The position numbers were made by a program, and so were the translations under genes. Shown one piece after another: positions 1 through 64,000 of a DNA stretch of 64,000 nt. The stretch is taken from NCBI RefSeq assembly GCF_013364155.1, contig NZ_CP054916.1, positions 2,107,001 through 2,171,000 of the forward strand, written 5' to 3'. Source of the stretch: Streptomyces sp. NA02950. Its GTDB lineage: Bacteria > Actinomycetota > Actinomycetes > Streptomycetales > Streptomycetaceae. Below the pieces are notes generated by a model. The model had not been told where the DNA came from and searched no databases. It worked only from the letters and a program-made list of their open reading frames with translations. Within the stretch, counting starts at the first letter, position 1, and each line of letters begins with the position of its first letter.

Positions 1-1092
1 GAAGCTGGGCACGGCGAGGACGAGGAAGCCGGCCGAAGCGCTCATCAGCAGCGGTTTGCGGCCTATGCGGTCGGAGAGGCGGCCGACGAAGGTGATGGCC
101 GCCATCAGGACCAGCATCACCACGATGATGGACACCAGGGCGCTGGTGCCGCTGTAGCCGAGGGTGTCCGACAGATACGTCGGCATGTAGGACAGCAGCA
201 TGTAGTCGGTGATGTTGTACGCGGCCACCAGCGCGATGCACAGCACCATCACCGGCCACTGGGTCCGGAACACCTGCCAGAACGGCCGGGTGTTGCGCTC
301 CTCGGCCGCGGTGGCGCCGTTGTCCTCCAGCTTCCGGAAGGCGGGCGTCTCGTCCAGCTTCAGCCGCAGATACAGGCCGATCAGCCCGACGGGGGCGGCG
401 GCCAGGAACGGAACGCGCCAGCCCCAGGACTGCATCGCGGAGTCGGAGAGCGCCACGGTCAGCACCGTGACCATTCCGGCGGCGGCGGTGTAGCCGATGA
501 GGGTGCCGAACTCCAGGAAACTGCCGAAGAATCCACGGCGTTTGTCGGGCGAGTACTCGGCGATGAAGGTGGATGCCCCGCCGTATTCACCGCCCGTGGA
601 GAAGCCCTGGAGCATCCGGAAGAGGATGAGCAGCGCGGGCGCCCCGAAGCCGATGGTGGCGTATCCGGGGATGAGGCCGATGGCGAGCGTACTGGACGCC
701 ATCATGATCATGGTGACGGACAGGACTTTCTTCCGCCCGATACGGTCGCCGAGCGGTCCGAAGTACAGCCCGCCGAGCGGCCGTACAAGAAACGCGACGG
801 CGAATGTCGCAAGCGAGGAGAGAACCTGGGCCGTGTCATTTCCGGACGGAAAGAAGACCTTGCCGATGGTGACCGCAAGATAGCTGTAGATCCCGAAGTC
901 GAACCATTCCATGGCGTTTCCCAGCGCCGCCGCCTTCACGGCCTTCCGAACCGCTCTCTCCTCCGTCACCGTGATATCGCTGCGGCGCAGCGGCGGGTTC
1001 TTGCGGCGCTTGACGGCCCGCATCAGCCGAGGGTGACGGGGGGCGGAAGCGGCGGCCGGGGCAGGGGTTTCGGAATCAGTCGGGATCGGCAC
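1..1092 (-). CDS. MFS metabolite/proton symporter, ProP-like (3' end outside window)
   Basis: Major facilitator protein resembling ProP/KgtP-type osmolyte or dicarboxylate:H+ symporters of the inner membrane. The visible N-terminal half carries the family motif GNAMEWFDFGIYSYLA, the loop 2-3 signature PLGDRIGRKKVL, and FRMLQGFSTGGEYGG typical of metabolite:H+ symporters. It then reaches the second half, which repeats the loop signature (GRLSDRIGRK). The gene is cut at the window start. I prefer the GTG at 1092 because AAAGAG lies about 6 nt upstream; ATG 1023 has no visible ribosome site. The substrate cannot be read from sequence; proline/betaine or citrate/alpha-ketoglutarate are the usual options. 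Confidence 0.85.
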   Translation of the reverse strand, partial: MPIPTDSETPAPAAASAPRHPRLMRAVKRRKNPPLRRSDITVTEERAVRKAVKAAALGNAMEWFDFGIYSYLAVTIGKVFFPSGNDTAQVLSSLATFAVAFLVRPLGGLYFGPLGDRIGRKKVLSVTMIMMASSTLAIGLIPGYATIGFGAPALLILFRMLQGFSTGGEYGGASTFIAEYSPDKRRGFFGSFLEFGTLIGYTAAAGMVTVLTVALSDSAMQSWGWRVPFLAAAPVGLIGLYLRLKLDETPAFRKLEDNGATAAEERNTRPFWQVFRTQWPVMVLCIALVAAYNITDYMLLSYMPTYLSDTLGYSGTSALVSIIVVMLVLMAAITFVGRLSDRIGRKPLLMSASAGFLVLAVPSF

Positions 1093-1255
1093 AGGCAACT
1101 CTTTTCACTGGACGAACGTGTTGCGCTTACCCCACGTTCGACGTGGTATGCGAGGGCGGCCTGTTGAGGATGCCGGGCGGCTGACCTGCCCTGCCGCGCC
1201 CCGCCTCGAGGCGCGTTCGACCGCCTTGCAAGGGACTCCCGGCATCTTCGAGGCC

Positions 1256-1666
1256 ATGTGCTACGGCAAAGAGCTGCGAGAAGCGATCGGGTCGCCTCGC
1301 ACCACACCACTCATCGGTATCTACGACATGTACTCGGCCTCCATCGCGGCCGAGCACTACAACGAATTAGCTGTCTCGGGATTCGGCTTCGCCGCATCCC
1401 ATTACGGGCTTCCGGACATCGGTTTCATCGCCTGGCCCGACCTGCTGGGATTTGCGGAACGGCTGCGCCTGGCCTTCCCCGAGCACCATCTGCTGGTCGA
1501 CATCGACGACGGATATGTGGACCCCGAAGTCGCCTGCCATGTGGTGCAGCGGCTGGAGCGGGCCGGGGCCTCCGGAGTCATTCTGGAGGACCGGAAGCGT
1601 CCGCGCCGGTGCGGTCACGCGGACGGCAAGCTGGTCCTGCCGCTCGAGGAATACCTCGCCAAGCTC
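1256..1666 (+). pseudogene. isocitrate lyase/PEP mutase family protein, N-terminal fragment
   Basis: About 137 residues read convincingly as the N-terminus of an isocitrate lyase/phosphoenolpyruvate mutase family enzyme: TTPLIGIYDMYSASIA, SGFGFAASHYGLPDIGF, HHLLVDIDDGYVDP and GVILEDRKRPRRCGHADGK. Members of this family are normally about 280-300 residues and continue with a VVARTDA-type strand and a C-terminal barrel half. Here similarity stops abruptly after EEYLAKL at 1666, and the rest of the frame is low-complexity. The remaining stretch to 1920 shows no recognisable domain on either strand. I read this as a 3'-deleted relic, probably inactive. Confidence 0.75.
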
Positions 1667-1920
1667 TCCTCGACCCGTACGGCCGCGTACCGATCGCCGC
1701 CGATCTGGGCCTCCTCCTCGGCCGAGATGTACACCGAAGCGCTCCGCAGCGGTCCGATCCGGGCGGGCAGCGGCCGCAGCAACACCTCCTGCGCCGCCAC
1801 CGCCACCGATCGCACCTGCCGCGGCCGCCGCCGGTGGCGTGGCTCCGACCGCGCCCGGAGACACCGGGCCGCGAGGAGGAACACCCACCCCGCCTGCCGG
1901 ACCGCCCGGACTCCGCCCGG
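1667..1920. other. non-coding or relic stretch after the PEP-mutase fragment
   Basis: No gene can be supported here. Open frames exist on both strands because of the high GC content, but none carries a recognisable motif. The stretch lies between the break point of the PEP-mutase relic and the stop codon of the convergent permease, so it is likely the scar of a deletion. Confidence 0.4.
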
Positions 1921-3333
1921 TCAGCCGGCCGGGTCGGCGGGCACCACTCCGGCCTCCGGGGCCGACGCGGCCGCCACCGTGGCCGTGGTCACCCCGGCGG
2001 CAGCCGAACCGGCATCGCGCTCGCGGCGCGCCGCCATCCAGACGTAGACCAGCACCCCCGCGAACAGGAAGAGCACGCCCTGGTACACCGCCGCGTACCC
2101 GGCGCCCGCGACCAGCCAGAACGAGAAGCCGAAGCCCGCCAGCGCCAGGGTGACGTCCCAGACGAGGCGGCCCGTCCGCACCTCCTCGCGCCGGCCCGAC
2201 AGCAGGAAGTACAGCTGGGCACCGGCCGCCAGCAGATAGGGGACCGTCGCCGAGAAGGTGGTGATCAGGACGAGGATCTCGAAGAGGCCGCCCGAGCCGG
2301 AGGTGTAGTTGACCACGATCAGCAGCGAGGCCAGCAGCACGCCCACGAAAACGCCGAAGGTCGGCACCCCGCGCCGCTTGGCGCCGAAGGGCGCCGGGAA
2401 GAGGCCGTCCCGGGCCGCCGCGTACGGCGCCTGCGCGCTCATCAGGATCCAGCCGTTGAGCGCGCCGACGATCGAGACCACCGCGGCCGCCGCGATCAGC
2501 GTGCCGCCCCACGCGCCGCCGAACATCGCGTTCACCGCGTCGGAGAACGGGGCGGTGGAGTTCACCAGGTCGTCGTGGGCGACGGTGCCGAACACCGCCA
2601 CCGTGCCCAGCAGATAGACCACGGCCGCGCCGATCGTGCCCAGCACGCTCGCCCGCCCCACATTGCGCTCCGGGTCGCGGACCTCGCCCGCGCTCATCGA
2701 CGCCGACTCCACGCCCACATAGCTGTAGAGCAGGATCGCGGCCGCCGCCGACAGCCCGCCCAGCGCACCGCTGCCGGTCTCGTTGAACGCGCCGAGGTTG
2801 TCCGGGTCGAAGAAGAAGAGGCCGCCGACGGCGACGAAGAACAGCGGAACGAACTTCAGCACCGTGGAGACGATCTGCACCGCGCCCACCCACCGCGTCC
2901 CCGCCAGGTTGGCCAGCGCCGGGAGCCACAGCGCCAGCAGCGCCACCCCCAGGTTCACGCCCTCGCTGTCGTGGCCCGGCATCAGTACGTGCACATAGCC
3001 GACCGCAGCCACCGCGAGCGCCGCGTTGCTGACCCAGGTCATCGTCCAGTACGACCAGGCCGACAGAAAGCCCGCGAAGTCGCCGAACGCCGCGCGGGCG
3101 TGCACATACGGCCCGCCGGTGCGCGGATCGCGCTCGGCCAGCCGTCCGAAGACCAGCGCGAGCGCGATGGCACCGACGGTCAGGACGACGAAGGCGAGCA
3201 GGCTGAGGGTGCCGAACGGGGCGACGGAGGCGGGCAGCAGGAAGATGCCGCCGCCGATGATGTTTCCCATGACGAGAGCGGTCGCCGTGGGCAGGCCGAA
3301 GCGGCGCGGGTGGTGCTGGTCGGGCATGAGCAC
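1921..3333 (-). CDS. APC superfamily amino acid permease
   Basis: 470-residue inner-membrane transporter of the amino acid-polyamine-organocation superfamily, close to the basic amino acid/antiporter branch (AdiC/ArcD/PotE-like). The first helix has the substrate-binding glycine motif GNIIGGGIFLLPAS, and about 12 hydrophobic segments follow. The C-terminal 30 residues are a soluble Ala-rich tail. Start: GTG 3333 gives MLMPDQ; ATG 3327 is in frame two codons later. Neither has a clear ribosome site, so translation may depend on the upstream gene, only 30 nt away. A perfect 8-3-8 palindrome overlaps the start. Amino-acid transport is likely; the substrate is not determinable. Confidence 0.85.
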   Translation of the reverse strand: MLMPDQHHPRRFGLPTATALVMGNIIGGGIFLLPASVAPFGTLSLLAFVVLTVGAIALALVFGRLAERDPRTGGPYVHARAAFGDFAGFLSAWSYWTMTWVSNAALAVAAVGYVHVLMPGHDSEGVNLGVALLALWLPALANLAGTRWVGAVQIVSTVLKFVPLFFVAVGGLFFFDPDNLGAFNETGSGALGGLSAAAAILLYSYVGVESASMSAGEVRDPERNVGRASVLGTIGAAVVYLLGTVAVFGTVAHDDLVNSTAPFSDAVNAMFGGAWGGTLIAAAAVVSIVGALNGWILMSAQAPYAAARDGLFPAPFGAKRRGVPTFGVFVGVLLASLLIVVNYTSGSGGLFEILVLITTFSATVPYLLAAGAQLYFLLSGRREEVRTGRLVWDVTLALAGFGFSFWLVAGAGYAAVYQGVLFLFAGVLVYVWMAARRERDAGSAAAGVTTATVAAASAPEAGVVPADPAG

Positions 3334-3350
3334 ATCGTCATAGACGATGT
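3332..3350. promoter_or_regulatory. perfect palindrome at the permease start
   Basis: ACATCGTC-ATA-GACGATGT is an 8-3-8 perfect inverted repeat lying in the 30-nt gap before the permease and touching its GTG start codon. There is no T-tract, so it is not a good terminator. It could be a dimeric repressor operator (GntR-like spacing) or a hairpin that limits translation of the permease. Confidence 0.45.
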
Positions 3351-3363
3351 ACGGTGCACCAAA

Positions 3364-5526
3364 TTACCGGGCTTTATTCGGCGCGACCCGGCTGACCACG
3401 GGAAATGGTGCGGCGGTTGCACCGTTCAACCGCGTTTTATCCGGCGCCCCCGCCGACACCTCCGGAGCTTCCGGGATCTGCGGGGTCTGCGGTCCGTTCG
3501 CCTCCGCCAGCCAGCGCCGCAGCACGGTGTGCACCCGCTCGGCCCCCACCAGTTCCTCGCCCTCGCCCACCGGCGGGCTCAGCTCCCCGGGCCACATCAG
3601 GAAGGGACGGCCCTGCTCCCCGCCGAGCCCGCCGTGCGAGCCGATCTGCCCCTCGAAGGCGTGCACGGTGCCCGTCTCCGGGTCGTACGCGGAGTTGACC
3701 ATGATGTCGGGGGTGTTCGCGAAGTGTGCGGTGCGCCGTACGGCCGCCGCCGCCCCGGGCCCGAAGGCCGCCAGGGGGCTGGTCCCGACGGTCCGGCCGC
3801 TGTCCAGATGGTGTTCCGCGCCGCCGCGCCCCAGCACCACCGCGCCGTGCTCCTCGGACATCACCAGCACGAACCCCACCCCGGCGTGGTCGGCGAGCGT
3901 CCGCAGCAGCGCCGGATGGCGGGCCTCGATCCGCTCACGGCTCATCCGGCCGCTGACATCGGGGAAGGACACCAGCCCCAGATTGCCGGAGGCGAGCACC
4001 ACCGGATCGGACGGCGGCCGCCCCTCCCCGTCCTTCTCCGGCCGCCGCAGTGCCGCCCGCGCCGCCTCGCGCGCCTCCGCACCGCACGCCTCCGCACCGC
4101 TCGCCGTACGCCCGGCCCGCCGTGACACCGGCAGTCCGCAGCCGGCCCGCACCAGGTCCTCCAGCGTGAGCCCGTACGCCCCCGCGAAGGTGGCGCCCGG
4201 ACTCTGCCCGTGGTCCGACAGCAGTACGATCCGGTAGGTGCGCGGTGCCCGTTCGGCGACCTTGGCGATCAGCGCGATCGACCGGTCGAGCCGGGCCAGC
4301 ACCTGCCGGGCGTCCCGGCTGCGCGGCCCGGAGTGGTGCGCCACCTCGTCGTACGCCACCAGGTCGGCGTAGACGGCGGTACGCCCGGAGAGGATGTCCC
4401 CGATCACCGCCGTCACCACCACATCCCGCTCCACGACCGTGGCGAACGCCCGGATGAAGGGGTAGGTCCCGCCGCGCTTCACCCGCGGCTGCTCCCGGCG
4501 CAGCGCGGCCCGGGTCGCCTGGGCGATCTCCCGGACGACCTCGGCGAGGAAGGACACGGCGGTGCGGGTGGCGTTGGCCGGGTCGGAGAAGTACGCGAAG
4601 TAGCCGGACCGGGAGCGGTTGTGCTTACCGCGCCGGGCCGCCACCGACAGCACCAGCGCGAGCTGCTGCGCGCCGCCGGTGAAGAGATTGCCCCGGCTGG
4701 CGCCGTCCACCGTCAGCAGTCCCTCGTGCCCCGCCCTGGCGGCCGCTCTGCGCTGCAACTCGGCCGCGCCGGTCGGCCGGTTGCTCACCATCACCTCCCG
4801 GGTCTCCTTCTCGTACCAGCGGAAGGCGGGCACGTCCTCGTTGGACCCGTGCAGGATGCCGAGCTGGCTGGCGCCGGTCTGGCTGGACCAGTCGGTGCGC
4901 CACGGCATGACCCGGTGGCCGTTCCCCAGCCACCCGGCGACCGTGGGCATCACCGGCGGCCTGCCGTCCCGCTCCCGCAGCGCCTCCCGCAGCACTGCGT
5001 GGCCCACCCCGTCGAGCTGGAGGAAGACCGTCCCCGGGGGCAGCGCCCGGCCACCGTCCTCACCGAGCCGCCGCCGTCTGCGGTCCGCGAGCCGGGCCAG
5101 CCGCCGCCGGTACGCGCCGTCGTCCCGCACCGTCAGAAAGGTGCTGGTGGCCGAGGACGCGGCCGACATCACGGCCGCCACCACGATCGCGGTCTCCGGT
5201 TCGACGGCGCCGCGTCCGTCGGGGATGAGGCTGATGGCGAGCAGCAGCATCGAGCCGTTCAGCACGAAGACCAGCAGCCCCAGCACCAGCGCGGGCATCA
5301 GCAGCAATGCCCGCACCAGCAGCGGCCACACCAGCGCGCTCAGCACACCGAACGCCCCCGCGCCGCTCGCGGCCGTGATGGCGGTCCGGGTGGCGCTGTC
5401 GCCGTCGCCGGACTGGAGACGGAAGTCCGGCAGGGCCCCGGCCAGCGCCAGCATCGTCAGCGTGGACACCGCCCACACCGCCGTCACCCGCAGCAGGGCG
5501 CCCCCCACGGTCTTCCATCGGGGCAT
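3364..5526 (-). CDS. membrane protein with holin-like N-terminus and alkaline phosphatase-superfamily domain
   Basis: About 720 residues in two parts. Residues about 10-130 contain four hydrophobic segments like the phage holin IV/YvlD family (LLRVTAVWAVSTLTMLALAG; VLSALVWPLLVRALLLMPAL). From about 165 onward there is an alkaline-phosphatase/type I phosphodiesterase core with expected metal-ligand motifs: FLQLDGVG, TDWSSQTGASQLGI, DLVAYDEVAHHSG, LLSDHGQSPG and IGSHGGLGG. It may be a membrane-anchored hydrolase of phosphate or sulfate esters. Start ATG 5526 was chosen because the family-like sequence begins at MPRWK; ATG 5571 with a distant GGAAG is the alternative. Probably co-transcribed with the permease downstream. 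Confidence 0.75.
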   Translation of the reverse strand: MPRWKTVGGALLRVTAVWAVSTLTMLALAGALPDFRLQSGDGDSATRTAITAASGAGAFGVLSALVWPLLVRALLLMPALVLGLLVFVLNGSMLLLAISLIPDGRGAVEPETAIVVAAVMSAASSATSTFLTVRDDGAYRRRLARLADRRRRRLGEDGGRALPPGTVFLQLDGVGHAVLREALRERDGRPPVMPTVAGWLGNGHRVMPWRTDWSSQTGASQLGILHGSNEDVPAFRWYEKETREVMVSNRPTGAAELQRRAAARAGHEGLLTVDGASRGNLFTGGAQQLALVLSVAARRGKHNRSRSGYFAYFSDPANATRTAVSFLAEVVREIAQATRAALRREQPRVKRGGTYPFIRAFATVVERDVVVTAVIGDILSGRTAVYADLVAYDEVAHHSGPRSRDARQVLARLDRSIALIAKVAERAPRTYRIVLLSDHGQSPGATFAGAYGLTLEDLVRAGCGLPVSRRAGRTASGAEACGAEAREAARAALRRPEKDGEGRPPSDPVVLASGNLGLVSFPDVSGRMSRERIEARHPALLRTLADHAGVGFVLVMSEEHGAVVLGRGGAEHHLDSGRTVGTSPLAAFGPGAAAAVRRTAHFANTPDIMVNSAYDPETGTVHAFEGQIGSHGGLGGEQGRPFLMWPGELSPPVGEGEELVGAERVHTVLRRWLAEANGPQTPQIPEAPEVSAGAPDKTRLNGATAAPFPVVSRVAPNKAR

Positions 5527-5632
5527 CTGCACGCCGAAAGCCTCACTTCGTCTTACGCCCGCGCACCGCATGCGCGGATGGGCTTCCAGCGTCGCACAGG
5601 GCGGTGAACCGCGCCGGGCCGGTGGACCGCAC

Positions 5633-6358
5633 TCAGCCGCCCCAGCTCTCGTACGGATCGTGCGGGGCCGGGACCGGCCGGACGCGGTGCGCGTCAAGAT
5701 ACGGGATGACGCCGCCGTTCACGGGGTCCTTGGTCCGCCGCGCGGTGTAGGTGCCGGTCACCTCGACCCAGGAGTCGGGTTGCAGCACGGGCGGAATCCG
5801 CCCGGTCAGCCCGATCTTGACGGGCTGGGCATCGGCGGCGCAGCAGCTGAGGACCATACGGACGAGATACGGTTCGCCGCCCCCGTCGAGGGCGATGAAC
5901 CCGGTCACCGTGATCCGCCGGTCGCCGAGGGAGTGCCCGTGGTCGTAGGCCGCGCGACCGCCGTAGTCGGCGAGACCGAGCCGGACGGTGTCGCGGCCGC
6001 CCGACGGCAGGTCGGGGTAGCCCCAGGACGGTTGCAGGGCCGTACCGGTGCGCATGGCGGTGTACGAGCCCAGCGCGGGCGGGGCGACCAGGACGAGGGC
6101 GGCCAGGGGCAGGACGAGCAGCCAGGAGACACGGGGTTCGCGGTGCACATGGCCGTCGCCGTGCGGCTCGGCGGCGTCCGGTCGCCGCACTTCGTACCAG
6201 ACGGTGGCGACGGCTGCCGCGATCAGGACAACCCCGGCCGCCAGCAGCAACGGGCGCAACCCGGCCTTGACGTAGCGCAGATACAGATCGGTGAATCCGG
6301 CCCGCAGCAGCGCCCCGCCGGTGAGGAACAGCACGGCCGCCTGCGCCTGCCGGTTCAC
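5633..6358 (-). CDS. TIGR03943-family putative permease subunit (YcgQ-like)
   Basis: 241-residue membrane protein of the TIGR03943/DUF1980 (YcgQ) family. The N-terminus has two hydrophobic helices, followed by a His-containing loop (EPHGDGHVHREPRVSW) and another helix. The C-terminal globular part carries the family hallmarks ITVTGFIALDGGGEPYLVRMVLSCCAADAQP and DSWVEVTGTY. It starts at GTG 6358, overlapping the stop of the upstream permease (GTGA), so the two are translationally coupled. YcgQ/YcgR pairs are often linked to metal homeostasis, notably zinc; here that is only an inference because no Zur-like box is visible. Confidence 0.85.
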   Translation of the reverse strand: MNRQAQAAVLFLTGGALLRAGFTDLYLRYVKAGLRPLLLAAGVVLIAAAVATVWYEVRRPDAAEPHGDGHVHREPRVSWLLVLPLAALVLVAPPALGSYTAMRTGTALQPSWGYPDLPSGGRDTVRLGLADYGGRAAYDHGHSLGDRRITVTGFIALDGGGEPYLVRMVLSCCAADAQPVKIGLTGRIPPVLQPDSWVEVTGTYTARRTKDPVNGGVIPYLDAHRVRPVPAPHDPYESWGG

Positions 6359-7365
6359 AGCAGCACCGCCCCGGTCAGGGCCGCCACCACAACGGCCAGC
6401 GCGAAGGTGGCGGGCGCGAACCGCAGCGCGAACCCGCGGCCGAAGGTGGCGGTCTGCATGGCGAACAGCTTGAGGTCGATCATCGGACCCACCACCAGGA
6501 ACGCCAGCCGGGCGGTGAGCGAGAACTGCGACAGCGACGCGGCCACGAACGCGTCGGCCTCGGAGCAGATCGACAACAGCACCGCGAGAACGGCCAGCAC
6601 CAGCACCGACACCACCGGACCGTCGGCCGCGGCGCGCAACCAGCCCGCCGGGACCACGGCCTTGAGGGTGGCCGCCACCATCGCGCCGACGACGAGGAAG
6701 CCACCGGCGTGCATCACGTCGTGCCGCACCGACGCCCAGAACGCCGCCCCCTTGCCCAAGCCCTCGGTCGACGGCCGGGCCGGTGGCCGCAGCCAGTCGG
6801 TGCGCCCCAGCCGGTGCCACAGCCAGCCCATCGCACACGCCACGACCAGACTCGCCACGAACCGGGCGAGCACCATCCGCGGTTCACGCGGAAACGCGAC
6901 GGCGGTGGCGGTCAGCACGATCGGGTTGATCGCCGGAGCGGACAGCAGGAACGCCAGCGCCGCCGCCGGGGTGACCCCCCGCCGCACCAGCGCCCCCGCC
7001 ACCGGCACCGAGGCGCACTCGCACCCGGGCAGCACCGCCCCGGCCACCCCGGCGGCGGGCACCGCCAGCACGGGCCGCTCCGGCAGCGCGCGGGCGAAGA
7101 ACGACGGCGGGACGAACACCGCGATGGCCGCCGACAGCAGCACCCCCAGCACCAGGAACGGCAGCGCCTGCACGACGACCGCGACGAACACGGTCATCCA
7201 GCTCTCCATCGCGGGCGCGGCCAGCCCCCGCCGGATCGGGCCCTGCGCCGCCACCACCAGGAGCAGCAGCATGGTCAGTACCAGCGACGAAGCCGACTGC
7301 CGCCCCGGCGGCGGGTCCGCCTCGCGCTGATCCCCTGTGGGCGGGGCTGCCTTGGTGGTGGCCAC
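6355..7365 (-). CDS. permease of the UPF0718/YcgR (ArsP-like) family
   Basis: 336-residue integral membrane protein with eight or more hydrophobic segments. It has the diagnostic motifs GAVLPGCECASVPVAGALVRRG and LLSAPAINPIVL in the first half and SICSEADAFVAASL in the second. This matches the DUF318/UPF0718 permeases (YcgR, YraQ, ArsP). GTG 7365 is preferred because GGAGG lies 10 nt upstream; an open frame continues to 7500 but has no better start. It is the first gene of a two-gene operon with the TIGR03943 subunit, and the pair probably forms one transport complex of unknown substrate. Confidence 0.85.
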   Translation of the reverse strand: MATTKAAPPTGDQREADPPPGRQSASSLVLTMLLLLVVAAQGPIRRGLAAPAMESWMTVFVAVVVQALPFLVLGVLLSAAIAVFVPPSFFARALPERPVLAVPAAGVAGAVLPGCECASVPVAGALVRRGVTPAAALAFLLSAPAINPIVLTATAVAFPREPRMVLARFVASLVVACAMGWLWHRLGRTDWLRPPARPSTEGLGKGAAFWASVRHDVMHAGGFLVVGAMVAATLKAVVPAGWLRAAADGPVVSVLVLAVLAVLLSICSEADAFVAASLSQFSLTARLAFLVVGPMIDLKLFAMQTATFGRGFALRFAPATFALAVVVAALTGAVLL

Positions 7366-7532
7366 GGGTGAGATACCTCCGGTCGGGCGGCGCGAGTGTT
7401 CCCTCTGCCCTGTCAGTACGCCCGCGGTGGCCCGGCTGCTCATTCCTCCCACGGGGCCCGGGACATCGGCCAGCAGAATCGCGCCTCTAGGGTGTGACAT
7501 CGCGAGAAACCACCGACCGGCCCGGAGTCGCC

Positions 7533-7904
7533 ATGCCCCCGCGGATGAAACTCAGCGCGATCACCCTCGACTGCCCCGACCCACCCGCGCTGGCGGCGTT
7601 CTACCAGCAGGCCACCGGCCTCGAACCCCACCCGAAATCCCACGCCGACTTCGCCGGTCTCACCGGGGAGGACGGGCTCCTCATCGGCTTCCAACGGGTC
7701 GAGAACCACCGGCCTCCGAGCTGGCCCGACCCGACCGTTCCCCAGCAGCTCCACCTCTGCTTCGCGGTCGAGGACCTGGACGAGGCCGAGACCCGGCTGC
7801 TCGAGCTGGGCGCCGGGAAACCGGATCACCAGCCGCACGAGGAGCGGTGGCGGGTCCTCACCGACCCGGCCGGCCACCCCTTCTGCCTGACGGTCAGCGG
7901 CTGA
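7533..7904 (+). CDS. VOC-superfamily (glyoxalase/bleomycin-resistance fold) protein
   Basis: 123-residue single-domain vicinal oxygen chelate protein. It opens with the beta-alpha-beta unit MKLSAITLDCPDPPALAAFYQQATGL and ends with the second unit (LHLCFAVEDLDEAETRLLELGAGKP... RVLTDPAGHPFCL). Such small proteins may be dioxygenase-like, binding or resistance proteins; the substrate is unknown. ATG 7533 is chosen for GGAG about 6 nt upstream; GTG 7494 and ATG 7545 are in-frame alternatives. The C-terminal coding segment has a near-identical 48-nt copy at 12211-12258. A strong terminator follows directly. Confidence 0.85.
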   Translation: MPPRMKLSAITLDCPDPPALAAFYQQATGLEPHPKSHADFAGLTGEDGLLIGFQRVENHRPPSWPDPTVPQQLHLCFAVEDLDEAETRLLELGAGKPDHQPHEERWRVLTDPAGHPFCLTVSG

Positions 7905-7911
7905 ACCTCCA

Positions 7912-7948
7912 AGGGGGCTCCCACACCTGGCCGGTGCGGGAGCCCCCT
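7912..7948. terminator. bidirectional hairpin terminator
   Basis: An 11-bp perfect stem (AGGGGGCTCCC pairing with GGGAGCCCCCT) encloses a 15-nt loop. It lies between the convergent VOC gene and the serine protease gene and can serve both. Confidence 0.85.
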
Positions 7949-7969
7949 CCCGTCATCTGATGCGGGACG

Positions 7970-8986
7970 TCAGCCGATGTGGCCGCGTATCCACTTCTGG
8001 TGCTCCGCGACGCTCGGGTAGATGTCGGGCGTCGAGGCGCAGTCACCGACGGACCGGCTGGTCACGCCGGTGAGCCGCCAGCGGCCGTCCACCTTGGCCA
8101 GCGCGGGCGCGCCCGAGTCGCCGCCGCACGTCCCGGCCTTGCCGCCCGGGTTGTCGGTGCAGAAGTCACCCTCGCGGATGCCCCAGGCGTCCCCGTCCGT
8201 CTCGTTGGAGATGCACGTGGCGGTGTCCGGCGCCAGCACCGGCAGGTTGACCTCGCGGTGCCTGACAGGGAGCTGCGAAGGGTCGTTGCCCGTCGCCTTG
8301 GTGTAGCCCCACCCCGTTGCCTTGATGGTCTCCCCGGGTGCGGGGGTCCTGACCGCCAGCGGCGCGGGCTTCTTCGAGACCTTGGAGGCGAGTTGGATCA
8401 GCGCGAGGTCATGGGCGCTGCCCTCCTCGTCCGAGATCTTGTAGTCCGGGTGGACCACGAACTTCTTCACCTTGGCGACCTCGCCGCCCTTGGTGCGGTC
8501 GAGGGAGCCGATCCGCACGTGGTAGGCCTTCGGGTCGTTCACACCGCCGTCGGCGGTGACGCAATGGGCCGCCGTCAGCACCCAGCCGGAGGCGACGAGG
8601 GTGCCGCCGCAGTAGTGGCCGTCGGGGTCGTCGCCGCGCTGCTTCTGGAGGGAAGCGACGAACGAGTAGTTCTCGGTGGACTCCTGACCGCCGATGATCC
8701 GCGTCTGGTATCCGGAGTTCCCGGACCTCCCCGAGTCCTGGGCCGCATAGGCGACCGTGCCCGCCGTGGCGAGGCCGACGGAGAGAGCCGATACGAACAC
8801 CGCGCGCGCGGCCTTGCCCTTTCCACGGGCGAGGCGGTTGCCGAGGTTCTCCGGGTTTTCCTGGCTGTTCCTGATGAGCCTTTCCTTTCCTCTTCCGGCC
8901 CGCCGCCGAAGGGAGGGCGGTGCCGGGTGCTTGCTCGCTTGGGCGGCGGCCCCGTCAGGAGGTGACGCCGACCGCCACGGGCGCAC
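7970..8986 (-). CDS. secreted S1-family serine protease
   Basis: Chymotrypsin-fold protease. Counting from GTG 8986, there is a signal segment at about 60-82 (AVFVSALSVGLATAGTVAYAA), the mature start RIIGGQ at 96, His141 in LTAAHC, Asp193 in HDLALIQL and Ser291 in TCGGDSGAP. The S1-pocket position equivalent to chymotrypsin 189 is Gly rather than Asp, so trypsin-like specificity is not supported. The start is unclear: GGAAAGGAAAGG (about 8880) looks like a ribosome site but no ATG, GTG or TTG follows it at normal spacing in frame. GTG 8986 is the next usable upstream codon. The upstream frame continues into relic-like sequence. Confidence 0.85.
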   Translation of the reverse strand: MRPWRSASPPDGAAAQASKHPAPPSLRRRAGRGKERLIRNSQENPENLGNRLARGKGKAARAVFVSALSVGLATAGTVAYAAQDSGRSGNSGYQTRIIGGQESTENYSFVASLQKQRGDDPDGHYCGGTLVASGWVLTAAHCVTADGGVNDPKAYHVRIGSLDRTKGGEVAKVKKFVVHPDYKISDEEGSAHDLALIQLASKVSKKPAPLAVRTPAPGETIKATGWGYTKATGNDPSQLPVRHREVNLPVLAPDTATCISNETDGDAWGIREGDFCTDNPGGKAGTCGGDSGAPALAKVDGRWRLTGVTSRSVGDCASTPDIYPSVAEHQKWIRGHIG

Positions 8987-9820
8987 GACGACGCATCGCC
9001 GTAGGCCCTGCCCAGTCGAGAAGCCGCCGTTCCGAGCAGCCGCCGCTGCTCGGAGGTCGGCGACGATCTCCGCCGGCCGCCGCAGCGCGCTCGCGACACG
9101 CGCCGGGTTCTGGCCGAAGTAGGGGTTGTCGGGGAGAGGGAGGGACGAGCCGAGGGCCCAGCCGACGGCGAGCGGGCCGAAGCCGACGGCAGGCTCAACC
9201 GGCCGTCGGCATCAGCAACGTGCCGATCGCCAGATCGCCCTGCACCCACACGTGGAGAGCACCGCCTCCCGCGCGACGGCGACAGCGGCGGTGTCGGTAT
9301 CGGTATCGCTATCGGTCAAGCCCGCGAGGGCGGCTGCCTTCGGGCGGACGCCGGCCTCAACGGCGAGGAAGTCCCGGGGGTCGCCCAGCGGTACCCCGCG
9401 GAACGTCACGTTGCCCAGCCCCCGACCGCGGTACCGCGATGACGGGCGGTTCGGCCCACGGCGGGAACTGCGCCGCTACCGGCCGACGCGCCAACGGTGC
9501 GTCGAGGGGTGGTACGTGGCTGGCGGTGGCGGTGTCGGTACCGCACGCCTCATTGGATGACACAAATATCTCCCCGTTACATGCTGCACAGCACGTACGC
9601 CCTATCTCATCGTCCCCAACTCTGTCTTGTCCAGGGGATTTTGGGGATCGCCCAGTACGCCTGTGCGACTGTGCGAGGCACGGGACCGGGGGCTACGAGC
9701 CCGCGATCTCCCGGATCCGCTTCACCGCCCCTCCCAGCGCAACGTGCCGATGGTGACCCGCTCGCTGTCCAGCAGCGATGTGTGACTCTGATGCGTGGTG
9801 TCCGAGCGACTCCGCGGTCG
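8987..9820. other. 834-bp region of decayed coding sequence, no intact gene
   Basis: No complete gene is supportable. Reading the minus strand from about 9410 down to 9000 gives protein-like pieces in changing frames: FRGVPLGDPRDFLAVEAGVR, then HVWVQGDLAIGTLLMPTAG, then AVGFGPLAVGWALGSSLPLP leading into DNPYFGQNPARVASALRRPA. These are broken by frameshifts and stops and suggest one degraded gene of unknown family. A second minus-strand piece at about 9700-9800 (HTSLLDSERVTIGTLRWEG, then VKRIREIAGS in another frame) looks like the C-terminus of another decayed gene. A short TCGGTA hexamer run occurs around 9292-9320. Confidence 0.45.
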
Positions 9821-10954
9821 CTACGAAGAACTCCGCACGGGCCACCTCGGCCCGGTGGCCGCGTCACCGCACCAGGCGTACTGGCGCTCCGGCTCGACGG
9901 TCAGGCCGTAGTCGTAGAGCGACGGGCCGCCCAGGGCGAGCCAGGCGGACCACGCCTGTTCCACTTCGTCGGCCAAGCGGCGGGGGCCGCCTTGGTGGGC
10001 GATGGTTCCGTGGTCGCTCGTGGCGGTGAGGGCCGTCCAGGACGATGTGCCGTCGTGCAGCCAGGCGTTGACGCCGTCCTGGTCGATCGCCGTGGTGATC
10101 CGGACGTCCGGGAGGGCGACGCGCAGCGCGAAGATCAGGTGCCAGTTGTCACGCAGTGGGGCAAGGTCCCGCGCGACGGGCCGTTCGTCGGCCGGTGGGT
10201 CGTCGCCGCGCACCTCGGCGTAACTCCGGCCGGGACCGGCGGTGCCACGGGCGGGCATGAAGGTGGCAAGGCCCTGCACCCGTCCGGTGGCCGAGCGCCC
10301 GTCGTCGGCGACCGTGAGGGCGACATGGCCCAAGTGACCCCAGGGGGTGACGATCCGGCCGCCGGAACGGGTCTGCTCCACCCAGGCCCACGGCACCTCG
10401 TCCACGGCGTACGTGGAGATGACCCGGTCGTACGGCACCCCGGACGGGCAGCCCTCGGTCCCGTCACCTACGTGGACGGTGACCTCCGTCGCAGCCTCCT
10501 TCAGCCGATCGGCGGCCCGCTCCGCCAGCCCGGCGTCGACCTCGACGCTCACCACCCGCCCCGCGGCGCCGACCCGTTGGGCCAGCAGTGCGGCGTTCCA
10601 CCCGGTGCCGGTGCCGAGCTCCAGCACACGGTGGCCCGGTTCGAGGAGCAGGGAGTCGAGCATGTCCACCACGACGCCCTGAGCCGACAGACTGGACGTC
10701 GGCACGCCATCGGTGATCTGGGTGGCCGCCGCCAGGTCCGGGGACTCGTACAGTTCGGCGGCCCACCGCTCAGGATCGGCGGAGCGGTCGAGGGGCACAT
10801 ACGCGTGGCCGTCCCAACGCCACAGCCGGTCCGGCGCGAAGGTGTCCCGGGGCACGGCGGCGACGGCGCGACGGATCCAGGTGGACCGGGCGGGCCAGGC
10901 GCCGCGCCGATCCATGACCGCCGCCAGTGCGGCGCGCTGATCGTCGAACGTCAT
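9821..10954 (-). CDS. PIMT-like SAM-dependent methyltransferase, copy 1
   Basis: 377-residue class I methyltransferase resembling protein-L-isoaspartate methyltransferases, specifically the longer actinobacterial relatives found in peptide-maturation systems. The N-terminal AAVPRDTFAPDRL and the PTSSLSAQGVVVDML segment precede SAM motif I, LELGTGTGWNAALL (about 111-124). VSVEVD is the acidic motif, YDRVISTYAVDEVPWAWVEQ is motif II, and GGRIVTPWG is motif III. A long C-terminal extension shares its layout with the second copy at 14452-15630. It starts 3 nt after the stop of a 37-residue ORF, so translation is probably coupled. No ATP-grasp or lanthionine synthetase is near. The substrate is inferred to be that small peptide. 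Confidence 0.8.
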   Translation of the reverse strand: MTFDDQRAALAAVMDRRGAWPARSTWIRRAVAAVPRDTFAPDRLWRWDGHAYVPLDRSADPERWAAELYESPDLAAATQITDGVPTSSLSAQGVVVDMLDSLLLEPGHRVLELGTGTGWNAALLAQRVGAAGRVVSVEVDAGLAERAADRLKEAATEVTVHVGDGTEGCPSGVPYDRVISTYAVDEVPWAWVEQTRSGGRIVTPWGHLGHVALTVADDGRSATGRVQGLATFMPARGTAGPGRSYAEVRGDDPPADERPVARDLAPLRDNWHLIFALRVALPDVRITTAIDQDGVNAWLHDGTSSWTALTATSDHGTIAHQGGPRRLADEVEQAWSAWLALGGPSLYDYGLTVEPERQYAWCGDAATGPRWPVRSSS

Positions 10955-10957
10955 GGG

Positions 10958-11071
10958 CTACTTCTTGTGCTTGCCGTTGCCGGACTCGGGAGGCGGAACC
11001 TGACCGTCGCTGTTGCCCGGCGGCGGCTTGCCCTGGCCCGGGTCGGGCGGTGGCTTTTCGTGCTTGCCCAT
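10958..11071 (-). CDS. very small Pro/Gly-rich ORF upstream of methyltransferase copy 1 (candidate precursor peptide)
   Basis: 37-residue ORF beginning MGKHEKPPPDPGQGKPPPG and ending in a Lys/His-rich tail (GNGKHKK). It contains one Asp-Gly (NSDGQ) and one Asp-Pro. The start is ATG 11071 with a purine-rich GAAGGGGGAGG immediately before it; the frame extends upstream to 11140 but lacks a better site. The stop lies 3 nt before the methyltransferase ATG. I do not recognise a family. Its position and composition parallel the 51-residue ORF before the second methyltransferase, which is why I consider it a modified peptide or peptide substrate. Not certain to be expressed. Confidence 0.5.
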   Translation of the reverse strand: MGKHEKPPPDPGQGKPPPGNSDGQVPPPESGNGKHKK

Positions 11072-11173
11072 GCCTCCCCCTTCGCCGCGATGGATCGGGC
11101 CCATCGTGACGTGCGGGTCGGCGCGCCGGGTAGGGCGCACGGGTGTGCGCCGGGTTGCCCGGTGGTGCCGCAG

Positions 11174-11587
11174 CTACGAGGACGGCAGGGCCGAAAGCAG
11201 GGGAGAGCGGTCGAAGAAGACCTCGTTCCGCGTGATCAGCCCGCCCCTCAGCGAAACAGTGCACACCCCGTCACACTCGACGCCACCGTTCGGCGTGGGG
11301 ATGTCCGCGTGCCAGTAGTTGAGGAAGCCATCCCGCAGGGGCCTGACGTCCGTGTTCGTCCATACCCAGTCCGGAAACCTGCCCAGCAGGCGCCGGAAGT
11401 AGGCCACGATCTCGTCTCGCCCCCGCACACCGCCGGGAACGGCAGGATCACAGTAGACGGCGTCATCCGCGTAGAACGCGGCAAGTCCCTCGGGATCGTT
11501 CCCCGTCCAGGCCGGCAGCCACCGGGACGTGAAGGCGCGAGCCTCGACCTCGCCGAGCCCTTCAAAAGTCGCCACGATCGGCCTCAT
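11174..11587 (-). CDS. SnoaL-like/NTF2-fold protein
   Basis: 137-residue protein with the NTF2-like cone fold pattern: a helical N-terminus (FTSRWLPAWTGNDPEGLAAFYADDAVYCDP), VRGRDEIVAYFRRLLGRFPDWVW, and a C-terminal beta-sheet (ECDGVCTVSLRGGLITRNEVFFD). Such proteins may be small cyclases or isomerases, or non-enzymatic binders. No specific substrate can be given. ATG 11587 is the only good start; the upstream GTGAGAA is a weak ribosome site. It lies upstream of the small peptide/methyltransferase pair, separated by about 100 nt. Confidence 0.75.
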   Translation of the reverse strand: MRPIVATFEGLGEVEARAFTSRWLPAWTGNDPEGLAAFYADDAVYCDPAVPGGVRGRDEIVAYFRRLLGRFPDWVWTNTDVRPLRDGFLNYWHADIPTPNGGVECDGVCTVSLRGGLITRNEVFFDRSPLLSALPSS

Positions 11588-11682
11588 TTCTCACAAGGGT
11601 GCAGGACCGGCCCCAAGTTACCGGCCGGTTGACACAGATGGAACATGCATCAGAACGGTGATCCCCACGGGACGCCCCCGAC

Positions 11683-12093
11683 TCAGGAATCCAGCACGGC
11701 CGCCACGGCCTCGATCTCCACGAGCTGATCGGTGTAACCCAGCACGGTGACCCCCATCAGTGTGCTGGGCACATCGTGGTCACCGAGTGCGTCCCGATAG
11801 ACGTCCCACGCCGCCACCAGGTCCTCCCGGCGGGAGGAGGCGACCAGGACACGGGTGCTGACGATGTCCTCCAGCGACGCACCCGCGTCCGCCAAGGCGG
11901 TCTTCATGTTCTCCACGGCCTTGGCCGCCTGCCCCGCGACATCCCCGATCGCAGCCGTGGAGCCGTCCTCGTTCAGCGGGCAGGCACCGGCCAGGAAGAT
12001 CAGCCGCGCTTCGGCCGGGGCCGTGGCCGCGTAGGCGTACTCGGCGACATCGGACAGGGACGCGGAGCGGATCAGCGTGACGGCGCGGGGCAT
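11683..12093 (-). CDS. RidA/YjgF-family protein
   Basis: 136-residue RidA-family (reactive intermediate deaminase) protein. Family features: IFLAGACPLNEDGSTAAIGDVAGQAAKAVENMKTALADAGA, then DIVSTRVLVASSRREDLVAAWDVYRDALGDHDVPSTLMGVTVLGYTDQLVEIEAVA. In canonical RidA an Arg in a C-terminal R-x-x-V-E-I-E-type strand binds the substrate carboxylate. Here the strand reads DQLVEIEA, lacking that Arg, so enamine deaminase activity is doubtful and it may belong to a divergent subgroup. ATG 12093 has AGAGGAA 7 nt upstream. Confidence 0.85.
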   Translation of the reverse strand: MPRAVTLIRSASLSDVAEYAYAATAPAEARLIFLAGACPLNEDGSTAAIGDVAGQAAKAVENMKTALADAGASLEDIVSTRVLVASSRREDLVAAWDVYRDALGDHDVPSTLMGVTVLGYTDQLVEIEAVAAVLDS

Positions 12094-12199
12094 GGGCGGT
12101 TCCTCTCGCGGTGGATACGGGTCGCGTACAGGTTGAGCACGACCCTCTCAAGGACCGGCTCCGTGTTCGACGCAATTTCCCGGCCGTCGGTCCCGACAC

Positions 12200-12283
12200 G
12201 GCGCCAGCCAACCGAATCACCAGCCGCACGAGGAGCGGCGGCGGGTCCTCACCGCCCCGAACGCTCTCAACCGACCGTTCTAG
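12200..12283 (+). pseudogene. C-terminal relic of a VOC gene, near-identical to part of 7533-7904
   Basis: Reading from 12200 gives GASQPNHQPHEERRRVLTAP and then a TAG at 12281. This parallels LGAGKPDHQPHEERWRVLTDP in the VOC gene at 7.5 kb. At DNA level 12211-12258 matches 7820-7867 at 45 of 48 positions. No N-terminal part or start is present, so this is a gene fragment, either from a tandem paralogue or a partial duplication. Its stop overlaps the stop of the convergent gene at 12280. Confidence 0.7.
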
Positions 12284-12738
12284 CCGCCTATGACGTCCTT
12301 GAACGTCTCGATCGTCCGCCGCCGCATGGTCAGGAATGCGAGCCACGAGCCGTCCGCGCAATGCAGGCGGAAGCGGGCCATCAGCTGGAGACGCGGGCGG
12401 CGTTCCACGCGGGCGGTCCAGGAGCGGGGTATTTCCCAGACGGGGGTGCCATCCAGGGGGCGCACGAGCCCAACGCGCTGGTCAGTGACGCGCAGCAGCA
12501 GCCCGCCCGACGTCTCCGGCATACCCGACGCGATGGTGCCGGCCCCCGCGGACACGGCGCCGACGGATTGCACAAGGTGGTCGCCGAGCGCTCCACCGGC
12601 CTTTCCGTGCCCGTGGTAATTCATCTTCACGCCCTTGGCGCTCTTGGCCGGCACCACGATGCCGAAAGCGAGGAGTTGCTCTCCCGGCGCCAACTGGCTG
12701 AGCGCAGACCGCTGATGCGTGGACATCTGTTCGGGCAT
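12280..12738 (-). CDS. hypothetical protein, possible PH-like fold
   Basis: 152-residue soluble protein I cannot assign to a named family. The middle is Gly-rich (YHGHGKAGGALGDHLVQSVGAVSAGAGTIASG). The C-terminal half looks like a small beta-barrel: GLLLRVTDQRVGLVRPLDGTPVWEIPRSWTARVERRPRLQLMARFRLHCADGSWLAFLTMRRRTIETF. That pattern resembles bacterial PH-like domains. ATG 12738 follows AGGA at 9 nt. It is transcribed with, and downstream of, the frameshifted anti-sigma gene. Confidence 0.6.
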   Translation of the reverse strand: MPEQMSTHQRSALSQLAPGEQLLAFGIVVPAKSAKGVKMNYHGHGKAGGALGDHLVQSVGAVSAGAGTIASGMPETSGGLLLRVTDQRVGLVRPLDGTPVWEIPRSWTARVERRPRLQLMARFRLHCADGSWLAFLTMRRRTIETFKDVIGG

Positions 12739-12821
12739 GAGGGCGATCCTATGGCATCAGTGATCCGCCCCGAGGACGGCCCCGGCTCAGCCCTGGCGCA
12801 TCCGCCGGGAATCGCAGGCAT

Positions 12822-13234
12822 CTATAGGCGCACCCGGGCCCACACGGTCTTGCCGACGACGCGCTCCCTGACGCCCCATGCCTCGGCGAACGTGTCCACG
12901 ATCGCCAGCCCGCGTCCGGACTCGTCGTCGGGGGCGGCCTCTCCGATCATGGGGCACCCGTCACGCGGATCGGACACCTCTAGCCCGACCAATTTTCTGC
13001 GTCATATGCGATACACACTTCGAAGTACCGCCCTGGTACACGGCCGTGCCGTACCGCATTGGTCGCCAGCTCGGAGAGGACGAGCTGCACGTCAGCCACC
13101 TGACCTGCGTCAACGCCCCACGCGAGAAGTGCGGTACCGGCCGCGTGCCGCGCGTGGTGGACAGATGGCGGGACGGGAGTAAACCTCTGGTTCCAGCCAA
13201 GGCGGGGGTTTACGTTGTGACTTTCCGCGTTCAT
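12822..13234 (-). pseudogene. ATP-binding anti-sigma regulatory protein, frameshifted
   Basis: RsbW/SpoIIAB-type GHKL ATPase broken in two frames. The first part runs from ATG 13234 to a stop near 12970 and includes the N-box VQLVLSELATNAVRHG. The second part continues in another frame to TAG 12822: VGLEVSDPRDGCPMIGEA, ESGRGLAIVDTFAEAWGVRE (G-box) and VGKTVWARVRL. Restoring one A in the GAAAA run near 12990 would give DAEKLVGLEVSDP and join them, so this is a single-base deletion or a homopolymer sequencing error. It is divergent from the XRE-DUF397 genes, the usual WhiJ/AbaA-like arrangement of Streptomyces. Confidence 0.8.
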
Positions 13235-13354
13235 GGGCCCACTGTCGGTGCAGGCGGCTAGCTTCACCAGTGACAGAGCGTCGACGGCGGCGACCGGCAA
13301 CTGCGGTCGAACGCCCGTTGATTGATGTTGAGCCGCGTTGAGGGGTGGGCTGAG

Positions 13355-14176
13355 ATGTCACAGTCGAAGAAGAAGGACTCCGCGCCGCCGACCGTGCAGT
13401 ACTTCGCCGCTGTACTGCGGCTTCTGCGCGAACGGGCGGGCCTGACACAGGACGAGCTGGGCGCGCTGATGAGCTACACGGGTTCGGCGGTGAGCGCGGT
13501 GGAGACGTGTGCGAAGCCGCCGACGGACGAGTTCATCGATGCGGCCGAGAAGGCACTGGACGCGGGCGGGTTACTGAGGTCGGCGATCAAGTACCTGCGG
13601 CTTGAGCGCTACCCGGCCCATTTCCAGGGCTTTGTGCAGTTGGAGCAGGCGGCACTCAGTCTCTCCTCGTACTGCACCCAACTGATTCATGGCCTTCTGC
13701 AAACGCAGGAGTACGCCCGCGCAGTACTCGACAGCGCCTTCCCTCCCCTCGAGGGAGAGGAGATTGAGCAGCTTGTTGACGCGCGGGTGGAACGCAAGTC
13801 GTTGTTCGACCGTAAGCCCATGGCCGTGCTGAACGTGGTCATGGAGGAGGGGGCGTTGCGTCGACGGATGGGCGGACGCGAGGTGATGCGCGATCAGTAC
13901 GCGCACCTGATCGAGTGCGCATCACGCCCCAACGTCGTCGTGCAGGTTATGCCGAACAGCCGTGCTGGGCATGCTGGGCTTCAGGGGCCGATGACGTTGA
14001 TCGAGACAGCCGATGACACATCCGTGGCCTACTTGGAAGGTCACGGGAAGAGCATCCTGATGTCCAAGCCGGACGAGGTAGGCGTGCTTTCCCGTCGCTA
14101 TGCCATGATCAGGTCGCAGGCCCTCGGGCCGGAGGAATCCGTAGGCTTCATCGAGGAGTTGATGGGTGAGCTATGA
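13355..14176 (+). CDS. XRE-family regulator with DUF5753 domain
   Basis: 273-residue protein. Residues about 10-70 form a helix-turn-helix of the Cro/XRE class (FAAVLRLLRERAGLTQDELGALMSYTGSAVSAVETC). The remainder is the DUF5753 domain (YCTQLIHGLLQTQEYARAVL, RQSLFDRKP-like region, ASRPNVVVQVMPNSRAGHAGLQGPMTL). These proteins pair with DUF397 partners and act in WhiJ/BldB-type developmental or antibiotic control. ATG 13355 is chosen over 13322 because the conserved region begins there and GAGGGG precedes it. The gene overlaps the DUF397 gene by 4 nt (ATGA). Confidence 0.9.
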   Translation: MSQSKKKDSAPPTVQYFAAVLRLLRERAGLTQDELGALMSYTGSAVSAVETCAKPPTDEFIDAAEKALDAGGLLRSAIKYLRLERYPAHFQGFVQLEQAALSLSSYCTQLIHGLLQTQEYARAVLDSAFPPLEGEEIEQLVDARVERKSLFDRKPMAVLNVVMEEGALRRRMGGREVMRDQYAHLIECASRPNVVVQVMPNSRAGHAGLQGPMTLIETADDTSVAYLEGHGKSILMSKPDEVGVLSRRYAMIRSQALGPEESVGFIEELMGEL

Positions 14177-14412
14177 GCAACCTCGCCTGGTTCAAGAGCA
14201 GCTATAGCGACTCCAGCGGCGGCGAGTGCATCGAGGTCGCCTACGACTGGCGCAAGTCGAGCTACAGCGACTCCGGCGGCGGCCAGTGCGTCGAGGTCGC
14301 CACCGTGACCCCCGCCGCCGTCCACGTCCGGGACTCCAAGAACCCCGACGGCCCCAACCTCTGCATAAGCGCCGCCGCCTGGTCCGCGTTCCTCGGCTAC
14401 GCCACCCGCTGA
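14173..14412 (+). CDS. DUF397 protein with duplicated N-terminal motif
   Basis: 79-residue DUF397 protein, the usual small partner of XRE-DUF5753 regulators. The core WRKSSYSDSGGGQCVEVA, followed by VHVRDSKNPDGPNL and the closing SAAAWSAFLGY, is typical. It is unusual in that the first motif is present twice in tandem: WFKSSYSDSSGGECIEVA (about 6-23) and then WRKSSYSDSGGGQCVEVA (about 26-43), clearly a recent internal duplication at DNA level. It overlaps the regulator gene by ATGA and so is translationally coupled. Confidence 0.9.
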   Translation: MSNLAWFKSSYSDSSGGECIEVAYDWRKSSYSDSGGGQCVEVATVTPAAVHVRDSKNPDGPNLCISAAAWSAFLGYATR

Positions 14413-14451
14413 TCCGGGGCGCCCCCACCGGGGCGCCCACAGGGTCACACC

Positions 14452-15630
14452 TCAGAGGGCCCAGGAGTGGGCCGGATCGTCCAGCCAGGCCCGTTGCCCA
14501 CCGGCGGTGACGGTCAGGCCGAAGCGGGTGTGCTCCGGCCTCTCATGGCCGACCCACCACCGGTAGGCGCCGGCCACCTCGTCCCACAACCGGCGGGGCC
14601 CTGACTGCCAGACACGGGCCTCGGCCTCCCCGTCGCGGAACATCACGCACGCCCATGAGCGGTCACCGAGCCCGTAGAACCACACCGGGCGGGCCCCGTC
14701 GCGCTTGTCGGCCACGGCCTGGGCACAGTCCCGTACGCGGAGCCCCAGCGCGAAGGGGAGGGCGGTGTACCTGCCGGTGACGAACTCCGCTTCCGTGATC
14801 TCCGTGGTGGACGTGTGGGCCCCCGCCATGCCTTCCGCCGGGATGTACTCACCATGCCCCGGCAGCGACAGCCGCTGAGCGCGCAGCTTCATGAACTCCA
14901 CGGGCCGGGTGAAGTGTCCGGACGCCTCCCCGGTACCGACGACGAGCCGGGCGACGGCATCCGCGTTGCTGTAATGGGTGCCCCACGGGGCGATGATCAG
15001 GCCGCCGGGCCGGGTCTGCTCGATCCATGCCCCGGGGATCTCCCGGACCGCGACGGTGGCCAGGACGCGATCGTAGGGGGCGGCGGGCACGTGCCCTCCG
15101 GCACCGTCGCCCCGGACCACCGTGGGGAACAGTCCGGCCGCGCGGAGGCGTTCGTCGGCCCGGAGCGATACGGCAGGGTCCACCTCGACCGTGGTCACGT
15201 TCCCGCGCCCGAGCCGGTGGGTCAGGGCCCCGGCCGTCTCGCCGGTACCGGTGCCGACGTCGAGCACGTTCATGCCGTCGTCCACCGCTGTCGTGTGAAG
15301 CAGTGTGTAGACGACCGAGGGCATGGACGAGGAGCTGGTGGATACTCTTCCCGGCCGGGGACCGGAGTGTTCGCCGTCATCCCACTGGGTCACGATGGGG
15401 ATGTTGCTGTCCGCCGCCGCGTACCACGCGTCCGGGCCATCCGCCCGATCGACGGCAACACCCCTGCCCGCGTCCATGTCGAAGGGCCACATCAGGTCCG
15501 GCAGGAAGGCAGCCCGGTCCACGGCCGCGAAGGTCGGAGCCCAGTCCGGAGTCAGCACACCCCTCTCAAGGAGGACGCGCCCCAGCTCCTTGCGGCTGGG
15601 GCGCCCCGTCTGGGCGACGTCGAAACTCAC
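14452..15630 (-). CDS. PIMT-like SAM-dependent methyltransferase, copy 2
   Basis: 392-residue relative of the methyltransferase at 9821-10954. Shared features: FAAVDRAAFLPDLMWPFD near the N-terminus, the Ser-rich STSSSSMPSVVYTLL segment (about 97-111), SAM motif I VLDVGTGTGETAGAL (about 122-136), TTVEVD, YDRVLATVAVREIPGAWIEQTRPGG and IAPWGTHY. The C-terminal extension ends TRFGLTVTAGGQRAWLDDP, parallel to YDYGLTVEPERQYAWCGD in copy 1. It starts at GTG 15630, overlapping by 4 nt the stop of a 51-residue Asp-Gly-rich ORF. Sequence similarity suggests the family acting on Asp in ribosomal peptides; the actual substrate is inferred. Confidence 0.8.
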   Translation of the reverse strand: MSFDVAQTGRPSRKELGRVLLERGVLTPDWAPTFAAVDRAAFLPDLMWPFDMDAGRGVAVDRADGPDAWYAAADSNIPIVTQWDDGEHSGPRPGRVSTSSSSMPSVVYTLLHTTAVDDGMNVLDVGTGTGETAGALTHRLGRGNVTTVEVDPAVSLRADERLRAAGLFPTVVRGDGAGGHVPAAPYDRVLATVAVREIPGAWIEQTRPGGLIIAPWGTHYSNADAVARLVVGTGEASGHFTRPVEFMKLRAQRLSLPGHGEYIPAEGMAGAHTSTTEITEAEFVTGRYTALPFALGLRVRDCAQAVADKRDGARPVWFYGLGDRSWACVMFRDGEAEARVWQSGPRRLWDEVAGAYRWWVGHERPEHTRFGLTVTAGGQRAWLDDPAHSWAL

Positions 15631-15782
15631 TTGCGATGCGTCCCGTCGCCGGGCGGAGTGTCGCCGTCAGGGGACGGCGGCTCCTGCGGGGGCGTCCAGG
15701 GCTGGCCGGGATGCCCGTCCCCGCCCCCTCCGTCTCCGCCGTGCCCTTCGTCCACAGCGGTGATGATCTCGGCGTTGCGCAT
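15627..15782 (-). CDS. very small Asp-Gly/Pro-rich ORF upstream of methyltransferase copy 2 (candidate precursor peptide)
   Basis: 51-residue ORF: a short leader-like MRNAEIITAVDE, a Gly/Asp run, then a proline-rich tail (GQPWTPPQEPPSPDGD) ending THRK. It contains four Asp-Gly dipeptides, the sequence most prone to succinimide/isoaspartate formation and thus a natural target for a PIMT homologue. ATG 15782 has an excellent GAGGAGG 7 nt upstream. Its stop overlaps the methyltransferase GTG. I know no named family for it; the candidate RiPP role is inference from coupling, size and composition. Confidence 0.6.
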   Translation of the reverse strand: MRNAEIITAVDEGHGGDGGGGDGHPGQPWTPPQEPPSPDGDTPPGDGTHRK

Positions 15783-15900
15783 GTCGTGGCCTCCTCGGTC
15801 GTCGCTGTCCACGCGGTGCTGCGGCAACCCGCCTCGAGGGTGACGACGCTAGCAGCGGGGGCTCAACTCCCGGTCAAGATGGGGCGGGACCGGACGAGAC

Positions 15901-17202
15901 CTACACCCGCCCGTGGGCCTTCTGTGCCCTGCGCGACAGCGAGTCGAGGACCACCGCGATCAGCAGCACACCGCCGGTGATCATGAACTGCACGGCGGCC
16001 TGGATGCCCATGAGGGCCACGCCCGAGGCGATGGACTGGATGACCAGCACACCGAGCAGGGCGGACCAGGTGCTGCCGCGGCCGCCGAAGAGGCTGGTGC
16101 CGCCGATGACGGCGGCGGCGATGGCGTTCATCAGCAGGTTGTTGGAGACGGAGGTCTGGCTGACCGAGCTGATGCGCGAGGCCAGGAAGAGGCCGCCGAT
16201 CGCGGCCATGGTCCCCGACATCATGAAGGCGGAGATCCGCACCAGATCCACGTTGAGACCGGCCCGGCGGGCCGCTTCGACCCCGCCCCCCAGGGCGAAG
16301 ATCATGCGCCCGTAGGCCGTACGCCGCAGCACATAGTCGAGGCCGACCAGCACGAAGAGGAAGATCAGCAAGGCCAGCGGCAGGCCCTGGAACTGGTTGA
16401 GCAGAGCGGCGGCGACGAAGCCGACGACGGCGAGGACGCCCGTACGCAGCCCGATCTCGGTCAGGGACCGGAACGGCACCTCGGCCCGGCGGCGGCTGCG
16501 GGCGTCCAGCCAGGAGCCGAGGAAGTACCCGGCCGCGCCGAGCGCGGCCAGCCCGTAGGCGGCGGCGATGTCGTTGAAGTAGAAGTTGGTCAGCTTGGCG
16601 ACCAGGCCCCGGTCGTCGATGTTGATCGTGCCGTAGGTGCCCATGATGTAGAGCATCAGGCCGTACCAGCCCAGCAGTCCGGCGAGGGTGACCACGAACG
16701 CGTGCACACCGACCTTGGCGAAGAAGAAGCCCTGTATCGCTCCGACCGCGGTTCCGCAGAGCACGGCCAGGACGACGGCGGGAAGTTCGGGCATGCCCTG
16801 GTTGACGTTGAGCACGGCGAAGGTGGCGGCGGCCAGGCCGCTGACCGAGGCCACCGACAGATCGATCTCGCCGACCAGCAGGACGAAGATGACACCGACC
16901 GCGATCATGCCGGTGCCGACGATGTCCACGCTGAGGTTGGAGAGGTTGCGCGGGGAGAGGAAGTGCGGGTTGATGGTCTGGAAGATGATCCAGATGAGGA
17001 AGAGGCCGAGCACAACGGGGACGGACCCGAGTTCACCGCTGTGGTAACGGTGCTTGAGCTCGTGGACGCCGCGCCCGACGAGGTGCGCGGGGGCGCCCGC
17101 CTTCCGCACCGCGGCGGCGGTTCCGGCGCGCTCGCCCGGCGCCGGGCGTTCCGCCTGCCGCGCCGACCCGGGCTCTCCTGGTGAGGTGCGTGTTCTGTTC
17201 AC
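15901..17202 (-). CDS. xylH: sugar ABC transporter permease (xylose/ribose type)
   Basis: 433-residue inner-membrane permease of the BPD_transp_2 family (XylH/RbsC/FrcC). An N-terminal soluble segment is followed by about 10 helices: VPVVLGLFLIWIIFQTINPHFLSPRNLSNL, then the conserved VGVIFVLLVGEIDLSVASVSGLAAA, GLDYVLRRTAYGRMIFALGGGVEAARRAGL (cytoplasmic coupling loop) and IGGTSLFGGRGS. The GTG 17202 start overlaps the ATPase stop (GTGA). It forms an operon with the ATPase and the binding lipoprotein. The specific name is tentative because it rests on the XylF-like binding protein. Confidence 0.85.
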   Translation of the reverse strand: MNRTRTSPGEPGSARQAERPAPGERAGTAAAVRKAGAPAHLVGRGVHELKHRYHSGELGSVPVVLGLFLIWIIFQTINPHFLSPRNLSNLSVDIVGTGMIAVGVIFVLLVGEIDLSVASVSGLAAATFAVLNVNQGMPELPAVVLAVLCGTAVGAIQGFFFAKVGVHAFVVTLAGLLGWYGLMLYIMGTYGTINIDDRGLVAKLTNFYFNDIAAAYGLAALGAAGYFLGSWLDARSRRRAEVPFRSLTEIGLRTGVLAVVGFVAAALLNQFQGLPLALLIFLFVLVGLDYVLRRTAYGRMIFALGGGVEAARRAGLNVDLVRISAFMMSGTMAAIGGLFLASRISSVSQTSVSNNLLMNAIAAAVIGGTSLFGGRGSTWSALLGVLVIQSIASGVALMGIQAAVQFMITGGVLLIAVVLDSLSRRAQKAHGRV

Positions 17203-17981
17203 AACTCCCCTTCCCGCACCGTGCGGCGTGTCACGGCGTTGTCGGAGGCGCCGGTGATGGAGGAGACGATCTGCTCCTGCGATGTGGTGGTCACGTCGAA
17301 GAACCCGTTGTTGCGGCCGAGGCGGAGCACCGCGACCCAGTCCGCGACGGCCTTGACGTCGCCCAGGTTGTGGCTGATGAGCAGGACGCCGAGGCCGCGG
17401 TCGCGCAGCCGCTCGACGAGGTCGAGGACCTGGGCGGTCTGCTCGATGCCGAGGGCCGCGGTGGGCTCGTCGAGGAGGACCAGCCGGGGTTCGCCGAGCA
17501 TCGAGCGGGAGATCGCGACGGTCTGGCGCTGGCCGCCGGAGAGTGAGGCGACCGGGCGGCGTACCGCGGGGATGCTGATGGAGAGGGTGTTCAGCAGTTC
17601 CAGGGTGCGGCGTTCCATCTCCACCTCGTTGAGCACGCCGAAGCGGCGGACCTCGCGGCCGAGGAAGAGGTTGCCGACGACGTCGAGGTTGTCGCAGAGC
17701 GCGAGGTCCTGGTAGACGGTGGCGATGCCGAGGTGCTGGGCGTCGTGGGGGCGGTTGATCTGGACCGGGTGGCCATCCCATTCGAGGACGCCCTCGTCGG
17801 CCGGGTCCACGCCCGCGATCACCTTGATCAGAGTGGACTTTCCGGCGCCGTTGTCGCCCACGAGGGCGATGACCTGGCCCGCGTAGATCTCCAGATCGAC
17901 GTCGGCGAGCGCCTGGACCGCGCCGTACCGCTTGAAGACGCCGCGCAGCGCCAGCAGGGGCGGGGGTGACGTGCAGGTCAT
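17199..17981 (-). CDS. xylG: sugar ABC transporter ATP-binding protein
   Basis: 260-residue single-cassette ATPase (half the size of the usual double-cassette XylG/RbsA, as in FrcA-type systems). Motifs: Walker A GDNGAGKST, a YQDLALCDNLDVVGNLFLGRE Q-loop region, signature SLSGGQRQ, Walker B PRLVLLDEPTAALG and H-loop LLISHNL. It energises sugar import with the downstream permease. ATG 17981 follows GGAGGAG. The binding-protein gene lies 49 nt upstream. Confidence 0.9.
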   Translation of the reverse strand: MTCTSPPPLLALRGVFKRYGAVQALADVDLEIYAGQVIALVGDNGAGKSTLIKVIAGVDPADEGVLEWDGHPVQINRPHDAQHLGIATVYQDLALCDNLDVVGNLFLGREVRRFGVLNEVEMERRTLELLNTLSISIPAVRRPVASLSGGQRQTVAISRSMLGEPRLVLLDEPTAALGIEQTAQVLDLVERLRDRGLGVLLISHNLGDVKAVADWVAVLRLGRNNGFFDVTTTSQEQIVSSITGASDNAVTRRTVREGEL

Positions 17982-18030
17982 CTGCTCCTCCCTTCGCCAC
18001 CCGGGGTGTCCGGCCCACCAGGTGTGTCCG

Positions 18031-19152
18031 TCAGGTGATGAGTCCGGCCTTCCGGCAGGCGTCCGCGTACTTCTCCGTGCAGATCTGGTCGTTCGTGTAC
18101 ATCCCGTCCCGGATCAGGATCTTGATGTTGTGGACGTTCACCGTGATGGGGTGCAGCAGGACGGCCGGGATGGACCGGCTGGTGCCGCTGTTGACCCGAT
18201 CCCCCGCGATCCCGGCGAGCGACTTGCCGCGTCCGAGCGCGACGGCCATCTCGGCGGCGGCGTAGGCCTCGGGTTCGAACGGCTTGTAGACGGTCATGAG
18301 CTGTTCGCCCGCGACGATGCGCTGGACGGCGCCGAGTTCGGCGTCCTGACCGGTGACCGGGGGCAGCGGCCGGATCTTGGCGGCCTTGAGGGCGGAGATG
18401 ACGCCCGAGGCGAGGCCGTCGTTGGCCGCCAGGACGCCTTGGATGTTGTCCGCGCCCAGGGCCGCGATGGCGCCGGACATGTTGAGGTTGGCGTTCTCCG
18501 GCCGCCAGCCGATGGTCTCGTAGGACTTGCCGATCTTGACCTTGCCGCGGAGGACGTCCAGGGAGCCGCGTTCGAACCAGTCCGAGTTGGGGTCGGTCGA
18601 GGAGCCGTTCATCATGACGATCTGGTCGAGGTCACCGGGGGTGTGCGGGCCCAGCGCCGCCAGCAGCGCCTCGCCCTGGAGACGGCCGACCTCGGCGCCG
18701 TTGAAGGAGACGTAGCCGGAGACGGGGCCCTCGGCGAGCCGGTCGTAGGCGACGACCGGGATGTTGGCCTGGCGGGCCTTGACGACCGAGGAGCGGATGG
18801 CCCGGCCGTCGACCGCGTCCAGGATCAGCACCTCGACCCCGTTGGCGATCATGGAGTCCACCTGGTGCTGCTGGGTGGCGGCGTCGTGCTGGGCGCTGGC
18901 GTAGTCCACGGTGCAGCGCGGGCACAGCTCCTTGATCCTCTTTATGATCAGGGGCTTGTCGAACCGGTCGAAGCGGGCGATCTCGTTGTCCGGGAGCAGC
19001 AGGCCGATGCGCAGGTTCCGGTGGTGGGCCGCATCGCCGGACTGCTCCACCTGGGCGGCCTTGCCGCATGCGGCGAGGGTGACGGCCAGGGCCGTCGCCG
19101 CCGTGGCGGCGACGGCGATACGGAGCCGGGCCCGGGCCGGGGAGGTGTTCAT
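18031..19152 (-). CDS. xylF: D-xylose-type sugar-binding lipoprotein
   Basis: 373-residue periplasmic-binding protein-like lipoprotein. The signal peptide ends in the lipobox VTLAAC (Cys at about 29), placing it on the outer face of the membrane. The body resembles XylF: LLPDNEIARFDRFDKPLI, MIANGVEVLILDAVDGRAI, VVAYDRLAEG, GSSTDPNSDWFERGSLDVL, VLAANDGLASGVISALKA, TGQDAELGAVQRIVAGEQLMTVYKP. The xylose assignment is a reasonable inference, not proven. Its ATG overlaps the TGA of the SpoIIE phosphatase gene upstream, tying sugar uptake to a signalling protein. Confidence 0.85.
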   Translation of the reverse strand: MNTSPARARLRIAVAATAATALAVTLAACGKAAQVEQSGDAAHHRNLRIGLLLPDNEIARFDRFDKPLIIKRIKELCPRCTVDYASAQHDAATQQHQVDSMIANGVEVLILDAVDGRAIRSSVVKARQANIPVVAYDRLAEGPVSGYVSFNGAEVGRLQGEALLAALGPHTPGDLDQIVMMNGSSTDPNSDWFERGSLDVLRGKVKIGKSYETIGWRPENANLNMSGAIAALGADNIQGVLAANDGLASGVISALKAAKIRPLPPVTGQDAELGAVQRIVAGEQLMTVYKPFEPEAYAAAEMAVALGRGKSLAGIAGDRVNSGTSRSIPAVLLHPITVNVHNIKILIRDGMYTNDQICTEKYADACRKAGLIT

Positions 19153-21665
19153 CGGCCCCGCCCCCCGGCGCCGCTGTCCGCTCGCGGGGAGGACAGCGTG
19201 ATATCGCTCCAGACCTGCTTGCCTCCGCTGAGCGGCACCGAACCCCAGGCGTGGGACACCGCCTCGACCAGCAGCAGTCCGCGGCCGCCGGTCGCCTCCC
19301 AGTCCACGCTGGTCGGTTTGGTGGGTGTACGGGGCGAGCGGTCACTGACCGCGATCCGCAGCCGGTCCGCGGTGAGCGTGAGGTTGAGGTGCACCTCGCT
19401 CGAGGTGTGCACGATGGCGTTGGTGACCAGTTCGGAGGTGACCAGCAGGACCACGTCGAGCTCGGCTTCCAGGTCCCAGGAGCGCAGGGTCCGCGCGGCG
19501 AAGCGGCGGGCGTGCATCACCGCGTCGGGCAGCCGCCACACCGTCCAGCGGGCGCGGACGGGCCGTACCCGCATCCCGTCGTAGCGCAGAAGCAGCAGCG
19601 CGACGTCGTCATGGCGGCGGGCGGCGCTGCCGAGCAGTTCATCGGCCGCCCGGCCGGGGTCGGAGGGGTCGGCGCGGGCCAGTCGCTCGCGCACCTGCTG
19701 GATGCCGTGGTCCAGGTCGAGCTGGGCGGACTCCACCAGACCGTCGGTGAGCAGCACCAGCAGGGTGCCGGAGGACAGGCCCAGCGCGGTCATCGGGTAT
19801 TCGGCGTCCGCGACCACGCCCAGCGGAGGGCCGCCCTCGATGGTCAGTTCCTCGGTGGCGCCGTCCGGGCGGCGCAGCAGCGGCGGGAGGTGTCCGGCGC
19901 GCACGAACCACGCCTCGCCCTCCTCCATGTCCAGGTCGACGTAGGAGCAGGTGGCGAAGAGGTCGGTCTCCATGTCGACCAGCAGCCGGTTGGCGTGCGA
20001 GACGACCACGTCGGGCGGGTGGCCCTCCACGGCGTAGGCGCGGATGGCCGTGCGCATCTGGCCCATGATCGTGGCGGCGGCTGCGGAGTGGCCCTGGACG
20101 TCCCCGATGACCAGCGCCACATGGCCGTCGGAGAGCGGGATGACGTCGTACCAGTCTCCGCCCACCTCCAGGCCCATGGTGGCGGGCAGATAGCGGGTGA
20201 CGGCCACGCCGCCGGGCAGTACCGGCAGTTTGCGGGGCAGCAGGCTGCGCTGGAGCATCGTGGCCAGCTCGTGTTCGGCGTCCAGCGCGTGGGCGCGCAC
20301 CAGGGCCTGTCCGACCAGGCCCGCGGTCGCGGTCAGCAGGGAGCGCTCCTCCGGGCCGAACTCATGCGGCTCCTCCCAGCCGATCAGGCAGACGCCGACG
20401 GTCCGGCCGTTCGCCGGGAGCGGCAGGACGGCGATCCCGCCGGGTCCGATGCCCGCGAGACCGGGTTCGAGCTCGGCGCCGGGCGGCCACAGGCTGACGT
20501 GTCCCTCGCGCATCGTCTCCGCCAGGGTGGGCAGGGCGTGGATCGGCGCGTCCGGGAACTCCGACCGCCACTGGCTGCGCCACACCTCGGGCCAGGCGGT
20601 GGGTTCGGCGGGGGCGAGGATGCTGACCACGAGCTGGTCGGCCTGGAGCTCGGCGACCGCGACCCGGCGGGCCCGCAGCGGATCGCGGAGCGCGCTGACC
20701 ACGACCTGGCCGACGTCGCGGATGGTGGTGGCCCCGGCCAGGGCGGCGGACAGCCGCTGCACCATGGAGACCTCGTCGGCGCTGGGCCGCAGGTATGACG
20801 CCTCCGCCACCACGCCCAGCATCCGCTCCGGGGCGCCGTCCGCCCCGGCCTGGACCCGGCAGCGCAGCTCCAGCCAGCGCAGCTCACCGTTGGGGCGGCG
20901 GATGCGGAACGTCAGCTGTGAGGTGCCGGAGGTCAGCCGGCCGGGTTCGACGATCGACATCAGGGCGGGTACGTCGTCCGGAACGGTGCTGGCGAGCAGG
21001 GTCTCCACCCGGCCGTCGAAGTCGTCCGGCTGGATGCCGAACAGCTCCAGCATCTGGGTGTCGGCGGTCATCCGCCCGGTGCTCAGCTCCAGTACGAACG
21101 CGCCCACCCGGAGCCGGTCCAGGGTGGAGCCCGCCGACGACCGCTGTTCCGGCCGTCCCGGCCCGTGAGACGCCTCCAGGCCCGCGGCGACGTGGTGGGC
21201 GTAGAGCTCCAGGAAGGCGCGGCGGTCGGCGCCGATACCGTCGGGGGCCTCGTCCACCACCACCAGACAGCCCAGTCCCTGGCCGTCCCCGCCCAGGGGC
21301 AGCGCTCCCAGCGAGAGGCCGGAGGGGAGCTCTGGGCGACCGGGCGCGGCCGGGCCGTACGCGGCCAGTTCGCGGGGGCCCAGCCACAGCGGGTGGCCGG
21401 AGCGGAAGGCGTCGGCGACGGGTGAGCGCCCGGAGAGGGGATAGCTCGCGGGAAGGGCGTACGGACCGCCGGGGCTGCGGACGGTCTCGGCCAGCCGCAG
21501 CTCGCCGCCGTCCGCGTCGAACGCGTACACGGCGACCAACGCGGTCCCGGTGAACGTCAGGACATGCCCGGTCACAGCCGCCTGCACCGCCTCCGTGCGC
21601 GGGCCGCCGGTCGTCTCGTGGGCGTACCCGAGCTCCTCATCCGCCTCCACGCGGTAACCGATCAT
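19149..21665 (-). CDS. SpoIIE-family PP2C phosphatase with GAF/PAS and anti-sigma ATPase domains
   Basis: About 838 residues (from ATG 21665). Order: GAF-like sensor (VLTFTGTALVAVYAFDADGGELRLAETV), PAS (VGAFVLELSTGRMTADTQMLELFGIQPDDFDG), second GAF (TIRDVGQVVVSALRDPLRARRVAVAELQ), PP2C SpoIIE domain (VGGDWYDVIPLSDGHVALVIGDVQGH), and a C-terminal GHKL ATPase (LVTSELVTNAIVHTSSEVHL, GGRGLLLVEAVSHAWG). This architecture combines an anti-anti-sigma phosphatase with an RsbW-like kinase domain. ATG 21734 is an in-frame alternative without a ribosome site. The stop overlaps the xylF start, so it heads the sugar-transport operon. Confidence 0.9.
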   Translation of the reverse strand: MIGYRVEADEELGYAHETTGGPRTEAVQAAVTGHVLTFTGTALVAVYAFDADGGELRLAETVRSPGGPYALPASYPLSGRSPVADAFRSGHPLWLGPRELAAYGPAAPGRPELPSGLSLGALPLGGDGQGLGCLVVVDEAPDGIGADRRAFLELYAHHVAAGLEASHGPGRPEQRSSAGSTLDRLRVGAFVLELSTGRMTADTQMLELFGIQPDDFDGRVETLLASTVPDDVPALMSIVEPGRLTSGTSQLTFRIRRPNGELRWLELRCRVQAGADGAPERMLGVVAEASYLRPSADEVSMVQRLSAALAGATTIRDVGQVVVSALRDPLRARRVAVAELQADQLVVSILAPAEPTAWPEVWRSQWRSEFPDAPIHALPTLAETMREGHVSLWPPGAELEPGLAGIGPGGIAVLPLPANGRTVGVCLIGWEEPHEFGPEERSLLTATAGLVGQALVRAHALDAEHELATMLQRSLLPRKLPVLPGGVAVTRYLPATMGLEVGGDWYDVIPLSDGHVALVIGDVQGHSAAAATIMGQMRTAIRAYAVEGHPPDVVVSHANRLLVDMETDLFATCSYVDLDMEEGEAWFVRAGHLPPLLRRPDGATEELTIEGGPPLGVVADAEYPMTALGLSSGTLLVLLTDGLVESAQLDLDHGIQQVRERLARADPSDPGRAADELLGSAARRHDDVALLLLRYDGMRVRPVRARWTVWRLPDAVMHARRFAARTLRSWDLEAELDVVLLVTSELVTNAIVHTSSEVHLNLTLTADRLRIAVSDRSPRTPTKPTSVDWEATGGRGLLLVEAVSHAWGSVPLSGGKQVWSDITLSSPRADSGAGGRGR

Positions 21666-22039
21666 GGCTGGCGTCGGGGCCTTCAGAGCCGCGCCCCCTT
21701 CGAAGGGAAAGCGCTCATACCACGAGCATGGCATAGAAGGAATAGACAGGGCATCTCGGTCACCGCCGCCCGGGTCACGACCGCTCGCCGCTCATTTGAA
21801 CCCGTGCCGCGGGAGGCGCATGCTCGGTACATAAGCGCTCCGCGGGGCGTGCCGAGCGGTGCGGTCGTTCATCCGGGGCTGCGTCGTGGCCGGCCGCGCC
21901 CACGCGGCGGAGCCGCACATCGACACAGCCCCGCGCCCCCGCAACCGAACCGCACCGGACGTCAGCGAGGCCGCGCAGGTACCGGTCGCGATGGCTCCGG
22001 CACGCACGCAGGACGATCCCCTGACCGAGAAGGGGCGCC
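21666..22039. other. divergent intergenic region between two SpoIIE genes
   Basis: 374 bp with no gene. It holds the regulatory space for both divergent phosphatase genes and copy 1 of a dispersed repeat (21834-21971). Just before the repeat, a short open stretch ending in TAA at 21832-21834 could be a coding scrap but cannot be assigned. Confidence 0.6.
21834..21971 (-). repeat. dispersed intergenic repeat, copy 1 (inverted orientation)
   Basis: In reverse complement it aligns with 31176-31320 and 61866-62008. Shared blocks are CCGGTGCGGTTCGGT, GGGGCGCGG, the hairpin-forming TGCGGCTCCGCCGCGTGGGC, CCACGACGC and a CCGCGGAGCGCT end. The copies differ by substitutions and short indels. It is intergenic in all three places. 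Confidence 0.8.
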
Positions 22040-24502
22040 ATGAACGCCGACGATGCCCTGCCGCTGATACGGCCGCGGGGCGCCGAGGCCCCGCGGACCG
22101 TCGTGATCATGGTGGATGAGCAGGGTGTCGTCACGGGCTGGAGCACGGGCGCGGAACAACTGCTCGGCCGCTCCACCGAGGACACCGTGGGCCGCCCGGC
22201 CGACGACATCCTCGCCCCGGACGCCGGACCGCCGTTCTGGACCCGGCGGGCGGAGGGCGACGACTGGCTGGGGGAACTGACCGCGCGCCGCGCGGACGGC
22301 CGTCCGCTCCCCCTGCGCGGCACCGCCCACCGCTGTGTGGAGGGCGGCGCGCGGGCCCAGTGGATCCTGGTGGCCGCGGAGGCACCCGCGGCCGGGCAGC
22401 GGCTGCTGCCGCAGGAGATCGAGCGGGCCGTGGTCCACTGGCTGTTCACCCGGTCCCCGGTCGCCGTGACCATCTACGACTCCGATCTGCGCTGCCGCTG
22501 GCAGAACGAGGCGATGACCCGCCTCACCGGGGTGACGGAGGCCGAACGGCGGGGCAAGCGGCTGCCGGAGATCCTCTCCGGACCGGACGCCGCGGTGTGG
22601 GAGCGGCGGCTGCGCCGGGTGGTCGAGACCGGTGAGTCCGCCTTCAGCGGGGAGATGCACGGCCGGGTCCCCGCGGACCCGGAGTGCGACTGCGTCTTCA
22701 TCGCCTCGGCCTCGGCGCTGCGCGACCACCACGGGCACACCCTCGGTCTGTGCACGACGGTCGCGGACGTCACCCAGCAGTACCGGTCCCGCGAGCGGCT
22801 GACGCTGCTGAAGGAGGCGGGCACCCGGATCGGCAGCACGCTGGACCTGATGCGCACCGCACAGGAGCTGGCCGACTCGGCCATCCCCCGGCTCGCCGAC
22901 TGGGTCACCGTCGATCTGCTGGACACCCTGCTCAGCGGCGATGAGCCCGGTCCGTTCACCGGGGTGGTGGCGCTGCGCCGGGCGGCCAACCAGTCCGTGC
23001 TGGAGGGCACGCCGGAGGCGGTGCGGCAGTCGGGCGAAGTGGACTTCTATCCGCCGTACTCGCCCGCCGTGCGCTGTATGGCCACCGGCCGGTCGGCCAT
23101 CCACCACGTCACCGACCACGACATCAAGGTCTGGCTGGCCCATGACCCGGCGCGGGCGGAGAAGTTCCGGATCTACGAGTTCCAGTCGATCATGGGGGTG
23201 CCGATCCGGGCGCGCGGGACGACGCTCGGCATCACCATGTTCTACCGGCGGTCCAAACACCCCTTCACCGACGACGACCGGCTGCTCGCCGAGGAGCTGG
23301 TGGCCCGGGCCGCCGTATGCCTGGACAACGCCCGCCGCTTCGACCGCGAACGCACCGCGGCGCTCAGCCTCCAGCAGAGCCTGCTGCCGCAGGGCAACCC
23401 CGTACAGGCGGCGGTCGAGACCGCGTCCCGCTACCTCCCGGCCGGGGGCAAGACCGGGCTGGCGGGCGACTGGTTCGATGTGATCCCGCTGTCCGGAGCC
23501 AGGGTCGCCCTGGTCGTCGGTGACGTGGTGGGCCACGGCATCAACGCCGCCGCCACGATGGGCCGGCTGCGGACGGCGGTGCGCACCCTCGCCGATGTCG
23601 ATCTGCCGCCGGACGAACTGCTCACCCACCTCGACGACGTGGTGCTCCGGCTCGCCGCCGAGGGCGAGGGCACCGCCTCCCCCACCGACCCCGCCGTCCT
23701 GGGGGCCACCTGTACCTACGCGGTCTACGACCCGATCTCGCGGACCTGTTCCATCGCCCGGGCCGGCCATCCGCCCCCGGTCACGGTCACCCCGGGCGGC
23801 GGGGCCCGGCTGCTCGACCTGCCCGCGGGGCCGCCGCTGGGGCTGGGCGGGCTGCCATTCGAGTCCGCCGAGGTGCAGTTGCCGGAGGACAGCCTGCTCG
23901 CCCTCTACACCGACGGACTGCTCGGCTTCCGGGAGCGGGAACTCGACAGCGCGCTGGACCAGTTGTGCCAGGTGCTGGCCGAACCCGCGCCGTCCCTGGA
24001 GATGTTGTGCGACCGGGTGCTGACCGGGCTGCTCCCCGACCATCCCGCCGACGACGCCGCGCTGCTGATCGCCCGCACCCGGGCGCTGAACCGGGATCAG
24101 TTCGCCGTACGGGACCTGCCGTCCGACCCCGCGACCGTCTCCGCCGCGCGCTCCTGGGCCGCGCACCAGCTCGCCGCCTGGAGCCTGGAGGACGCGTCCT
24201 TCGTCACCGAACTGGTCGTCAGCGAGCTGGTCACCAACGCCATCCGGCATGCCGAGGGCCCCATCCAGCTGCGGCTGATCCGGGACCGGACGCTCATCTG
24301 CGAGGTGTCCGACGCCAGCAACACCGCCCCGCACATGCGCCGCGCCCGGCTCTCCGACGAGGGCGGCCGCGGACTGCTGCTCGTCGCCCAGCTCACCCAG
24401 CGGTGGGGCACCCGGCATGCGCGCGAGGGCAAGACCATCTGGTGCGAGCAGTCGCTCTCGAACGGGAGCGGGCCGGCGGAGGCGATGGCCTGGGTGCCAT
24501 GA
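22040..24502 (+). CDS. SpoIIE-family PP2C phosphatase with two PAS domains, GAF and anti-sigma ATPase
   Basis: 820 residues. PAS 1 at about 20-110 (VDEQGVVTGWSTGAEQLLGRS), PAS 2 at about 130-250 (SPVAVTIYDSDLRCRWQNEAMTRLTGV), GAF at about 255-430 (DLMRTAQELADSAIPRLADWVTVDLLDTL, LGITMFYRR), PP2C at about 445-670 (AGDWFDVIPLSGARVALVVGDVVGHG, SLLALYTDGLLGFRE) and GHKL ATPase to the end (ELVVSELVTNAIRHAEGP, DEGGRGLLLVAQL). ATG 22040 has GAAGGGG upstream. It is divergent from another SpoIIE phosphatase of similar plan; both probably control sigma-factor antagonists in response to unknown signals. Confidence 0.9.
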   Translation: MNADDALPLIRPRGAEAPRTVVIMVDEQGVVTGWSTGAEQLLGRSTEDTVGRPADDILAPDAGPPFWTRRAEGDDWLGELTARRADGRPLPLRGTAHRCVEGGARAQWILVAAEAPAAGQRLLPQEIERAVVHWLFTRSPVAVTIYDSDLRCRWQNEAMTRLTGVTEAERRGKRLPEILSGPDAAVWERRLRRVVETGESAFSGEMHGRVPADPECDCVFIASASALRDHHGHTLGLCTTVADVTQQYRSRERLTLLKEAGTRIGSTLDLMRTAQELADSAIPRLADWVTVDLLDTLLSGDEPGPFTGVVALRRAANQSVLEGTPEAVRQSGEVDFYPPYSPAVRCMATGRSAIHHVTDHDIKVWLAHDPARAEKFRIYEFQSIMGVPIRARGTTLGITMFYRRSKHPFTDDDRLLAEELVARAAVCLDNARRFDRERTAALSLQQSLLPQGNPVQAAVETASRYLPAGGKTGLAGDWFDVIPLSGARVALVVGDVVGHGINAAATMGRLRTAVRTLADVDLPPDELLTHLDDVVLRLAAEGEGTASPTDPAVLGATCTYAVYDPISRTCSIARAGHPPPVTVTPGGGARLLDLPAGPPLGLGGLPFESAEVQLPEDSLLALYTDGLLGFRERELDSALDQLCQVLAEPAPSLEMLCDRVLTGLLPDHPADDAALLIARTRALNRDQFAVRDLPSDPATVSAARSWAAHQLAAWSLEDASFVTELVVSELVTNAIRHAEGPIQLRLIRDRTLICEVSDASNTAPHMRRARLSDEGGRGLLLVAQLTQRWGTRHAREGKTIWCEQSLSNGSGPAEAMAWVP

Positions 24503-24531
24503 GCCCGATGACGGGGGCCGGACTCCGGTGA

Positions 24532-24948
24532 TCAGCGCCGGGCGGCAACCGGGGCCCGGCGGCGAGGGACGACCGGCGCCCGGCGGCTCTCCTTCAGCAG
24601 CGCGTCCGTGATCAGCCGTACCCCGGCGGCCAGCCGGTTGAGCTGTGACAGCTCGGTGGCGTAGAGCTTGATGGTGGACTCGATCATCGTCTCGGAGAAG
24701 CCCAGTGCGGGCAGTTCCGTACGGCAGGTCTGGAGGGCGGCCCGCACCGAGCGGATCTCGTTCTGGAGCTGGAGCCGGGCGTGCCGGGCGAGCAGGATGG
24801 GATGGCGGGTGAGGGTGGAATAGCCCGCGTACCGCGCGGGCAGGAGATCCCGGAGCCACCGGGCCGCCGTGCGCTCCCAGTCGGGGCTGCCCGGAGGAGT
24901 GACCTGACAGGGCCAGTCCGCGCTGATCGGAGAGTAGGTCTGGGACAT
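24532..24948 (-). CDS. conserved hypothetical, helical protein
   Basis: 138-residue protein, mostly alpha-helical by appearance (TLTRHPILLARHARLQLQNEIRSVRAALQTCRTELPALGFSETMIESTIKLYATELSQLNRLAAGVRLITDALL), with a basic tail (SRRAPVVPRRRAPVAARR). No catalytic motif or membrane segment is visible and I do not recognise the family. ATG 24948 follows GAAGG at 8 nt. It converges on the phosphatase gene with about 30 bp between stops. Confidence 0.65.
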   Translation of the reverse strand: MSQTYSPISADWPCQVTPPGSPDWERTAARWLRDLLPARYAGYSTLTRHPILLARHARLQLQNEIRSVRAALQTCRTELPALGFSETMIESTIKLYATELSQLNRLAAGVRLITDALLKESRRAPVVPRRRAPVAARR

Positions 24949-25190
24949 CGTCGTCGCCTTCGAGCTGAGGGTCCTGATCGCGGGGATCAGTGGGTATCCG
25001 GCGGCCCTGGGCCCAGGGGTCGGCCCGGGCCGCCGGGGGTGCCCGAGGGGAGCGGACTACCCGAACGGAACACGTGGGGGCCGACGAGGAGGCTGCCGGC
25101 CCTTGAGGTGTTCGCCCACATGACTCCCGGGGCTCGCGACAGCAAGCGCTGGTTTCCGGCTCAGCCCCTTCGGGGCCCGGGTGCCATGTG

Positions 25191-25208
25191 CAGTAAATAT
25201 ATTTACTG
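25191..25208. promoter_or_regulatory. 18-bp perfect palindrome, AT-rich
   Basis: CAGTAAATATATTTACTG is a perfect 18-bp palindrome, strikingly AT-rich for this genome, and looks like an operator for a dimeric regulator. The RpiR-type regulator encoded next door is a candidate binder, by inference only. Confidence 0.5.
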
Positions 25209-25222
25209 CGAAGTAAGCAAGG

Positions 25223-25240
25223 GCATGAAAAGTTTCATGC
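25223..25240. promoter_or_regulatory. 8-2-8 palindrome
   Basis: GCATGAAA-AG-TTTCATGC is a second perfect inverted repeat starting 14 bp after the first. The two differ in sequence, suggesting either two regulators or one RNA structure. Confidence 0.45.
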
Positions 25241-25330
25241 ATGTGAGGTTATCCGGACGCCCGACTCCGGAAGCCGGACGAATCGGGTGCGGGGCGGGGT
25301 GCGGCCCGGGAACGGCGGGGCCGCGGCGGC

Positions 25331-26266
25331 TCAGGTATCGAGGAAGAACTCGTGCTGCTCGGCGGCCCGTTCGTACTTCTCCAGCCGGAACTGGGTGCGC
25401 TCGGGTTCGGCGTCGGCCATGGCCTGGAGGATGCCCGCGGACAGCATCATGGGCGCCGCGTACGAATCGAAGACCAGACGCGATCCGGTGCCCGCGGTGA
25501 GCGCCACATCGGCCTCCTCGACCAGCGACCCGAACGTCAGGTCGCTGATCACCGCCACCCGCAGCCCCGAGCGGTGCGCCGCCCGCATCGCGGCCAGCGT
25601 CTCCTTGGCGTGCCGGGGCATCGCGAACGCCAGCACCCAGGTCCCGCCCGCCTCCCGGGACTGGAGCAGCGCGTCGTAGGCCACGCTGCCGCCGCGGGAC
25701 ACCAGCCGCACATCGGGGTGGATCCGCCGGGCCGCGTAGGCGAAGTACTCCGCCAGCGAGACCGAGATCCGCAGCCCCAGGATGGTCAGCGGCACCGAAC
25801 GGGCCAGCTCGCGGCCGATCTCCAGCACCCGGTCGGTGTCGACGAACACCCGGCGCAGGTTCTCCAGGTTCGCGATCTCGGTGTCCACCGCCGCCTGGAG
25901 CTCATTGCGGCGGTTCTCCTCCCGGGTACGCGGTGAACCGGCGAGCGCGCTCAGCGCGATGGGCTGCAACGCCTCGCGCAGCGCGGGATAACCGCTGTAG
26001 CCGAGGGAGGTGGCGAAGCGGGTCACCGACGGCTGGCTGACCCCCACCCGGTCCGCCAGGTCCGTGATCGACAGGAAGGCGGCCTCGGTGAGGTGGTCGG
26101 TGATGTACTGCACGATGCGCCGCTGCGCGGGGGACAGCCGCTGCCCTCCGAACAGGGCGCGGACCTGGGCCGCGGGAGGCTGCTCCAGCCCCTCGGGCGC
26201 CTCGGGGGTCCGACCTCCCGGCGTGATCGCGGACGCCTGCGCGCGTGCCTGCTGCCCAGATGGCAC
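25331..26266 (-). CDS. MurR/RpiR-family transcriptional regulator
   Basis: 311-residue regulator. The N-terminal HTH_6 domain is at about 40-115 (SPAQRRIVQYITDHLTEAAFLSITDLADRVGVSQPSVTRFATSLGYSGYPALREAL). A SIS sugar-phosphate-binding domain is at about 150-290 (ILGLRISVSLAEYFAYAARRI, GTWVLAFAMPRHAKETLAAMRAAHRSGLRVAVISDL). Such proteins sense phosphosugars. GTG 26266 follows GAAGGAG at 7 nt. It is divergent from the collagenase gene, so it may control it and itself through the AT-rich intergenic region. Confidence 0.9.
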   Translation of the reverse strand: MPSGQQARAQASAITPGGRTPEAPEGLEQPPAAQVRALFGGQRLSPAQRRIVQYITDHLTEAAFLSITDLADRVGVSQPSVTRFATSLGYSGYPALREALQPIALSALAGSPRTREENRRNELQAAVDTEIANLENLRRVFVDTDRVLEIGRELARSVPLTILGLRISVSLAEYFAYAARRIHPDVRLVSRGGSVAYDALLQSREAGGTWVLAFAMPRHAKETLAAMRAAHRSGLRVAVISDLTFGSLVEEADVALTAGTGSRLVFDSYAAPMMLSAGILQAMADAEPERTQFRLEKYERAAEQHEFFLDT

Positions 26267-26401
26267 CGGTGTGCTCCTTCTCGTCCCATCCCCCCGCTCA
26301 ACATAGCGGGGAACGGGTCATGACGGGAAACGTGGGATTGCGCGCGGGGAGGCCGCGTCCGGCCCGGGGAACGGGACCGAGCAACTCGTTCCTGACGCCT
26401 T

Positions 26402-26435
26402 GCCAGTACTATTTCACATTACTATGTTATAGGTC
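26402..26435. promoter_or_regulatory. AT-rich candidate promoter/operator for the collagenase gene
   Basis: The RpiR-collagenase divergent gap contains an AT-rich block with a TACTAT direct repeat and the short inverted repeat CTAT-GTT-ATAG (26422-26432), about 50 bp before the collagenase start. This is a likely promoter with an operator; no consensus assignment is possible. Confidence 0.4.
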
Positions 26436-26484
26436 ACACGACAGAACCACCTGCTTCCACCCCCCTACTCAATCGGGAGATCAG

Positions 26485-28827
26485 GTGATCCACAGACCTT
26501 CCCCGCGGGCGACGCTGCTCGCCGCGGCCACCGCGGCCGCACTGACCCTGCCCCTCGCGCCGGACGCCCCGGCCTCGGCCACCCCTCGCTCCCCCGCCCC
26601 CACTTCCGCCACGGCCGCCGCCCCCGGGCCCGACCCCGGCGCCGTCCTCGACCGGGGCTCCGGGGTCGAGCGCCTCGCCCGGGCACCCCGGCCCACCGAC
26701 GGCCCCGGACGCGCCGCCCAGGCCCGTATCCCCGGTGACAAGGCCACCGGGAAAGCGGCACGCCACCCGACGGTCCGGGCCCTGGAGGGCACCGTGCCCT
26801 GCACCCTGGACGCGGTCAGCGGGCTGGACCCGGAGCGCTGGGCGGACTTCCTCGCCGATCCGGCGGTGACCGCCGACGGCTGTCTGCGCGGTCTCATCTG
26901 GACCTGGGACGCCCGGCTCGCCCGGGTGCTCTCCCCTGCCCACGTCCAGGCGGTCTCCCGGCGGATCGCCTCGCTCGCCCCGTCCCACGACGGCACCGAC
27001 GGCAGCCATCTGTACGAGATGTTCACCTATCTCCACGCCGCCGTGTTCCACGACTTCTCGCACGACGAGATCGACCTCACGGACGCGGCGACCGTGGACG
27101 CCATGCGGCGCGGCATCGAGGCGTTCGGCACCGCCGCCCGCACCTTCGACGTCACCCGGACCAACGCCGACACCCTGCGCGAGGCGCTGTACGCGGGCAG
27201 CGCCCCCGGGCTGCGGCAGCACCAACTCCGGCTCATACCGAAGGTCCTGGCCACCATGGACCGGGACCACCCCGCCACCCACAAGGACCGTTCCTGGGCG
27301 GGCGCCGCCCTGGCCGCCCTGTCCGTCAACTACCTGGGGGTCTACCCCGGCAACAAGGACACCGCCTTCCAGCAGGCGGTCACCGCGGACGCCGGATACC
27401 GCAACACCTTCAAGGCGTTCGCCGGATACGTCCACCTCAAGGGCACCGACAACGCGTGGGTGGTGCGTGACGCGCTGCTCGAATACGGGCGCTTCGGCCA
27501 GATCGACGCCCTGAAGGCGGCGGTCGTGGCCGACCTGGGCCCGCTGCTGAACACCGCGAAGCAGAACTTCGGCGACGGCAGCCAGCCCTGGGCGAAGATC
27601 GTCGGCTGGCTCAACTTCTACGAGGCGTGCGCCCCGTACCACGTGTGCAAGGAGGACATCGAGCGGCGGCTCTTCCCGCGCACCTACGTCTACGACAACG
27701 GCGGCATCAAGGTCCGCACCGCCCTCGGCGAAGCCACCGTCGATCAGCTCTACTACGCGAGCAAGCAGGTCAAGACGCAGTTCCACCGGGTGCTGGGCAC
27801 CGAGGAGCCGCTGGCGGGCGACACCAACACCACGCTCACCACCGTGCTGTACGCCTCGCGCGCCGACTACGAGACGTACCAGCCGATCCTGACCGGGCTG
27901 GACACCAACAACGGCGGCATGTACATCGAGCGCGGCGCCACCTTCTACACCTACCAGCGCCGGGTACCCCAGGACTCCTCCCTCTCGCTCGAGGAGCTGT
28001 TCCGCCACGAGTACACCCACTACCTCAACGGCCGGTTCGCCGTGCCGGGTTACTTCGGCGAGGGCCCCTGGTACACCGGTGACCGCACCACCGCCATGGA
28101 CGAGGGCACCGCCGAGTTCTTCGACGGCGCCACCCGCGACGACGGTGTACTGGTCCGCAAGTCCCTGGTGCGCGGCATCATCCAGGACACCTCGGGCGGC
28201 GGCCCCCGGATGAGCGTCCATCAGCTGCTGCACGCCACGTACGAGGGCGACGGCTTCCGCTTCTACAACTACGCCGGGACGTTCTTCGAGTTCCTGTGGC
28301 GGGAGCGCCCGGCGCTGCTGCACGAGATGTACGGCCATCTGCGCGCCGACGACCCCCAGGGCTTCGACGCGTGGCGCAACCGCATGGGCTCCGACGCCGG
28401 ACTCCAGCGGGCGTACGACATCTTCCTGGACGAGCAGATCGCCAAGGTCGACGACCTGTTCGTACCGAACACCCGCTACGAGCCCGTCGGGTCCCTGCGC
28501 TACGCCACCGCGGCGGAGATCCGGGGCGCCTTCACCTCCACCACGCAGAACACTCCGCGGTGCGAGAAGAGACGCGGCAAGGGCTGGGCCGGGAGGCCGC
28601 GGTTCGTGTGCACCGGCCGGATCACCGCGCGGCTGGCCGACTCCCGTGACCCCGACCGGGTGTTCCGGGACATGTCCGAGACCGTGGACTACTTCATCCT
28701 GGAGCGCAGCCGCCCCGGCGGAAACAACTTCGCCGATATGAACTGCGCCTTCGGCACGGTGGAGATCTGGTCCGACGGCACGGCGGGCACCTCGCCCTTC
28801 ACCTGTGAGGGGCCGCTGCGCAGTTGA
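26485..28827 (+). CDS. secreted M9-family collagenase
   Basis: 780-residue extracellular metalloprotease. GTG 26485 is preceded by GGGAG, and the signal peptide follows (ATLLAAATAAALTLPLAPDA, cleavage near APASA). An Ala/Pro-rich linker leads to the M9N activator region, ending near residue 450. The catalytic domain has the zinc motif HEYTH (His508, Glu509, His512) followed by MDEGTAEFF, whose Glu540 is the expected third ligand. A C-terminal domain with paired cysteines (CEKRRGKGWAGRPRFVC, NCAFG, FTC) follows. Streptomyces collagenases degrade collagen-like protein; here control by the divergent RpiR regulator is likely. Confidence 0.9.
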   Translation: MIHRPSPRATLLAAATAAALTLPLAPDAPASATPRSPAPTSATAAAPGPDPGAVLDRGSGVERLARAPRPTDGPGRAAQARIPGDKATGKAARHPTVRALEGTVPCTLDAVSGLDPERWADFLADPAVTADGCLRGLIWTWDARLARVLSPAHVQAVSRRIASLAPSHDGTDGSHLYEMFTYLHAAVFHDFSHDEIDLTDAATVDAMRRGIEAFGTAARTFDVTRTNADTLREALYAGSAPGLRQHQLRLIPKVLATMDRDHPATHKDRSWAGAALAALSVNYLGVYPGNKDTAFQQAVTADAGYRNTFKAFAGYVHLKGTDNAWVVRDALLEYGRFGQIDALKAAVVADLGPLLNTAKQNFGDGSQPWAKIVGWLNFYEACAPYHVCKEDIERRLFPRTYVYDNGGIKVRTALGEATVDQLYYASKQVKTQFHRVLGTEEPLAGDTNTTLTTVLYASRADYETYQPILTGLDTNNGGMYIERGATFYTYQRRVPQDSSLSLEELFRHEYTHYLNGRFAVPGYFGEGPWYTGDRTTAMDEGTAEFFDGATRDDGVLVRKSLVRGIIQDTSGGGPRMSVHQLLHATYEGDGFRFYNYAGTFFEFLWRERPALLHEMYGHLRADDPQGFDAWRNRMGSDAGLQRAYDIFLDEQIAKVDDLFVPNTRYEPVGSLRYATAAEIRGAFTSTTQNTPRCEKRRGKGWAGRPRFVCTGRITARLADSRDPDRVFRDMSETVDYFILERSRPGGNNFADMNCAFGTVEIWSDGTAGTSPFTCEGPLRS

Positions 28828-28845
28828 GGGTTTTCCCTTGTGATG

Positions 28846-28955
28846 GGGGGAGTTGGGGGTCCGAGCCTTGTGCGGGCGACAACGCGGACGGCATTCTCCA
28901 CCCGCGAGTAGTTACTCGCGTAGATCTACCCCGCATTCTCACCCTCAACTCCCCC
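28846..28955. promoter_or_regulatory. nested inverted repeats upstream of the DUF3103 gene
   Basis: The arms 28846-28860 and 28941-28955 are complementary at 14 of 15 positions. A second copy of the left arm, AGTTGAGGGT, at about 28832-28841 is also complementary to the right arm. Between them sits the perfect palindrome CGCGAGTA-GT-TACTCGCG (28903-28920). This could be alternative RNA folding before the ribosome site, or an operator within promoter DNA. Confidence 0.45.
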
Positions 28956-28968
28956 ACAGGAGCATGCC

Positions 28969-30144
28969 GTGAGCGGTAGACAGACCTCATCAACCCCCCG
29001 GAACGGGCGCGCCCGGCGCACCCGGCGCACTCTGCTCGCAGGTGCCGCGCTGGTCGCCACCTGCGCCACCGTCGCACCGGCGGCGGTGGCGGCACCGAAC
29101 CCCCCGCCCTCCGCCTCGTCCGCCACCGCCGGCACCTCGGCGGTGGGCAGGATCGAGGACCGGACGGCCCGGGCCCTCGCCGTCTCCCTCAGCGACGCCA
29201 CCTGGCGCGGCCAACTGCGCAAGGCCGTACTGGGCACGGCCGAGGTGGACCTCCAGGCGCTGGCCGGACGGACCGTGGCGCCGACCGGCAAACGCCTCAC
29301 CTCCTCGCTGGCCGACGCCGACCGGAAGATCGCCGCCGCCAAGGGGCTCGGCGCCGACACCGGCTCCCTGCTGCGGCTGCGACTGGGCGACAGGTCCATG
29401 CGGGACGACCTCGAGCCCGGTACGGTCCCGCTGGTCGCCGTGGCCTCGAACGACGACCGGGACGGGACGGTCACCGCGTACGACAGCCAGGGCACACCGC
29501 ACACCCTGGACGCCCGCACGGCGCCCGACCGGCCCGTCTATGTCCTCGACATCGACGAGTCCACGGCTCTGGCGGCCGGAATGCGGGTGCTGCGCGAGGA
29601 GTTCGCGGCCCGTGGCCTCACCACGCCCCGGGCGCACACCGCTACGGCGGGCGAGGGATTCGCCGCCACCCGGATCACGGGTGTGGAGCTCTCGGACGAC
29701 GAGGAGCCCTGGATCAAGGGCGATGCCGAGATCTACACGCTGGTGACCGGCTTCGGCCACGACGGCACGGTGCGGGTCGACCCCGTCGAGATGCCCTACC
29801 TGGACAACGACGGCACGGTCTACCACCCGAACCAGATCCTGGTGAACTGGTCGAACTACAGGTACGACCTGGCCGACGCCGTGATGATGGAGGAGGACGG
29901 CAGCACCAACTACCGCGATCTCGCCAAGGCCATCGCCGGAGTGCTGCTCACCATCACCGACCAGGGCGCCTACATCCCGCTGGTGAACGCGGTCCTGGAC
30001 GCCATCCCGGACGACTGGTGGACGGACGACCCGGACTACGTCGACTCCTGGTACACCCTGGCCAAGGCCGACACCGGCCGCCGTGACGGCGCCCGGGGCA
30101 ACGGCTGGATGACGCTGGAGCCGTACCAGGTCCAGGGGGCCTGA
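28969..30144 (+). CDS. secreted DUF3103-family protein
   Basis: 391-residue exported protein. A Tat-like or Sec signal (NGRARRTRRTLLAGAALVATCATVAPAAVAA) is followed by a globular domain with acidic loops (LDIDESTALAAGM, GVELSDDEEPWIKGDAEIYTLVTGF, MPYLDNDGTVYHPNQILVNWSNYRYDLADAVMMEEDG), matching what I recall of DUF3103. The function is unknown; the Asp/Glu pattern suggests metal binding. GTG 28969 has GGAG 8 nt upstream. A strong terminator follows. Confidence 0.75.
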   Translation: MSGRQTSSTPRNGRARRTRRTLLAGAALVATCATVAPAAVAAPNPPPSASSATAGTSAVGRIEDRTARALAVSLSDATWRGQLRKAVLGTAEVDLQALAGRTVAPTGKRLTSSLADADRKIAAAKGLGADTGSLLRLRLGDRSMRDDLEPGTVPLVAVASNDDRDGTVTAYDSQGTPHTLDARTAPDRPVYVLDIDESTALAAGMRVLREEFAARGLTTPRAHTATAGEGFAATRITGVELSDDEEPWIKGDAEIYTLVTGFGHDGTVRVDPVEMPYLDNDGTVYHPNQILVNWSNYRYDLADAVMMEEDGSTNYRDLAKAIAGVLLTITDQGAYIPLVNAVLDAIPDDWWTDDPDYVDSWYTLAKADTGRRDGARGNGWMTLEPYQVQGA

Positions 30145-30167
30145 CCGCACGCCGCACACGAACGACC

Positions 30168-30197
30168 CGGCCCGGGGCGCGGATGCGCCCCGGGCCG
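30168..30197 (+). terminator. hairpin terminator after the DUF3103 gene
   Basis: A 13-bp perfect stem (CGGCCCGGGGCGC with GCGCCCCGGGCCG) around a GGAT loop, starting 24 bp after the stop codon. There is no T-run, as is common in Streptomyces. Confidence 0.85.
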
Positions 30198-30247
30198 TAC
30201 GGCGACCAGGGGCGACGAGCGGGGTGACGATGGGGTGACAGGAAACC

Positions 30248-30260
30248 TACTGGTCGGTAA
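30248..30260. promoter_or_regulatory. possible TetR-type operator before the thioesterase gene
   Basis: TACTGGTCGGTA within ACCTACTGGTCGGTAACG is an imperfect inverted repeat of the ACYNN-CGGTAA kind often seen upstream of acyl-CoA metabolism genes in actinobacteria. It lies about 60 bp before the thioesterase start. Assignment is by resemblance only. Confidence 0.35.
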
Positions 30261-30319
30261 CGTGTGGTCCTCCAGCAGTCGACCACCGCTGGTGCGTTAC
30301 CACTGACGGAAGCCGGACC

Positions 30320-31132
30320 GTGGCCATGCCTGCCAGCGACGCCGAGGCGTTCTTCGAACAGGTCACCGAGGAGCGCTTTGTCCCCACGCCCCTCACCCGG
30401 GGCCCCTGGAGCCCCGACAGCCAGCACGCCGGGCCACCGGCCGCCCTCCTGGGCCGGGCGGTCCAGCTCCGCCCCGGCTCCCGCGAGGACATGCGCCTCA
30501 GCCGCATCACCTTCGAGATCCTCCGCCCCGTCCCGCTGCGCCCGCTGACCGTGACCACCCGCGTCCTCAAGGAAGGCCGCAGCCTGGAACTGGTCGAGGT
30601 GTCCCTCACCCCCGAGGGCGCCGACGAGGTGATGCGCGCCCGCGCCCTCCGTATCCGCACCGCCCCCGGCACCGCCCCCGAGGTCGCCCCTCCGCCCACC
30701 CTCGCGGGCCCCGAGGGCGCCCGCTCCGAGCCCTTCTTGCCGGTCCCCTGGGACACCGGCTACCACACGGCCATGGAGTTCCGCTTCACCACCGGCTCCT
30801 ACCTCAGCCCGGGCCCGGCGACCTGCTGGATGCGGATGCGGGTCCCGCTGGTCGCGGGCGAGAAGATCACCCCCCTCGACCGCGTCCTCACCGCCGCGGA
30901 CTCCGTCAACGGCGTCAGCAACGTCCTGGACTTCGCGTCCCACGTCTTCATCAACCCCGACCTGACGGTCCATCTCCACCGCCACCCGGCCGGCGAATGG
31001 GTCTGCCTCGACGCCCGGACCGCCATCACCCCCGACGGCCTCGGCATGGCCGACGGCACCCTCCACGACACATCGGGGCCGATCGGGCGGAGCGTGCAGA
31101 GCCTGTTCGTGGCCGGCAAGCCCACGGCCTGA
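30320..31132 (+). CDS. acyl-CoA thioesterase-like protein (double hotdog fold)
   Basis: 270-residue protein of the TesB-like thioesterase family. The first hotdog includes GPWSPDSQHAGPPAALLGRAVQ and LSRITFEILRPVPLRPLTVTTRVLKEGRSLELVEVSL. The second includes ATCWMRMRVPLVAGEKITPLDRVLTAADSVNGVSNVLDF, VHLHRHPAGEWVCLDARTAITPDGLGMADGTLHD and GRSVQSLFV. It probably hydrolyses or binds an acyl-CoA. GTG 30320 has GGAAG 7 nt upstream; ATG 30326 is the alternative. Confidence 0.85.
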   Translation: MAMPASDAEAFFEQVTEERFVPTPLTRGPWSPDSQHAGPPAALLGRAVQLRPGSREDMRLSRITFEILRPVPLRPLTVTTRVLKEGRSLELVEVSLTPEGADEVMRARALRIRTAPGTAPEVAPPPTLAGPEGARSEPFLPVPWDTGYHTAMEFRFTTGSYLSPGPATCWMRMRVPLVAGEKITPLDRVLTAADSVNGVSNVLDFASHVFINPDLTVHLHRHPAGEWVCLDARTAITPDGLGMADGTLHDTSGPIGRSVQSLFVAGKPTA

Positions 31133-31175
31133 CCGCGCCGATGGGCGCAAGCGGTGCCCTCCGCACCGAGCGGCA

Positions 31176-31320
31176 TCGCCGAAGTCCGGTGCGGTTCGGT
31201 TGCGCCCCCAAGGGGCGCGGGGCCGTGTCGATATGCGGCTCCGCCGCGTGGGCGCGACCAGCCACGACGCAGCCGCGGGGGAACGAAAGCCACCTCGCGG
31301 CCCGCCCCGCGGAGCGCTCA
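31176..31320 (+). repeat. dispersed intergenic repeat, copy 2
   Basis: Same element as 21834-21971 and 61866-62008. It starts near TCGCCGAAGTCCGGTGCGG and ends in GGAGCGCTCA at 31320. Its last three bases provide the TGA stop codon of the convergent minus-strand ATPase gene. Confidence 0.85.
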
Positions 31321-31743
31321 GGCGGGCACGAGTCCCGGCGTCAGCAGGGCGTGGACCGTTTTGCCGGTGGGGCGGGTGGAGACGCGGACCGAGGAGGCCA
31401 GGCGATGGACCAGGGGCCAGCCGAAGCCGCCGCCGCCGCTGAGGTCGGGGGAACGCCACCGGGGAGGGCGGGGGTCGCTGTCGGTGACCGCGATCTCCAG
31501 GCCGTCGCCCACGTCCGTGAGCTCCACTCGGCACACACGGCCGTCCGTGTGCCGGACCACATTGGTCACCAGCTCGGACACCACCAGTTCAACGGCGTCA
31601 CACATCTCGGCCGCCCCGTTCAGGGCGGCTTTTCCGAGGAAGCCGCGGGCCACGCGCCGGGCCCGGACGGCGGCGTCGGGGCCGGTACGCAGATCGGCAC
31701 TGACGGTGGTCATCGCCTCGTTCAGCTCATGGGCAACCGACAT
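31318..31743 (-). CDS. ATP-binding anti-sigma regulatory protein (RsbW-like)
   Basis: 141-residue GHKL ATPase: N-box DAVELVVSELVTNVVRHTDG, LTDVGDGLEIAVTDSDPRPPRW, a Gly-rich G-box (DLSGGGGFGWPLVHRLAS) and TRPTGKTVHALL. It likely binds and phosphorylates an anti-sigma-factor antagonist or sequesters a sigma factor. ATG 31743 has GGGAGG upstream, 5 nt after the stop of the YihY-type gene, so both are in one operon. Its stop codon lies inside a dispersed repeat. Confidence 0.88.
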   Translation of the reverse strand: MSVAHELNEAMTTVSADLRTGPDAAVRARRVARGFLGKAALNGAAEMCDAVELVVSELVTNVVRHTDGRVCRVELTDVGDGLEIAVTDSDPRPPRWRSPDLSGGGGFGWPLVHRLASSVRVSTRPTGKTVHALLTPGLVPA

Positions 31744-31748
31744 GGTTC

Positions 31749-32744
31749 CTACCTCCCAACTCCGGTTCCGTCCGCCTCCGTGTGCGATGCGGAGGCGGGG
31801 TCCCCCGAGGTGCGGGGGAGCCACCGGGTGGCTTCTTCACCTTCTGCCCGACGATCGGCGGGACATGTGTCCGGGTCCGGATTCCTGATGAGCTCGGCGT
31901 TGAACAGGGCTCCGAGCAGCAGGGCCAGATTGGACAGCCACAGCCACATCAGGAACACCACCATGCCCGCAAGCGGCCCGTAGAGCCGGTGGTAGGTGGG
32001 GACGTGGGAGGCGTAGGCGCTGAAGCCGAGGGAGACGGCCAGCAGCAGGACGACGGCGAGGGCACCGCCCGGGGCCATGCGGCGGACGGGCCGGGAGCGG
32101 GCCGGGCCGGAGCGGTAGAGGACCAGGATCAGGGCGACGGCCGTGGCCACCAGCACCGGCCACCGCAGGGCCGCCCAGGCGGTCAGCGGCGCGCCGCCCA
32201 GCTGCCACACCTCGCCCAGTCGGCGGACCAGGCCACCGGTCAGCAGGAGGGTGGCGGTGCTGGCCAGCAGCAGGAGGATCACGGCGACGGCGGTGAGGAG
32301 GATCCGGGGCGCCGTACGCCAGACCGGGCGGTGGGCGCTCTCCCGGTGCATCGCGTGCAGGGCCCGCCGGAAGACGGCCAGATAGCTGGAGCCGGACCAC
32401 AGACCGCCGAGCCCGCCGAGGACCACCAGCAGCCACGCGGCGGACGGCTGGTGCGCGGTCTCGCGCAGCGCGGTGCGCAGGAGGGCACGGGATTCCGGCG
32501 GGGCGACCTGGGTGAGGCGGTCGATGACCTGCGGGGTCGAGGTGGGCATGGACAGCCCGAGCACCGAGAGCATCATCAGCATCACCGGGAACAGCGCCAG
32601 CACGGCGTAGTAGGTCAGCGCCGCCGCCCAGTCGGTGAGGTCCTCGTTCCAGGCCGTGACGGGGGTCCGGCGCAGGGCGGCCCACCATCCGGCCCGGCCG
32701 CTGTCCCGCTGGTTGTCCTCATGTGTGCTGTCGGTGTGTGCCAC
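31749..32744 (-). CDS. YihY/BrkB-family inner membrane protein
   Basis: About 331 residues. A soluble N-terminus is followed by six or more helices with the family signature WNEDLTDWAAALTYYAVLALFPVMLMMLSVLGL and VVLGGLGGLWSGSSYLAVFRRALHAMH. Others are PRILLTAVAVILLLLASTATLLLTGG, ALAVVLLLAVSLGFSAYAS and YGPLAGMVVFLMWLWLSNLALLLGALFNAEL. The function of YihY proteins is uncertain. The GTG 32744 start lacks a strong ribosome site, so the N-terminus is tentative. The anti-sigma ATPase gene follows within 5 nt. Confidence 0.88.
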   Translation of the reverse strand: MAHTDSTHEDNQRDSGRAGWWAALRRTPVTAWNEDLTDWAAALTYYAVLALFPVMLMMLSVLGLSMPTSTPQVIDRLTQVAPPESRALLRTALRETAHQPSAAWLLVVLGGLGGLWSGSSYLAVFRRALHAMHRESAHRPVWRTAPRILLTAVAVILLLLASTATLLLTGGLVRRLGEVWQLGGAPLTAWAALRWPVLVATAVALILVLYRSGPARSRPVRRMAPGGALAVVLLLAVSLGFSAYASHVPTYHRLYGPLAGMVVFLMWLWLSNLALLLGALFNAELIRNPDPDTCPADRRAEGEEATRWLPRTSGDPASASHTEADGTGVGR

Positions 32745-32918
32745 GTGCCGTGTGCCCCCGTCCGTGCCGTGCGCCGCGCGGACCGGGCCGGAAGGCCCGC
32801 GCTGCCAGCCATCTGCCCCGGCGGGCGCGGGCCATGTCAGCCGGGGCGGCCCAGCTCCTTGCGGAACAGTTCCGCCCCGGGCCACGGGACCGCGGGACCA
32901 CGGTGCACACTGGGCGCC

Positions 32919-33398
32919 ATGACCGGACCGACAGTGCAGTTGCGCAAGGTGACACGGGAGGACCTTCCCGTCTTCTTCGACTACCACCGGGACGCGGAGG
33001 CGGTCCGGATGGCGGCCTTCACCGCCGAGGACCCGGGCGACCGGGAGGCGTTCGACGCCCAGTGGGAACGGATCCTCGGGAACGACGCCGTGGTCAAGCG
33101 GACGGTGCTGTACGACGGGCGGGTCGCCGGAAACGTCATGAGCTTCGAGCAGTTCGGCGAGCCGTCGGTCGGCTACTGGATCGGACGGGAGCACTGGGGC
33201 AAGGGCGTGGCCACCCGGGCGCTGGCCGCGTTCCTGGAACTGGTCCCGGACCGGCCGCTGTACGCCCGCGTCGCCAAGGACAACGCGGGGTCGATCCGCG
33301 TGCTGGAGAAGTGCGGGTTCACCGTGACCGGGGAGGAGCGGGGGTACGCGACCGCGCGCGGCACCCACATCGACGAGTTGGTGCTGGTCCTGGTCTGA
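32919..33398 (+). CDS. GNAT-family N-acetyltransferase (RimJ/RimL type)
   Basis: 159-residue acetyltransferase. Features: VQLRKVTREDLPVFFDYHRDAEAVRMAAF at the N-terminus; the acetyl-CoA-binding motif VGYWIGREHWGKGVATRALAAFLELV; and the final NAGSIRVLEKCGFTVTGEERGYATARGTHIDELVLVL. This matches the RimJ/RimL-like branch acting on small molecules or N-termini. Start ATG 32919; no strong ribosome site is visible. It is divergent from the YihY operon. Confidence 0.88.
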   Translation: MTGPTVQLRKVTREDLPVFFDYHRDAEAVRMAAFTAEDPGDREAFDAQWERILGNDAVVKRTVLYDGRVAGNVMSFEQFGEPSVGYWIGREHWGKGVATRALAAFLELVPDRPLYARVAKDNAGSIRVLEKCGFTVTGEERGYATARGTHIDELVLVLV

Positions 33399-33474
33399 CC
33401 TCCGCGGCGACGCTCCCGGGCATCCGGCGGGGTGAGAGGATCAAAGGGCGTCCAGCGGCGACGGGAGGAGCTGC

Positions 33475-34257
33475 GTGTCGGTCGAGATCACCTGGTGGGG
33501 GCATGCCACCGCGACCGTGCGGGACTCGGGCGTCCGCGTGCTGACCGACCCCCTCTTCGTACGGCGGCTGGCCCATCTGCGGCGCCGCCGCGGCCCCGTT
33601 CCGCCGCCCGACGCCGCGGTCGCCGATGTCGCGCTGGTGTCGCATCTGCACGCCGACCATCTGCACCTCGGCTCGCTGGCCCGGCTGCGGCCCGGTACCC
33701 GGCTGGTGATCCCGTACGGCGCCGGGCGCGCGGTGCCGGGGCTGCGGCGGGTGGTCACGGCACGCCGGCTGCGGGTCACGGAGTTGCGGCCGGGCGAGGA
33801 GTGCGCGGTCGGCGAGGTCCGGATCCGGGCCGTACCCGCCGCCCACGACGGCCGGCGGCTGCCGTACGGGCGGCGCCGGGTGCCCGCGCTCGGCTATGTG
33901 CTGCGCGGCGAGGCCACGACGTACTTCGCGGGCGACACCGGGCTGTTCGACCGGATGGCCGAGGCGGTGGGCCCGTGCCAGGTGGCGCTGCTGCCGGTGG
34001 GCGGCTGGGGCCCGTACCTCGGCCACGGCCATCTGGACGCGCACCGCGCGGCGCAGGCGCTCGCCCGGCTGGGGGCGCGCAACGCGGTGCCGGTGCACTA
34101 CGGCACGTACTGGCCGATCGGGCTGGACGCGGTCCGGCCGCACGAGTTCCACGCCCCGGGCGACGACTTCGTGCGCCACGCCGGGCGGCTGGCCCCCGGC
34201 ACGGCGGTGCACCGGCTGGGGCACGGGGAGTGCGTCCGGCTGGAGCCCGCCAGGTGA
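33475..34257 (+). CDS. metallo-beta-lactamase fold hydrolase (UlaG-like)
   Basis: 260-residue MBL protein. WWGHATATVRDSGVRVLTDP opens the fold. The metal motif HLHADHLH follows (H-x-H-x-D-H), then PAAHDG, GEATTYFAGDTGLF (metal-bridging Asp) and the C-terminal PVHYGTYWP His. It resembles UlaG/NAPE-PLD-type lactonases or phosphodiesterases. GTG 33475 follows GGGAGGAG. It overlaps the DedA gene by 4 nt (GTGA), so the two are co-translated. Confidence 0.88.
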   Translation: MSVEITWWGHATATVRDSGVRVLTDPLFVRRLAHLRRRRGPVPPPDAAVADVALVSHLHADHLHLGSLARLRPGTRLVIPYGAGRAVPGLRRVVTARRLRVTELRPGEECAVGEVRIRAVPAAHDGRRLPYGRRRVPALGYVLRGEATTYFAGDTGLFDRMAEAVGPCQVALLPVGGWGPYLGHGHLDAHRAAQALARLGARNAVPVHYGTYWPIGLDAVRPHEFHAPGDDFVRHAGRLAPGTAVHRLGHGECVRLEPAR

Positions 34258-34922
34258 TCCCGGTGATCCATCGGCTGCTGGACGAGGTGGGCGAGCTGGC
34301 GCGCGGTGTGCCGCCGGAGTCGACCCAGCAGGCGGTGGGCTATCCCTCGCTGTTCCTGCTGGTGGTGTTCGGGGCGCTGGTGCCGGTGGTGCCGACCGGG
34401 GCGGTGGTGAGTTCGGCGGCGGTGGTGGCCGTGCACCAGAGCTCGCCGTTCTCGCTGCTGTTCGTCTTCCTGGTGGCGGCCTTCGCGGCCTTCCTCGGGG
34501 ACATCTGTCTGTACTGGCTGGGGCGGCGGGGGGTGCGCTCGCGCAACGGCTCCCGCTGGCTGGCCCGGATCCACGACCACGCGCCCCCGGAGCGGCTGGC
34601 CCAGGCGGAAACGCGGCTGGACCGGCACGGGGTGGCGGTGCTGGTGCTGTCCCGGCTGATCCCGGCGGGGCGGATCCCGGTGATGCTGGCGTGTCTGCTG
34701 TCGGGGATGACGATGCGGAGGTTCGCGCGGGGTGCCGGGCCCGCGGCGCTGGCCTGGGCCGCCACGTACCAGCTCATCGGCATTCTGGGCGGGTCGCTGT
34801 TCGAGAAGCCGTGGCAGGGCGTGGCGGCGGCGGTACTGCTGACGGTCGTCATCAGCGCCGCCCCCGCCGCCTGGCGCCGCGTACGGGGGCGACGCGACGC
34901 CGAGCACGAACCGGCGGGCTGA
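34254..34922 (+). CDS. DedA/SNARE-associated family membrane protein
   Basis: 222-residue DedA-family protein, thought to flip lipids such as undecaprenyl phosphate. Motifs: YPSLFLLVVFGALVPVVPTGAVVSSAAVVA, FAAFLGDICLYWLGRRGV, and the conserved amphipathic region LDRHGVAVLVLSRLIPAGRIPVMLACLLSGMTMRRF. The G-x-x-x-G-D and F-x-R-x-x-P features are present in variant form (LSRLIPAGR). Start GTG 34254 overlaps the MBL stop; GTG 34263 is possible. Confidence 0.88.
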   Translation: MIPVIHRLLDEVGELARGVPPESTQQAVGYPSLFLLVVFGALVPVVPTGAVVSSAAVVAVHQSSPFSLLFVFLVAAFAAFLGDICLYWLGRRGVRSRNGSRWLARIHDHAPPERLAQAETRLDRHGVAVLVLSRLIPAGRIPVMLACLLSGMTMRRFARGAGPAALAWAATYQLIGILGGSLFEKPWQGVAAAVLLTVVISAAPAAWRRVRGRRDAEHEPAG

Positions 34923-35062
34923 CGGCCCCGCGGCCGCTCGCGAACACCCCCGCGGGTGCCACCGCGAACGGCGCGGAGCCGGTCACCGCCCGCGTCACAC
35001 GTCCTGACCTGGCCTTCGCTCAGATGGCTCACAAATCTCGCGCCATACGTGGGAGCGCTCCA

Positions 35063-35099
35063 CGATCGTCCTTGCGGGCGGCGCATCCAAGGACGGTCG
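35063..35099 (+). promoter_or_regulatory. leader hairpin before the spore-pigment operon
   Basis: CGATCGTCCTTG (35063-35074) pairs with CAAGGACGGTCG (35088-35099) at 11 of 12 positions, ending 10 nt before the AAGGAGG ribosome site. The 201-bp intergenic region 34923-35123 otherwise holds only promoter-like DNA. The hairpin may stabilise or regulate the mRNA leader. Confidence 0.45.
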
Positions 35100-35123
35100 C
35101 AAGCCCCCAAGGAGGAGTGGAAC

Positions 35124-36311
35124 ATGAGCACCCTGCCCCAGGATCCACAGACCACCGCAACACCCTCCATGACCACGCAGTCGGCGCTGACCGACTCCCG
35201 GCTGCGCGTGGTGCTGCTGCTGGATGTGCGCAGTGGTGCCGAGGAGCGTTTTCTGCGTGCGTACGACGAGCTGTGCCAGCAGGTGGCCTCGGTCCCGGGC
35301 CACCTCAGCGACCAGCTGTGCCAGTCGATCGAGGACCCGTCCAAGTGGCTGATCACCAGTGAGTGGGAGAGCGCTCCGCCGTTCCTCGCCTGGGTGGACA
35401 GCGCGGCCCACCGCGAAATGGTCAAGCCGATGCACGGCTGCGTCAAGGACACCCGCTCGCTGCGGTTCGGCATTCTGCGCGAGACCGACCACGGCACGGG
35501 CACCGCGGCGCACCGGGGACGGCTCCAGCCCGCCCCGCGGATCGGCGACGGGATCATCCGGCACGCCCTGACGTTCACCGTCAAGCCCGGCAGCGAGAAG
35601 GACGTCGCCGCGATCCTGGCGAACTACTCCTCGCCCGAGTCGCGGGTGGACGACACCACCCGGCTGTGCCGCACCTCGCTGTTCATGAGCGGCAATCGGG
35701 TGGTGCGCGCCGTCGAGGTCCAGGGCGACCTGATGGCGGCGCTGCGCCATGTGTCCCGGCAGCCGGAGATCCGCGAGGTCGAGGAGGCCATCAACCCGTA
35801 TCTGGAGGAGGCCCGCGATCTGGACGACCCGGAGTCGGCGCGGGAGTTCTTCATGCGGGCGGCGCTGACGGCCGTGCACCACCTCTCGGTGAAGGGCGCG
35901 GGATACTCCTCCGCCGACATACGGCGTCATGCCCTGCTCTACCCGGTCAAGGAGGGCTGTGGGATGGCGGTCGCCCAGCTGCTGGCCCGCCAGGACGAGC
36001 TCGCCATCGGCGGCGAGGGGACGGCCGGACGGAACGGCGGACGCGGGCGCAAGAAGGGCGCGCCGGCCCTGGTCACCAGCACGATCTTCCACCACGTGGA
36101 CACCGTTGTCCGGCTAGTGGATATCACCGGTTCGCTGGACCAGGACCCCGCGCTCTTCGCGGGTGTCGGCGGCAAGCGTGCCGCGGCCATGCTCGACCGG
36201 CTGGTCGAGGTCGGTCCGGGCCGGGAGCTGTCGGACGAGGAGGGGCTGCGGCGTTTCCTCGCCGACTGCGACATGGATCCGGTCACCGACCGCCGGTCGG
36301 CGGACTACTGA
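35124..36311 (+). CDS. whiE-ORFI: spore-pigment cluster SchA/CurD-like protein
   Basis: 395-residue member of the SchA/CurD family, the first gene of whiE-type spore pigment clusters. It looks like an ABM-type monooxygenase-like repeat protein: LLDVRSGAEERFLRAYDELCQQVASVPGHLSDQLCQS, ITSEWESAPPFLAWVDSAAHREMV, then a second unit LTFTVKPGSEKDVAAILANYSSPESRVDDTTRL and a third around RHALLYPVKEGCGMAVAQLL. Its biochemical role is not established. ATG 35124 follows AAGGAGG. It starts a tightly packed seven-gene operon. Confidence 0.88.
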   Translation: MSTLPQDPQTTATPSMTTQSALTDSRLRVVLLLDVRSGAEERFLRAYDELCQQVASVPGHLSDQLCQSIEDPSKWLITSEWESAPPFLAWVDSAAHREMVKPMHGCVKDTRSLRFGILRETDHGTGTAAHRGRLQPAPRIGDGIIRHALTFTVKPGSEKDVAAILANYSSPESRVDDTTRLCRTSLFMSGNRVVRAVEVQGDLMAALRHVSRQPEIREVEEAINPYLEEARDLDDPESAREFFMRAALTAVHHLSVKGAGYSSADIRRHALLYPVKEGCGMAVAQLLARQDELAIGGEGTAGRNGGRGRKKGAPALVTSTIFHHVDTVVRLVDITGSLDQDPALFAGVGGKRAAAMLDRLVEVGPGRELSDEEGLRRFLADCDMDPVTDRRSADY

Positions 36312-36365
36312 CGTTCCGCTCCCTTACCGCGTCCCCTACGTCCCCACGTCCGGAAGGCACCGATC

Positions 36366-36770
36366 ATGACCACGTCCCCCCACATCGTCGACCTCGCCGA
36401 CGTCCCGCACAACCGGCGGCGCGGCGGCGACCTGCGCGCCATGCTCACCCCGAGCACCGTGGGCGCCACCAGCGGCTTCATGGGCCTGGCCCTCATGGCG
36501 CCGGGTGAACGCATCGGCGAGCACTACCACCCGTACTCCGAGGAGTTCGTGTTCGTCGTGTGCGGCGATCTGGAGGTGGACCTGGACGGGACCACGCACC
36601 CCCTCCGGCCCGACCAGGGTCTGCTGATCCCCCGCGACATGCGCCACCGCTTCCGCAACGTGGGGGACACCGAGGCCCGGATGGTCTTCCACCTCGGTCC
36701 GCTGGCCCCGCGTCCCGAGCTCGGGCACGTGGACACGGAGGCCACCGAACCGGCAGAGGCCTCGTCGTGA
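36366..36770 (+). CDS. whiE-ORFII: spore-pigment cluster cupin protein
   Basis: 134-residue single cupin domain: [27 protein letters not shown] (first cupin motif with His-x-His and Glu) and [23 protein letters not shown] (second motif). Homologous to the cupin of whiE/sch/cur clusters, presumed to modify or fold the polyketide; the metal is likely. ATG 36366 has GGAAGG 8 nt upstream. The stop overlaps the KS-alpha GTG (GTGA). Confidence 0.88.
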
Positions 36771-38026
36771 CGCGACGGGTGGCGGTCACCGGGCTCGGCG
36801 TGGTCGCACCGGGGGGCGTGGGCGTCCCGGCCTTCTGGGACTTGCTCACCGCCGGGCGTACGGCGACGCGCGCGATCACGCTCTTCGACCCGGAGGGATT
36901 CCGCTCGCGGATCGCCGCCGAGTGCGACTTCGATCCGGTGGCCGCCGGGCTGGACCCGGAGCAGATCGAACGCTCCGACCGGTACGTGCAGTTCGCGCTC
37001 GCGGCGACGATGGAGGCCACCCGGGACGCGGGTCTGGCTCCGCAGCCGGAGAGCTGGCGCACCGCGGTGTCACTGGGCACCGCGGTCGGTGGCACCACCC
37101 GGCTGGAACACGACTACGTCAAGGTCAGCAGCGGTGGCGAGCACTGGGACGTGGACCACCGGCGGGCCGGTCCGCATCTGCACCGTGCGTTCGCCCCGAG
37201 CGCGCTGGCCTCCGGTGTCGCGGAGCTGATCGGCGCCCAGGGCCCGGTGCAGACCGTCTCCACGGGCTGCACCTCGGGTCTTGACGCCATCGGCTACGGC
37301 TTCCAGGCGATCGAGGAGAACCGGGCCGATGTGTGCATCGCGGGCGCGGCGGACTCGCCGATCTCCCCGATCACCGTGGCCTGCTTCGACGCCATCAAGG
37401 CCACCTCGGCCAACAACGACGACCCGATGCACGCCTCGCGGCCGTTCGACGCCCGCCGCGACGGCTTCGTCCTGGGCGAGGGCTCCGCCGTCCTCGTCCT
37501 GGAGGAGCTGGAGCACGCGCGCGCCCGAGGGGCCCGGATCTACTGCGAGATAAGGGGGTTCGCCACCTACGGCAACGCCTATCACATGACCGGTCTGACA
37601 CGGGAGGGCCTGGAGATGTCCGAGGCCATCGACCACGCGCTGGGACATGCGCGCATCGACAGCTCCGAGATCGACTACGTCAACGCACACGGCTCCGGCA
37701 CCCAGCAGAACGACCGCCATGAGACCGCCGCGGTCAAGCGCTCGCTGGGCGAGCACGCGTACCGCACCCCGATGAGCTCGATCAAGTCCATGGTCGGGCA
37801 CTCCCTCGGCGCCATCGGGGCCATCGAGGTGGTGGCCTGCACCCTGGCCCTGACCCACGGTGTGGTGCCGCCGACCGCGAACTACGAGAACCCCGACCCC
37901 GAGTGCGATCTCGACTACGTGCCGCGCACCGCCCGCTCACTGCCGCTGCGCCATGTGCTCTCGGTGGGCAGCGGGTTCGGCGGCTTCCAGTCGGCCGTGG
38001 TCCTCAGCCACGGGGGCGCGTCATGA
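36767..38026 (+). CDS. whiE-ORFIII: type II polyketide ketosynthase alpha subunit
   Basis: 419-residue condensing enzyme. The catalytic Cys lies in [15 protein letters not shown]. The His residues are in [14 protein letters not shown] and [13 protein letters not shown]. It condenses malonyl-ACP units with the KS-beta/CLF partner to build the spore-pigment poly-beta-ketone. GTG 36767 overlaps the upstream stop, and its own stop overlaps the next ATG (ATGA), so KS-alpha and KS-beta are made in equal amounts. Confidence 0.95.
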
Positions 38027-39272
38027 GGCCCCCGGTGAGCGGACACGACCGTGGCGCGGCCATCACCGGACTGGGGATCGTGGCGCCGAACGGCGTGGGC
38101 ACCGACGCCTACTGGAAGGCGGTACGGGAAGGGATCAGCTTCCTGGACCGGCTCTCCCGGGAGGGCTGCGAGCACTTCCCGCTGCGGGTCGCGGGCCAGG
38201 TCCGCGGGTTCGAACCGGGTGCGGCGGTCGAGGAGCGCTTCCTCGTCCAGACCGACCGGTTCACCCACTTCGCGATGGCCGCGGCCGATCTGGCGCTGGA
38301 GGACGCCCGGCTGCCGGCCGGGGAGATGTCGCCGTACGCGGTGGGCGTGGTGACCGCGGCGGGCTCCGGTGGCGGTGAGTTCGGCCAGCGCGAGCTCCAG
38401 CAGCTGTGGGGCAAGGGCCCGCGATACGTGGGGCCGTACCAGTCGATCGCCTGGTTCTACGCGGCCAGCACCGGCCAGATCTCCATCCGCGGCGGCTTCA
38501 AGGGCCCCTGCGGGGTGGTGGCCAACGACGAAGCGGGCGGCCTGGACGCGATCGCCCACGCCTGCCGGTCCATCCGGCACGGCGCGGACGCGGTCGTGGT
38601 GGGCGCCGCCGAGGCACCGCTCGCCCCCTACTCGATCGTCTGTCAGCTCGGCTACGAGGAGATGAGCCTGGCCCGGGAACCGGGCCGGGCCTACCTGCCG
38701 TTCACCGAGGACGCCCGCGGTTTCGCCCCCGGCGAGGGCGGGGCGATGCTGATGGTCGAGGAAGAGGGCGCGGCGCTGCGCCGCGGGGCGCGGATCCATG
38801 CCCGGATCCTCGGCCATGCCGCGACCTTCACCGGACCGTCCCAGTGGGAACGCTCCCGGGAGGGGCTCGCCCACGCCATCCAGGTCGCCCTGGCGGACGC
38901 GGACTGTGCGCCGGAGGAGATCGACGTGGTGTTCGCGGACGCCCTGGGCACCCCGGCGGCGGACCGCGCCGAGGCGCTCGCCCTCGCCGACGCGCTGGGC
39001 GCCCATGGCACCCGGGTCCCGGTGACCGCCCCCAAGACCGGCTTCGGCCGGGCGTACTGCGCGGCTCCGGCCCTGGATGTGGCGGCCGCGGTGCTCGCCA
39101 TGGAGCACCGTGTGGTCCCGCCCACCCCGTACGTCACCGACGTATGCCATGACCTGGACCTCGTCACCCGCACCTCCCGTCCCGCCGAGCTGCGGACGGC
39201 GCTGGTGCTGAGCCGAGGGCTCATGGGTTGCAACGCGGCGCTCGTGCTCCGCGGCCCGGAAGGAGATATCTG

Positions 39273-39273
<1 letters not shown>
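38023..39273 (+). CDS. whiE-ORFIV: type II polyketide chain-length factor (KS-beta)
   Basis: 416-residue KS-like partner without catalytic Cys: the segment reads [20 protein letters not shown], where many chain-length factors carry Gln (TEQAGG) and KS-alpha has Cys. Here Glu occupies the position. It pairs with KS-alpha to set chain length, and malonyl-ACP decarboxylation by the Gln residue would be altered. ATG 38023 overlaps the KS-alpha stop. The ACP start overlaps its own stop. Confidence 0.93.
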
Positions 39274-39996
<723 letters not shown>

Positions 39997-39999
39997 GCC

Positions 40000-40344
40000 A
40001 TGTACCGATCCCTGATCGTCGCCCGGATGAAGGAGACCGCGGCCCCGGACATAGCCTCGGTCTTCGAGGAGTCGGACCGCGGTGAACTACCGCACCTGAT
40101 AGGGGTCAGCGGCCGCAGCCTGTTCCAGTTCGGCGATGTGTACCTGCATCTGATAGAGGCCGACCGGCCGCCGGGACCCGAGGTCGCGCGGCTGGCCGGC
40201 CATCCAAAGTTCCACGACATCAGCGACCGGCTCGCCGCGTACATCCAGGCGTACGACCCCGGGACCTGGCGGGAGCCGAAGGACGCGATGGCCCACGAGT
40301 TCTACCGCTGGGAACGGGACCGGAGTGGCCCGGCCGGAAGCTGA
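40000..40344 (+). CDS. whiE-ORFVII: TcmI-family polyketide cyclase
   Basis: 114-residue TcmI-type cyclase: MYRSLIVARMKETAAPDIASVFEESDRGELPHLIGVSGRSLFQFGDVYLHLIEADRPPGPEVARLAGHPKFHDISDRLAAYI with the closing AHEFYRWE. It catalyses a later ring closure of the spore pigment. It starts 3 nt after the aromatase stop. The hydroxylase (ORFVIII) that flanks this gene set in S. coelicolor is not in the window. Confidence 0.92.
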   Translation: MYRSLIVARMKETAAPDIASVFEESDRGELPHLIGVSGRSLFQFGDVYLHLIEADRPPGPEVARLAGHPKFHDISDRLAAYIQAYDPGTWREPKDAMAHEFYRWERDRSGPAGS

Positions 40345-40356
40345 AGGGAGCGCCAC

Positions 40357-40533
40357 GTGGTCGCCGACCGGGTGCGCCGCGCGGGCTGTGCCGGGCTGGT
40401 CCACGGCAAGCGGTTCACCCGGTGCCTGCGCGTCTGCCCGGACCGCGGCCGGCACCCCCGGGCCGCGCGGCAGCGGCTGGACCAGCTGACGGGGGATGCG
40501 CACCGTCGCGGTGTACTCCACCGCGGACCGTGA
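40357..40533 (+). CDS. short ORF after the cyclase, unknown
   Basis: 58-codon frame from GTG 40357 with AAGGGAG 5-6 nt upstream, 12 nt after the TcmI stop: VVADRVRRAGCAGLVHGKRF and a basic remainder ending HRRGVLHRGP. The ribosome site looks real but the protein has no recognisable motif and overlaps the start of the carboxylase relic. It is probably the 5' end of a decayed operon gene rather than a functional small protein. Confidence 0.3.
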   Translation: MVADRVRRAGCAGLVHGKRFTRCLRVCPDRGRHPRAARQRLDQLTGDAHRRGVLHRGP

Positions 40534-41608
40534 CTCGGCCGTCGTCCGGCTCGTGGACGAGGCCGTGCCCATCGGGCCCGCCCCGTCCAGGCACAGCTAT
40601 CTCGCCATCCCCGCGATCAACGAGACGGCCCGGCGCACCGGGGCGCAGGCCATCCACCCGGGGTACGGATTCCTCTCCGGGGATCCGGACCGCGCGGAGG
40701 TCCGCGAGGACAGCGGGATCACCTTCATCGGTCCCCCGGCCGCGGTGACGCAGCGGCTCGGGGACGAGGCGGCGGCCCGCGCCCTGAGGGAGAAGGCGGG
40801 GCTGCCGGTGCTGCCGGGGAGCCCCGGCGCGGTGGCGGCCCCGGTGGAGGCGCGGGAGGTCGCGGAGCGGATCGGCCAACCCGACGCCCTGGTACGGGCC
40901 TTCAACGAGCCCCGCGCGCACGCGCGCGCGGTGTTCGGGGACGAACGTCTCCACATGGAGCGGTTCGTCGACGACGCACGCCATGTCGAGGTGCAGGTGC
41001 GCGGCGCCGAGGCGGTGGGCCGTGCCGGCGCGGACACCTTCGAGTTCGTGCTCTCACCGACCCGTGAATTCCACCTCATGGAAATCAACTGTCGCCGCCA
41101 AGTGGAAGATCCGGTCACCGGGATGGTCACCGGTATCGACATCGTCCGGCCGGACGAAGGGCCCGGGCGGAATGAATTCGGTGAGCAGCCCCGGGGCGGG
41201 AATGAATTCCCGGTCCGGGTCCTCGGCGTTCACCCGGCATTCGATGGCCACCCCGCGCCGCACCACATCCTCCTGGCGGACGGAGAGCGGCTGTCCGGCG
41301 GCGATGAGGATCTGCTCCCGGGTGGACACCCCTGCCTTCCCGGGCCGGCGGGTGGGCCGGACTACGACTCGCTGCTGGCGAAGACCGTGGTCTGGGCTCC
41401 TGACCGGGAGCAGGCGCTCGCGCGCATGGACCGGGCCCTGGGCGAGTTCCGGATCACCGGCGAGGGCATACGGACCCCTGTGGGCTTTCTGCGGCCTGCG
41501 CTCGCGCACCCGGATCTCCGCTCCACGACGCACACCACTGGGCTTATCGGAACGATGTCCGCTGAAAAGGTGACACGGCATCAGCCCATTCGCGCGGCGG
41601 AAGAGTGA
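40496..41608 (+). pseudogene. decayed biotin carboxylase (acetyl/propionyl-CoA carboxylase subunit)
   Basis: Reads as a biotin carboxylase with many lesions. Intact-looking pieces: [159 protein letters not shown]. Missing: the N-terminal NRGEIA part, the Gly-rich ATP-grasp loop, and the ERDCSVQRR-type region. The section that should follow GIDIV is present but inverted (41144-41327). It may once have supplied malonyl-CoA to the adjacent polyketide synthase. Confidence 0.85.
41144..41327 (-). other. 184-bp inverted segment inside the carboxylase relic
   Basis: Read on the minus strand this segment encodes [40 protein letters not shown] and [19 protein letters not shown], exactly the biotin carboxylase stretch expected between GIDIV (left flank) and the plus-strand [19 protein letters not shown] (right flank). 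The ends carry the 4-bp inverted pair GTCC (41144-41147) and GGAC (41324-41327), consistent with a simple flip. Confidence 0.88.
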
Positions 41609-41770
41609 TCATTGCGCTTATCTCCACTCGGAGGGCTTAACACCGACCGGATTGTAGGCCGCGCCAGGTGGCAGCGGGCACCCTCTTCACTGACGGTGGT
41701 TAAGACGCCGACGCGATCCCTTTGTCTGGCAAATAGTCAGTAATCGCGCAGGCGCCGGAAGGAATGACTC
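41609..41770. other. intergenic region before the surface-protein gene
   Basis: 162 bp without a gene. It presumably contains the promoter for the surface protein/sortase pair; a moderately AT-rich stretch (TTGTCTGGCAAATAGTCAG, about 41722-41740) is the only visible candidate. Confidence 0.35.
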
Positions 41771-42277
41771 ATGCGATCGACTCGCGCACTCTTCACCGGG
41801 GCGGCGATTGCCGCCACCCTGACTCTGGGCGCCCCTGCCGCCGCGTTCGCCGCCGACGTCTCGGACCCGGGCGGTCACGGTGGGTACTCGAGCAGCCAGG
41901 AGTCCTCCGACAGCTACGGCGAGAGCGGCGACTCCTGGAAGGACAAGAAGGACCACGAGGAGAAGGAAGGCAAGGACGAGGGCGGCTGGTCCGGCAAGGA
42001 GGAGCACGGCAAGGAAGGCAAGGACGAGGGCGGCTGGTCCGGCAAGGAGGAGCACGGCAAGGAAGGCAAGGAGGAGCACGACTGGTCGGGCAAGAAGCAC
42101 GACTGGGAGGGCGGCTCCTGGAAGGGCGAGAAGCCGAAGGGCGGCGTTCACACCGGCGGTGGCGGTATGGCCTCCACGGGTGGCGGCATGGCTGCCGGTT
42201 CCGTCCTGCTCCTCGGTGGCCTCGGCGCCGGCGCCTACGCCCTGCGCCGCCGTAACTCGGCGGGCACCGCTATCTGA
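41771..42277 (+). CDS. secreted, membrane- or wall-anchored repeat protein
   Basis: 168 residues. A signal peptide (ALFTGAAIAATLTLGAPAAAFA) is followed by a highly charged hydrophilic region with a tandem repeat of about 16 residues, GKDEGGWSGKEEHGKE twice plus a partial third. It ends with a sorting-signal-like C-terminus: MASTG, a hydrophobic helix (GSVLLLGGLGAGAYAL) and RRRN. MASTG resembles the LAxTG/LPxTG class in spacing to the helix and basic tail. The next gene is a class F sortase, so it is its probable substrate. ATG 41771 has GGAAGG 8 nt upstream. Confidence 0.8.
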   Translation: MRSTRALFTGAAIAATLTLGAPAAAFAADVSDPGGHGGYSSSQESSDSYGESGDSWKDKKDHEEKEGKDEGGWSGKEEHGKEGKDEGGWSGKEEHGKEGKEEHDWSGKKHDWEGGSWKGEKPKGGVHTGGGGMASTGGGMAAGSVLLLGGLGAGAYALRRRNSAGTAI

Positions 42278-42376
42278 GCCTGACTCTTTCGTCGTATTCC
42301 GTGCTGCCGTGGCACCTCCGCCCAGCGGTGGTGTCACGGCAGTGCTACGGGGGTTACGAGAAAGGCACACCCCTCC

Positions 42377-43105
42377 ATGAGCAAGCAGGGCAAGCAGGGC
42401 GGCGCCGACGGCAACACCCGCGTGCTCCGGTGGGCCGCGGCATCGGCCCTCATCGGTGTCTTCCTGATCTACAACTCCGTCGACGCGGCCTCCCAGAACA
42501 CTCCGGCGGCCAGTCCCACGGCCGCCGCCCCCGCGAGCGAGCCCCGGACGGTTCCGGAGACGGAACCGCGGACGCCGCCGCGGCAGGAGTCTCCCGAGGA
42601 GCCGGCGGCCACCCCGCAGTCCCGGCCCGGCCCCGCGCTCCCCCGCTCGCCCGCGACGCATCTGGACATCCCGTCGATCGGGGTGAGCGCGCCGTTCACC
42701 GAGCTGTCGCTGGACTCCCAGGGCACCCTGATCCCGCCGCCCGACACCGACAACAACCTGGTCGGCTGGTACAAGGACGGCCCCTCGCCCGGCGAGCGGG
42801 GCAATGCCATCGTGGCGGGTCATGTGGACACCAAGATCGGCCCTGCCGTGTTCTACACGCTCAGCTCCCTCAAGGTGGGCGGCGAGGTGAACATCACCCG
42901 CGAGGACGGGATCGTCGCGACCTTCACCGTCGACAAGATCAAGACCTTCAAGAAGAACGAGTTCCCGGACCGGAAGGTCTACGGGGACACCCCCAACGCC
43001 CAGCTGCGGCTGATCACTTGCGGTGGCGCCTACGACCACGACGTCAAGGACTACACCGCGAACGTGGTGGCGTTCGCCCACCTCACCACCTACCGGTGGG
43101 CCTGA
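42377..43105 (+). CDS. class F sortase
   Basis: 242-residue transpeptidase. An N-terminal membrane anchor (VLRWAAASALIGVFLIYNSV) is followed by a Pro/Glu-rich linker. The sortase beta-barrel then runs HLDIPSIGVSAPFTELSLDSQG, NAIVAGHVDTKIGPAVFYTL (catalytic His), TFTVDKIKTFKKNEF, and LRLITCGGAYDHDVKDYTANVVAFA (catalytic Cys in TCGG). It anchors surface proteins or cleaves sorting signals outside the membrane. It lies 99 nt after the repeat protein gene and ends at a strong terminator. Confidence 0.92.
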   Translation: MSKQGKQGGADGNTRVLRWAAASALIGVFLIYNSVDAASQNTPAASPTAAAPASEPRTVPETEPRTPPRQESPEEPAATPQSRPGPALPRSPATHLDIPSIGVSAPFTELSLDSQGTLIPPPDTDNNLVGWYKDGPSPGERGNAIVAGHVDTKIGPAVFYTLSSLKVGGEVNITREDGIVATFTVDKIKTFKKNEFPDRKVYGDTPNAQLRLITCGGAYDHDVKDYTANVVAFAHLTTYRWA

Positions 43106-43134
43106 GCGCACCGGTTCCGGAGTCCGCACACCGA

Positions 43135-43175
43135 CCAGGGTGCCCGCGCCGTAGACGACGGCGCGGGCACCCTGG
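43135..43175. terminator. bidirectional 18-bp stem terminator
   Basis: The arms 43135-43152 and 43158-43175 are perfectly complementary over 18 bp around an AGACG loop. It sits between the convergent sortase and methyltransferase genes. Confidence 0.9.
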
Positions 43176-43196
43176 TGTGACGGCGGGCGGCCGGGC

Positions 43197-44246
43197 TCAG
43201 CCCGGCACCGTGCTGTCGAAGGCGTGCAGATAGCCGTTGACCGGGCGGATGTCGGTGACGGTGAGCCCGGCGGCGGTCATCCGCTCCGTCATGCTCTCCG
43301 TGGTGTGCTTCCGGCCGCCCACGTTGAGCAGCAGGAACAGATCCATCGCCGTGGTGAAGGACGCGGGGCTGTTGTCGACGAGGTTCTCGATGACCACGAC
43401 CCGGGCGCCCGGCCGCGCGGCCTTGACCACGTTGCCGAGGGTGCGGCGGGTGCTCTCGTCGTTCCACTCCAGGATGTTCTTGATGATGTACAGGTCGGCC
43501 TGGACCGGGATCTCCTGGCGGCAGTCGCCGGGCAGCAGCACGGCACGGTCGGCCAGCGGGCCGCCGTCCCGCAGCCGGGGGTCGGCGCCCGCCACCACCG
43601 GCGGGAGGTCGAGGAGCGTACCCCGCAGCGCCGGATGCCGCTCCAGCAGTCCGGCCAGCACATGCCCCTGGCCGCCGCCGATGTCCACGACCTCCTTGAC
43701 GCCCTCGAGGTCGAGGAAGGCGGCGACGTCCTCGGCGGACTGCCTGCTGGAGGTGGTCATCGCCTTGTCGAACACCTCGGCCGACTCCGGCGCGTCCTCG
43801 TGGAGATAGCGGAAGAAGTCCTTGCCGAAGATGTCGTCGAAGAGGACACCGCCGGAGCGGACCGCCTGGTCGAGACGCGGCCATGCCTCCCAGGTCCATG
43901 GCTCGGTGCACCACAGGGAGATGTAGCGCAGGCTGTGGGGGGCGTCCTCGCGCAGCAGCCGGGAGATCTCGGTGTGGGTGAAGCGGCCGTCCTCGGTCTC
44001 GGCGAAGATCCCGCAGCAGGCCAGGGCGCGCAGCAGCCGGCCCAGCGGATCGGGCTTGGCCTCCACCGCGGCGGCCAGTTCCCCGACCGTGGCGGGCTGC
44101 TCCCCCAGGGCGTCGGCGACGCCCAGCCGGGCGGCGGCACGGACGGCGGCCGCGCGGGCGGCGCCGAAGGCGATCTCGCGCAGCTCCCGGGTCGCCTGCG
44201 GCGGGGTGGGGGTGGAAGGGGTGGGGGTGGTCCCCGTGGTGGTCAT
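43197..44246 (-). CDS. SAM-dependent O-methyltransferase (ASMT/DmpM-like)
   Basis: 349-residue methyltransferase of the plant-type/actinobacterial O-methyltransferase family (as in TcmO or carminomycin methylase). A winged-helix dimerisation domain comes first (ARLGVADALGEQPATVGELAAAVEAKPDPLGRLLRAL, FAETEDGRFTHTEISRLLRED). The SAM domain follows: VKEVVDIGGGQGHVLAGLLERHP, LLDLPPV, LYIIKNILEWNDESTRRTL and GARVVVIENLVDN. The usual catalytic His of the HxLHxW motif reads NILEW, so His is replaced. ATG 44246 has GAGAGG upstream. It may tailor an aromatic metabolite, though linkage to the spore pigment is unproven. Confidence 0.85.
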   Translation of the reverse strand: MTTTGTTPTPSTPTPPQATRELREIAFGAARAAAVRAAARLGVADALGEQPATVGELAAAVEAKPDPLGRLLRALACCGIFAETEDGRFTHTEISRLLREDAPHSLRYISLWCTEPWTWEAWPRLDQAVRSGGVLFDDIFGKDFFRYLHEDAPESAEVFDKAMTTSSRQSAEDVAAFLDLEGVKEVVDIGGGQGHVLAGLLERHPALRGTLLDLPPVVAGADPRLRDGGPLADRAVLLPGDCRQEIPVQADLYIIKNILEWNDESTRRTLGNVVKAARPGARVVVIENLVDNSPASFTTAMDLFLLLNVGGRKHTTESMTERMTAAGLTVTDIRPVNGYLHAFDSTVPG

Positions 44247-44257
44247 GACGCCGCCTC

Positions 44258-45346
44258 TCAGCACCGTCCCGCGGGCACGGACGTCCCGCAGACGTTGTCG
44301 GTGAAGGTGTTCTTGGGGCCTCTGTCCCGGTCGGCCAGATCGACCGGCCCATTCCCGTTCAGCACATTGGCGCTGATCTCGTTCTTGGTGTTCGGTACGC
44401 CGACGAAGCTGTTGAACAGCACCACCCCGCCGGACATGGGCGAGGAGCCCCTGTTGTTGAACACCTGGTTGCCGGTGACCCGGCTGCCCTCGGACCCGGT
44501 GATCACGATGCCCGCGCCCTGGATGGCGGGGAGCCGTTCGTTGGCCGGGCAGAGCCGGTTGTTCTCCAGCACGGCGTTGTGCCGGAGGGTCAGGTCACCG
44601 GCGCGGGGCCGGTTCTCGTCACCGATGACAAAGAGACCGCCGCAGTTGCCGAGGACGGTGTTCTGCTCGACGGTGAGGTTCCGCAGCCGGCGGATCACCA
44701 CACCGAGTCCGTTTCCGCTCAGCCGGTTGCCCGCCACCTCGGCGCCGCGGGTGTCGATGGCCCCGGCCTCGTGGGCGTTGGTGTTGACGAGGTGGATGCC
44801 CGACTCCCGGTTGCCGCGCAGCACGTTGCGGACGAAGACACCGCGGATGGACATCTCCTGGCCGATGCCCTGCTGGCCGTTGTCGGCGGCGGTGACCCTG
44901 CGGACCCGCAGCCGGTCGGTGTGCGTGGCCCAGATGCCGTTCTTGGGGAAGCCGCTGACCGTCAGCGACTGGATTCGGACATTGGTGACGGGCTGTTGGG
45001 CCGTCCCGGTGACGCACAGTCCGTGTCCCGCCTTGCCACAGGCGTTGGACGACGCCTTCTTGGCCGGTCTGAGCACGGTGCGGGAGCCGGCGCCGCGGAT
45101 GGTCAGCCGGGAGGTGGTGATCTGGATGTTCTCCCGGTAGACACCGGGCAGCAGCTCGATGGTGTCCCCGGGCCGGGCGAGCTCCACGGCCGTCTGGATG
45201 GACTGGCCGGGACGGACGACATGCAGGGGCTCGGGGCCGCCGCTCGCCACCGTCCCAGTGGCCTGGGCACGGGGGAGGGCGGCCAGCTCAAGGGCAACAG
45301 CGGCCGCCGTGACGACCGTGAGACAACAGAGTTTTCGTGTACGCAT
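44258..45346 (-). CDS. secreted right-handed parallel beta-helix protein
   Basis: About 362 residues. Signal peptide CCLTVVTAAAVALELAALPRAQA. The body starts with VVRPGQSIQTAVELARPGDTIELLPGVYRENIQI, the usual entry to pectate-lyase-like beta-helices. Repeated coils follow with Asn ladders (IWATHTDRLRVRRVTAADNGQQGIG, VEQNTVLGNCGGLFVI, VTGNQVFNNRGSSPMSGGVVLFN). Such proteins bind or cleave polysaccharides; no catalytic set is identifiable. ATG 45346 lacks a clear ribosome site; GTG 45373 is in frame. Its stop lies 11 nt before the methyltransferase ATG. Confidence 0.85.
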   Translation of the reverse strand: MRTRKLCCLTVVTAAAVALELAALPRAQATGTVASGGPEPLHVVRPGQSIQTAVELARPGDTIELLPGVYRENIQITTSRLTIRGAGSRTVLRPAKKASSNACGKAGHGLCVTGTAQQPVTNVRIQSLTVSGFPKNGIWATHTDRLRVRRVTAADNGQQGIGQEMSIRGVFVRNVLRGNRESGIHLVNTNAHEAGAIDTRGAEVAGNRLSGNGLGVVIRRLRNLTVEQNTVLGNCGGLFVIGDENRPRAGDLTLRHNAVLENNRLCPANERLPAIQGAGIVITGSEGSRVTGNQVFNNRGSSPMSGGVVLFNSFVGVPNTKNEISANVLNGNGPVDLADRDRGPKNTFTDNVCGTSVPAGRC

Positions 45347-45418
45347 GAACAGGAAGCTAGGCGGGCCCCGCACTGTTCGCCACTTATGATCCTTTTGCCG
45401 GATCTACCCGAATATCAC

Positions 45419-46519
45419 TCATTCGAGCACACGGGAGCCGCCGATCGGCAGATCCCACAGTGCGTCCCGCGGAGCGCCGGTGGCCTCCCAGGCCGCCCGC
45501 ACCCGGTGCAGCGGTTCCAGCGGCGGTTCGGCCGAGAGCAGGAAGGTGGACCAGTGCATGGGCACCAGGGCCCGCGCCCCTAGGTCCCCGAACGCCCGCA
45601 CGGCCTCTTCCGGATCGGTGTGCACCGGCCGCAGCATCCAGCCGGGGTCGTACGCGCCGATGGGCAGCAGCGCCAGATCGATGCCCGGGTAGCGGCGGCC
45701 GATCTCCTGGAACCAGTGGCCGTAGCCGGTGTCCCCGGCGAAGTACACCCGCTGTCCGTCCGGTCCGGTGAGCACCCATCCGCCCCACAGCGAGCGGCAG
45801 GTGTCGGTGAGGGTGCGCTTGCTCCAGTGGTGGGCGGGGACGAAGTCGAAGCGGACCGGGCCGCCCTCACCGCCGAGTTCGGCCGCCTCCCACCAGTCCA
45901 GCTCGGTCACCCGGGTGAAGCGGCGGGTGCGGAACCACCGGGCCAGACCGGCGGGGACGAACAGCGGCGTGGCGCGGTGCAGCCGGGCGAGGGTGGGCGC
46001 GTCCAGGTGGTCGTAGTGGTTGTGGCTGATGACCACCGCGTCCACCGGCGGCAGATCCTCCCAGCGCACCCCGGGCGGGGTGACCCGGACCGGGGTGCCC
46101 AGGATCCGGCGCGCCCAGACCGGGTCGGTCAGCACGGTGAGCCCGCCGATCCGGACCACCCAGCTGGCGTGCCCGACCCAGGTGAGCGCGGTCTGACCGG
46201 GGCCGGTCAGCGGCAGCGGACCGGGGGCGAAGGGGAGTTGGGGGATCTCGCGGAGCGCGTCGGCGGGCGGCCGCAGCCGCCCCTCGCGGGCCAGCCGGGC
46301 GATGGCCCGCACTCCGGGCAGCGGGGAGGTCAGCCGGTGGACGAACGACCGCGGCCAGGTGCGCACCTCGCCGAGCGGGCGCGGTGCGGGCAGCGCGGGC
46401 ATGGACGGGGCGGCCTCCGGGGCCGGGGCCGGACGGATCCGGCCGGAGGCGCCGGAGGACCCGTGGCGGTGCCGCTCGGCCGGTTCCGCGGGCTCGGCCT
46501 GCTCGGCGTGGTCGGTCAT
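45419..46519 (-). CDS. metallo-beta-lactamase fold hydrolase (NAPE-PLD/UlaG-like)
   Basis: 366-residue MBL protein. The N-terminus is disordered and rich in Glu, Pro and Ala. The core opens TALTWVGHASWVVRIGGLTVLTDPVW, with the metal motif VISHNHYDHLD, then PAHHWSKRT, VYFAGDTGYGHWFQEIG and the C-terminal PMHWSTFLL. This matches phospholipase-D-like MBL proteins. ATG 46519 has GGAAGGGAG 8 nt upstream. It differs from the MBL gene at 33475 in length and N-terminus, so they are not recent duplicates. Confidence 0.9.
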   Translation of the reverse strand: MTDHAEQAEPAEPAERHRHGSSGASGRIRPAPAPEAAPSMPALPAPRPLGEVRTWPRSFVHRLTSPLPGVRAIARLAREGRLRPPADALREIPQLPFAPGPLPLTGPGQTALTWVGHASWVVRIGGLTVLTDPVWARRILGTPVRVTPPGVRWEDLPPVDAVVISHNHYDHLDAPTLARLHRATPLFVPAGLARWFRTRRFTRVTELDWWEAAELGGEGGPVRFDFVPAHHWSKRTLTDTCRSLWGGWVLTGPDGQRVYFAGDTGYGHWFQEIGRRYPGIDLALLPIGAYDPGWMLRPVHTDPEEAVRAFGDLGARALVPMHWSTFLLSAEPPLEPLHRVRAAWEATGAPRDALWDLPIGGSRVLE

Positions 46520-46572
46520 GGCGTGGACTCCCTTCCCTCGGTGGAGCGGCCCCGGCGGCACCGCGCGGGGCT

Positions 46573-47790
46573 TCAGCCACCGTCCTCGATCAGCGCCCGG
46601 AAGGCCGTGTCGAAGGCGGCCAACGCCTCCTTCACATGCGGAAGTTCCAGGGGGTCCGGGGCCTCGAGCGACCGCAGCCGCTGCTCGTCGGCCGCCCCGA
46701 GCAGCGGCAGCGTCGACAGCCGGACCCGCAGGGTGTGCGGAGGGTCGCCGAAGCGGTGGCCGCCCGCCACGGCCCGGCCGATCCGCCCGCTCAGTTCGCG
46801 CTCCAGCTCCACCGAGTCGGTGATGTTGCGGGCGGCCAGCACCCCGCGCAGCTCGTCGAGGTCGGCGTAGAGATGGCGGCCGGCCTGGGGCGGGCGGCAC
46901 AGCGCGCCCAGGGCGGTCAGCGCGCGGTAGGCCGCGGTGGCCACCGCGCCGTGCGCCCGGGCCGCGGCGGCCGTACGGGCGCGCACCGGCGAGGGCTCGT
47001 CCAGGGCGTGGGCGGCGGCAGCGGCGACGGGGGCGGGCAGCCCGGAGCGTACGGCGGTGAGCAGGGAGAGCACGCGGGTGCGCAGCTCCACCCCGCGCTC
47101 GGTGGCCGGGAACCGGGCGATGGCCGCGGGCCAGCCGGCCGGGGTGAACGCGCCGACGAGATCGGAGAGCACGATCACGTTCTCGGGGCACATCTCAGCC
47201 GGGCTGAGCAGCACCGTGCCATGCGGATGGTGGACGGTGTCGCGCCAGGTCTCATCGCTGACGATCAGCAGCCCCTCGGCCGCGGCCGCCTCGCACACCT
47301 CGTGCAGCAGCTCGGGCGGCGCCACCGTGCCGGTCGGATCGTCGGCCACCGACAGCAGCAGCATCCGCGGCCGCCCGTCCTCGGCGCGGATCCGGCGGAC
47401 GGTCTCCAGCAGGGCGAACGGATCGGGCAGTCCACCGCACTCGGCCGGGACGGGGGCGTGGTAGGCCCGCCGGTCCACCAGCCGCACCAGCGGCGCGTAC
47501 CAGGCGGCGCACGGCCGGGGCAGCAGCACATCGCCGCCGGAGGCCGAGGCCAGCAGCGCGAGCAGCAGCGGTTCGGCGCCGGGGGCGACCACCACATGCG
47601 CCGGGTCGGTCCACAGGCCGCGCCGCGACCAGTAGCCGCAGGCGGCGTCCCGCAGTTCGGCCGAGCCGCCGACCGGCTCCGGAGCGGTGCGGTCCACCGC
47701 CCCGGCGAAGCACGCGGCCAGCTCGGGGAGGACGGGCAGGCCGCCGTCGTCCCGCTCCGCCGGAGCCGGTGCGGTCCACTGCCGCTGCAT
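46573..47790 (-). CDS. class I/II aminotransferase-like protein lacking the PLP lysine
   Basis: 405-residue fold-type I aminotransferase homologue: AHVVVAPGAEPLLLALLASASGGDVLLPRPCAAWYAPLVRL (cofactor-phosphate loop), LLLSVADDPTGTVAPPELL (normally NPTG), LLIVSDETWRDTV (normally DE-x-Y) and C-terminal RVRLSTLP with the carboxylate-binding Arg. The expected SxSK segment reads NVIVLSDLVGAFTPAGWPAA, with no Lys; the only Lys in the protein is near the C-terminus. It is therefore a probable pseudoenzyme or a PLP-independent binder. ATG 47790 follows GGAGG at 9 nt. Confidence 0.85.
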   Translation of the reverse strand: MQRQWTAPAPAERDDGGLPVLPELAACFAGAVDRTAPEPVGGSAELRDAACGYWSRRGLWTDPAHVVVAPGAEPLLLALLASASGGDVLLPRPCAAWYAPLVRLVDRRAYHAPVPAECGGLPDPFALLETVRRIRAEDGRPRMLLLSVADDPTGTVAPPELLHEVCEAAAAEGLLIVSDETWRDTVHHPHGTVLLSPAEMCPENVIVLSDLVGAFTPAGWPAAIARFPATERGVELRTRVLSLLTAVRSGLPAPVAAAAAHALDEPSPVRARTAAAARAHGAVATAAYRALTALGALCRPPQAGRHLYADLDELRGVLAARNITDSVELERELSGRIGRAVAGGHRFGDPPHTLRVRLSTLPLLGAADEQRLRSLEAPDPLELPHVKEALAAFDTAFRALIEDGG

Positions 47791-47896
47791 TCGTCCACAC
47801 CTCCGCCTGGCCGTCCGCGCGTGTCCGTGCCGACCCGTCCACCTTCGCAGATCTCCGGCATCGTTTCGCGGGACCGGGCCGGGGCACCCGGGCGCC

Positions 47897-48439
47897 ATGA
47901 CAGCGATGCCCGGACAACGCGATGTGGTGGAGCTGCTCACCGCGGACCACCGTCAGGTGCAGGAGCTCTTCGACGGCTACCGGAACGCCGGGGATCCGGC
48001 CCAGCGGCGGCGGCTCGTCGAGCGGATCACCGTGGAGGTGGTGCGGCACTCCGTCGCCGAGGAGGCCCATCTGTATCCGACGGTGCGCACGGCCCTGCCG
48101 GACGGCGACGAGGTCGCGGACGAGGAGATCGAGGAGCTGGCGGAGGCGGCACGGATCCTGGCCGACCTGGACGCGCTGGACCCCCGGGACCGGGAGTTCG
48201 ACCCGCTGGTGCGGCGGCTGATGGACGTGGTGTCCATGCACATCCGCGGCGAGGAGGACCTGGTCTTCCCCGAGCTGCGGGAACGGCTCACCCCCGAGGA
48301 GCTGCTGGCCCTGGGCCTGCGCGTCGGGGAGACGACGGCCGCGGCGCGGGCGGCGCCGCCGCTCAGCCCGGAAGCTCCGGGGCCGGGTCGGACCCTCGCC
48401 GACCGCGTCCGGGACCAGCTGACCGGCCGAGGGCGATGA
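47897..48439 (+). CDS. hemerythrin/HHE-domain protein
   Basis: 180-residue four-helix di-iron protein. His ligands are visible in DVVELLTADHRQVQELF, VVRHSVAEEAHLYPTV and VSMHIRGEEDLVFPEL, each with the expected E/D partner. The C-terminal 40 residues are Pro/Ala-rich. Roles of such proteins include oxygen or nitric-oxide sensing and oxidative stress. ATG 47897. Its 3' end overlaps the convergent GAF-ANTAR gene by 77 bp. Confidence 0.9.
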   Translation: MTAMPGQRDVVELLTADHRQVQELFDGYRNAGDPAQRRRLVERITVEVVRHSVAEEAHLYPTVRTALPDGDEVADEEIEELAEAARILADLDALDPRDREFDPLVRRLMDVVSMHIRGEEDLVFPELRERLTPEELLALGLRVGETTAAARAAPPLSPEAPGPGRTLADRVRDQLTGRGR

Positions 48440-49151
48440 GGTCCTTCTCCAGACCGCGGCCCCGGGTCCGCACCACGGTCCCGGCCAGTTCGGTGAGCTT
48501 GCGGTTGGTCCGCTGGGAGGTACGGCGCAGCAGGTCGAACGCCTGGTCCGGACCGCAGCCCAGCACATGCATGACGATGCCGCACGCCTGGTCGACGACC
48601 GGGCGGGAGCGCAGCGCCGCGTCCAGCTGGTCGACCTGGGCGAGGGCGTCGCGGTAGAGGCGGTCGCGGGCCAGGCTCTCGGTGGCCAGGTCGCCGAGCA
48701 GTTCGGTGGTGCCGCGGGCCGCCTCCTCCAGGGGGCCGGGGCGCAGCCCGTAGAGCGAGACGGTCACCTTCAGCCCGTCGCATTCGAAGGGCAGGGTGGC
48801 GGTGGACCGGATGCCCGCGTCCAGCGCGTAGGCCCGGAAGCGCGGCCAGCGGGTGTCGCGCAGCAGATCGTCGGCGCCGACCGGGCAGCCGCCGTCCTGG
48901 GCCTCGGGGATCGGGCCCTCCCCCGTGCTCAGCTGCACCGAGACCAGCGGGGAGAGATCGGGGTGGGTGGCCGCCGTGGTCGGGCCGCTGTCGGCGCTGC
49001 CGCACCCGTCCGGAGCGGCCGCCGCGGTGGCGGCGGCCCCGCATGCGGTGGGGTTCTGGGCGAGGGCCTGTCCGGCGAGGTCGGCCAGCCCCCGGCCGAG
49101 GAACGGCGCGTCGGTCTGGCAGGCCGGGCGGCTGTGGCTGCGGTCCGGCAT
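48363..49151 (-). CDS. GAF-ANTAR RNA-binding regulator
   Basis: 262-residue protein. A GAF-like sensor is at about 60-160 (VSVQLSTGEGPIPEAQDGGCPVGADDLLRDTRWPRF, STATLPFECDGLKVTVSLYGL). A C-terminal ANTAR domain is at about 175-235 (LDAALRSRPVVDQACGIVMHVLGCGPDQAFDLLRRTSQRTNRKLTELAGTVV). ANTAR proteins act as transcription antiterminators by binding paired RNA hairpins. ATG 49151 follows GAAGGG at about 9 nt. It is divergent from the PAS-GAF gene. Confidence 0.88.
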   Translation of the reverse strand: MPDRSHSRPACQTDAPFLGRGLADLAGQALAQNPTACGAAATAAAAPDGCGSADSGPTTAATHPDLSPLVSVQLSTGEGPIPEAQDGGCPVGADDLLRDTRWPRFRAYALDAGIRSTATLPFECDGLKVTVSLYGLRPGPLEEAARGTTELLGDLATESLARDRLYRDALAQVDQLDAALRSRPVVDQACGIVMHVLGCGPDQAFDLLRRTSQRTNRKLTELAGTVVRTRGRGLEKDLIALGRSAGPGRGRRGSDPAPELPG

Positions 49152-49287
49152 CGCCCGTCCCTTCGTCTTCCGTGGGTGGCCGTGACCCCGTGCGGCCCGG
49201 CCCTCTCTACGGTGCGGCTTCCCACGGCGGTGTGCGGAAAACCACGCCCGGGGCGTGGACCGGGGACGATCACGCTACGGTGTGGCC

Positions 49288-50463
49288 ATGACCGGGGCGC
49301 AGGAGTTCGGCGCGGAGCTCACAGACTTCCGCAGACGGGTCGAGGAACTGAGAACCGCGCGGGCTGCACCCGCGCAGGAGCGGCCGTCCGTACTGGACGC
49401 CGCTCTTTTCGAGCTCCAGCACGTGGTGGATGTGCTGGTGCCGCGCTACGAGGAGCTGGCCGCGGCGGCTCGCGCCCCGGACGGGGCGCGGTCCGACGCC
49501 CGTGAGCAGCAGCTGCTGCGGGCGCTGTTCCAGGGACTGCCGGTGGCGGCGGTGCTGCTGGACCGGGAGGCCGTCGTACGGCGGATGAACGACGCGGCGA
49601 CCCGGCTGTTCAACACCCGGGCCGGATACGCCACCGGGCGGCCGCTGACGTCCTCGCTGCGGCGGGACGGGCAGGCGGCGCTGCGCTCCCAGGTGGCGGC
49701 GGTGGCGCGGGGCGAGGGCGGCCGCAGTCTGACGGTGCGGCTCTCGCAGCCGGCGGCGGAGGGCGAGCTGCGGGTGACCCTGGCGGTGCTGCAACCGCCG
49801 GGCGAGCCGCATCCGGCGGTGCTGGCGGTCTTCCAGCCGGGTGTGCCCGCCGGGGCGAGCGGTGCGCAGGGGGCGCGGGAGCCGCGGCCGGGGCCGGATC
49901 TGGCGGAGGTGACGCGCCATGCCGAGCTGCTGGACCTGGTCGACGACATGACCGCGGCGCTGCTGGAGGGCGCGTCGTCGGCCGACGGCGGGCCGGAAAC
50001 GGTGCTGGCGCGGGCGGCGGAGGTGCTGCACGGCCGCTTCGCGGACTGGGTGATCGCCGATCTGGCGCCGGAGGATCCCGCCGGGGCCCCGCGCCGGGTG
50101 GTGGCGCTCGGCCCGCCGGAGGCGGTCGGCGACCGGACGGCCTCCCTGGCCGAACAGGACCCGGCCGACTGCCCCCTGGTGCTCGACGCGCTGGAGGACG
50201 GGGTGTCGGCGCTGTGGGCGAGCCCTCCGGACGCGGAGGCCTTCGGCCGGGACGCCGCGGGGGCGCCGGTACTGGTCCGCGAGGAGGTGACCTCGCTGTT
50301 GTGCGTACCCCTGCGCACGTCGCCGACGGATCCGGTCCGGGGTGCGCTGACGCTGTTCCGGGCGGGCGCGCGGACCGCGTTCGCGATGGCGGAGGCGGGA
50401 GCGGCGGACCGGGTCGGCCGCCATATCGCGCTGGCGCTGCCGCGTCCCCGGCCCGGTTCGTGA
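49288..50463 (+). CDS. PAS-GAF sensor protein
   Basis: 391 residues. An N-terminal coiled region (ELTDFRRRVEELRTARAAP) is followed by PAS at about 85-185 (LLRALFQGLPVAAVLLDREAVVRRMNDAATRLFNTRAGYATGRPL) and GAF at about 215-385 (HAELLDLVDDMTAALLEG, LHGRFADWVIADLAPED, SLLCVPLRTSPTDPVRGALTLFRAG). No phosphatase or kinase output domain is present, so it must signal through a partner, possibly the neighbouring sigma factor system. ATG 49288; the longer GTG 49255 is less likely. Confidence 0.8.
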   Translation: MTGAQEFGAELTDFRRRVEELRTARAAPAQERPSVLDAALFELQHVVDVLVPRYEELAAAARAPDGARSDAREQQLLRALFQGLPVAAVLLDREAVVRRMNDAATRLFNTRAGYATGRPLTSSLRRDGQAALRSQVAAVARGEGGRSLTVRLSQPAAEGELRVTLAVLQPPGEPHPAVLAVFQPGVPAGASGAQGAREPRPGPDLAEVTRHAELLDLVDDMTAALLEGASSADGGPETVLARAAEVLHGRFADWVIADLAPEDPAGAPRRVVALGPPEAVGDRTASLAEQDPADCPLVLDALEDGVSALWASPPDAEAFGRDAAGAPVLVREEVTSLLCVPLRTSPTDPVRGALTLFRAGARTAFAMAEAGAADRVGRHIALALPRPRPGS

Positions 50464-50527
50464 GCCCGGGTTTCGAGCCCGGGTCCTGAGCGCTCCGGGG
50501 CGGTGAGGTACGGAGCCGGTGCGCCGG

Positions 50528-51322
50528 TCAGGACGCGTCGGCTCCGACCTGCTCGCCCAGCCGGGCGCAGGTGCGGGAGATGAGCCGGGAGACATGCATC
50601 TGGGAGATGCCCATCCGGTCGGCGATCCGGCTCTGGGTCTCGCCGCAGAAGAACCGCAGGTACAGGATCTCCCGCTCGCGCTCGGGCAGCGCCCGCAGCC
50701 GGGGCTTGAGGGATTCGCGCTGCACCACCCGCTCGTACGCGGGCTCCGCCGCGCCGAGGGTGTCCACCAGCGCGTATCCGTCGTCGGCGCCGCGCAGTTC
50801 GGCGTCCAGGGAGAGGGTGGTGAAGCTCCCCAGGGCCTCCATGCCGACGCGGACGTCCTCCTCGCTCATCCCGGTGTGGGCGGCTATCTCGGCCACGCCG
50901 GGGACGCGGTCGTCCGGGGCACGGGTCAGCTCCTGGACGGCGGTGCGCACCCGGTTGCGCAGTTCCTGGACCCGGCGCGGGACGTGCAGTCCCCACAGAT
51001 GGTCGCGGAAGTGCCGTTTGACCTCGCCGACGACGGTCGGCACGGCATAGCTCTCGAACGCCGAACCCCGGTCGGGGTCGTACCGCCTGACCGCCTTGAC
51101 CAGGCCCAGCATGGCGACCTGGCGCAGATCCTCGGTCGCCTCACCGCGGTTGCGGAACTGGAGGGCGAGCCGTTCGGCCATCGGCATCCAGGCCCGGACC
51201 ACCTCTTCCCGCAGGGCTTCCTTGGAGGGGCCGTCGGGCAGGGTGCCGATCCGGCGGAAGACGGCGGAGGTGTCGGGGGCGTCCTCGTGCGGATGTCGGA
51301 TCTGTGCTCGTACGGATGTCAT
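50528..51322 (-). CDS. SigB/SigF-type sigma-70 family factor
   Basis: 264-residue sigma factor of the SigB/F/G group. Region 2: APRAWMPMAERLALQFRNRGEATEDLRQVAMLGLVKAVRRYDPDRGSAFESYAVPTVVGEVKRHFRD. Region 3: VPRRVQELRNRVRTAVQELT. Region 4: LKPRLRALPEREREILYLRFFCGETQSRIADRMGISQMHVSRLISRTCARL. These factors direct stress and development genes and are controlled by RsbW-type proteins, several of which occur in this window. ATG 51322 has AAGGGAG upstream. The 235-bp gap to the next gene holds its promoter. Confidence 0.92.
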   Translation of the reverse strand: MTSVRAQIRHPHEDAPDTSAVFRRIGTLPDGPSKEALREEVVRAWMPMAERLALQFRNRGEATEDLRQVAMLGLVKAVRRYDPDRGSAFESYAVPTVVGEVKRHFRDHLWGLHVPRRVQELRNRVRTAVQELTRAPDDRVPGVAEIAAHTGMSEEDVRVGMEALGSFTTLSLDAELRGADDGYALVDTLGAAEPAYERVVQRESLKPRLRALPEREREILYLRFFCGETQSRIADRMGISQMHVSRLISRTCARLGEQVGADAS

Positions 51323-51557
51323 GCGCCGGTGTCTCCCTTGAGCTATGGTCGGATCACCAAAAAGGAGCAAACCGGACAAAAGATGGCGACCGGTCGAGAC
51401 ACGCCTCCAGCAGCCGGGCTGCTCCCGTGGCGTGCCTCCGGTCCGAAGCACACCGTGCGCGTGCCCGTCCAGGGCCGTGCCAAACCAGACCGAAACAGGT
51501 TTTCTTCACGGCACTCCGGCCGTCCGTCGCACCGGCTGCCCGCCTCGAGGAGGGCCC

Positions 51558-52523
51558 ATGACCGAGTACGGCTACTTCCTGGCCGCCGAAGAACACGGAC
51601 CCGCCGCACTCGTCGACCAGGCACGCATGGCGGAGCAGGCCGGATTCAGCGCCCTGTGGATCTCCGACCACTTCCACCCCTGGACCGGGACCCAGGGCCA
51701 GAGCCCCTTCGTCTGGTCGGTCATCGGCGCCCTGGCGCAGGCCACCAGCCTCCCCGTGCAGACCGCGGCCACCTGCCCCACCATCCGGATCCACCCCGCC
51801 GTCGTCGCACAGGCAGCGGCGACCAGCGCGGTGCTGCTGGAGGGCCGGTTCCGGCTGGGGGTGGGCAGCGGGGAGGCGCTCAACGAGCATGTGCCGGGCG
51901 GCCCGTGGCCCCAGGCGTCGATCCGGCTGGAGATGCTCGAGGAAGCCGTCTCGGTGATGCGCCGGCTCCTCGAGGGGGACGAGGTGAGCCACCACGGCAA
52001 GCACTACACCGTGGAGAACGCCCGGCTGTACACGCTGCCCGAGGAGCCGGTGCCCATCGACATCGCCGCCTCCGGCCCGGCCGCCGCCGAGCTGGCCGGA
52101 CGGGTCGGCGACGGCTTCATCACCATGGTCCCGGACGCGGAGATGGTGGCGCGGTTCCGGCGCGGCAGCGGCGCGAGCGGCAACTCCAAACCCGTGCGCG
52201 GCGGACTCAAGGTGTGCTGGGGCACGGACTCCTACGAGACGCTGCGCACCGCCCACCGGCTGTGGCCGAACCTGGCGCTGCCCGGGGAGCTCGCCCAACT
52301 GCTGCCCACCCCGGCCCATTTCGAGCGGGCCGCCGAGCTGGTCACCCCCGAACATCTGGCGGCCCGGGTGACCTGCGGCGACGATCCCGAAGCGCACACC
52401 CGCGCGCTCGCCGCGTACGCCGAGGCCGGTTTCGACACCGTCTTCATCAACCAGATCGGCCCCGACCAGCGCGGCTTCTTCGACTTCTACCGCACCAAAG
52501 TGCTGCCGCAGCTGCCGGGTTGA
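51558..52523 (+). CDS. F420-dependent LLM-class oxidoreductase (TIGR03557-like)
   Basis: 321-residue luciferase-like flavin/F420 oxidoreductase of the G6PDH-like TIGR03557 branch: YGYFLAAEEHGPAALVDQARMAEQAGFSALWISDHFHPW, ATSLPVQTAATCPTIRIHPAVVAQAAAT, GRFRLGVGSGEALNEHVPGG, HYTVENARLYTLPE, DIAASGPAAAELAGRVGDGFIT, and the final TVFINQIGPDQRGFFDFY. It probably uses F420H2 for redox protection. ATG 51558 follows GAGGAGG. It lies 4 nt upstream of the ThDP enzyme and is likely co-transcribed. Confidence 0.9.
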   Translation: MTEYGYFLAAEEHGPAALVDQARMAEQAGFSALWISDHFHPWTGTQGQSPFVWSVIGALAQATSLPVQTAATCPTIRIHPAVVAQAAATSAVLLEGRFRLGVGSGEALNEHVPGGPWPQASIRLEMLEEAVSVMRRLLEGDEVSHHGKHYTVENARLYTLPEEPVPIDIAASGPAAAELAGRVGDGFITMVPDAEMVARFRRGSGASGNSKPVRGGLKVCWGTDSYETLRTAHRLWPNLALPGELAQLLPTPAHFERAAELVTPEHLAARVTCGDDPEAHTRALAAYAEAGFDTVFINQIGPDQRGFFDFYRTKVLPQLPG

Positions 52524-52527
52524 GGCC

Positions 52528-54363
52528 ATGACCAGCACCGTGGCCGACCAACTCCTCGCCCGGCTCGGTGAGTGGGGCGTACGGCATGTCTTCGGCTGCT
52601 CCGGCGAGGGCATCGGCGGACTGCTCGCGGCCTGGGAGCGGGCGGAGCACGAACCGCGGTTCATCCGGTCCCGGCACGAGGAGATGTCCGCCCTCGAGGC
52701 CGTGGGCTACGCCAAGTTCAGCGGGCGGCTCGGGGTGTGCGCGGCCGCCTCGGGCCCCGGTGCGATCCACCTCCTCAACGGGCTGTACGACGCCAAGCTG
52801 GACCATGTCCCGGTGGTGGCGCTGGTCGGGCAGGCCCACCGCAGCGCGATGGGCGGCTCGTACCCGCGGGAGGTGGATCTGCACAGCCTGTTCAAGGACG
52901 CCGCCGCCGGCTTCCTGGAGACCGTGACCGTCCCCGAGCAGCTGCCCAACGTCCTGGACCGGGCGATCCGCACCGCCTACGCCCGCCGCGCCCCCACCGC
53001 CGTGCTCGTCCCGGCCGATGTGCAGGAGCTGGAGTACACCCCGCCCGCCCAGGAGTTCGGGAAGGTGCCCTCCAGCCTGGACCGCAGCGGCTGGTCGGCG
53101 GTGCCGTCCACCGCCGCGCTGGAGCGGGCCGCCGATGTGCTCAACGCGGGCGACAGGGTGGCCGTGCTGATCGGCCGGGGCGCCGCCCGGGCGGGCGCCG
53201 AGGTCCGGCAACTGGCCGAACGGATCGGCGCGGGCGTGGCCAAGGCCCTGCTCGGCCTGGACGCGCTCAGCGATGAACTCCCCTATGTCACCGGGCCGAT
53301 CGGGATGCTGGGCACCCGCCCCTCCTACGAGCTGATGAGGGACTGCGACACCCTGCTGACCATCGGCTCCAGCTTTCCGTACGCCCAGTTCCTCCCCGCG
53401 TTCGGCACGGTGCGGGCGGTTCAGATCGATCTCGACCCCCATATGATCGGGCTGCGCTATCCGTACGAGGTCAATCTGGTCGGTGATGCCCGGGAGACCC
53501 TGCTGCGGCTGCTGCCCCTGCTGCACCGCACCGAGTCCCGCGACTGGCAGGAAGAGATCATCGTGGGCGTCCAGCGGTGGCGCCGGGCGATGGCACACCG
53601 TGCCGCGCCGGCCGCCGGTGCCCTCAACCCCGAGTACGTGGCCCACTGCCTGGATCCGCTGCTGCCCCCGGATGCCCTCGTCACCTGCGACTCCGGCGCC
53701 GTCACCCACTGGTACGCGCGCCATCTGCGGATGCGCGGCGAGCTGCGCACCTCGCTGTCGGGCACCCTCGCCACGGCGGGCTGCGCCGTCCCGTACGCGA
53801 TCGGGGCGAAGTTCGCCCGGCCCGATCGGCCGGTGGTGGCCCTGGTCGGGGACGGCGCGATGCGGACGAACGGCATGGCCGAGCTGATCACGGCGGCCGC
53901 GTACCGCGACGCCTGGGAGAACCCGCGGCTGGTGATCGGCGTCTGGCACCACCAGGACCTGGACCTGATGACCGGGGAGGGGTGCGCGACGGACGGCGGG
54001 CCCCGCTTCCCGCCCCCTCAGGAGGCGCTCCCCGAGGTGCCCTACGCGCGGTTCGCCGAGTCCCTCGGGCTGACCGGGATCCGGGTGGCGGAGTCCGCAC
54101 ACGTCGAACCGGCGTGGCGCGAGGCGCTGGGCACGGACGGCCCGGTGGTCGTGGAGTTCCTCACCGACCCCGGGGCACCGCTGATCCCGCCGGACGCCTC
54201 CTGGGAACGGCTGGAGGCCCCGGTGGAGCCGGACGACACGGGCGAGCCGGACGGGGCGGCGGCCGCGGTCCGCCCGGGGATCAGGGCCAGGGCGCGGGAG
54301 TTCCTGCCGCACCGCGGCCATCGCCCGGACCGCGGTACAACACCCGAGGGGGACGGCACATGA
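52528..54363 (+). CDS. thiamine diphosphate enzyme, pyruvate oxidase/acetolactate synthase-like
   Basis: 611 residues with the three-domain ThDP layout. The Pyr domain has the catalytic Glu in FIRSRHEEMSALEAVGYA and the helix GVCAAASGPGAIHLLNGLYDAKLDHVPVVALVGQ. A central FAD/nucleotide-like domain follows (RVAVLIGRGAARAGAEV). The PP domain has the ThDP motif VALVGDGAMRTNGMAELITAA...VIGVWHHQDLD, in place of the typical VVLNN. It resembles PoxB-type pyruvate dehydrogenase/oxidase. Such enzymes may produce acetate and, with oxygen, peroxide, which fits the nearby catalase. Confidence 0.88.
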   Translation: MTSTVADQLLARLGEWGVRHVFGCSGEGIGGLLAAWERAEHEPRFIRSRHEEMSALEAVGYAKFSGRLGVCAAASGPGAIHLLNGLYDAKLDHVPVVALVGQAHRSAMGGSYPREVDLHSLFKDAAAGFLETVTVPEQLPNVLDRAIRTAYARRAPTAVLVPADVQELEYTPPAQEFGKVPSSLDRSGWSAVPSTAALERAADVLNAGDRVAVLIGRGAARAGAEVRQLAERIGAGVAKALLGLDALSDELPYVTGPIGMLGTRPSYELMRDCDTLLTIGSSFPYAQFLPAFGTVRAVQIDLDPHMIGLRYPYEVNLVGDARETLLRLLPLLHRTESRDWQEEIIVGVQRWRRAMAHRAAPAAGALNPEYVAHCLDPLLPPDALVTCDSGAVTHWYARHLRMRGELRTSLSGTLATAGCAVPYAIGAKFARPDRPVVALVGDGAMRTNGMAELITAAAYRDAWENPRLVIGVWHHQDLDLMTGEGCATDGGPRFPPPQEALPEVPYARFAESLGLTGIRVAESAHVEPAWREALGTDGPVVVEFLTDPGAPLIPPDASWERLEAPVEPDDTGEPDGAAAAVRPGIRARAREFLPHRGHRPDRGTTPEGDGT

Positions 54364-54394
54364 CGGCGTGTGCACCGCGAAGGGCGCCCGAGGC

Positions 54395-55498
54395 ATGACG
54401 GCCGACCGGCTGATCGACCGGCTCGATGTCACGGCGTACACCGTGCCGACCGAGGCCCCCGAGGCGGACGCCGGACTCGCCTGGCACGAGACCACCGTGG
54501 TGGTGGTGGAGGCCCGTAGCGGGCGGACCACCGGCCTCGGCTGGACCTACGCGCCCGCCGACGCCGGGTCACTGGTGGGCGATCTGCTGCGGACCGCCGT
54601 CCTCGGCCGCTCCCCGCTGGACATCGCGGGGGCGTACCAGGCCATGGGCCACGCCGCGCACACCGCGGGCCGCCCCGGGCTGGTCGCCCGCGCCGTCTCC
54701 GCGGTGGACATCGCGCTGTGGGACCTCAAGGCGCGGCTGCTGGGGCTGCCGCTGGTCCGGCTGATCGGCGCGGTGCGCGAGACGGTGCCCGTCTACGCCT
54801 CCGGTGGCTTCCTCACGTACCACGACACCCATCTGGCCGGCCAACTCAGCGGCTGGGTGCACGGCCAGGGCATCGAGCGCGTCAAGATCAAGGTCGGTGA
54901 GGCGCGCGGGCGGGACGTGGAACGCGATCTGACCCGGGTCGGGCACGCCAGGGACGCCATCGGCCCGCATGCCGAGCTGTACGTGGACGCCGGCGGTGCG
55001 TACACCCGCAAGCAGGCGGTGCGGGTGGGCCATGCCGCGGCCGAGCGCGGGGTGGGCTGGTTCGAGGAGCCGGTCCCCGCCGAGGACCTGGAGGGGCTGC
55101 GGATCGTCCGCGACCTGGTGGTCTGCGATGTGGCGGCGGGCGCCCAGGGCTCGGTACTGCCGGACTTCGCCCGGCTGACCCCGGTGGTGGACTGCCTCCA
55201 GGCCAACGCCACCCGCTGCGGCGGGCTCACCGTCTGGCTGCGCGCCGCGGCCCTCGCCGAGGCCGTGGGCCTGGAGATCTCCGGCCAGGGCGCACCCCAC
55301 GCCCATGCCCACGTGGCCGCGTGCGTGCCCAATCTGCGCCACCTAGAATGGTTCCACGATCATGCGCGTATCGAGTCCACGCTGTTCGCGGGCGCCCTGG
55401 ACCCGAGCGGCGGGTCGGTGCGGCCGGGCGCGAGCGGCGAACCGGGACACGGGCTGAGCTTCCGGCACCGGATCGCCGCGCCGTATCGCGTTTTGTGA
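54395..55498 (+). CDS. enolase-superfamily (mandelate racemase-like) protein with an altered metal site
   Basis: 367 residues. A capping domain (LDVTAYTVPTEAPEADAGLAWHETTVVVVEA) precedes the barrel, which has the K-x-K base motif ERVKIKVGE, first metal ligand ELYVDAGGAY, second GWFEEPV, and the His in GQGAPHAHAHVAACV. At the third ligand, where relatives read AAGEYG, this protein reads AAGAQG, so Glu is replaced by Ala. Activity as a racemase or dehydratase is therefore uncertain. ATG 54395; the upstream ATG 54368 is possible. It follows the ThDP gene by about 30 nt. Confidence 0.82.
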   Translation: MTADRLIDRLDVTAYTVPTEAPEADAGLAWHETTVVVVEARSGRTTGLGWTYAPADAGSLVGDLLRTAVLGRSPLDIAGAYQAMGHAAHTAGRPGLVARAVSAVDIALWDLKARLLGLPLVRLIGAVRETVPVYASGGFLTYHDTHLAGQLSGWVHGQGIERVKIKVGEARGRDVERDLTRVGHARDAIGPHAELYVDAGGAYTRKQAVRVGHAAAERGVGWFEEPVPAEDLEGLRIVRDLVVCDVAAGAQGSVLPDFARLTPVVDCLQANATRCGGLTVWLRAAALAEAVGLEISGQGAPHAHAHVAACVPNLRHLEWFHDHARIESTLFAGALDPSGGSVRPGASGEPGHGLSFRHRIAAPYRVL

Positions 55499-55552
55499 CC
55501 ACGCCGCCGCCCGGGCCGGTGATCACACCCTCGCACGCATCCGGTCTTACCG

Positions 55553-55578
55553 GTTTCGCCCCCTGCTCCGCTGGCTAC
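55553..55578 (+). promoter_or_regulatory. SigB-type promoter upstream of the DJ-1/catalase genes
   Basis: GTTTCG and GGCTAC are spaced 14 nt apart, close to the Streptomyces SigB-group consensus (GNNT, 14-16 nt, GGGTAC/T), about 45 bp before the DJ-1 start. It fits a stress-induced DJ-1-katE operon. Not tested. Confidence 0.5.
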
Positions 55579-55623
55579 CCGCTCGGCCGGACGCATGGAT
55601 TCCGAGCGAAGGACGTGACACCC

Positions 55624-56172
55624 ATGAAGGTCGCCTTTCTCGTCGCCCCGGAGGGCACCGAGCAGGTCGAACTCACCGATCCCTGGCAGGCGGTACGCGA
55701 CGCCGGCGGTACGCCCCGGCTGGTCTCCACCAAGCCCGGCCGGGTGCAGGCGTTCCACCACCTCGACAAGGCGGACACCTTCGAGGTCGACCAGGTGGTG
55801 AAGGACGCGACGGCCGAGGAGTACGACGGGCTCGTCCTGCCCGGCGGGGTGGCCAACCCCGATCTGCTGCGGCTGGACGACAAGGCCGTGGCCTTCATCA
55901 AGGGCTTCTTCGACGCGGGCAAACCGGTGGCAGCCATCTGTCACGCCCCCTGGACGCTGGTGGAGGCGGACGTGGTGCGCGGCCGTACCCTCACCTCCTG
56001 GCCGAGCCTGCGCACCGATATCACCAACGCGGGCGGGACCTGGGTGAACGAGCAGGTCAGCATCTGCGCCGATGGCCCCAACACACTGATCACCAGCCGT
56101 AAGCCGGACGACCTCAAGGCGTTCGACGAGGCGTTCCTGGAGGAGTTCGCGAAGAAGGGAGCCTCACCATGA
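55624..56172 (+). CDS. DJ-1/PfpI-family protein
   Basis: 182-residue PfpI/YhbO-type protein: KVAFLVAPEGTEQVELTDPWQAVRDAGG, YDGLVLPGGVANPDLLR and the nucleophile elbow PVAAICHAPWTLVEADVVRGRTLTSWPSLRTDI with the reactive Cys. PfpI/YhbO proteins act in stress resistance as chaperone, glyoxalase or deglycase; the last two are debated. ATG 55624. Its stop overlaps the catalase ATG (ATGA), so the two are co-translated. Confidence 0.92.
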   Translation: MKVAFLVAPEGTEQVELTDPWQAVRDAGGTPRLVSTKPGRVQAFHHLDKADTFEVDQVVKDATAEEYDGLVLPGGVANPDLLRLDDKAVAFIKGFFDAGKPVAAICHAPWTLVEADVVRGRTLTSWPSLRTDITNAGGTWVNEQVSICADGPNTLITSRKPDDLKAFDEAFLEEFAKKGASP

Positions 56173-58268
56173 CGGACGACCGGAAGGAACGGCAGCGTGA
56201 GGCGTACCGGGCCGCCGACCCCGCCGAGGGTCCGCTGACCACCGACCAGGGCGTGGCGGTCGACCACACCGATGACTCGCTGTCGGCGGGTGAACGCGGC
56301 CCGACGCTGATGGAGGACTTCCACTTCCGCGAAAAAATGATGCACTTCGACCACGAGCGGATCCCGGAGCGGGTGGTGCACGCCCGGGGCGCGGGAGCGT
56401 ACGGCTACTTCGAACCGTACGAGTCCTGCGCGGAGTTCACCCGGGCCGCCTTCCTCCAGGACCCGTCCGTGCGCACCCCGGTCTTCGTACGGTTCTCCAC
56501 CGTGCAGGGGCCGCGCGGATCGGCGGACACCGTCCGCGACGTCCGGGGCTTCGCGACGAAGTTCTACACCTCGGAGGGCAACTACGATCTCGTCGGCAAC
56601 AACATGCCGGTCTTCTTCATCCAGGACGGCATCAAGTTCCCCGACTTCGTGCACGCGCTCAAACCCGAACCGCAGAACGAGATGCCCACCGGCGCGTCCG
56701 CCCATGACACGCTGTGGGACTTCGTCTCGCTCCAGCCCGAGACCATGCACATGATGATGTGGCTGATGTCGGACCGGGCGATCCCGCGCAGCTACCGCAT
56801 GATGCAGGGGTTTGGGGTGCACACGTTCCGCTTCGTGGACGCGCGCGGCAAGGGCACCTTCGTCAAGTTCCACTGGAAGCCCAAGCTGGGTGTGCACTCG
56901 CTGGTGTGGGACGAGGCCCAGGAGTGCCAGGGCCGGGACCCGGACTTCAACCGGCGCGATCTGTGGCTGGCGATCGAGGCGGGCGAGTACCCGGAGTACG
57001 AGCTGGGCGTCCAACTGGTGCCGGAGGAGGACGAGTTCAGCTTCGACTTCGATCTGCTCGACGCCACGAAGATCATTCCGGAGGAGCAGGTGCCGGTGCG
57101 GCCGATCGGCCGGATGGTGCTGGACCGCAATCCGCACAACTTCTTCGCCGAGACCGAGCAGGTCGCCTTCCACACCGCGAACGTGGTGCCCGGGATCGAC
57201 TTCACCAACGACCCGCTGCTCCAGGCCCGCAACTTCTCCTACCTGGACACCCAGCTGATCCGGCTGGGCGGCCCCAACTTCGCCCAGCTCCCGGTCAACC
57301 AGCCGGTCGCCCCGGTCCGTACCAACCAGCGCGACGGCTATCACCAGACCGCGATCCACACCGGCACCAACTACTCCCCCAACTCGCTGGGCGGCGGCTG
57401 CCCGGCCATCGCCGGGCCGGACGGCTACGCCTTCTCCCACTACGCGGAGCGGGTCGACGGCGCCAAGATCCGCAAGCGCAGCGCCAGCTTCCAGGACCAC
57501 TACAGCCAGGCGGCGCTGTTCTGGAACAGCATGAGCGACTGGGAGCGTCGGCATATCGTCGATGCCTTCCGCTTCGAGCTGGGCAAGGTCGGGACGGTGG
57601 AGATCCGGGAACGGACGGTCGGCGAGCTGGCGCATATCGACTACAGCCTGGCCACCTCGGTCGCCGAGGGCATCGGGGTCGCCATGCCGGACCCCGGCGG
57701 GAACGACCACAAGCCGGTGGCCTCCCCCGCGCTCAGCCTGGACAATCTGCGCGGGGACCACTCGATCCGCACCCGCATGATCGCGGTGCTGGTCACCGAC
57801 GGGGTGGACACCACCCAGCTCGGGCAGGCGAAGGAGGCGCTGTCCGCACAGGGCGCCGTGGTGGAGGCCCTGGCCTCGCACGACGGCACGGTGCGGGGCA
57901 GTGACGGCAACGGCTGTCCGGTGGACCGTGCGCTGCCGACCGTCGCCTCGGTGCTCTACGACGCGGTGCTGCTGCCCGGCGGCCCGGCCGGGACCCCGGA
58001 CCTGTCGTCCGACAGCACGGCGATGCGGTTCGTCCGGGACGCCTACCGGCACGGCAAGCCGATCGGCGCGCTGGGCTCGGGCGTGGGGATCCTTGCGGCG
58101 CTGGAGCCGGAGGGACTGCATATCGCCTCGGGCCACGGCCATGTGTGCGCGGACCGCGGGGTGGTCACGGACACCACGACGGGTGCGGCGAGCGAGGAGT
58201 TCACCCGGGTCTTCGCCGAGGCCGTCGCCGGTCACCGCTACTGGGACCGGCCCCCGGTGCGCTGCTGA
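56169..58268 (+). CDS. katE: large-subunit catalase (HPII type) with C-terminal DJ-1-like domain
   Basis: 699-residue heme catalase. The core has the catalytic His in [22 protein letters not shown], Asn in [16 protein letters not shown] and the heme Tyr motif [18 protein letters not shown]. The C-terminal about 150 residues form the extra flavodoxin/DJ-1-like domain of large catalases ([57 protein letters not shown]), which lacks the Cys nucleophile. It removes hydrogen peroxide. It ends at a strong terminator. Confidence 0.96.
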
Positions 58269-58283
58269 GCCACGGCGGCGTCA

Positions 58284-58317
58284 CCCCGAACCACGGCGGC
58301 GTCGCCGTGGTTCGGGG
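58284..58317 (+). terminator. hairpin terminator after katE
   Basis: A 15-bp perfect stem (CCCCGAACCACGGCG pairing with CGCCGTGGTTCGGGG) with a GCGT loop, starting 16 bp after the stop codon. Confidence 0.88.
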
Positions 58318-58353
58318 AACCGCGCGCTGGGCTTTCCCGCGGGGCGCTCGCGC

Positions 58354-58929
58354 TCAGGCCTCGCGGCCGAGGAGCGCGAGCAGTTTGGTCTGCGCGTCGG
58401 CGCCGGGCGGGGGTTCCACCGGGGCGGCGAACAGACCGCTCTCCTCCAGGTCGACGGCGTACGGTGCGACCTCGCGCACCGAGAAGTCGACCAGCGGCTT
58501 CGGGATCCGCTCGTCCGCGCCGATGGCCCGGGACAGATCCCAGGCGTGCACGGCCGCGTCCGCCGTCATCTGGGCGCAGTAGTGCGCGGCCGGGGTCTCG
58601 CCGAAGGAGAGGTCCACCGTCCGGTCGAGGGCACCGGGCTCACGGAAGGCCTCGCGGGCCTCGGCCGCCACCGCGTCCCAGGTGGCGACGGGGTCGTCGC
58701 CCAGCAGATCGCCCTCCAGGGCGTCGCCCTGATCGGCCAGGTTCGACCCCTCCCGTACCAGCGGCGGCACCCACATCTGCTCCACCGCCAGGTGGTTCAC
58801 CAGGTCACGTACGGTCCACTCGGTGCAGGGCGTCGGGGCGTCCCACTGATCGGGGGCGATCGTGTGCACCCGCTCGGTGAAGAGCTCCAGCGCCTCGGCG
58901 TACCGGGCCAGCAGCGGTTGATCAGCCAT
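58354..58929 (-). CDS. TIGR03086/DinB-like metal-binding protein
   Basis: 191-residue member of the maleylpyruvate isomerase/mycothiol-dependent (DinB-like) superfamily, TIGR03086 branch: LARYAEALELFTERVHTIAPDQWDAPTPCTEWTVRDLVNHLAVEQMWVPPLV, AWDAVAAEAREAFREPGALDRTVDL, and ADAAVHAWDLSRAIGADERIPKPLVDF. The His residues in NHL and VHAWD are the usual metal ligands. It may be a mycothiol-linked transferase. ATG 58929 has GAGGGAG upstream. Confidence 0.88.
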   Translation of the reverse strand: MADQPLLARYAEALELFTERVHTIAPDQWDAPTPCTEWTVRDLVNHLAVEQMWVPPLVREGSNLADQGDALEGDLLGDDPVATWDAVAAEAREAFREPGALDRTVDLSFGETPAAHYCAQMTADAAVHAWDLSRAIGADERIPKPLVDFSVREVAPYAVDLEESGLFAAPVEPPPGADAQTKLLALLGREA

Positions 58930-58962
58930 GGTGCTCCCTCATCGTGCCGTCCCCGGCGGCCG

Positions 58963-59451
58963 TCAGCCCCGGTGGGGCGGGCCCGGTGGTTCGGCGGGCG
59001 GCTCGGGCGGCGTCGGAGGGGCCGGCGGTGCCGACGGGGCGGTGGGAGGGGGCGGCGCGGCGGGATCCTTCGGGGTCTGCGGGGACCCGGCGGGCCGGTG
59101 CGCATGCGGCGGCCGCCCTGCGGAGTTCTTGAGCACCGCGGCCAGCACCATCAGCAGCGCGCCGACGATCAGCGCCGCCGCCCACCCCGGCATCGCGAGG
59201 GCGAACAGCAGAACCAGAAACGCGCTGAAAACACCCCCTGCGTAGAACGCGATCGCCGCCGCCCCGCACCACAGGCGGGCGGTACGGCTCCGGGACTGCT
59301 CGCGCAGTTCGTCCCGCAGCTCGTCGCGTACGACGCGCAGCTCCTTGCGGACTTCTTCGCGGACGATCCGGGCGACCGGCTCGGACAGCTCACCGGCCGG
59401 CGGCACTCCCCCGGGGTCGCCCGCTCTCGGATAGGCCGATTTGTCAGTCAT
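58963..59451 (-). CDS. small membrane protein, holin-like, with Pro-rich tail
   Basis: 162 residues. A charged helical segment (EPVARIVREEVRKELRVVRDELRDELREQSRSRTARL) precedes two transmembrane helices (CGAAAIAFYAGGVFSAFLVLLFALAM; AAALIVGALLMVLAAVLKNS). A C-terminal Pro/Ala-rich tail of about 50 residues follows. It resembles phage holin family/DUF1469 membrane proteins. The function is unknown. ATG 59451; the frame is open to 59487. It lies upstream of the DinB-like gene on the same strand. Confidence 0.75.
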   Translation of the reverse strand: MTDKSAYPRAGDPGGVPPAGELSEPVARIVREEVRKELRVVRDELRDELREQSRSRTARLWCGAAAIAFYAGGVFSAFLVLLFALAMPGWAAALIVGALLMVLAAVLKNSAGRPPHAHRPAGSPQTPKDPAAPPPPTAPSAPPAPPTPPEPPAEPPGPPHRG

Positions 59452-59813
59452 GCGCGCCGGGTACCCCTGGGCCGGGACCGCTAACACCGGGCCGGGCGCC
59501 CGCCGCGCGCACAGGGCCGCGGCACCGGACGCGGGCCCCTGATTTCCCGCGTCCGGCGCCGCTCCTCACTCCCTGCGGGCCGCTCGGCCGATCTCCGGGT
59601 CCCCCGCCCGGCAGCGGCCAAACCTGCCGCGAACAGGGATCACATCCGATCGGGAGAACCTCGTGTCGATGGCGCCGGGGCGGGTACGCAAGGGGCACGG
59701 CGGGACGAACGAAAGCGGTCGTACCGCTTGAACGGGGGCATAAACGGAGTGATCGGACCTCAGGGCCATCGACCAGCCCGAGGTGAAACGGACCCGCCAG
59801 GAAGGGGACCGAC
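59452..59813. other. 362-bp divergent region with hairpin and candidate SigB-type promoter
   Basis: No gene is supported. The arms 59521-59535 and 59546-59560 form a 15-bp stem with one mismatch, terminator-like although both flanking genes point away from it. GTGT (59663-59666) and GGGTAC (59682-59687), 15 nt apart, resemble a SigB-type promoter toward the DUF2795 gene. An inverted repeat AAGCGGT...ACCGCTT lies near 59712-59728. Confidence 0.5.
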
Positions 59814-60197
59814 ATGCAGCGAGGCAGCAACCGGGTGAGCGTCCGCAGGGACGACGAAATGAAGCACGAGCTCCAGGGCCTGATCCGCTCCGGGCACCCC
59901 ACGCGGGTGGAGGAATGGCACGACCCGGAGCCCGCCGCCGACGACGACCCGGCGGTCATGACCGGACCGGTACCCTCCCCCGGGACCGGCGGCGAGGCGG
60001 AGGCCGTGCGGTTCGAGTTCGCCCGGCGTCTGGGACGTACGACGTTCCCCGCGGAGCGCGGCACCGTGCTGAACACGCTGCGTGAGCGGCACGCCCCGGA
60101 CCAGCTGATCGCCCTCGCCGAGGAGCTGCCCTCGGACCGCACGTACCACACGGTCGGGGAGGTGGTCTCGGCACTCGGGCTGCACCCCGGGGCGTAG
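59814..60197 (+). CDS. DUF2795 protein
   Basis: 127-residue protein. The N-terminus is polar and probably disordered (DEMKHELQGLIRSGHPTRVEEWHDPEPAADDD). The C-terminal about 65 residues form the DUF2795 domain (RFEFARRLGRTTFPAERGTVLNTLRERHAPDQLIALAEELPSDRTYHTVGEVVSALG). The function is unknown; members are often stress-associated in Streptomyces. ATG 59814 follows GGAAGGGG. A SigB-type promoter candidate lies about 125 bp upstream. Confidence 0.88.
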   Translation: MQRGSNRVSVRRDDEMKHELQGLIRSGHPTRVEEWHDPEPAADDDPAVMTGPVPSPGTGGEAEAVRFEFARRLGRTTFPAERGTVLNTLRERHAPDQLIALAEELPSDRTYHTVGEVVSALGLHPGA

Positions 60198-60284
60198 CGC
60201 CGCGGAACGAGCCCGGAGGAACCATCGGACAAGGGGAGGGGCGATCGCCCCTCCCCACGTTCGCGCGTCTTCTCACATACCGCT

Positions 60285-60304
60285 GTCTCATCACATAGTG
60301 AGAC
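60285..60304. promoter_or_regulatory. inverted repeat upstream of the methyltransferase gene
   Basis: GTCTCA-TCACATAG-TGAGAC is a 6-8-6 inverted repeat in the 200-bp gap before the methyltransferase. A related TCTCACATA half-site occurs just upstream at 60271-60279. It is a likely repressor site; the regulator is unknown. Confidence 0.45.
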
Positions 60305-60399
60305 GTCACTCTCGCGATACGAGATGCGGTCGTAGAGTGGGGACCGCTTCGGCCGAGGGCCGAAGCGTCAACCTCGAGGGCTCGAAGAGGAGTTCCGTC

Positions 60400-61209
60400 A
60401 TGCCACAGGAAACGGCCGTCTACACCCACGGACACCACGAATCGGTGCTGCGCTCCCACACCTGGCGCACGGCGGCCAATTCCGCGGCCTATCTGACCGG
60501 GCACCTCGAGCCCCATATGCGGATCCTGGACATCGGCTGCGGCCCCGGCACGATCACCGCGGACCTGGCCGAGCTGGTCCCGCGGGGCGAGGTCACCGCG
60601 GTCGACGCCGACAGCGGCGTACTGGAGCGGGCACGGGCGGTGGCGGAGGGACGAGGGCTGTCCCATGTCCGCTTCGCGGTCGCCGATGTCCACGAGCTGG
60701 ACCACCCGGACGACTCCTTCGACGTGGTCCACGCCCACCAGGTGCTCCAGCACGTCGGCGACCCGGTGCGGGCACTGCGCGAGATGCGCCGGGTGTGCCG
60801 TCCGGGCGGGCTGGTGGCGGTGCGGGACAGCGACTACGCCACCATGGCCTGGTATCCGTCCGTACCCGGTATGGACGAGTGGCTGGATCTGTACCAGCGG
60901 GTCGCCCGCGCCAACGGCGGTGAGCCGAACGCCGGGCGCCGGCTGCGCTCCTGGGCGCTGACGGCGGGCTTCACCGACATCACCGCGACCGCCTCCGCGT
61001 GGTGCTACTCCACCCCCGAGGAGCGGGCCTGGTGGAGCGGGCTGTGGGCGGACCGTACGGTCGCCTCCTCCTACGCCCGGCTGGCGGTGGACGGGGGCCA
61101 TGCGACCGAGGCCGAACTGCGGGAGATCGCGGACGCGTGGCGGGCCTGGGGAGCGTGCGGGGACGGCTGGTTCGCCGTCCTGCACAGTGAACTCCTCTGC
61201 CGCGTCTGA
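60400..61209 (+). CDS. class I SAM-dependent methyltransferase (UbiE/Methyltransf_11 type)
   Basis: 269 residues. SAM motif I MRILDIGCGPGTITADLAELV, acidic loop VTAVDADSGVLERARA, motif II FAVADVHELDHPDDSFDVVHAHQVLQHVGDPVRALREMRRVCRPGGLVAVRDSDY. The C-terminal part (TPEERAWWSGLWADRTVASSYARLAVDGGHATEAELREIADAWRAWGACGDGWFAVLHSELLC) is typical of actinobacterial small-molecule methyltransferases. The substrate is unknown. ATG 60400 has AGAGGAG upstream. Confidence 0.9.
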   Translation: MPQETAVYTHGHHESVLRSHTWRTAANSAAYLTGHLEPHMRILDIGCGPGTITADLAELVPRGEVTAVDADSGVLERARAVAEGRGLSHVRFAVADVHELDHPDDSFDVVHAHQVLQHVGDPVRALREMRRVCRPGGLVAVRDSDYATMAWYPSVPGMDEWLDLYQRVARANGGEPNAGRRLRSWALTAGFTDITATASAWCYSTPEERAWWSGLWADRTVASSYARLAVDGGHATEAELREIADAWRAWGACGDGWFAVLHSELLCRV

Positions 61210-61239
61210 CCCGTTCAACTGGGCTCGTCAGGTCAACTC

Positions 61240-61429
61240 GTGCCGCGTCAGCCGAGGTTCGCCCCGCCAGCCGTGCTGGCACGCTCCCCCAGCTACCGCT
61301 GGGAGGTGCCCCCTCTCGCTGCGTCGGCCGAAGGCCGAGCAGGCCCCTACGAGGGCTTTCCGGCCGCCTTGCGATCGCACGCAACACCAGGACGCCTCGC
61401 TACCGGGCGAACCTTGGCTGACGCGGCAC
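61240..61429. mobile_element. 190-bp MITE-like element with 25-bp terminal inverted repeats
   Basis: The ends 61240-61264 and 61405-61429 are inverted repeats matching at 24 of 25 positions (outer ends GTGCCGCGTCAGCC and GGCTGACGCGGCAC). The interior of about 140 bp has no transposase and contains small hairpins (CCCCCAGCTACCGCTGGGAGG). The size and structure fit a non-autonomous transposable element. No clear target duplication is visible. It ends 13 bp before the VOC start codon. Confidence 0.7.
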
Positions 61430-61442
61430 TAGGCTCGCCCGC

Positions 61443-61796
61443 ATGGACATTCTCGGGACTTCACTGCGGGTGTGCGTCGACGATCTGGACTCGGCGATCC
61501 CCGTGTACGAACGACTGACCGGCGCCGAGGCGTTCCGCTTCCAGCGGGGAGGTGTCTCGGTCGCGGCGGTCGGCTGCTTCTTCCTGATGAGCGGCCCGGA
61601 GACGGAGCTGTCGATCCTCCGTAAGATCACGGCGACGCTCGCGGTGAAGGACGTGGACGAGGCCGTGGCCGATCTGACCGCCGTGGGCGCGCAGATCGTC
61701 GCCGGTCCGCTGCCCGCCCCCGTGGGCCGCACCCTGGTGGCCCGTCACCCCGACGGTTCGGTCTTCGAATACGTCGACCGCAACCCGGCGGAGTGA
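61443..61796 (+). CDS. VOC-superfamily protein
   Basis: 117-residue glyoxalase-fold protein: MDILGTSLRVCVDDLDSAIPVYERLTGAEAFRF, GVSVAAVGCFFLMSGPETELSILRKITATLAVKDVDEAVADLTAVGAQIVAGP and RTLVARHPDGSVFEYVDR. It lacks some canonical metal ligands and may be a binding protein. ATG 61443 has no visible ribosome site because the MITE-like element ends 13 bp upstream, so expression may be altered. It is unrelated in detail to the VOC gene at 7.5 kb. Confidence 0.82.
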   Translation: MDILGTSLRVCVDDLDSAIPVYERLTGAEAFRFQRGGVSVAAVGCFFLMSGPETELSILRKITATLAVKDVDEAVADLTAVGAQIVAGPLPAPVGRTLVARHPDGSVFEYVDRNPAE

Positions 61797-61865
61797 CGGA
61801 CTGACGGACGACGGGGCGCCGGGCCGTGTGATGGCGGGTCGGCCCGGCGCCGGGGTCTGAGCGGC

Positions 61866-62008
61866 CTCGCCGAGACTCGGTGCGGTTCGGTGGCGGCCCG
61901 AAGGGGCGCGGCGCTGTGGCGATGTGCGGCTCCGCCGCGTGGGCACGACCGGCCACGACGCGGCCGCAGACGATGACGGCCCCCGCGGCACTTCCCGCGG
62001 AGCGCTCA
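61866..62008 (+). repeat. dispersed intergenic repeat, copy 3
   Basis: Same family as 21834-21971 and 31176-31320, in the same orientation as copy 2. Contains ACTCGGTGCGGTTCGGT, AAGGGGCGCGG and the hairpin core TGCGGCTCCGCCGCGTGGGC, and ends CGCGGAGCGCTCA. Its last bases provide the TGA stop of the convergent DUF5107 gene at 62006-62008. Confidence 0.85.
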
Positions 62009-64000
62009 GGCCGGGCGCATACGGAACTCGTAGGGCTCCGGGAGGGGGTGTTCCGCCCTCGCCCGGGCCCGCGTCCGCTCCGTCCACGGCTCGCCCGACG
62101 GTGCCGTCAGCTCCGTCAGCGCCTCGGCGATCGCGTACCACGTATCGCTCAACACCTCGTCGCCCTCGCGCAGATCACAGACCTCGAACCCCTCGTCGAA
62201 GACGGCGCGGGCGGCCGCCGGGTCGCCCTGGGCCAGCAGCACCTGGGCACGCAGCAGCCGGAAGCGGCCGCGTGCGCGGACGGCCGGGCTCAGTGCGTCG
62301 AGCACCGCCCGGGCGTCGTCGGCGCGGTCCACGGCGAGCAGCGCGACCACCGCCTCGCGGCCCAGCGCCGCTTCGGCCGCCTCCAGGCTGCCGGAGTCGG
62401 CGGGCGCGGGCGGCACGGCGAGTGAGACGGCGGCGGCGCGCGCCCCCGGCGCGTCCGCGGCTGCCGGCGCCGGGACGGGGGCCCCGGCGCCGGCCGGTGC
62501 GGTGGCCCGGTCGGTGACGGCGGGTGCGGTGGCCCGGTCGGTGGCGGCGGGTGCGGTGGCCCGGTCGGTGGCGGTCAGCACCAGCCGTACCGCGCGCAGC
62601 AGCCGTTCCGCCGCCCGCGACGGATGGCCCGACTCACTGTCGGCGACGGCGAGACAGCGCAGGGCCCACGGGGTCTCCGCACAGCGCAGCGACCGCTCCC
62701 AGCTGCGCTCGGCCTGGGCCCGGTCGCCCGTGTGCCACTGGGCGACACCCAGGTGGTATTCGGCGGCGGCCGTGGCCGGTGCGGCCTCCAGCAGATCACG
62801 CCAGGCCGGGGCCACCAGGGACGCACCGGGGTCGGTCCGGGAGCGGCCGGGCTCCCAGGCGGGGAGAGCGCCGGTGCGCAACAGCCGTCGCCAGGGCTCC
62901 TGTTCCTCCCCGAGGGTGTCCGGCTCGAAGGGGGTGCCCGGCAGCCGGTGGCCGCCGCGCTCGATCTCCAGCGCACCCCATCCGGAACCGGTGGCGAGGC
63001 GCTGCTCCGGTTCGGCGTCGGCGTACGGACGCCAGGCGCGGTACGCGGCGTCGACGGCGGCGCGCGGCAGCGCCGCTTCGAGCCGCTCCTCGGTGCTGTG
63101 CCGGGCCGCCGCCCAGTCCTCGCCGTGCACCGCGGCCGGGTCGGCGGACAGCGGTCCGTACGCCTCCAGCCAGGCGAACTCCTCCCCCGCGTCCAGCGGG
63201 ATGTGCTCCAGCTGGGTCCGGGCGAGCCCGGCCTGGATCTCGGCGTAGCCGCCGGTGCCGGGTTCGGTCAGCCAGCGCTGCCAGCGGCGGCCGCCGGGAC
63301 CCGCGCCCCACAGGAACAGCTTGCGGCCGCGCAGCAGATCGGTGGAGGTCTGGACGAGGCCGTGGCCCCGGTCGTCCAGGGCGGCGATCCAGCGGCGTGC
63401 GTCCTGGGGCAGTTCGTAGAAGTAGTCGGCGGGATGGGTGCCGCGCAGCGGATAGCTGTGGTCGGTGCCGTTCCACTGCGGGACCGGGACCCGGCTCAGG
63501 GTGCGGGTGTAGCCGAAGTGCCAGGCTTCGTCGGCGGGGGCGAGGACGCGGGTGTGCTCGTTCTCGGGGACGGCGGTGTTGGACCACCAGTAGACGGGGG
63601 CGGGCTGGTGGTGCGGATTGCGGATCCGTACGCCCACGTACAGGAACGCGGAGTCCGCGGGCAGCCACAGATCGACCTGGAAGGGCAGGTCGCGCAGCCG
63701 CTCCCACTCCCACAGCCGCACCATCGCGCCCCCGTCGGCGGCGTCGGGCGCGGGCACCCGGGCGGCGTGCAGGGGTGCGCAGGACAGGGTGGTGTGGCCG
63801 GTGGCGCCGATGTTCCACTCGATGCCACCGGAGAACCAGGCGCCGTTGAGCGCGAAGTCCGCGGGCTGGAACACCGGGTTGCGGTAGAGGAGTTCACGGC
63901 CGGTGGGCTTGTGGTGAAGGGAGTGCACCCGGCCGCCGAGACCGGGCAGCACGGTGGCGCGGAGGTGGTCGTTCTCGAGGACGAGGGCGTCGAGCGCGGT
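62006..64000 (-). CDS. DUF5107/TPR-type protein (5' end outside window)
   Basis: At least 664 residues; the frame is open to the window edge, so the start is missing. The visible N-terminal part is galactose-mutarotase-like (ENDHLRATVLPGLGGRVHSLHHKPTGRELLYRNPVFQP, NGAWFSGGIEWNIGATGHTTLS, VGVRIRNPHHQPAPVYWWSN), matching DUF5107. The C-terminal half has TPR-like helices (AAAEYHLGVAQWHTGDRAQAERSWERSL). Probably a glycan-binding or glycoside-related protein. A three-unit tandem repeat of about 9 residues (TDRATAPAA-like) interrupts the C-terminal half. Confidence 0.85.
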   Translation of the reverse strand, partial: TALDALVLENDHLRATVLPGLGGRVHSLHHKPTGRELLYRNPVFQPADFALNGAWFSGGIEWNIGATGHTTLSCAPLHAARVPAPDAADGGAMVRLWEWERLRDLPFQVDLWLPADSAFLYVGVRIRNPHHQPAPVYWWSNTAVPENEHTRVLAPADEAWHFGYTRTLSRVPVPQWNGTDHSYPLRGTHPADYFYELPQDARRWIAALDDRGHGLVQTSTDLLRGRKLFLWGAGPGGRRWQRWLTEPGTGGYAEIQAGLARTQLEHIPLDAGEEFAWLEAYGPLSADPAAVHGEDWAAARHSTEERLEAALPRAAVDAAYRAWRPYADAEPEQRLATGSGWGALEIERGGHRLPGTPFEPDTLGEEQEPWRRLLRTGALPAWEPGRSRTDPGASLVAPAWRDLLEAAPATAAAEYHLGVAQWHTGDRAQAERSWERSLRCAETPWALRCLAVADSESGHPSRAAERLLRAVRLVLTATDRATAPAATDRATAPAVTDRATAPAGAGAPVPAPAAADAPGARAAAVSLAVPPAPADSGSLEAAEAALGREAVVALLAVDRADDARAVLDALSPAVRARGRFRLLRAQVLLAQGDPAAARAVFDEGFEVCDLREGDEVLSDTWYAIAEALTELTAPSGEPWTERTRARARAEHPLPEPYEFRMRPA
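62496..62576. repeat. 27-bp tandem repeat, three units, within the DUF5107 gene
   Basis: Three consecutive 27-bp units, nearly identical, encode ATDRATAPA-type 9-residue repeats in an Ala/Pro-rich linker between TPR-like segments. In-frame length suggests variation by slippage without loss of the reading frame. Confidence 0.8.

Follow-up and report, generated by a model that had tools for sequence, protein, structure and literature searches.

Two peptide–methyltransferase gene pairs flank a regulatory core

The window, i.e. the whole 64-kb stretch of DNA that was analysed, contains two small open reading frames, each directly followed by a gene for a PIMT-like methyltransferase, with a regulator module between the two pairs (table 1). 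The coordinates and lengths that a sequence-only reading had given for these genes (two enzymes with C-terminal extensions, behind ORFs of 37 and 51 residues) are correct, and Pfam matches PF13560, PF19054 and PF04149 agree with the XRE–DUF397 module it had placed between them. The ATG of MT1 begins 3 nt after the pep1 stop codon, and the TGA of pep2 overlaps the GTG start of MT2. RNA families and tRNAs were not found in the window.

Table 1. Features of the locus, with positions in the window.
Feature	Positions	Strand	Evidence
MT1, PIMT/PAMT-type SAM methyltransferase, 377 aa, C-terminal extension	9821-10954	-	PF01135; TIGR04188 255.6 bits
pep1, putative 37-aa precursor	10958-11071	-	same family 5' of methyltransferase, 63/77 loci; pN/pS 0.47
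Asp22 codon of pep1, predicted modified residue (N-x-D-G)	11006-11008	-	conservation
promoter-like box CGTCACGATGG, ~30-40 nt 5' of pep1	11101-11111	-	motif enrichment
HATPase_c_2 protein, divergent from XRE gene	12980-13300	-	PF13581
three GTTGA direct repeats, 10-bp spacing, predicted WhiJ-type operator at the XRE gene's own promoter	13317-13346	+	15/15 matches
WhiJ-like XRE regulator, HTH_31 + DUF5753	13322-14176	+	PF13560, PF19054; likely start ATG 13355
DUF397 (BldB-like) protein, N-terminal half repeated	14173-14412	+	PF04149, two stretches
stretch with pep2–MT2, missing as a unit from L062 (Streptomyces sp. NEAU-Y11)	14427-15900	-	blastn
MT2, PIMT/PAMT-type methyltransferase, 392 aa, C-terminal extension	14452-15630	-	PF01135; TIGR04188 263.6 bits
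pep2, putative 51-aa precursor	15627-15782	-	41 family proteins including itself; peptide 5' of 33/36 MT2 relatives
Asp39 codon of pep2, predicted modified residue (P-D-G)	15666-15668	-	conservation

The small ORFs encode conserved peptides

The consensus of the pep1 family is MGxHxKPxPDPxxGxPPPGN(S/A)DGQVPxPPPxxGKHKK, and the conserved C-terminal half of pep2 reads PGxPWxPPxxPPSPDGxxPPGDGTHRK. The composition of pep1 is 19% Gly, 27% Pro and only 5% Asp, that of pep2 24% Gly, 18% Pro and 12% Asp. Both tails are basic: pep1 ends in GKHKK, with Lys or Arg at the last position in 63/63 family peptides, and pep2 in GTHRK, with R50 and K51 near-invariant in its family. Peptide and enzyme are complementary in net charge in pair 1 (+1.7 versus -14.7); in pair 2 the values are -6.2 for pep2 and -8.3 for MT2, and the basic part of pep2 is confined to the tail.

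A motif scan found a pep1-family peptide upstream of the methyltransferase at 63 of 77 loci obtained with the MT1 query and none at the other 14. Similarly, a Gly/Pro- or Gly/Asp-rich peptide precedes the gene in 33 of 36 MT2 relatives, 23 of these peptides being of the PD type like pep2; no recognisable upstream peptide was found in the remaining three (L034, L049 and L052). Moreover, pep1 is under purifying selection (pS 0.55, pN 0.26, pN/pS 0.47; 2016 pairs), a relation that is reversed when the frames are shifted. Homologues lacking the small ORF, or small ORFs free of selection at the protein level, had been named beforehand as grounds for giving up the proposed system; it stands, given the upstream peptides at most loci and the selection on pep1.

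An important question is which residue would be modified. The single Asp-Gly of pep1 lies at D22, and Asp22 is kept in 63/63 peptides found by a motif that itself requires it as well as in 57/57 found with a pattern that does not. Four Asp-Gly sites occur in pep2, as had been counted before (D17, D22, D39 and D46), and Asp39 is the sole Asp invariant in all 41 family proteins. We thus predict from conservation one modified residue per peptide, i.e. Asp22 in pep1 and Asp39 in pep2. That these are genuine precursors modified at another Asp or at several, with the predicted single site being wrong, would be in keeping with the number of Asp-Gly sites in pep2 and with D22 and D46 being near-invariant in its family; we consider this unlikely, as D39 alone is fully invariant, Asn takes the place of D46 in L032 and in L059, a copy identical to it, the region around D46 is missing from several MT2-associated peptides, and the D10 position of pep1 holds a residue other than Asp in 21/63 family peptides.

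Two separate methyltransferase families without a nearby partner enzyme

MT1 and MT2 both match Pfam PCMT, the match ending at residue 216 in MT1 (377 aa) and 220 in MT2 (392 aa), with an extension of more than 100 aa in each, and TIGR04188 ('ATP-grasp peptide maturase system methyltransferase') aligns almost over the full length, to near the C-terminus; both scores, however, lie below the 380-bit cut-off of this model (table 1). Among graspetide-linked paralogues in the same genome, two exceed it (483.5 and 434.6 bits) and a third does not (339.2). For profiles of both families, the best match of solved structure is the Thermotoga PIMT 1DL5. MT1 carries a GTGTG SAM motif and, at residue 338, WXXXGXP in the form WLALGGP, which is invariant across 7 aligned MT1 sequences. 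The equivalent in MT2 is WVGHERP, with Glu for a Gly that is near-invariant among 12 aligned MT2-family sequences, where the motif is the rule.

Since MT1 and MT2 are only ~37% identical, recent duplication of a cassette is not supported, and the term 'duplicated cassette' in the sequence-only reading was an overstatement. Streptomyces coffeae has relatives of both enzymes, at 82–83% identity each; by sequence comparison, the two pairs belong to separate conserved families.

The earlier statement that a partner enzyme is missing within 20 kb is correct for the two families searched, graspetide synthetases and LanC-like proteins: no graspetide synthetase (TIGR04187) lies near the locus, the nearest match in the genome starting ~85 kb away, and the genome search gave no LanC-like match (PF05147) within 2 Mb of it. 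Four TIGR04187 synthetases score above cut-off in the whole genome, and of its 17 matches to MT1, three adjoin graspetide synthetases and four lie within ~5 kb of LanC-like genes.

Given these four synthetases and TIGR04188 being a graspetide-associated family, one might suppose that the cassettes once served as tailoring modules in a cluster for a graspetide or lanthipeptide, the primary enzyme of which has since been lost or is encoded at another place in the genome. This is very improbable in view of the peptide–methyltransferase pairing kept at the 63 loci of the MT1 scan and of MT1 and MT2 scoring well below a cut-off that two of the three graspetide-linked paralogues exceed. We give equally little credence to the idea of housekeeping-type isoaspartate repair enzymes behind small ORFs that are leaders merely coupling translation. 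Both enzymes do have the PCMT domain and the ORF spacing is compatible with such coupling, yet the residue-by-residue conservation of the peptides exceeds what a coupling leader needs, the C-terminal extension is that of RiPP-type enzymes and the MT1 matches include those next to graspetide synthetases and LanC-like genes.

Assignment to the type I pamtides

Overall, the gene-level evidence argues strongly for assigning both pairs to the type I pamtides (imiditides) as independent biosynthetic units, in which each peptide would very probably be methylated by its own methyltransferase. This class was described in 2023 as a cluster of two genes without further modifying enzyme, the precursor being ~45 aa long and Gly/Pro-rich, with a basic C-terminus and a conserved Asp beside Pro/Gly (PMC10787088, PMC13001092). 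Both pairs share the two-gene cluster, the size and composition of the precursor, the conserved Asp, the basic tail and the extended enzyme. Because pep2 is net acidic, the charge complementarity described for the class, in which the precursor is basic and the enzyme acidic, fits its tail only. The low Asp content of pep1, the Gly-to-Glu exchange in MT2 and the missing peptides at 14/77 MT1-query loci and in 3/36 MT2 relatives run counter to the assignment. A PIMT homologue acting alone on Asp, as the sequence-only reading proposed for a minimal peptide-modification system, fits the evidence; the class itself is already published, so such a system is not new.

By analogy with this class, the gene for each linear Gly/Pro/Asp-rich precursor would be expressed jointly with that for its cognate PIMT-like aspartyl O-methyltransferase, with recognition expected between the C-terminal domain of the enzyme and the basic tail of the peptide. 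One conserved Asp side chain, Asp22 or Asp39, would be methylated, the backbone nitrogen would then attack spontaneously to give an aspartimide (-18 Da), and hydrolysis of the latter may yield isoaspartate or Asp.

The same two-gene layout without other modifying enzyme is found in the imiditide systems SpaA–SpaM (Streptomyces sparsogenes) and NmaA–NmaM (Nonomuraea maritima). As compared by published description, SpaA and NmaA are likewise short, linear and Gly/Pro-rich, contain a conserved Asp and end in a basic tail, and SpaM and NmaM are PIMT homologues with a C-terminal domain and WXXXGXP. Unlike these systems, our candidate pairs represent two families flanking an XRE–DUF397–HATPase core and include a net acidic precursor (pep2) and an altered WXXXGXP (MT2). 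Type II pamtides (cysimiditides) also consist of precursor and PIMT homologue only; their motifs (two CXXCXGXG) were not found in pep1 or pep2, which have no Cys and therefore no zinc-ribbon motif. Group 13 graspetides (graspimiditides) have the homologous methyltransferase family TIGR04188 in common with our locus, which in contrast has no ATP-grasp synthetase in the cluster. They are reported to co-occur with DUF397/DUF5753 pairs (PMC13097080), and HATPase and HTH-DUF5753 genes have been reported from actinobacterial ATP-grasp loci (PMC8939145).

The regulator core and its link to the pairs

At its own promoter, the XRE gene carries a triple repeat that matches the predicted operator at all 15 positions, the next best non-overlapping site within 64 kb reaching 10/15. 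The site is kept in L061, L062 and L201, and with one change in L200; in these four loci the HATPase_c_2 gene, whose product may be the counterpart of AbaA in WhiJ–BldB–AbaA type loci, also adjoins the XRE gene. The triple repeat was not found before pep1 or pep2, with best scores of 10 and 8 of 15 against a baseline of up to 10/15 in random 180-base stretches of the window, and among regulator–pamtide stretches from 18 other loci, chosen by hand, 17 scored 8 to 11 of 15 and only L118 reached 13/15. Also, the regions before the regulator and both peptides share no 10-mer, which together with the missing repeats speaks against a common operator. With the sole triple operator of the window at the regulator's own promoter, direct control of the peptides by the XRE protein is unsupported. 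The promoter-like box of pep1 occurs with at most two mismatches in 27/62 pep1 upstream regions versus 8/124 control stretches, its motif having been derived from some of the sequences later scored.

The triple repeat resembles the WhiJ9 site of Streptomyces venezuelae, where iosA–whiJ9–bldB9 likewise combines a WhiJ-like XRE regulator, a DUF397 partner and a triple direct repeat upstream of the regulator (PMC10294661); here, however, the neighbours are pamtide pairs instead of iosA, and the peptides lack a copy of the operator.

Linkage is real nevertheless. Genes for XRE-DUF5753/DUF397 regulators occur within ~3 kb of either pamtide family more often than expected by chance, with strong statistical support. 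Of the earlier suggestion of regulation by the WhiJ-like module, the physical association is thus borne out, whereas the operator evidence is restricted to the regulator itself. On a tree of 33 linked XREs (from 32 of the 37 loci having one, plus that of the window) and 33 background XREs, linkage requires 16 changes, which rules out a single origin; shuffling gave a mean of 22.3, with 2/500 shuffles as low. The linked XREs are therefore partly clustered, yet of many origins.

Around the conserved HATPase–XRE–DUF397 core, cassettes have been gained, lost or switched in side. By blastn, window positions 15901–18198 correspond to 2255–4559 of L062 and 12238–14426 to 4585–6748, i.e. in this comparison pep2 and MT2 are either both there or, as in L062, both missing. 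Tandem pairing is ruled out as a rule, two such methyltransferases occurring in only 6/115 loci (fetched stretches). Within the literature searched, both the concentration of regulators beside the two pamtide families and cassette turnover around a conserved core are apparently new.

Implications

Linking aspartimide peptides to a biological function is the bigger challenge according to a 2026 review (PMC13001092), and in Streptomyces, XRE–DUF397 regulators influence both development and the production of antibiotics (PMC10364602). As a speculation to which we assign a low probability, pamtides of both families could be conserved signalling peptides and not weapons, with the modified, aspartimide- or isoaspartate-bearing peptide being sensed by the neighbouring XRE-DUF5753 protein, either directly or via DUF397. 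Such signalling would account both for a core sequence that hardly varies and for the recurrent linkage and, if true, would connect the modification of a peptide with the control of development or antibiotics. With XRE–DUF397 regulators beside two pamtide families and cassette turnover at a conserved core, the locus is a testable lead, and it supplies two defined candidate substrates with a single predicted site each.

Two probable type I pamtide pairs

The locus (see the table) holds two well-conserved type I pamtide pairs, whose chemistry and function we infer, each consisting of a small-peptide gene (pep1, pep2) and a gene for a methyltransferase resembling protein-isoaspartate methyltransferase (PIMT; MT1, MT2). 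By domain matches, the stretch between the pairs holds genes for a SnoaL-like and a Rid-like protein, then an unassigned 152-aa ORF, a HATPase_c_2 gene and the gene of a WhiJ-like XRE-DUF5753 regulator with that of its DUF397 partner. In the latter (window 14173-14412) the N-terminal half is repeated, with KSSYSDS...CxEVA occurring twice, and short extra matches of this kind are seen for several further DUF397 genes of the same genome.

Features of the locus (window positions)
Feature	Position	Strand	Remarks
MT1	9821-10954	-	377 aa
pep1	10958-11071	-	37 aa; ends 3 bases ahead of MT1
Triple GTTGA direct repeat, 10-bp spacing	13317-13346		between HATPase and XRE genes; 15/15
MT2	14452-15630	-	392 aa
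pep2	15627-15782	-	51 aa; stop codon overlaps MT2 start

The pairs had been read as a duplicated cassette, but MT1 and MT2 share only ~37% identity and are therefore not the product of a recent duplication. Both match PF01135, i.e. the PIMT family, and score 255.6 (MT1) and 263.6 bits (MT2) against TIGR04188, the graspetide-associated methyltransferase profile, below its cut-off of 380; the best solved-structure match for both family profiles is the Thermotoga maritima PIMT 1DL5, covering the catalytic part only. According to a review (PMC13001092) and a research paper (PMC10787088), pamtide clusters consist only of a precursor and a PIMT homologue methylating Asp, which then passes via aspartimide to isoaspartate or Asp. 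In type I, precursors are ~45 residues long, rich in Gly, Pro and Asp and mostly conserve basic C-terminal residues, and the enzymes carry an additional C-terminal domain with a WXXXGXP motif. This motif is WLALGGP in MT1 and recurs in six aligned MT1 relatives; MT2 reads WVGHERP, with Glu at the position of a Gly that is near-invariant among its aligned relatives. Calculated charges (pep1 +1.7 and MT1 -14.7; pep2 -6.2 and MT2 -8.3) make charge complementarity clear for the first pair only. The minimal peptide-modification system proposed in the sequence-only reading fits the sequence features but is not new, the class being already published as type I pamtides or imiditides; the first imiditide paper, as cited in those two, is JACS 2023, 145, 18834. 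The predicted modified sites are Asp22 of pep1 and Asp39 of pep2.

Conservation of the small peptides

When named genomes were scanned with a seven-sequence alignment (MT1 plus six relatives), 77 loci were obtained, and a motif search, whose motif includes the Asp, found a pep1-family peptide directly upstream of the methyltransferase in 63 of them. Because of this inclusion the search was repeated with an Asp-free pattern, and all 57 loci that matched show the N-x-D motif. The residue after the conserved Asp is Gly in 58 of the 63 peptides, Ser in three and Val and His in one each. Among the 14 other loci, three (L126, L128, L131) have a different Gly/Asp/Lys-rich ORF, in two (L134, L135) the upstream sequence resembles by eye the end of an ATP-grasp gene, and nothing clear was seen upstream in nine. 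In 64 pep1 sequences, including that of the window, pS averages 0.55 and pN 0.26, and pN is the lower value in 99% of the 2016 pairwise comparisons; the two shifted frames reverse this relation (pS/pN 0.29/0.36 and 0.24/0.37). Pep1 is thus under purifying selection at the protein level.

In a genus survey of 150 genomes (matches at E up to 1e-90, own genome included for both enzymes), MT1 matches occur in 10 genomes, MT2 matches in 28 and both in four (G000, G028, G031, G089). A small peptide lies upstream at 33 of 36 MT2 matches, the window's own excluded, and none is recognisable at L034, L049 and L052. Lack of a small Asp-rich ORF ahead of homologous methyltransferases had been set beforehand as the refuting outcome; in both families a small ORF is usually present. 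Of the 33 peptides upstream of MT2 matches, 23 have a Pro-Asp motif like pep2 (counting the identical copies L032 and L059 of one genome) and 10 are of a third, Gly/Asp-rich type. As Pro-Asp defines the former type, its presence in 23/23 is not independent evidence, unlike a search with the whole pep2 protein: this yielded 41 proteins including pep2 (those of named source all hypothetical or uncharacterized), with D39 invariant in 41/41 and D22 and D46 near-invariant.

The third peptide family, QDDSDSGNKHGGGGSDEGGN-like and Pro-poor, is found at L051, L053-L058, L226, L232 and L233, where the MT2 relatives have 44-49% identity. On one contig of G120, identical pep2-MT2 relatives (L032, L059) lie in opposite orientation ~17 kb apart.

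Related genes and cassette turnover

The own genome (9.77 Mb) contains 17 MT1 matches, counting MT1 and MT2. Three of its four graspetide synthetases above cut-off (TIGR04187) adjoin MT1 paralogues (L003, L004, L006); the one nearest to the locus starts at genome position 2207989, ~85 kb off, which confirms that there is no graspetide-type partner within 20 kb. The genome's four LanC-like matches adjoin, or are at most ~5 kb from, four further MT1 paralogues, two of which are inverted copies near the contig ends. At L006 (C1:2206808-2211136) the synthetase and its methyltransferase are near another DUF5753-DUF397 pair, and L002 (C1:4794199-4798251) is a third pamtide-like pair, in which an MT1 paralogue is preceded by a Gly/Asp/Lys-rich ORF of 42 aa.

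Around the regulator core, cassettes come and go. Streptomyces coffeae (L061) has the same order, i.e. ABC transporter, pep2-MT2, DUF397, XRE, HATPase, Rid and pep1-MT1, with ~2 kb extra between MT2 and DUF397; the SnoaL-like and 152-aa proteins were unmatched there at the threshold used. Streptomyces sp. NEAU-Y11 (L062) is without the pep2-MT2 unit, the flanks of which are 25 bases apart there versus 1,474 in the window (14427-15900). L201 and L200 share the HATPase-XRE-DUF397 core and have an MT2-type enzyme on the side occupied by MT1 in the window, that of L201 (L060) with a Pro-Asp peptide and that of L200 (L034) without a recognisable one.

Linkage to XRE-DUF397 regulators

XRE-DUF397 pairs are present at 20 of the 77 MT1-query loci (1454 kb) and 11 of 36 MT2 loci (605 kb; one identical duplicate, L198 and L236, included, three MT1 loci fetched alongside excluded). 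As a control, 60 stretches of 20 kb were drawn at random from 12 genomes (1200 kb), and two of them contain a pair (Fisher p = 0.0003 against either set); for MT1 loci with a pep1-family peptide the count is 16/63 (p = 0.0006). The XRE-DUF5753 and DUF397 profiles were built from MT1 loci, which they may slightly favour, and the random control happens to be low, since the 40 DUF5753 genes in 9.62 Mb of the own genome would predict ~5/60. A better control is the fall of XRE density with distance inside the loci: for MT1, the 0-3 kb zone has 15 XREs in 439 kb and the 5-10 kb zone 6 in 651 kb (p = 0.004); for MT2, the corresponding figures are 13 in 207 kb and 0 in 232 kb (p = 0.00006). The baseline per 100 kb is 0.33 for the random stretches and 0.42 for the own genome. 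As the loci are mutually related, all these p-values are too small for literal use. In a tree of 66 XREs the pamtide-linked regulators trace back to many origins, which suggests that this linkage arose repeatedly.

The triple GTTGA repeat is the sole 15/15 site in the window (best non-overlapping site, 10/15), is kept in L061, L062 and L201 and has one change in L200. It resembles the published WhiJ9 operator of Streptomyces venezuelae (PMC10294661); the reverse complement of the sequence given there begins GTTGAG. No such triple repeat occurs at the pep1 or pep2 promoter; of the suggested regulation by the WhiJ-like module, physical linkage is therefore supported but direct control is not. 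Before pep1 there is a promoter-like box, CGTCACNATGG (window 11101-11111), which some of the relatives share; ~20 bases further upstream lies a second block, more loosely conserved.

XRE-DUF397 pairs have been put forward as toxin-antitoxin systems (PMC7159879), a behaviour shown by 0 of 14 tested (PMC10364602). Co-occurrence of DUF397/DUF5753 pairs is reported for graspetide groups 11 and 13 (PMC13097080), and ATP-grasp loci are reported to be accompanied by HATPase and HTH-DUF5753 genes (PMC8939145). For pamtides, the listings of open-licence papers and the article text consulted contained no report of DUF397/DUF5753 co-occurrence. The setting of this locus adds a regulatory lead for pamtide pairs.
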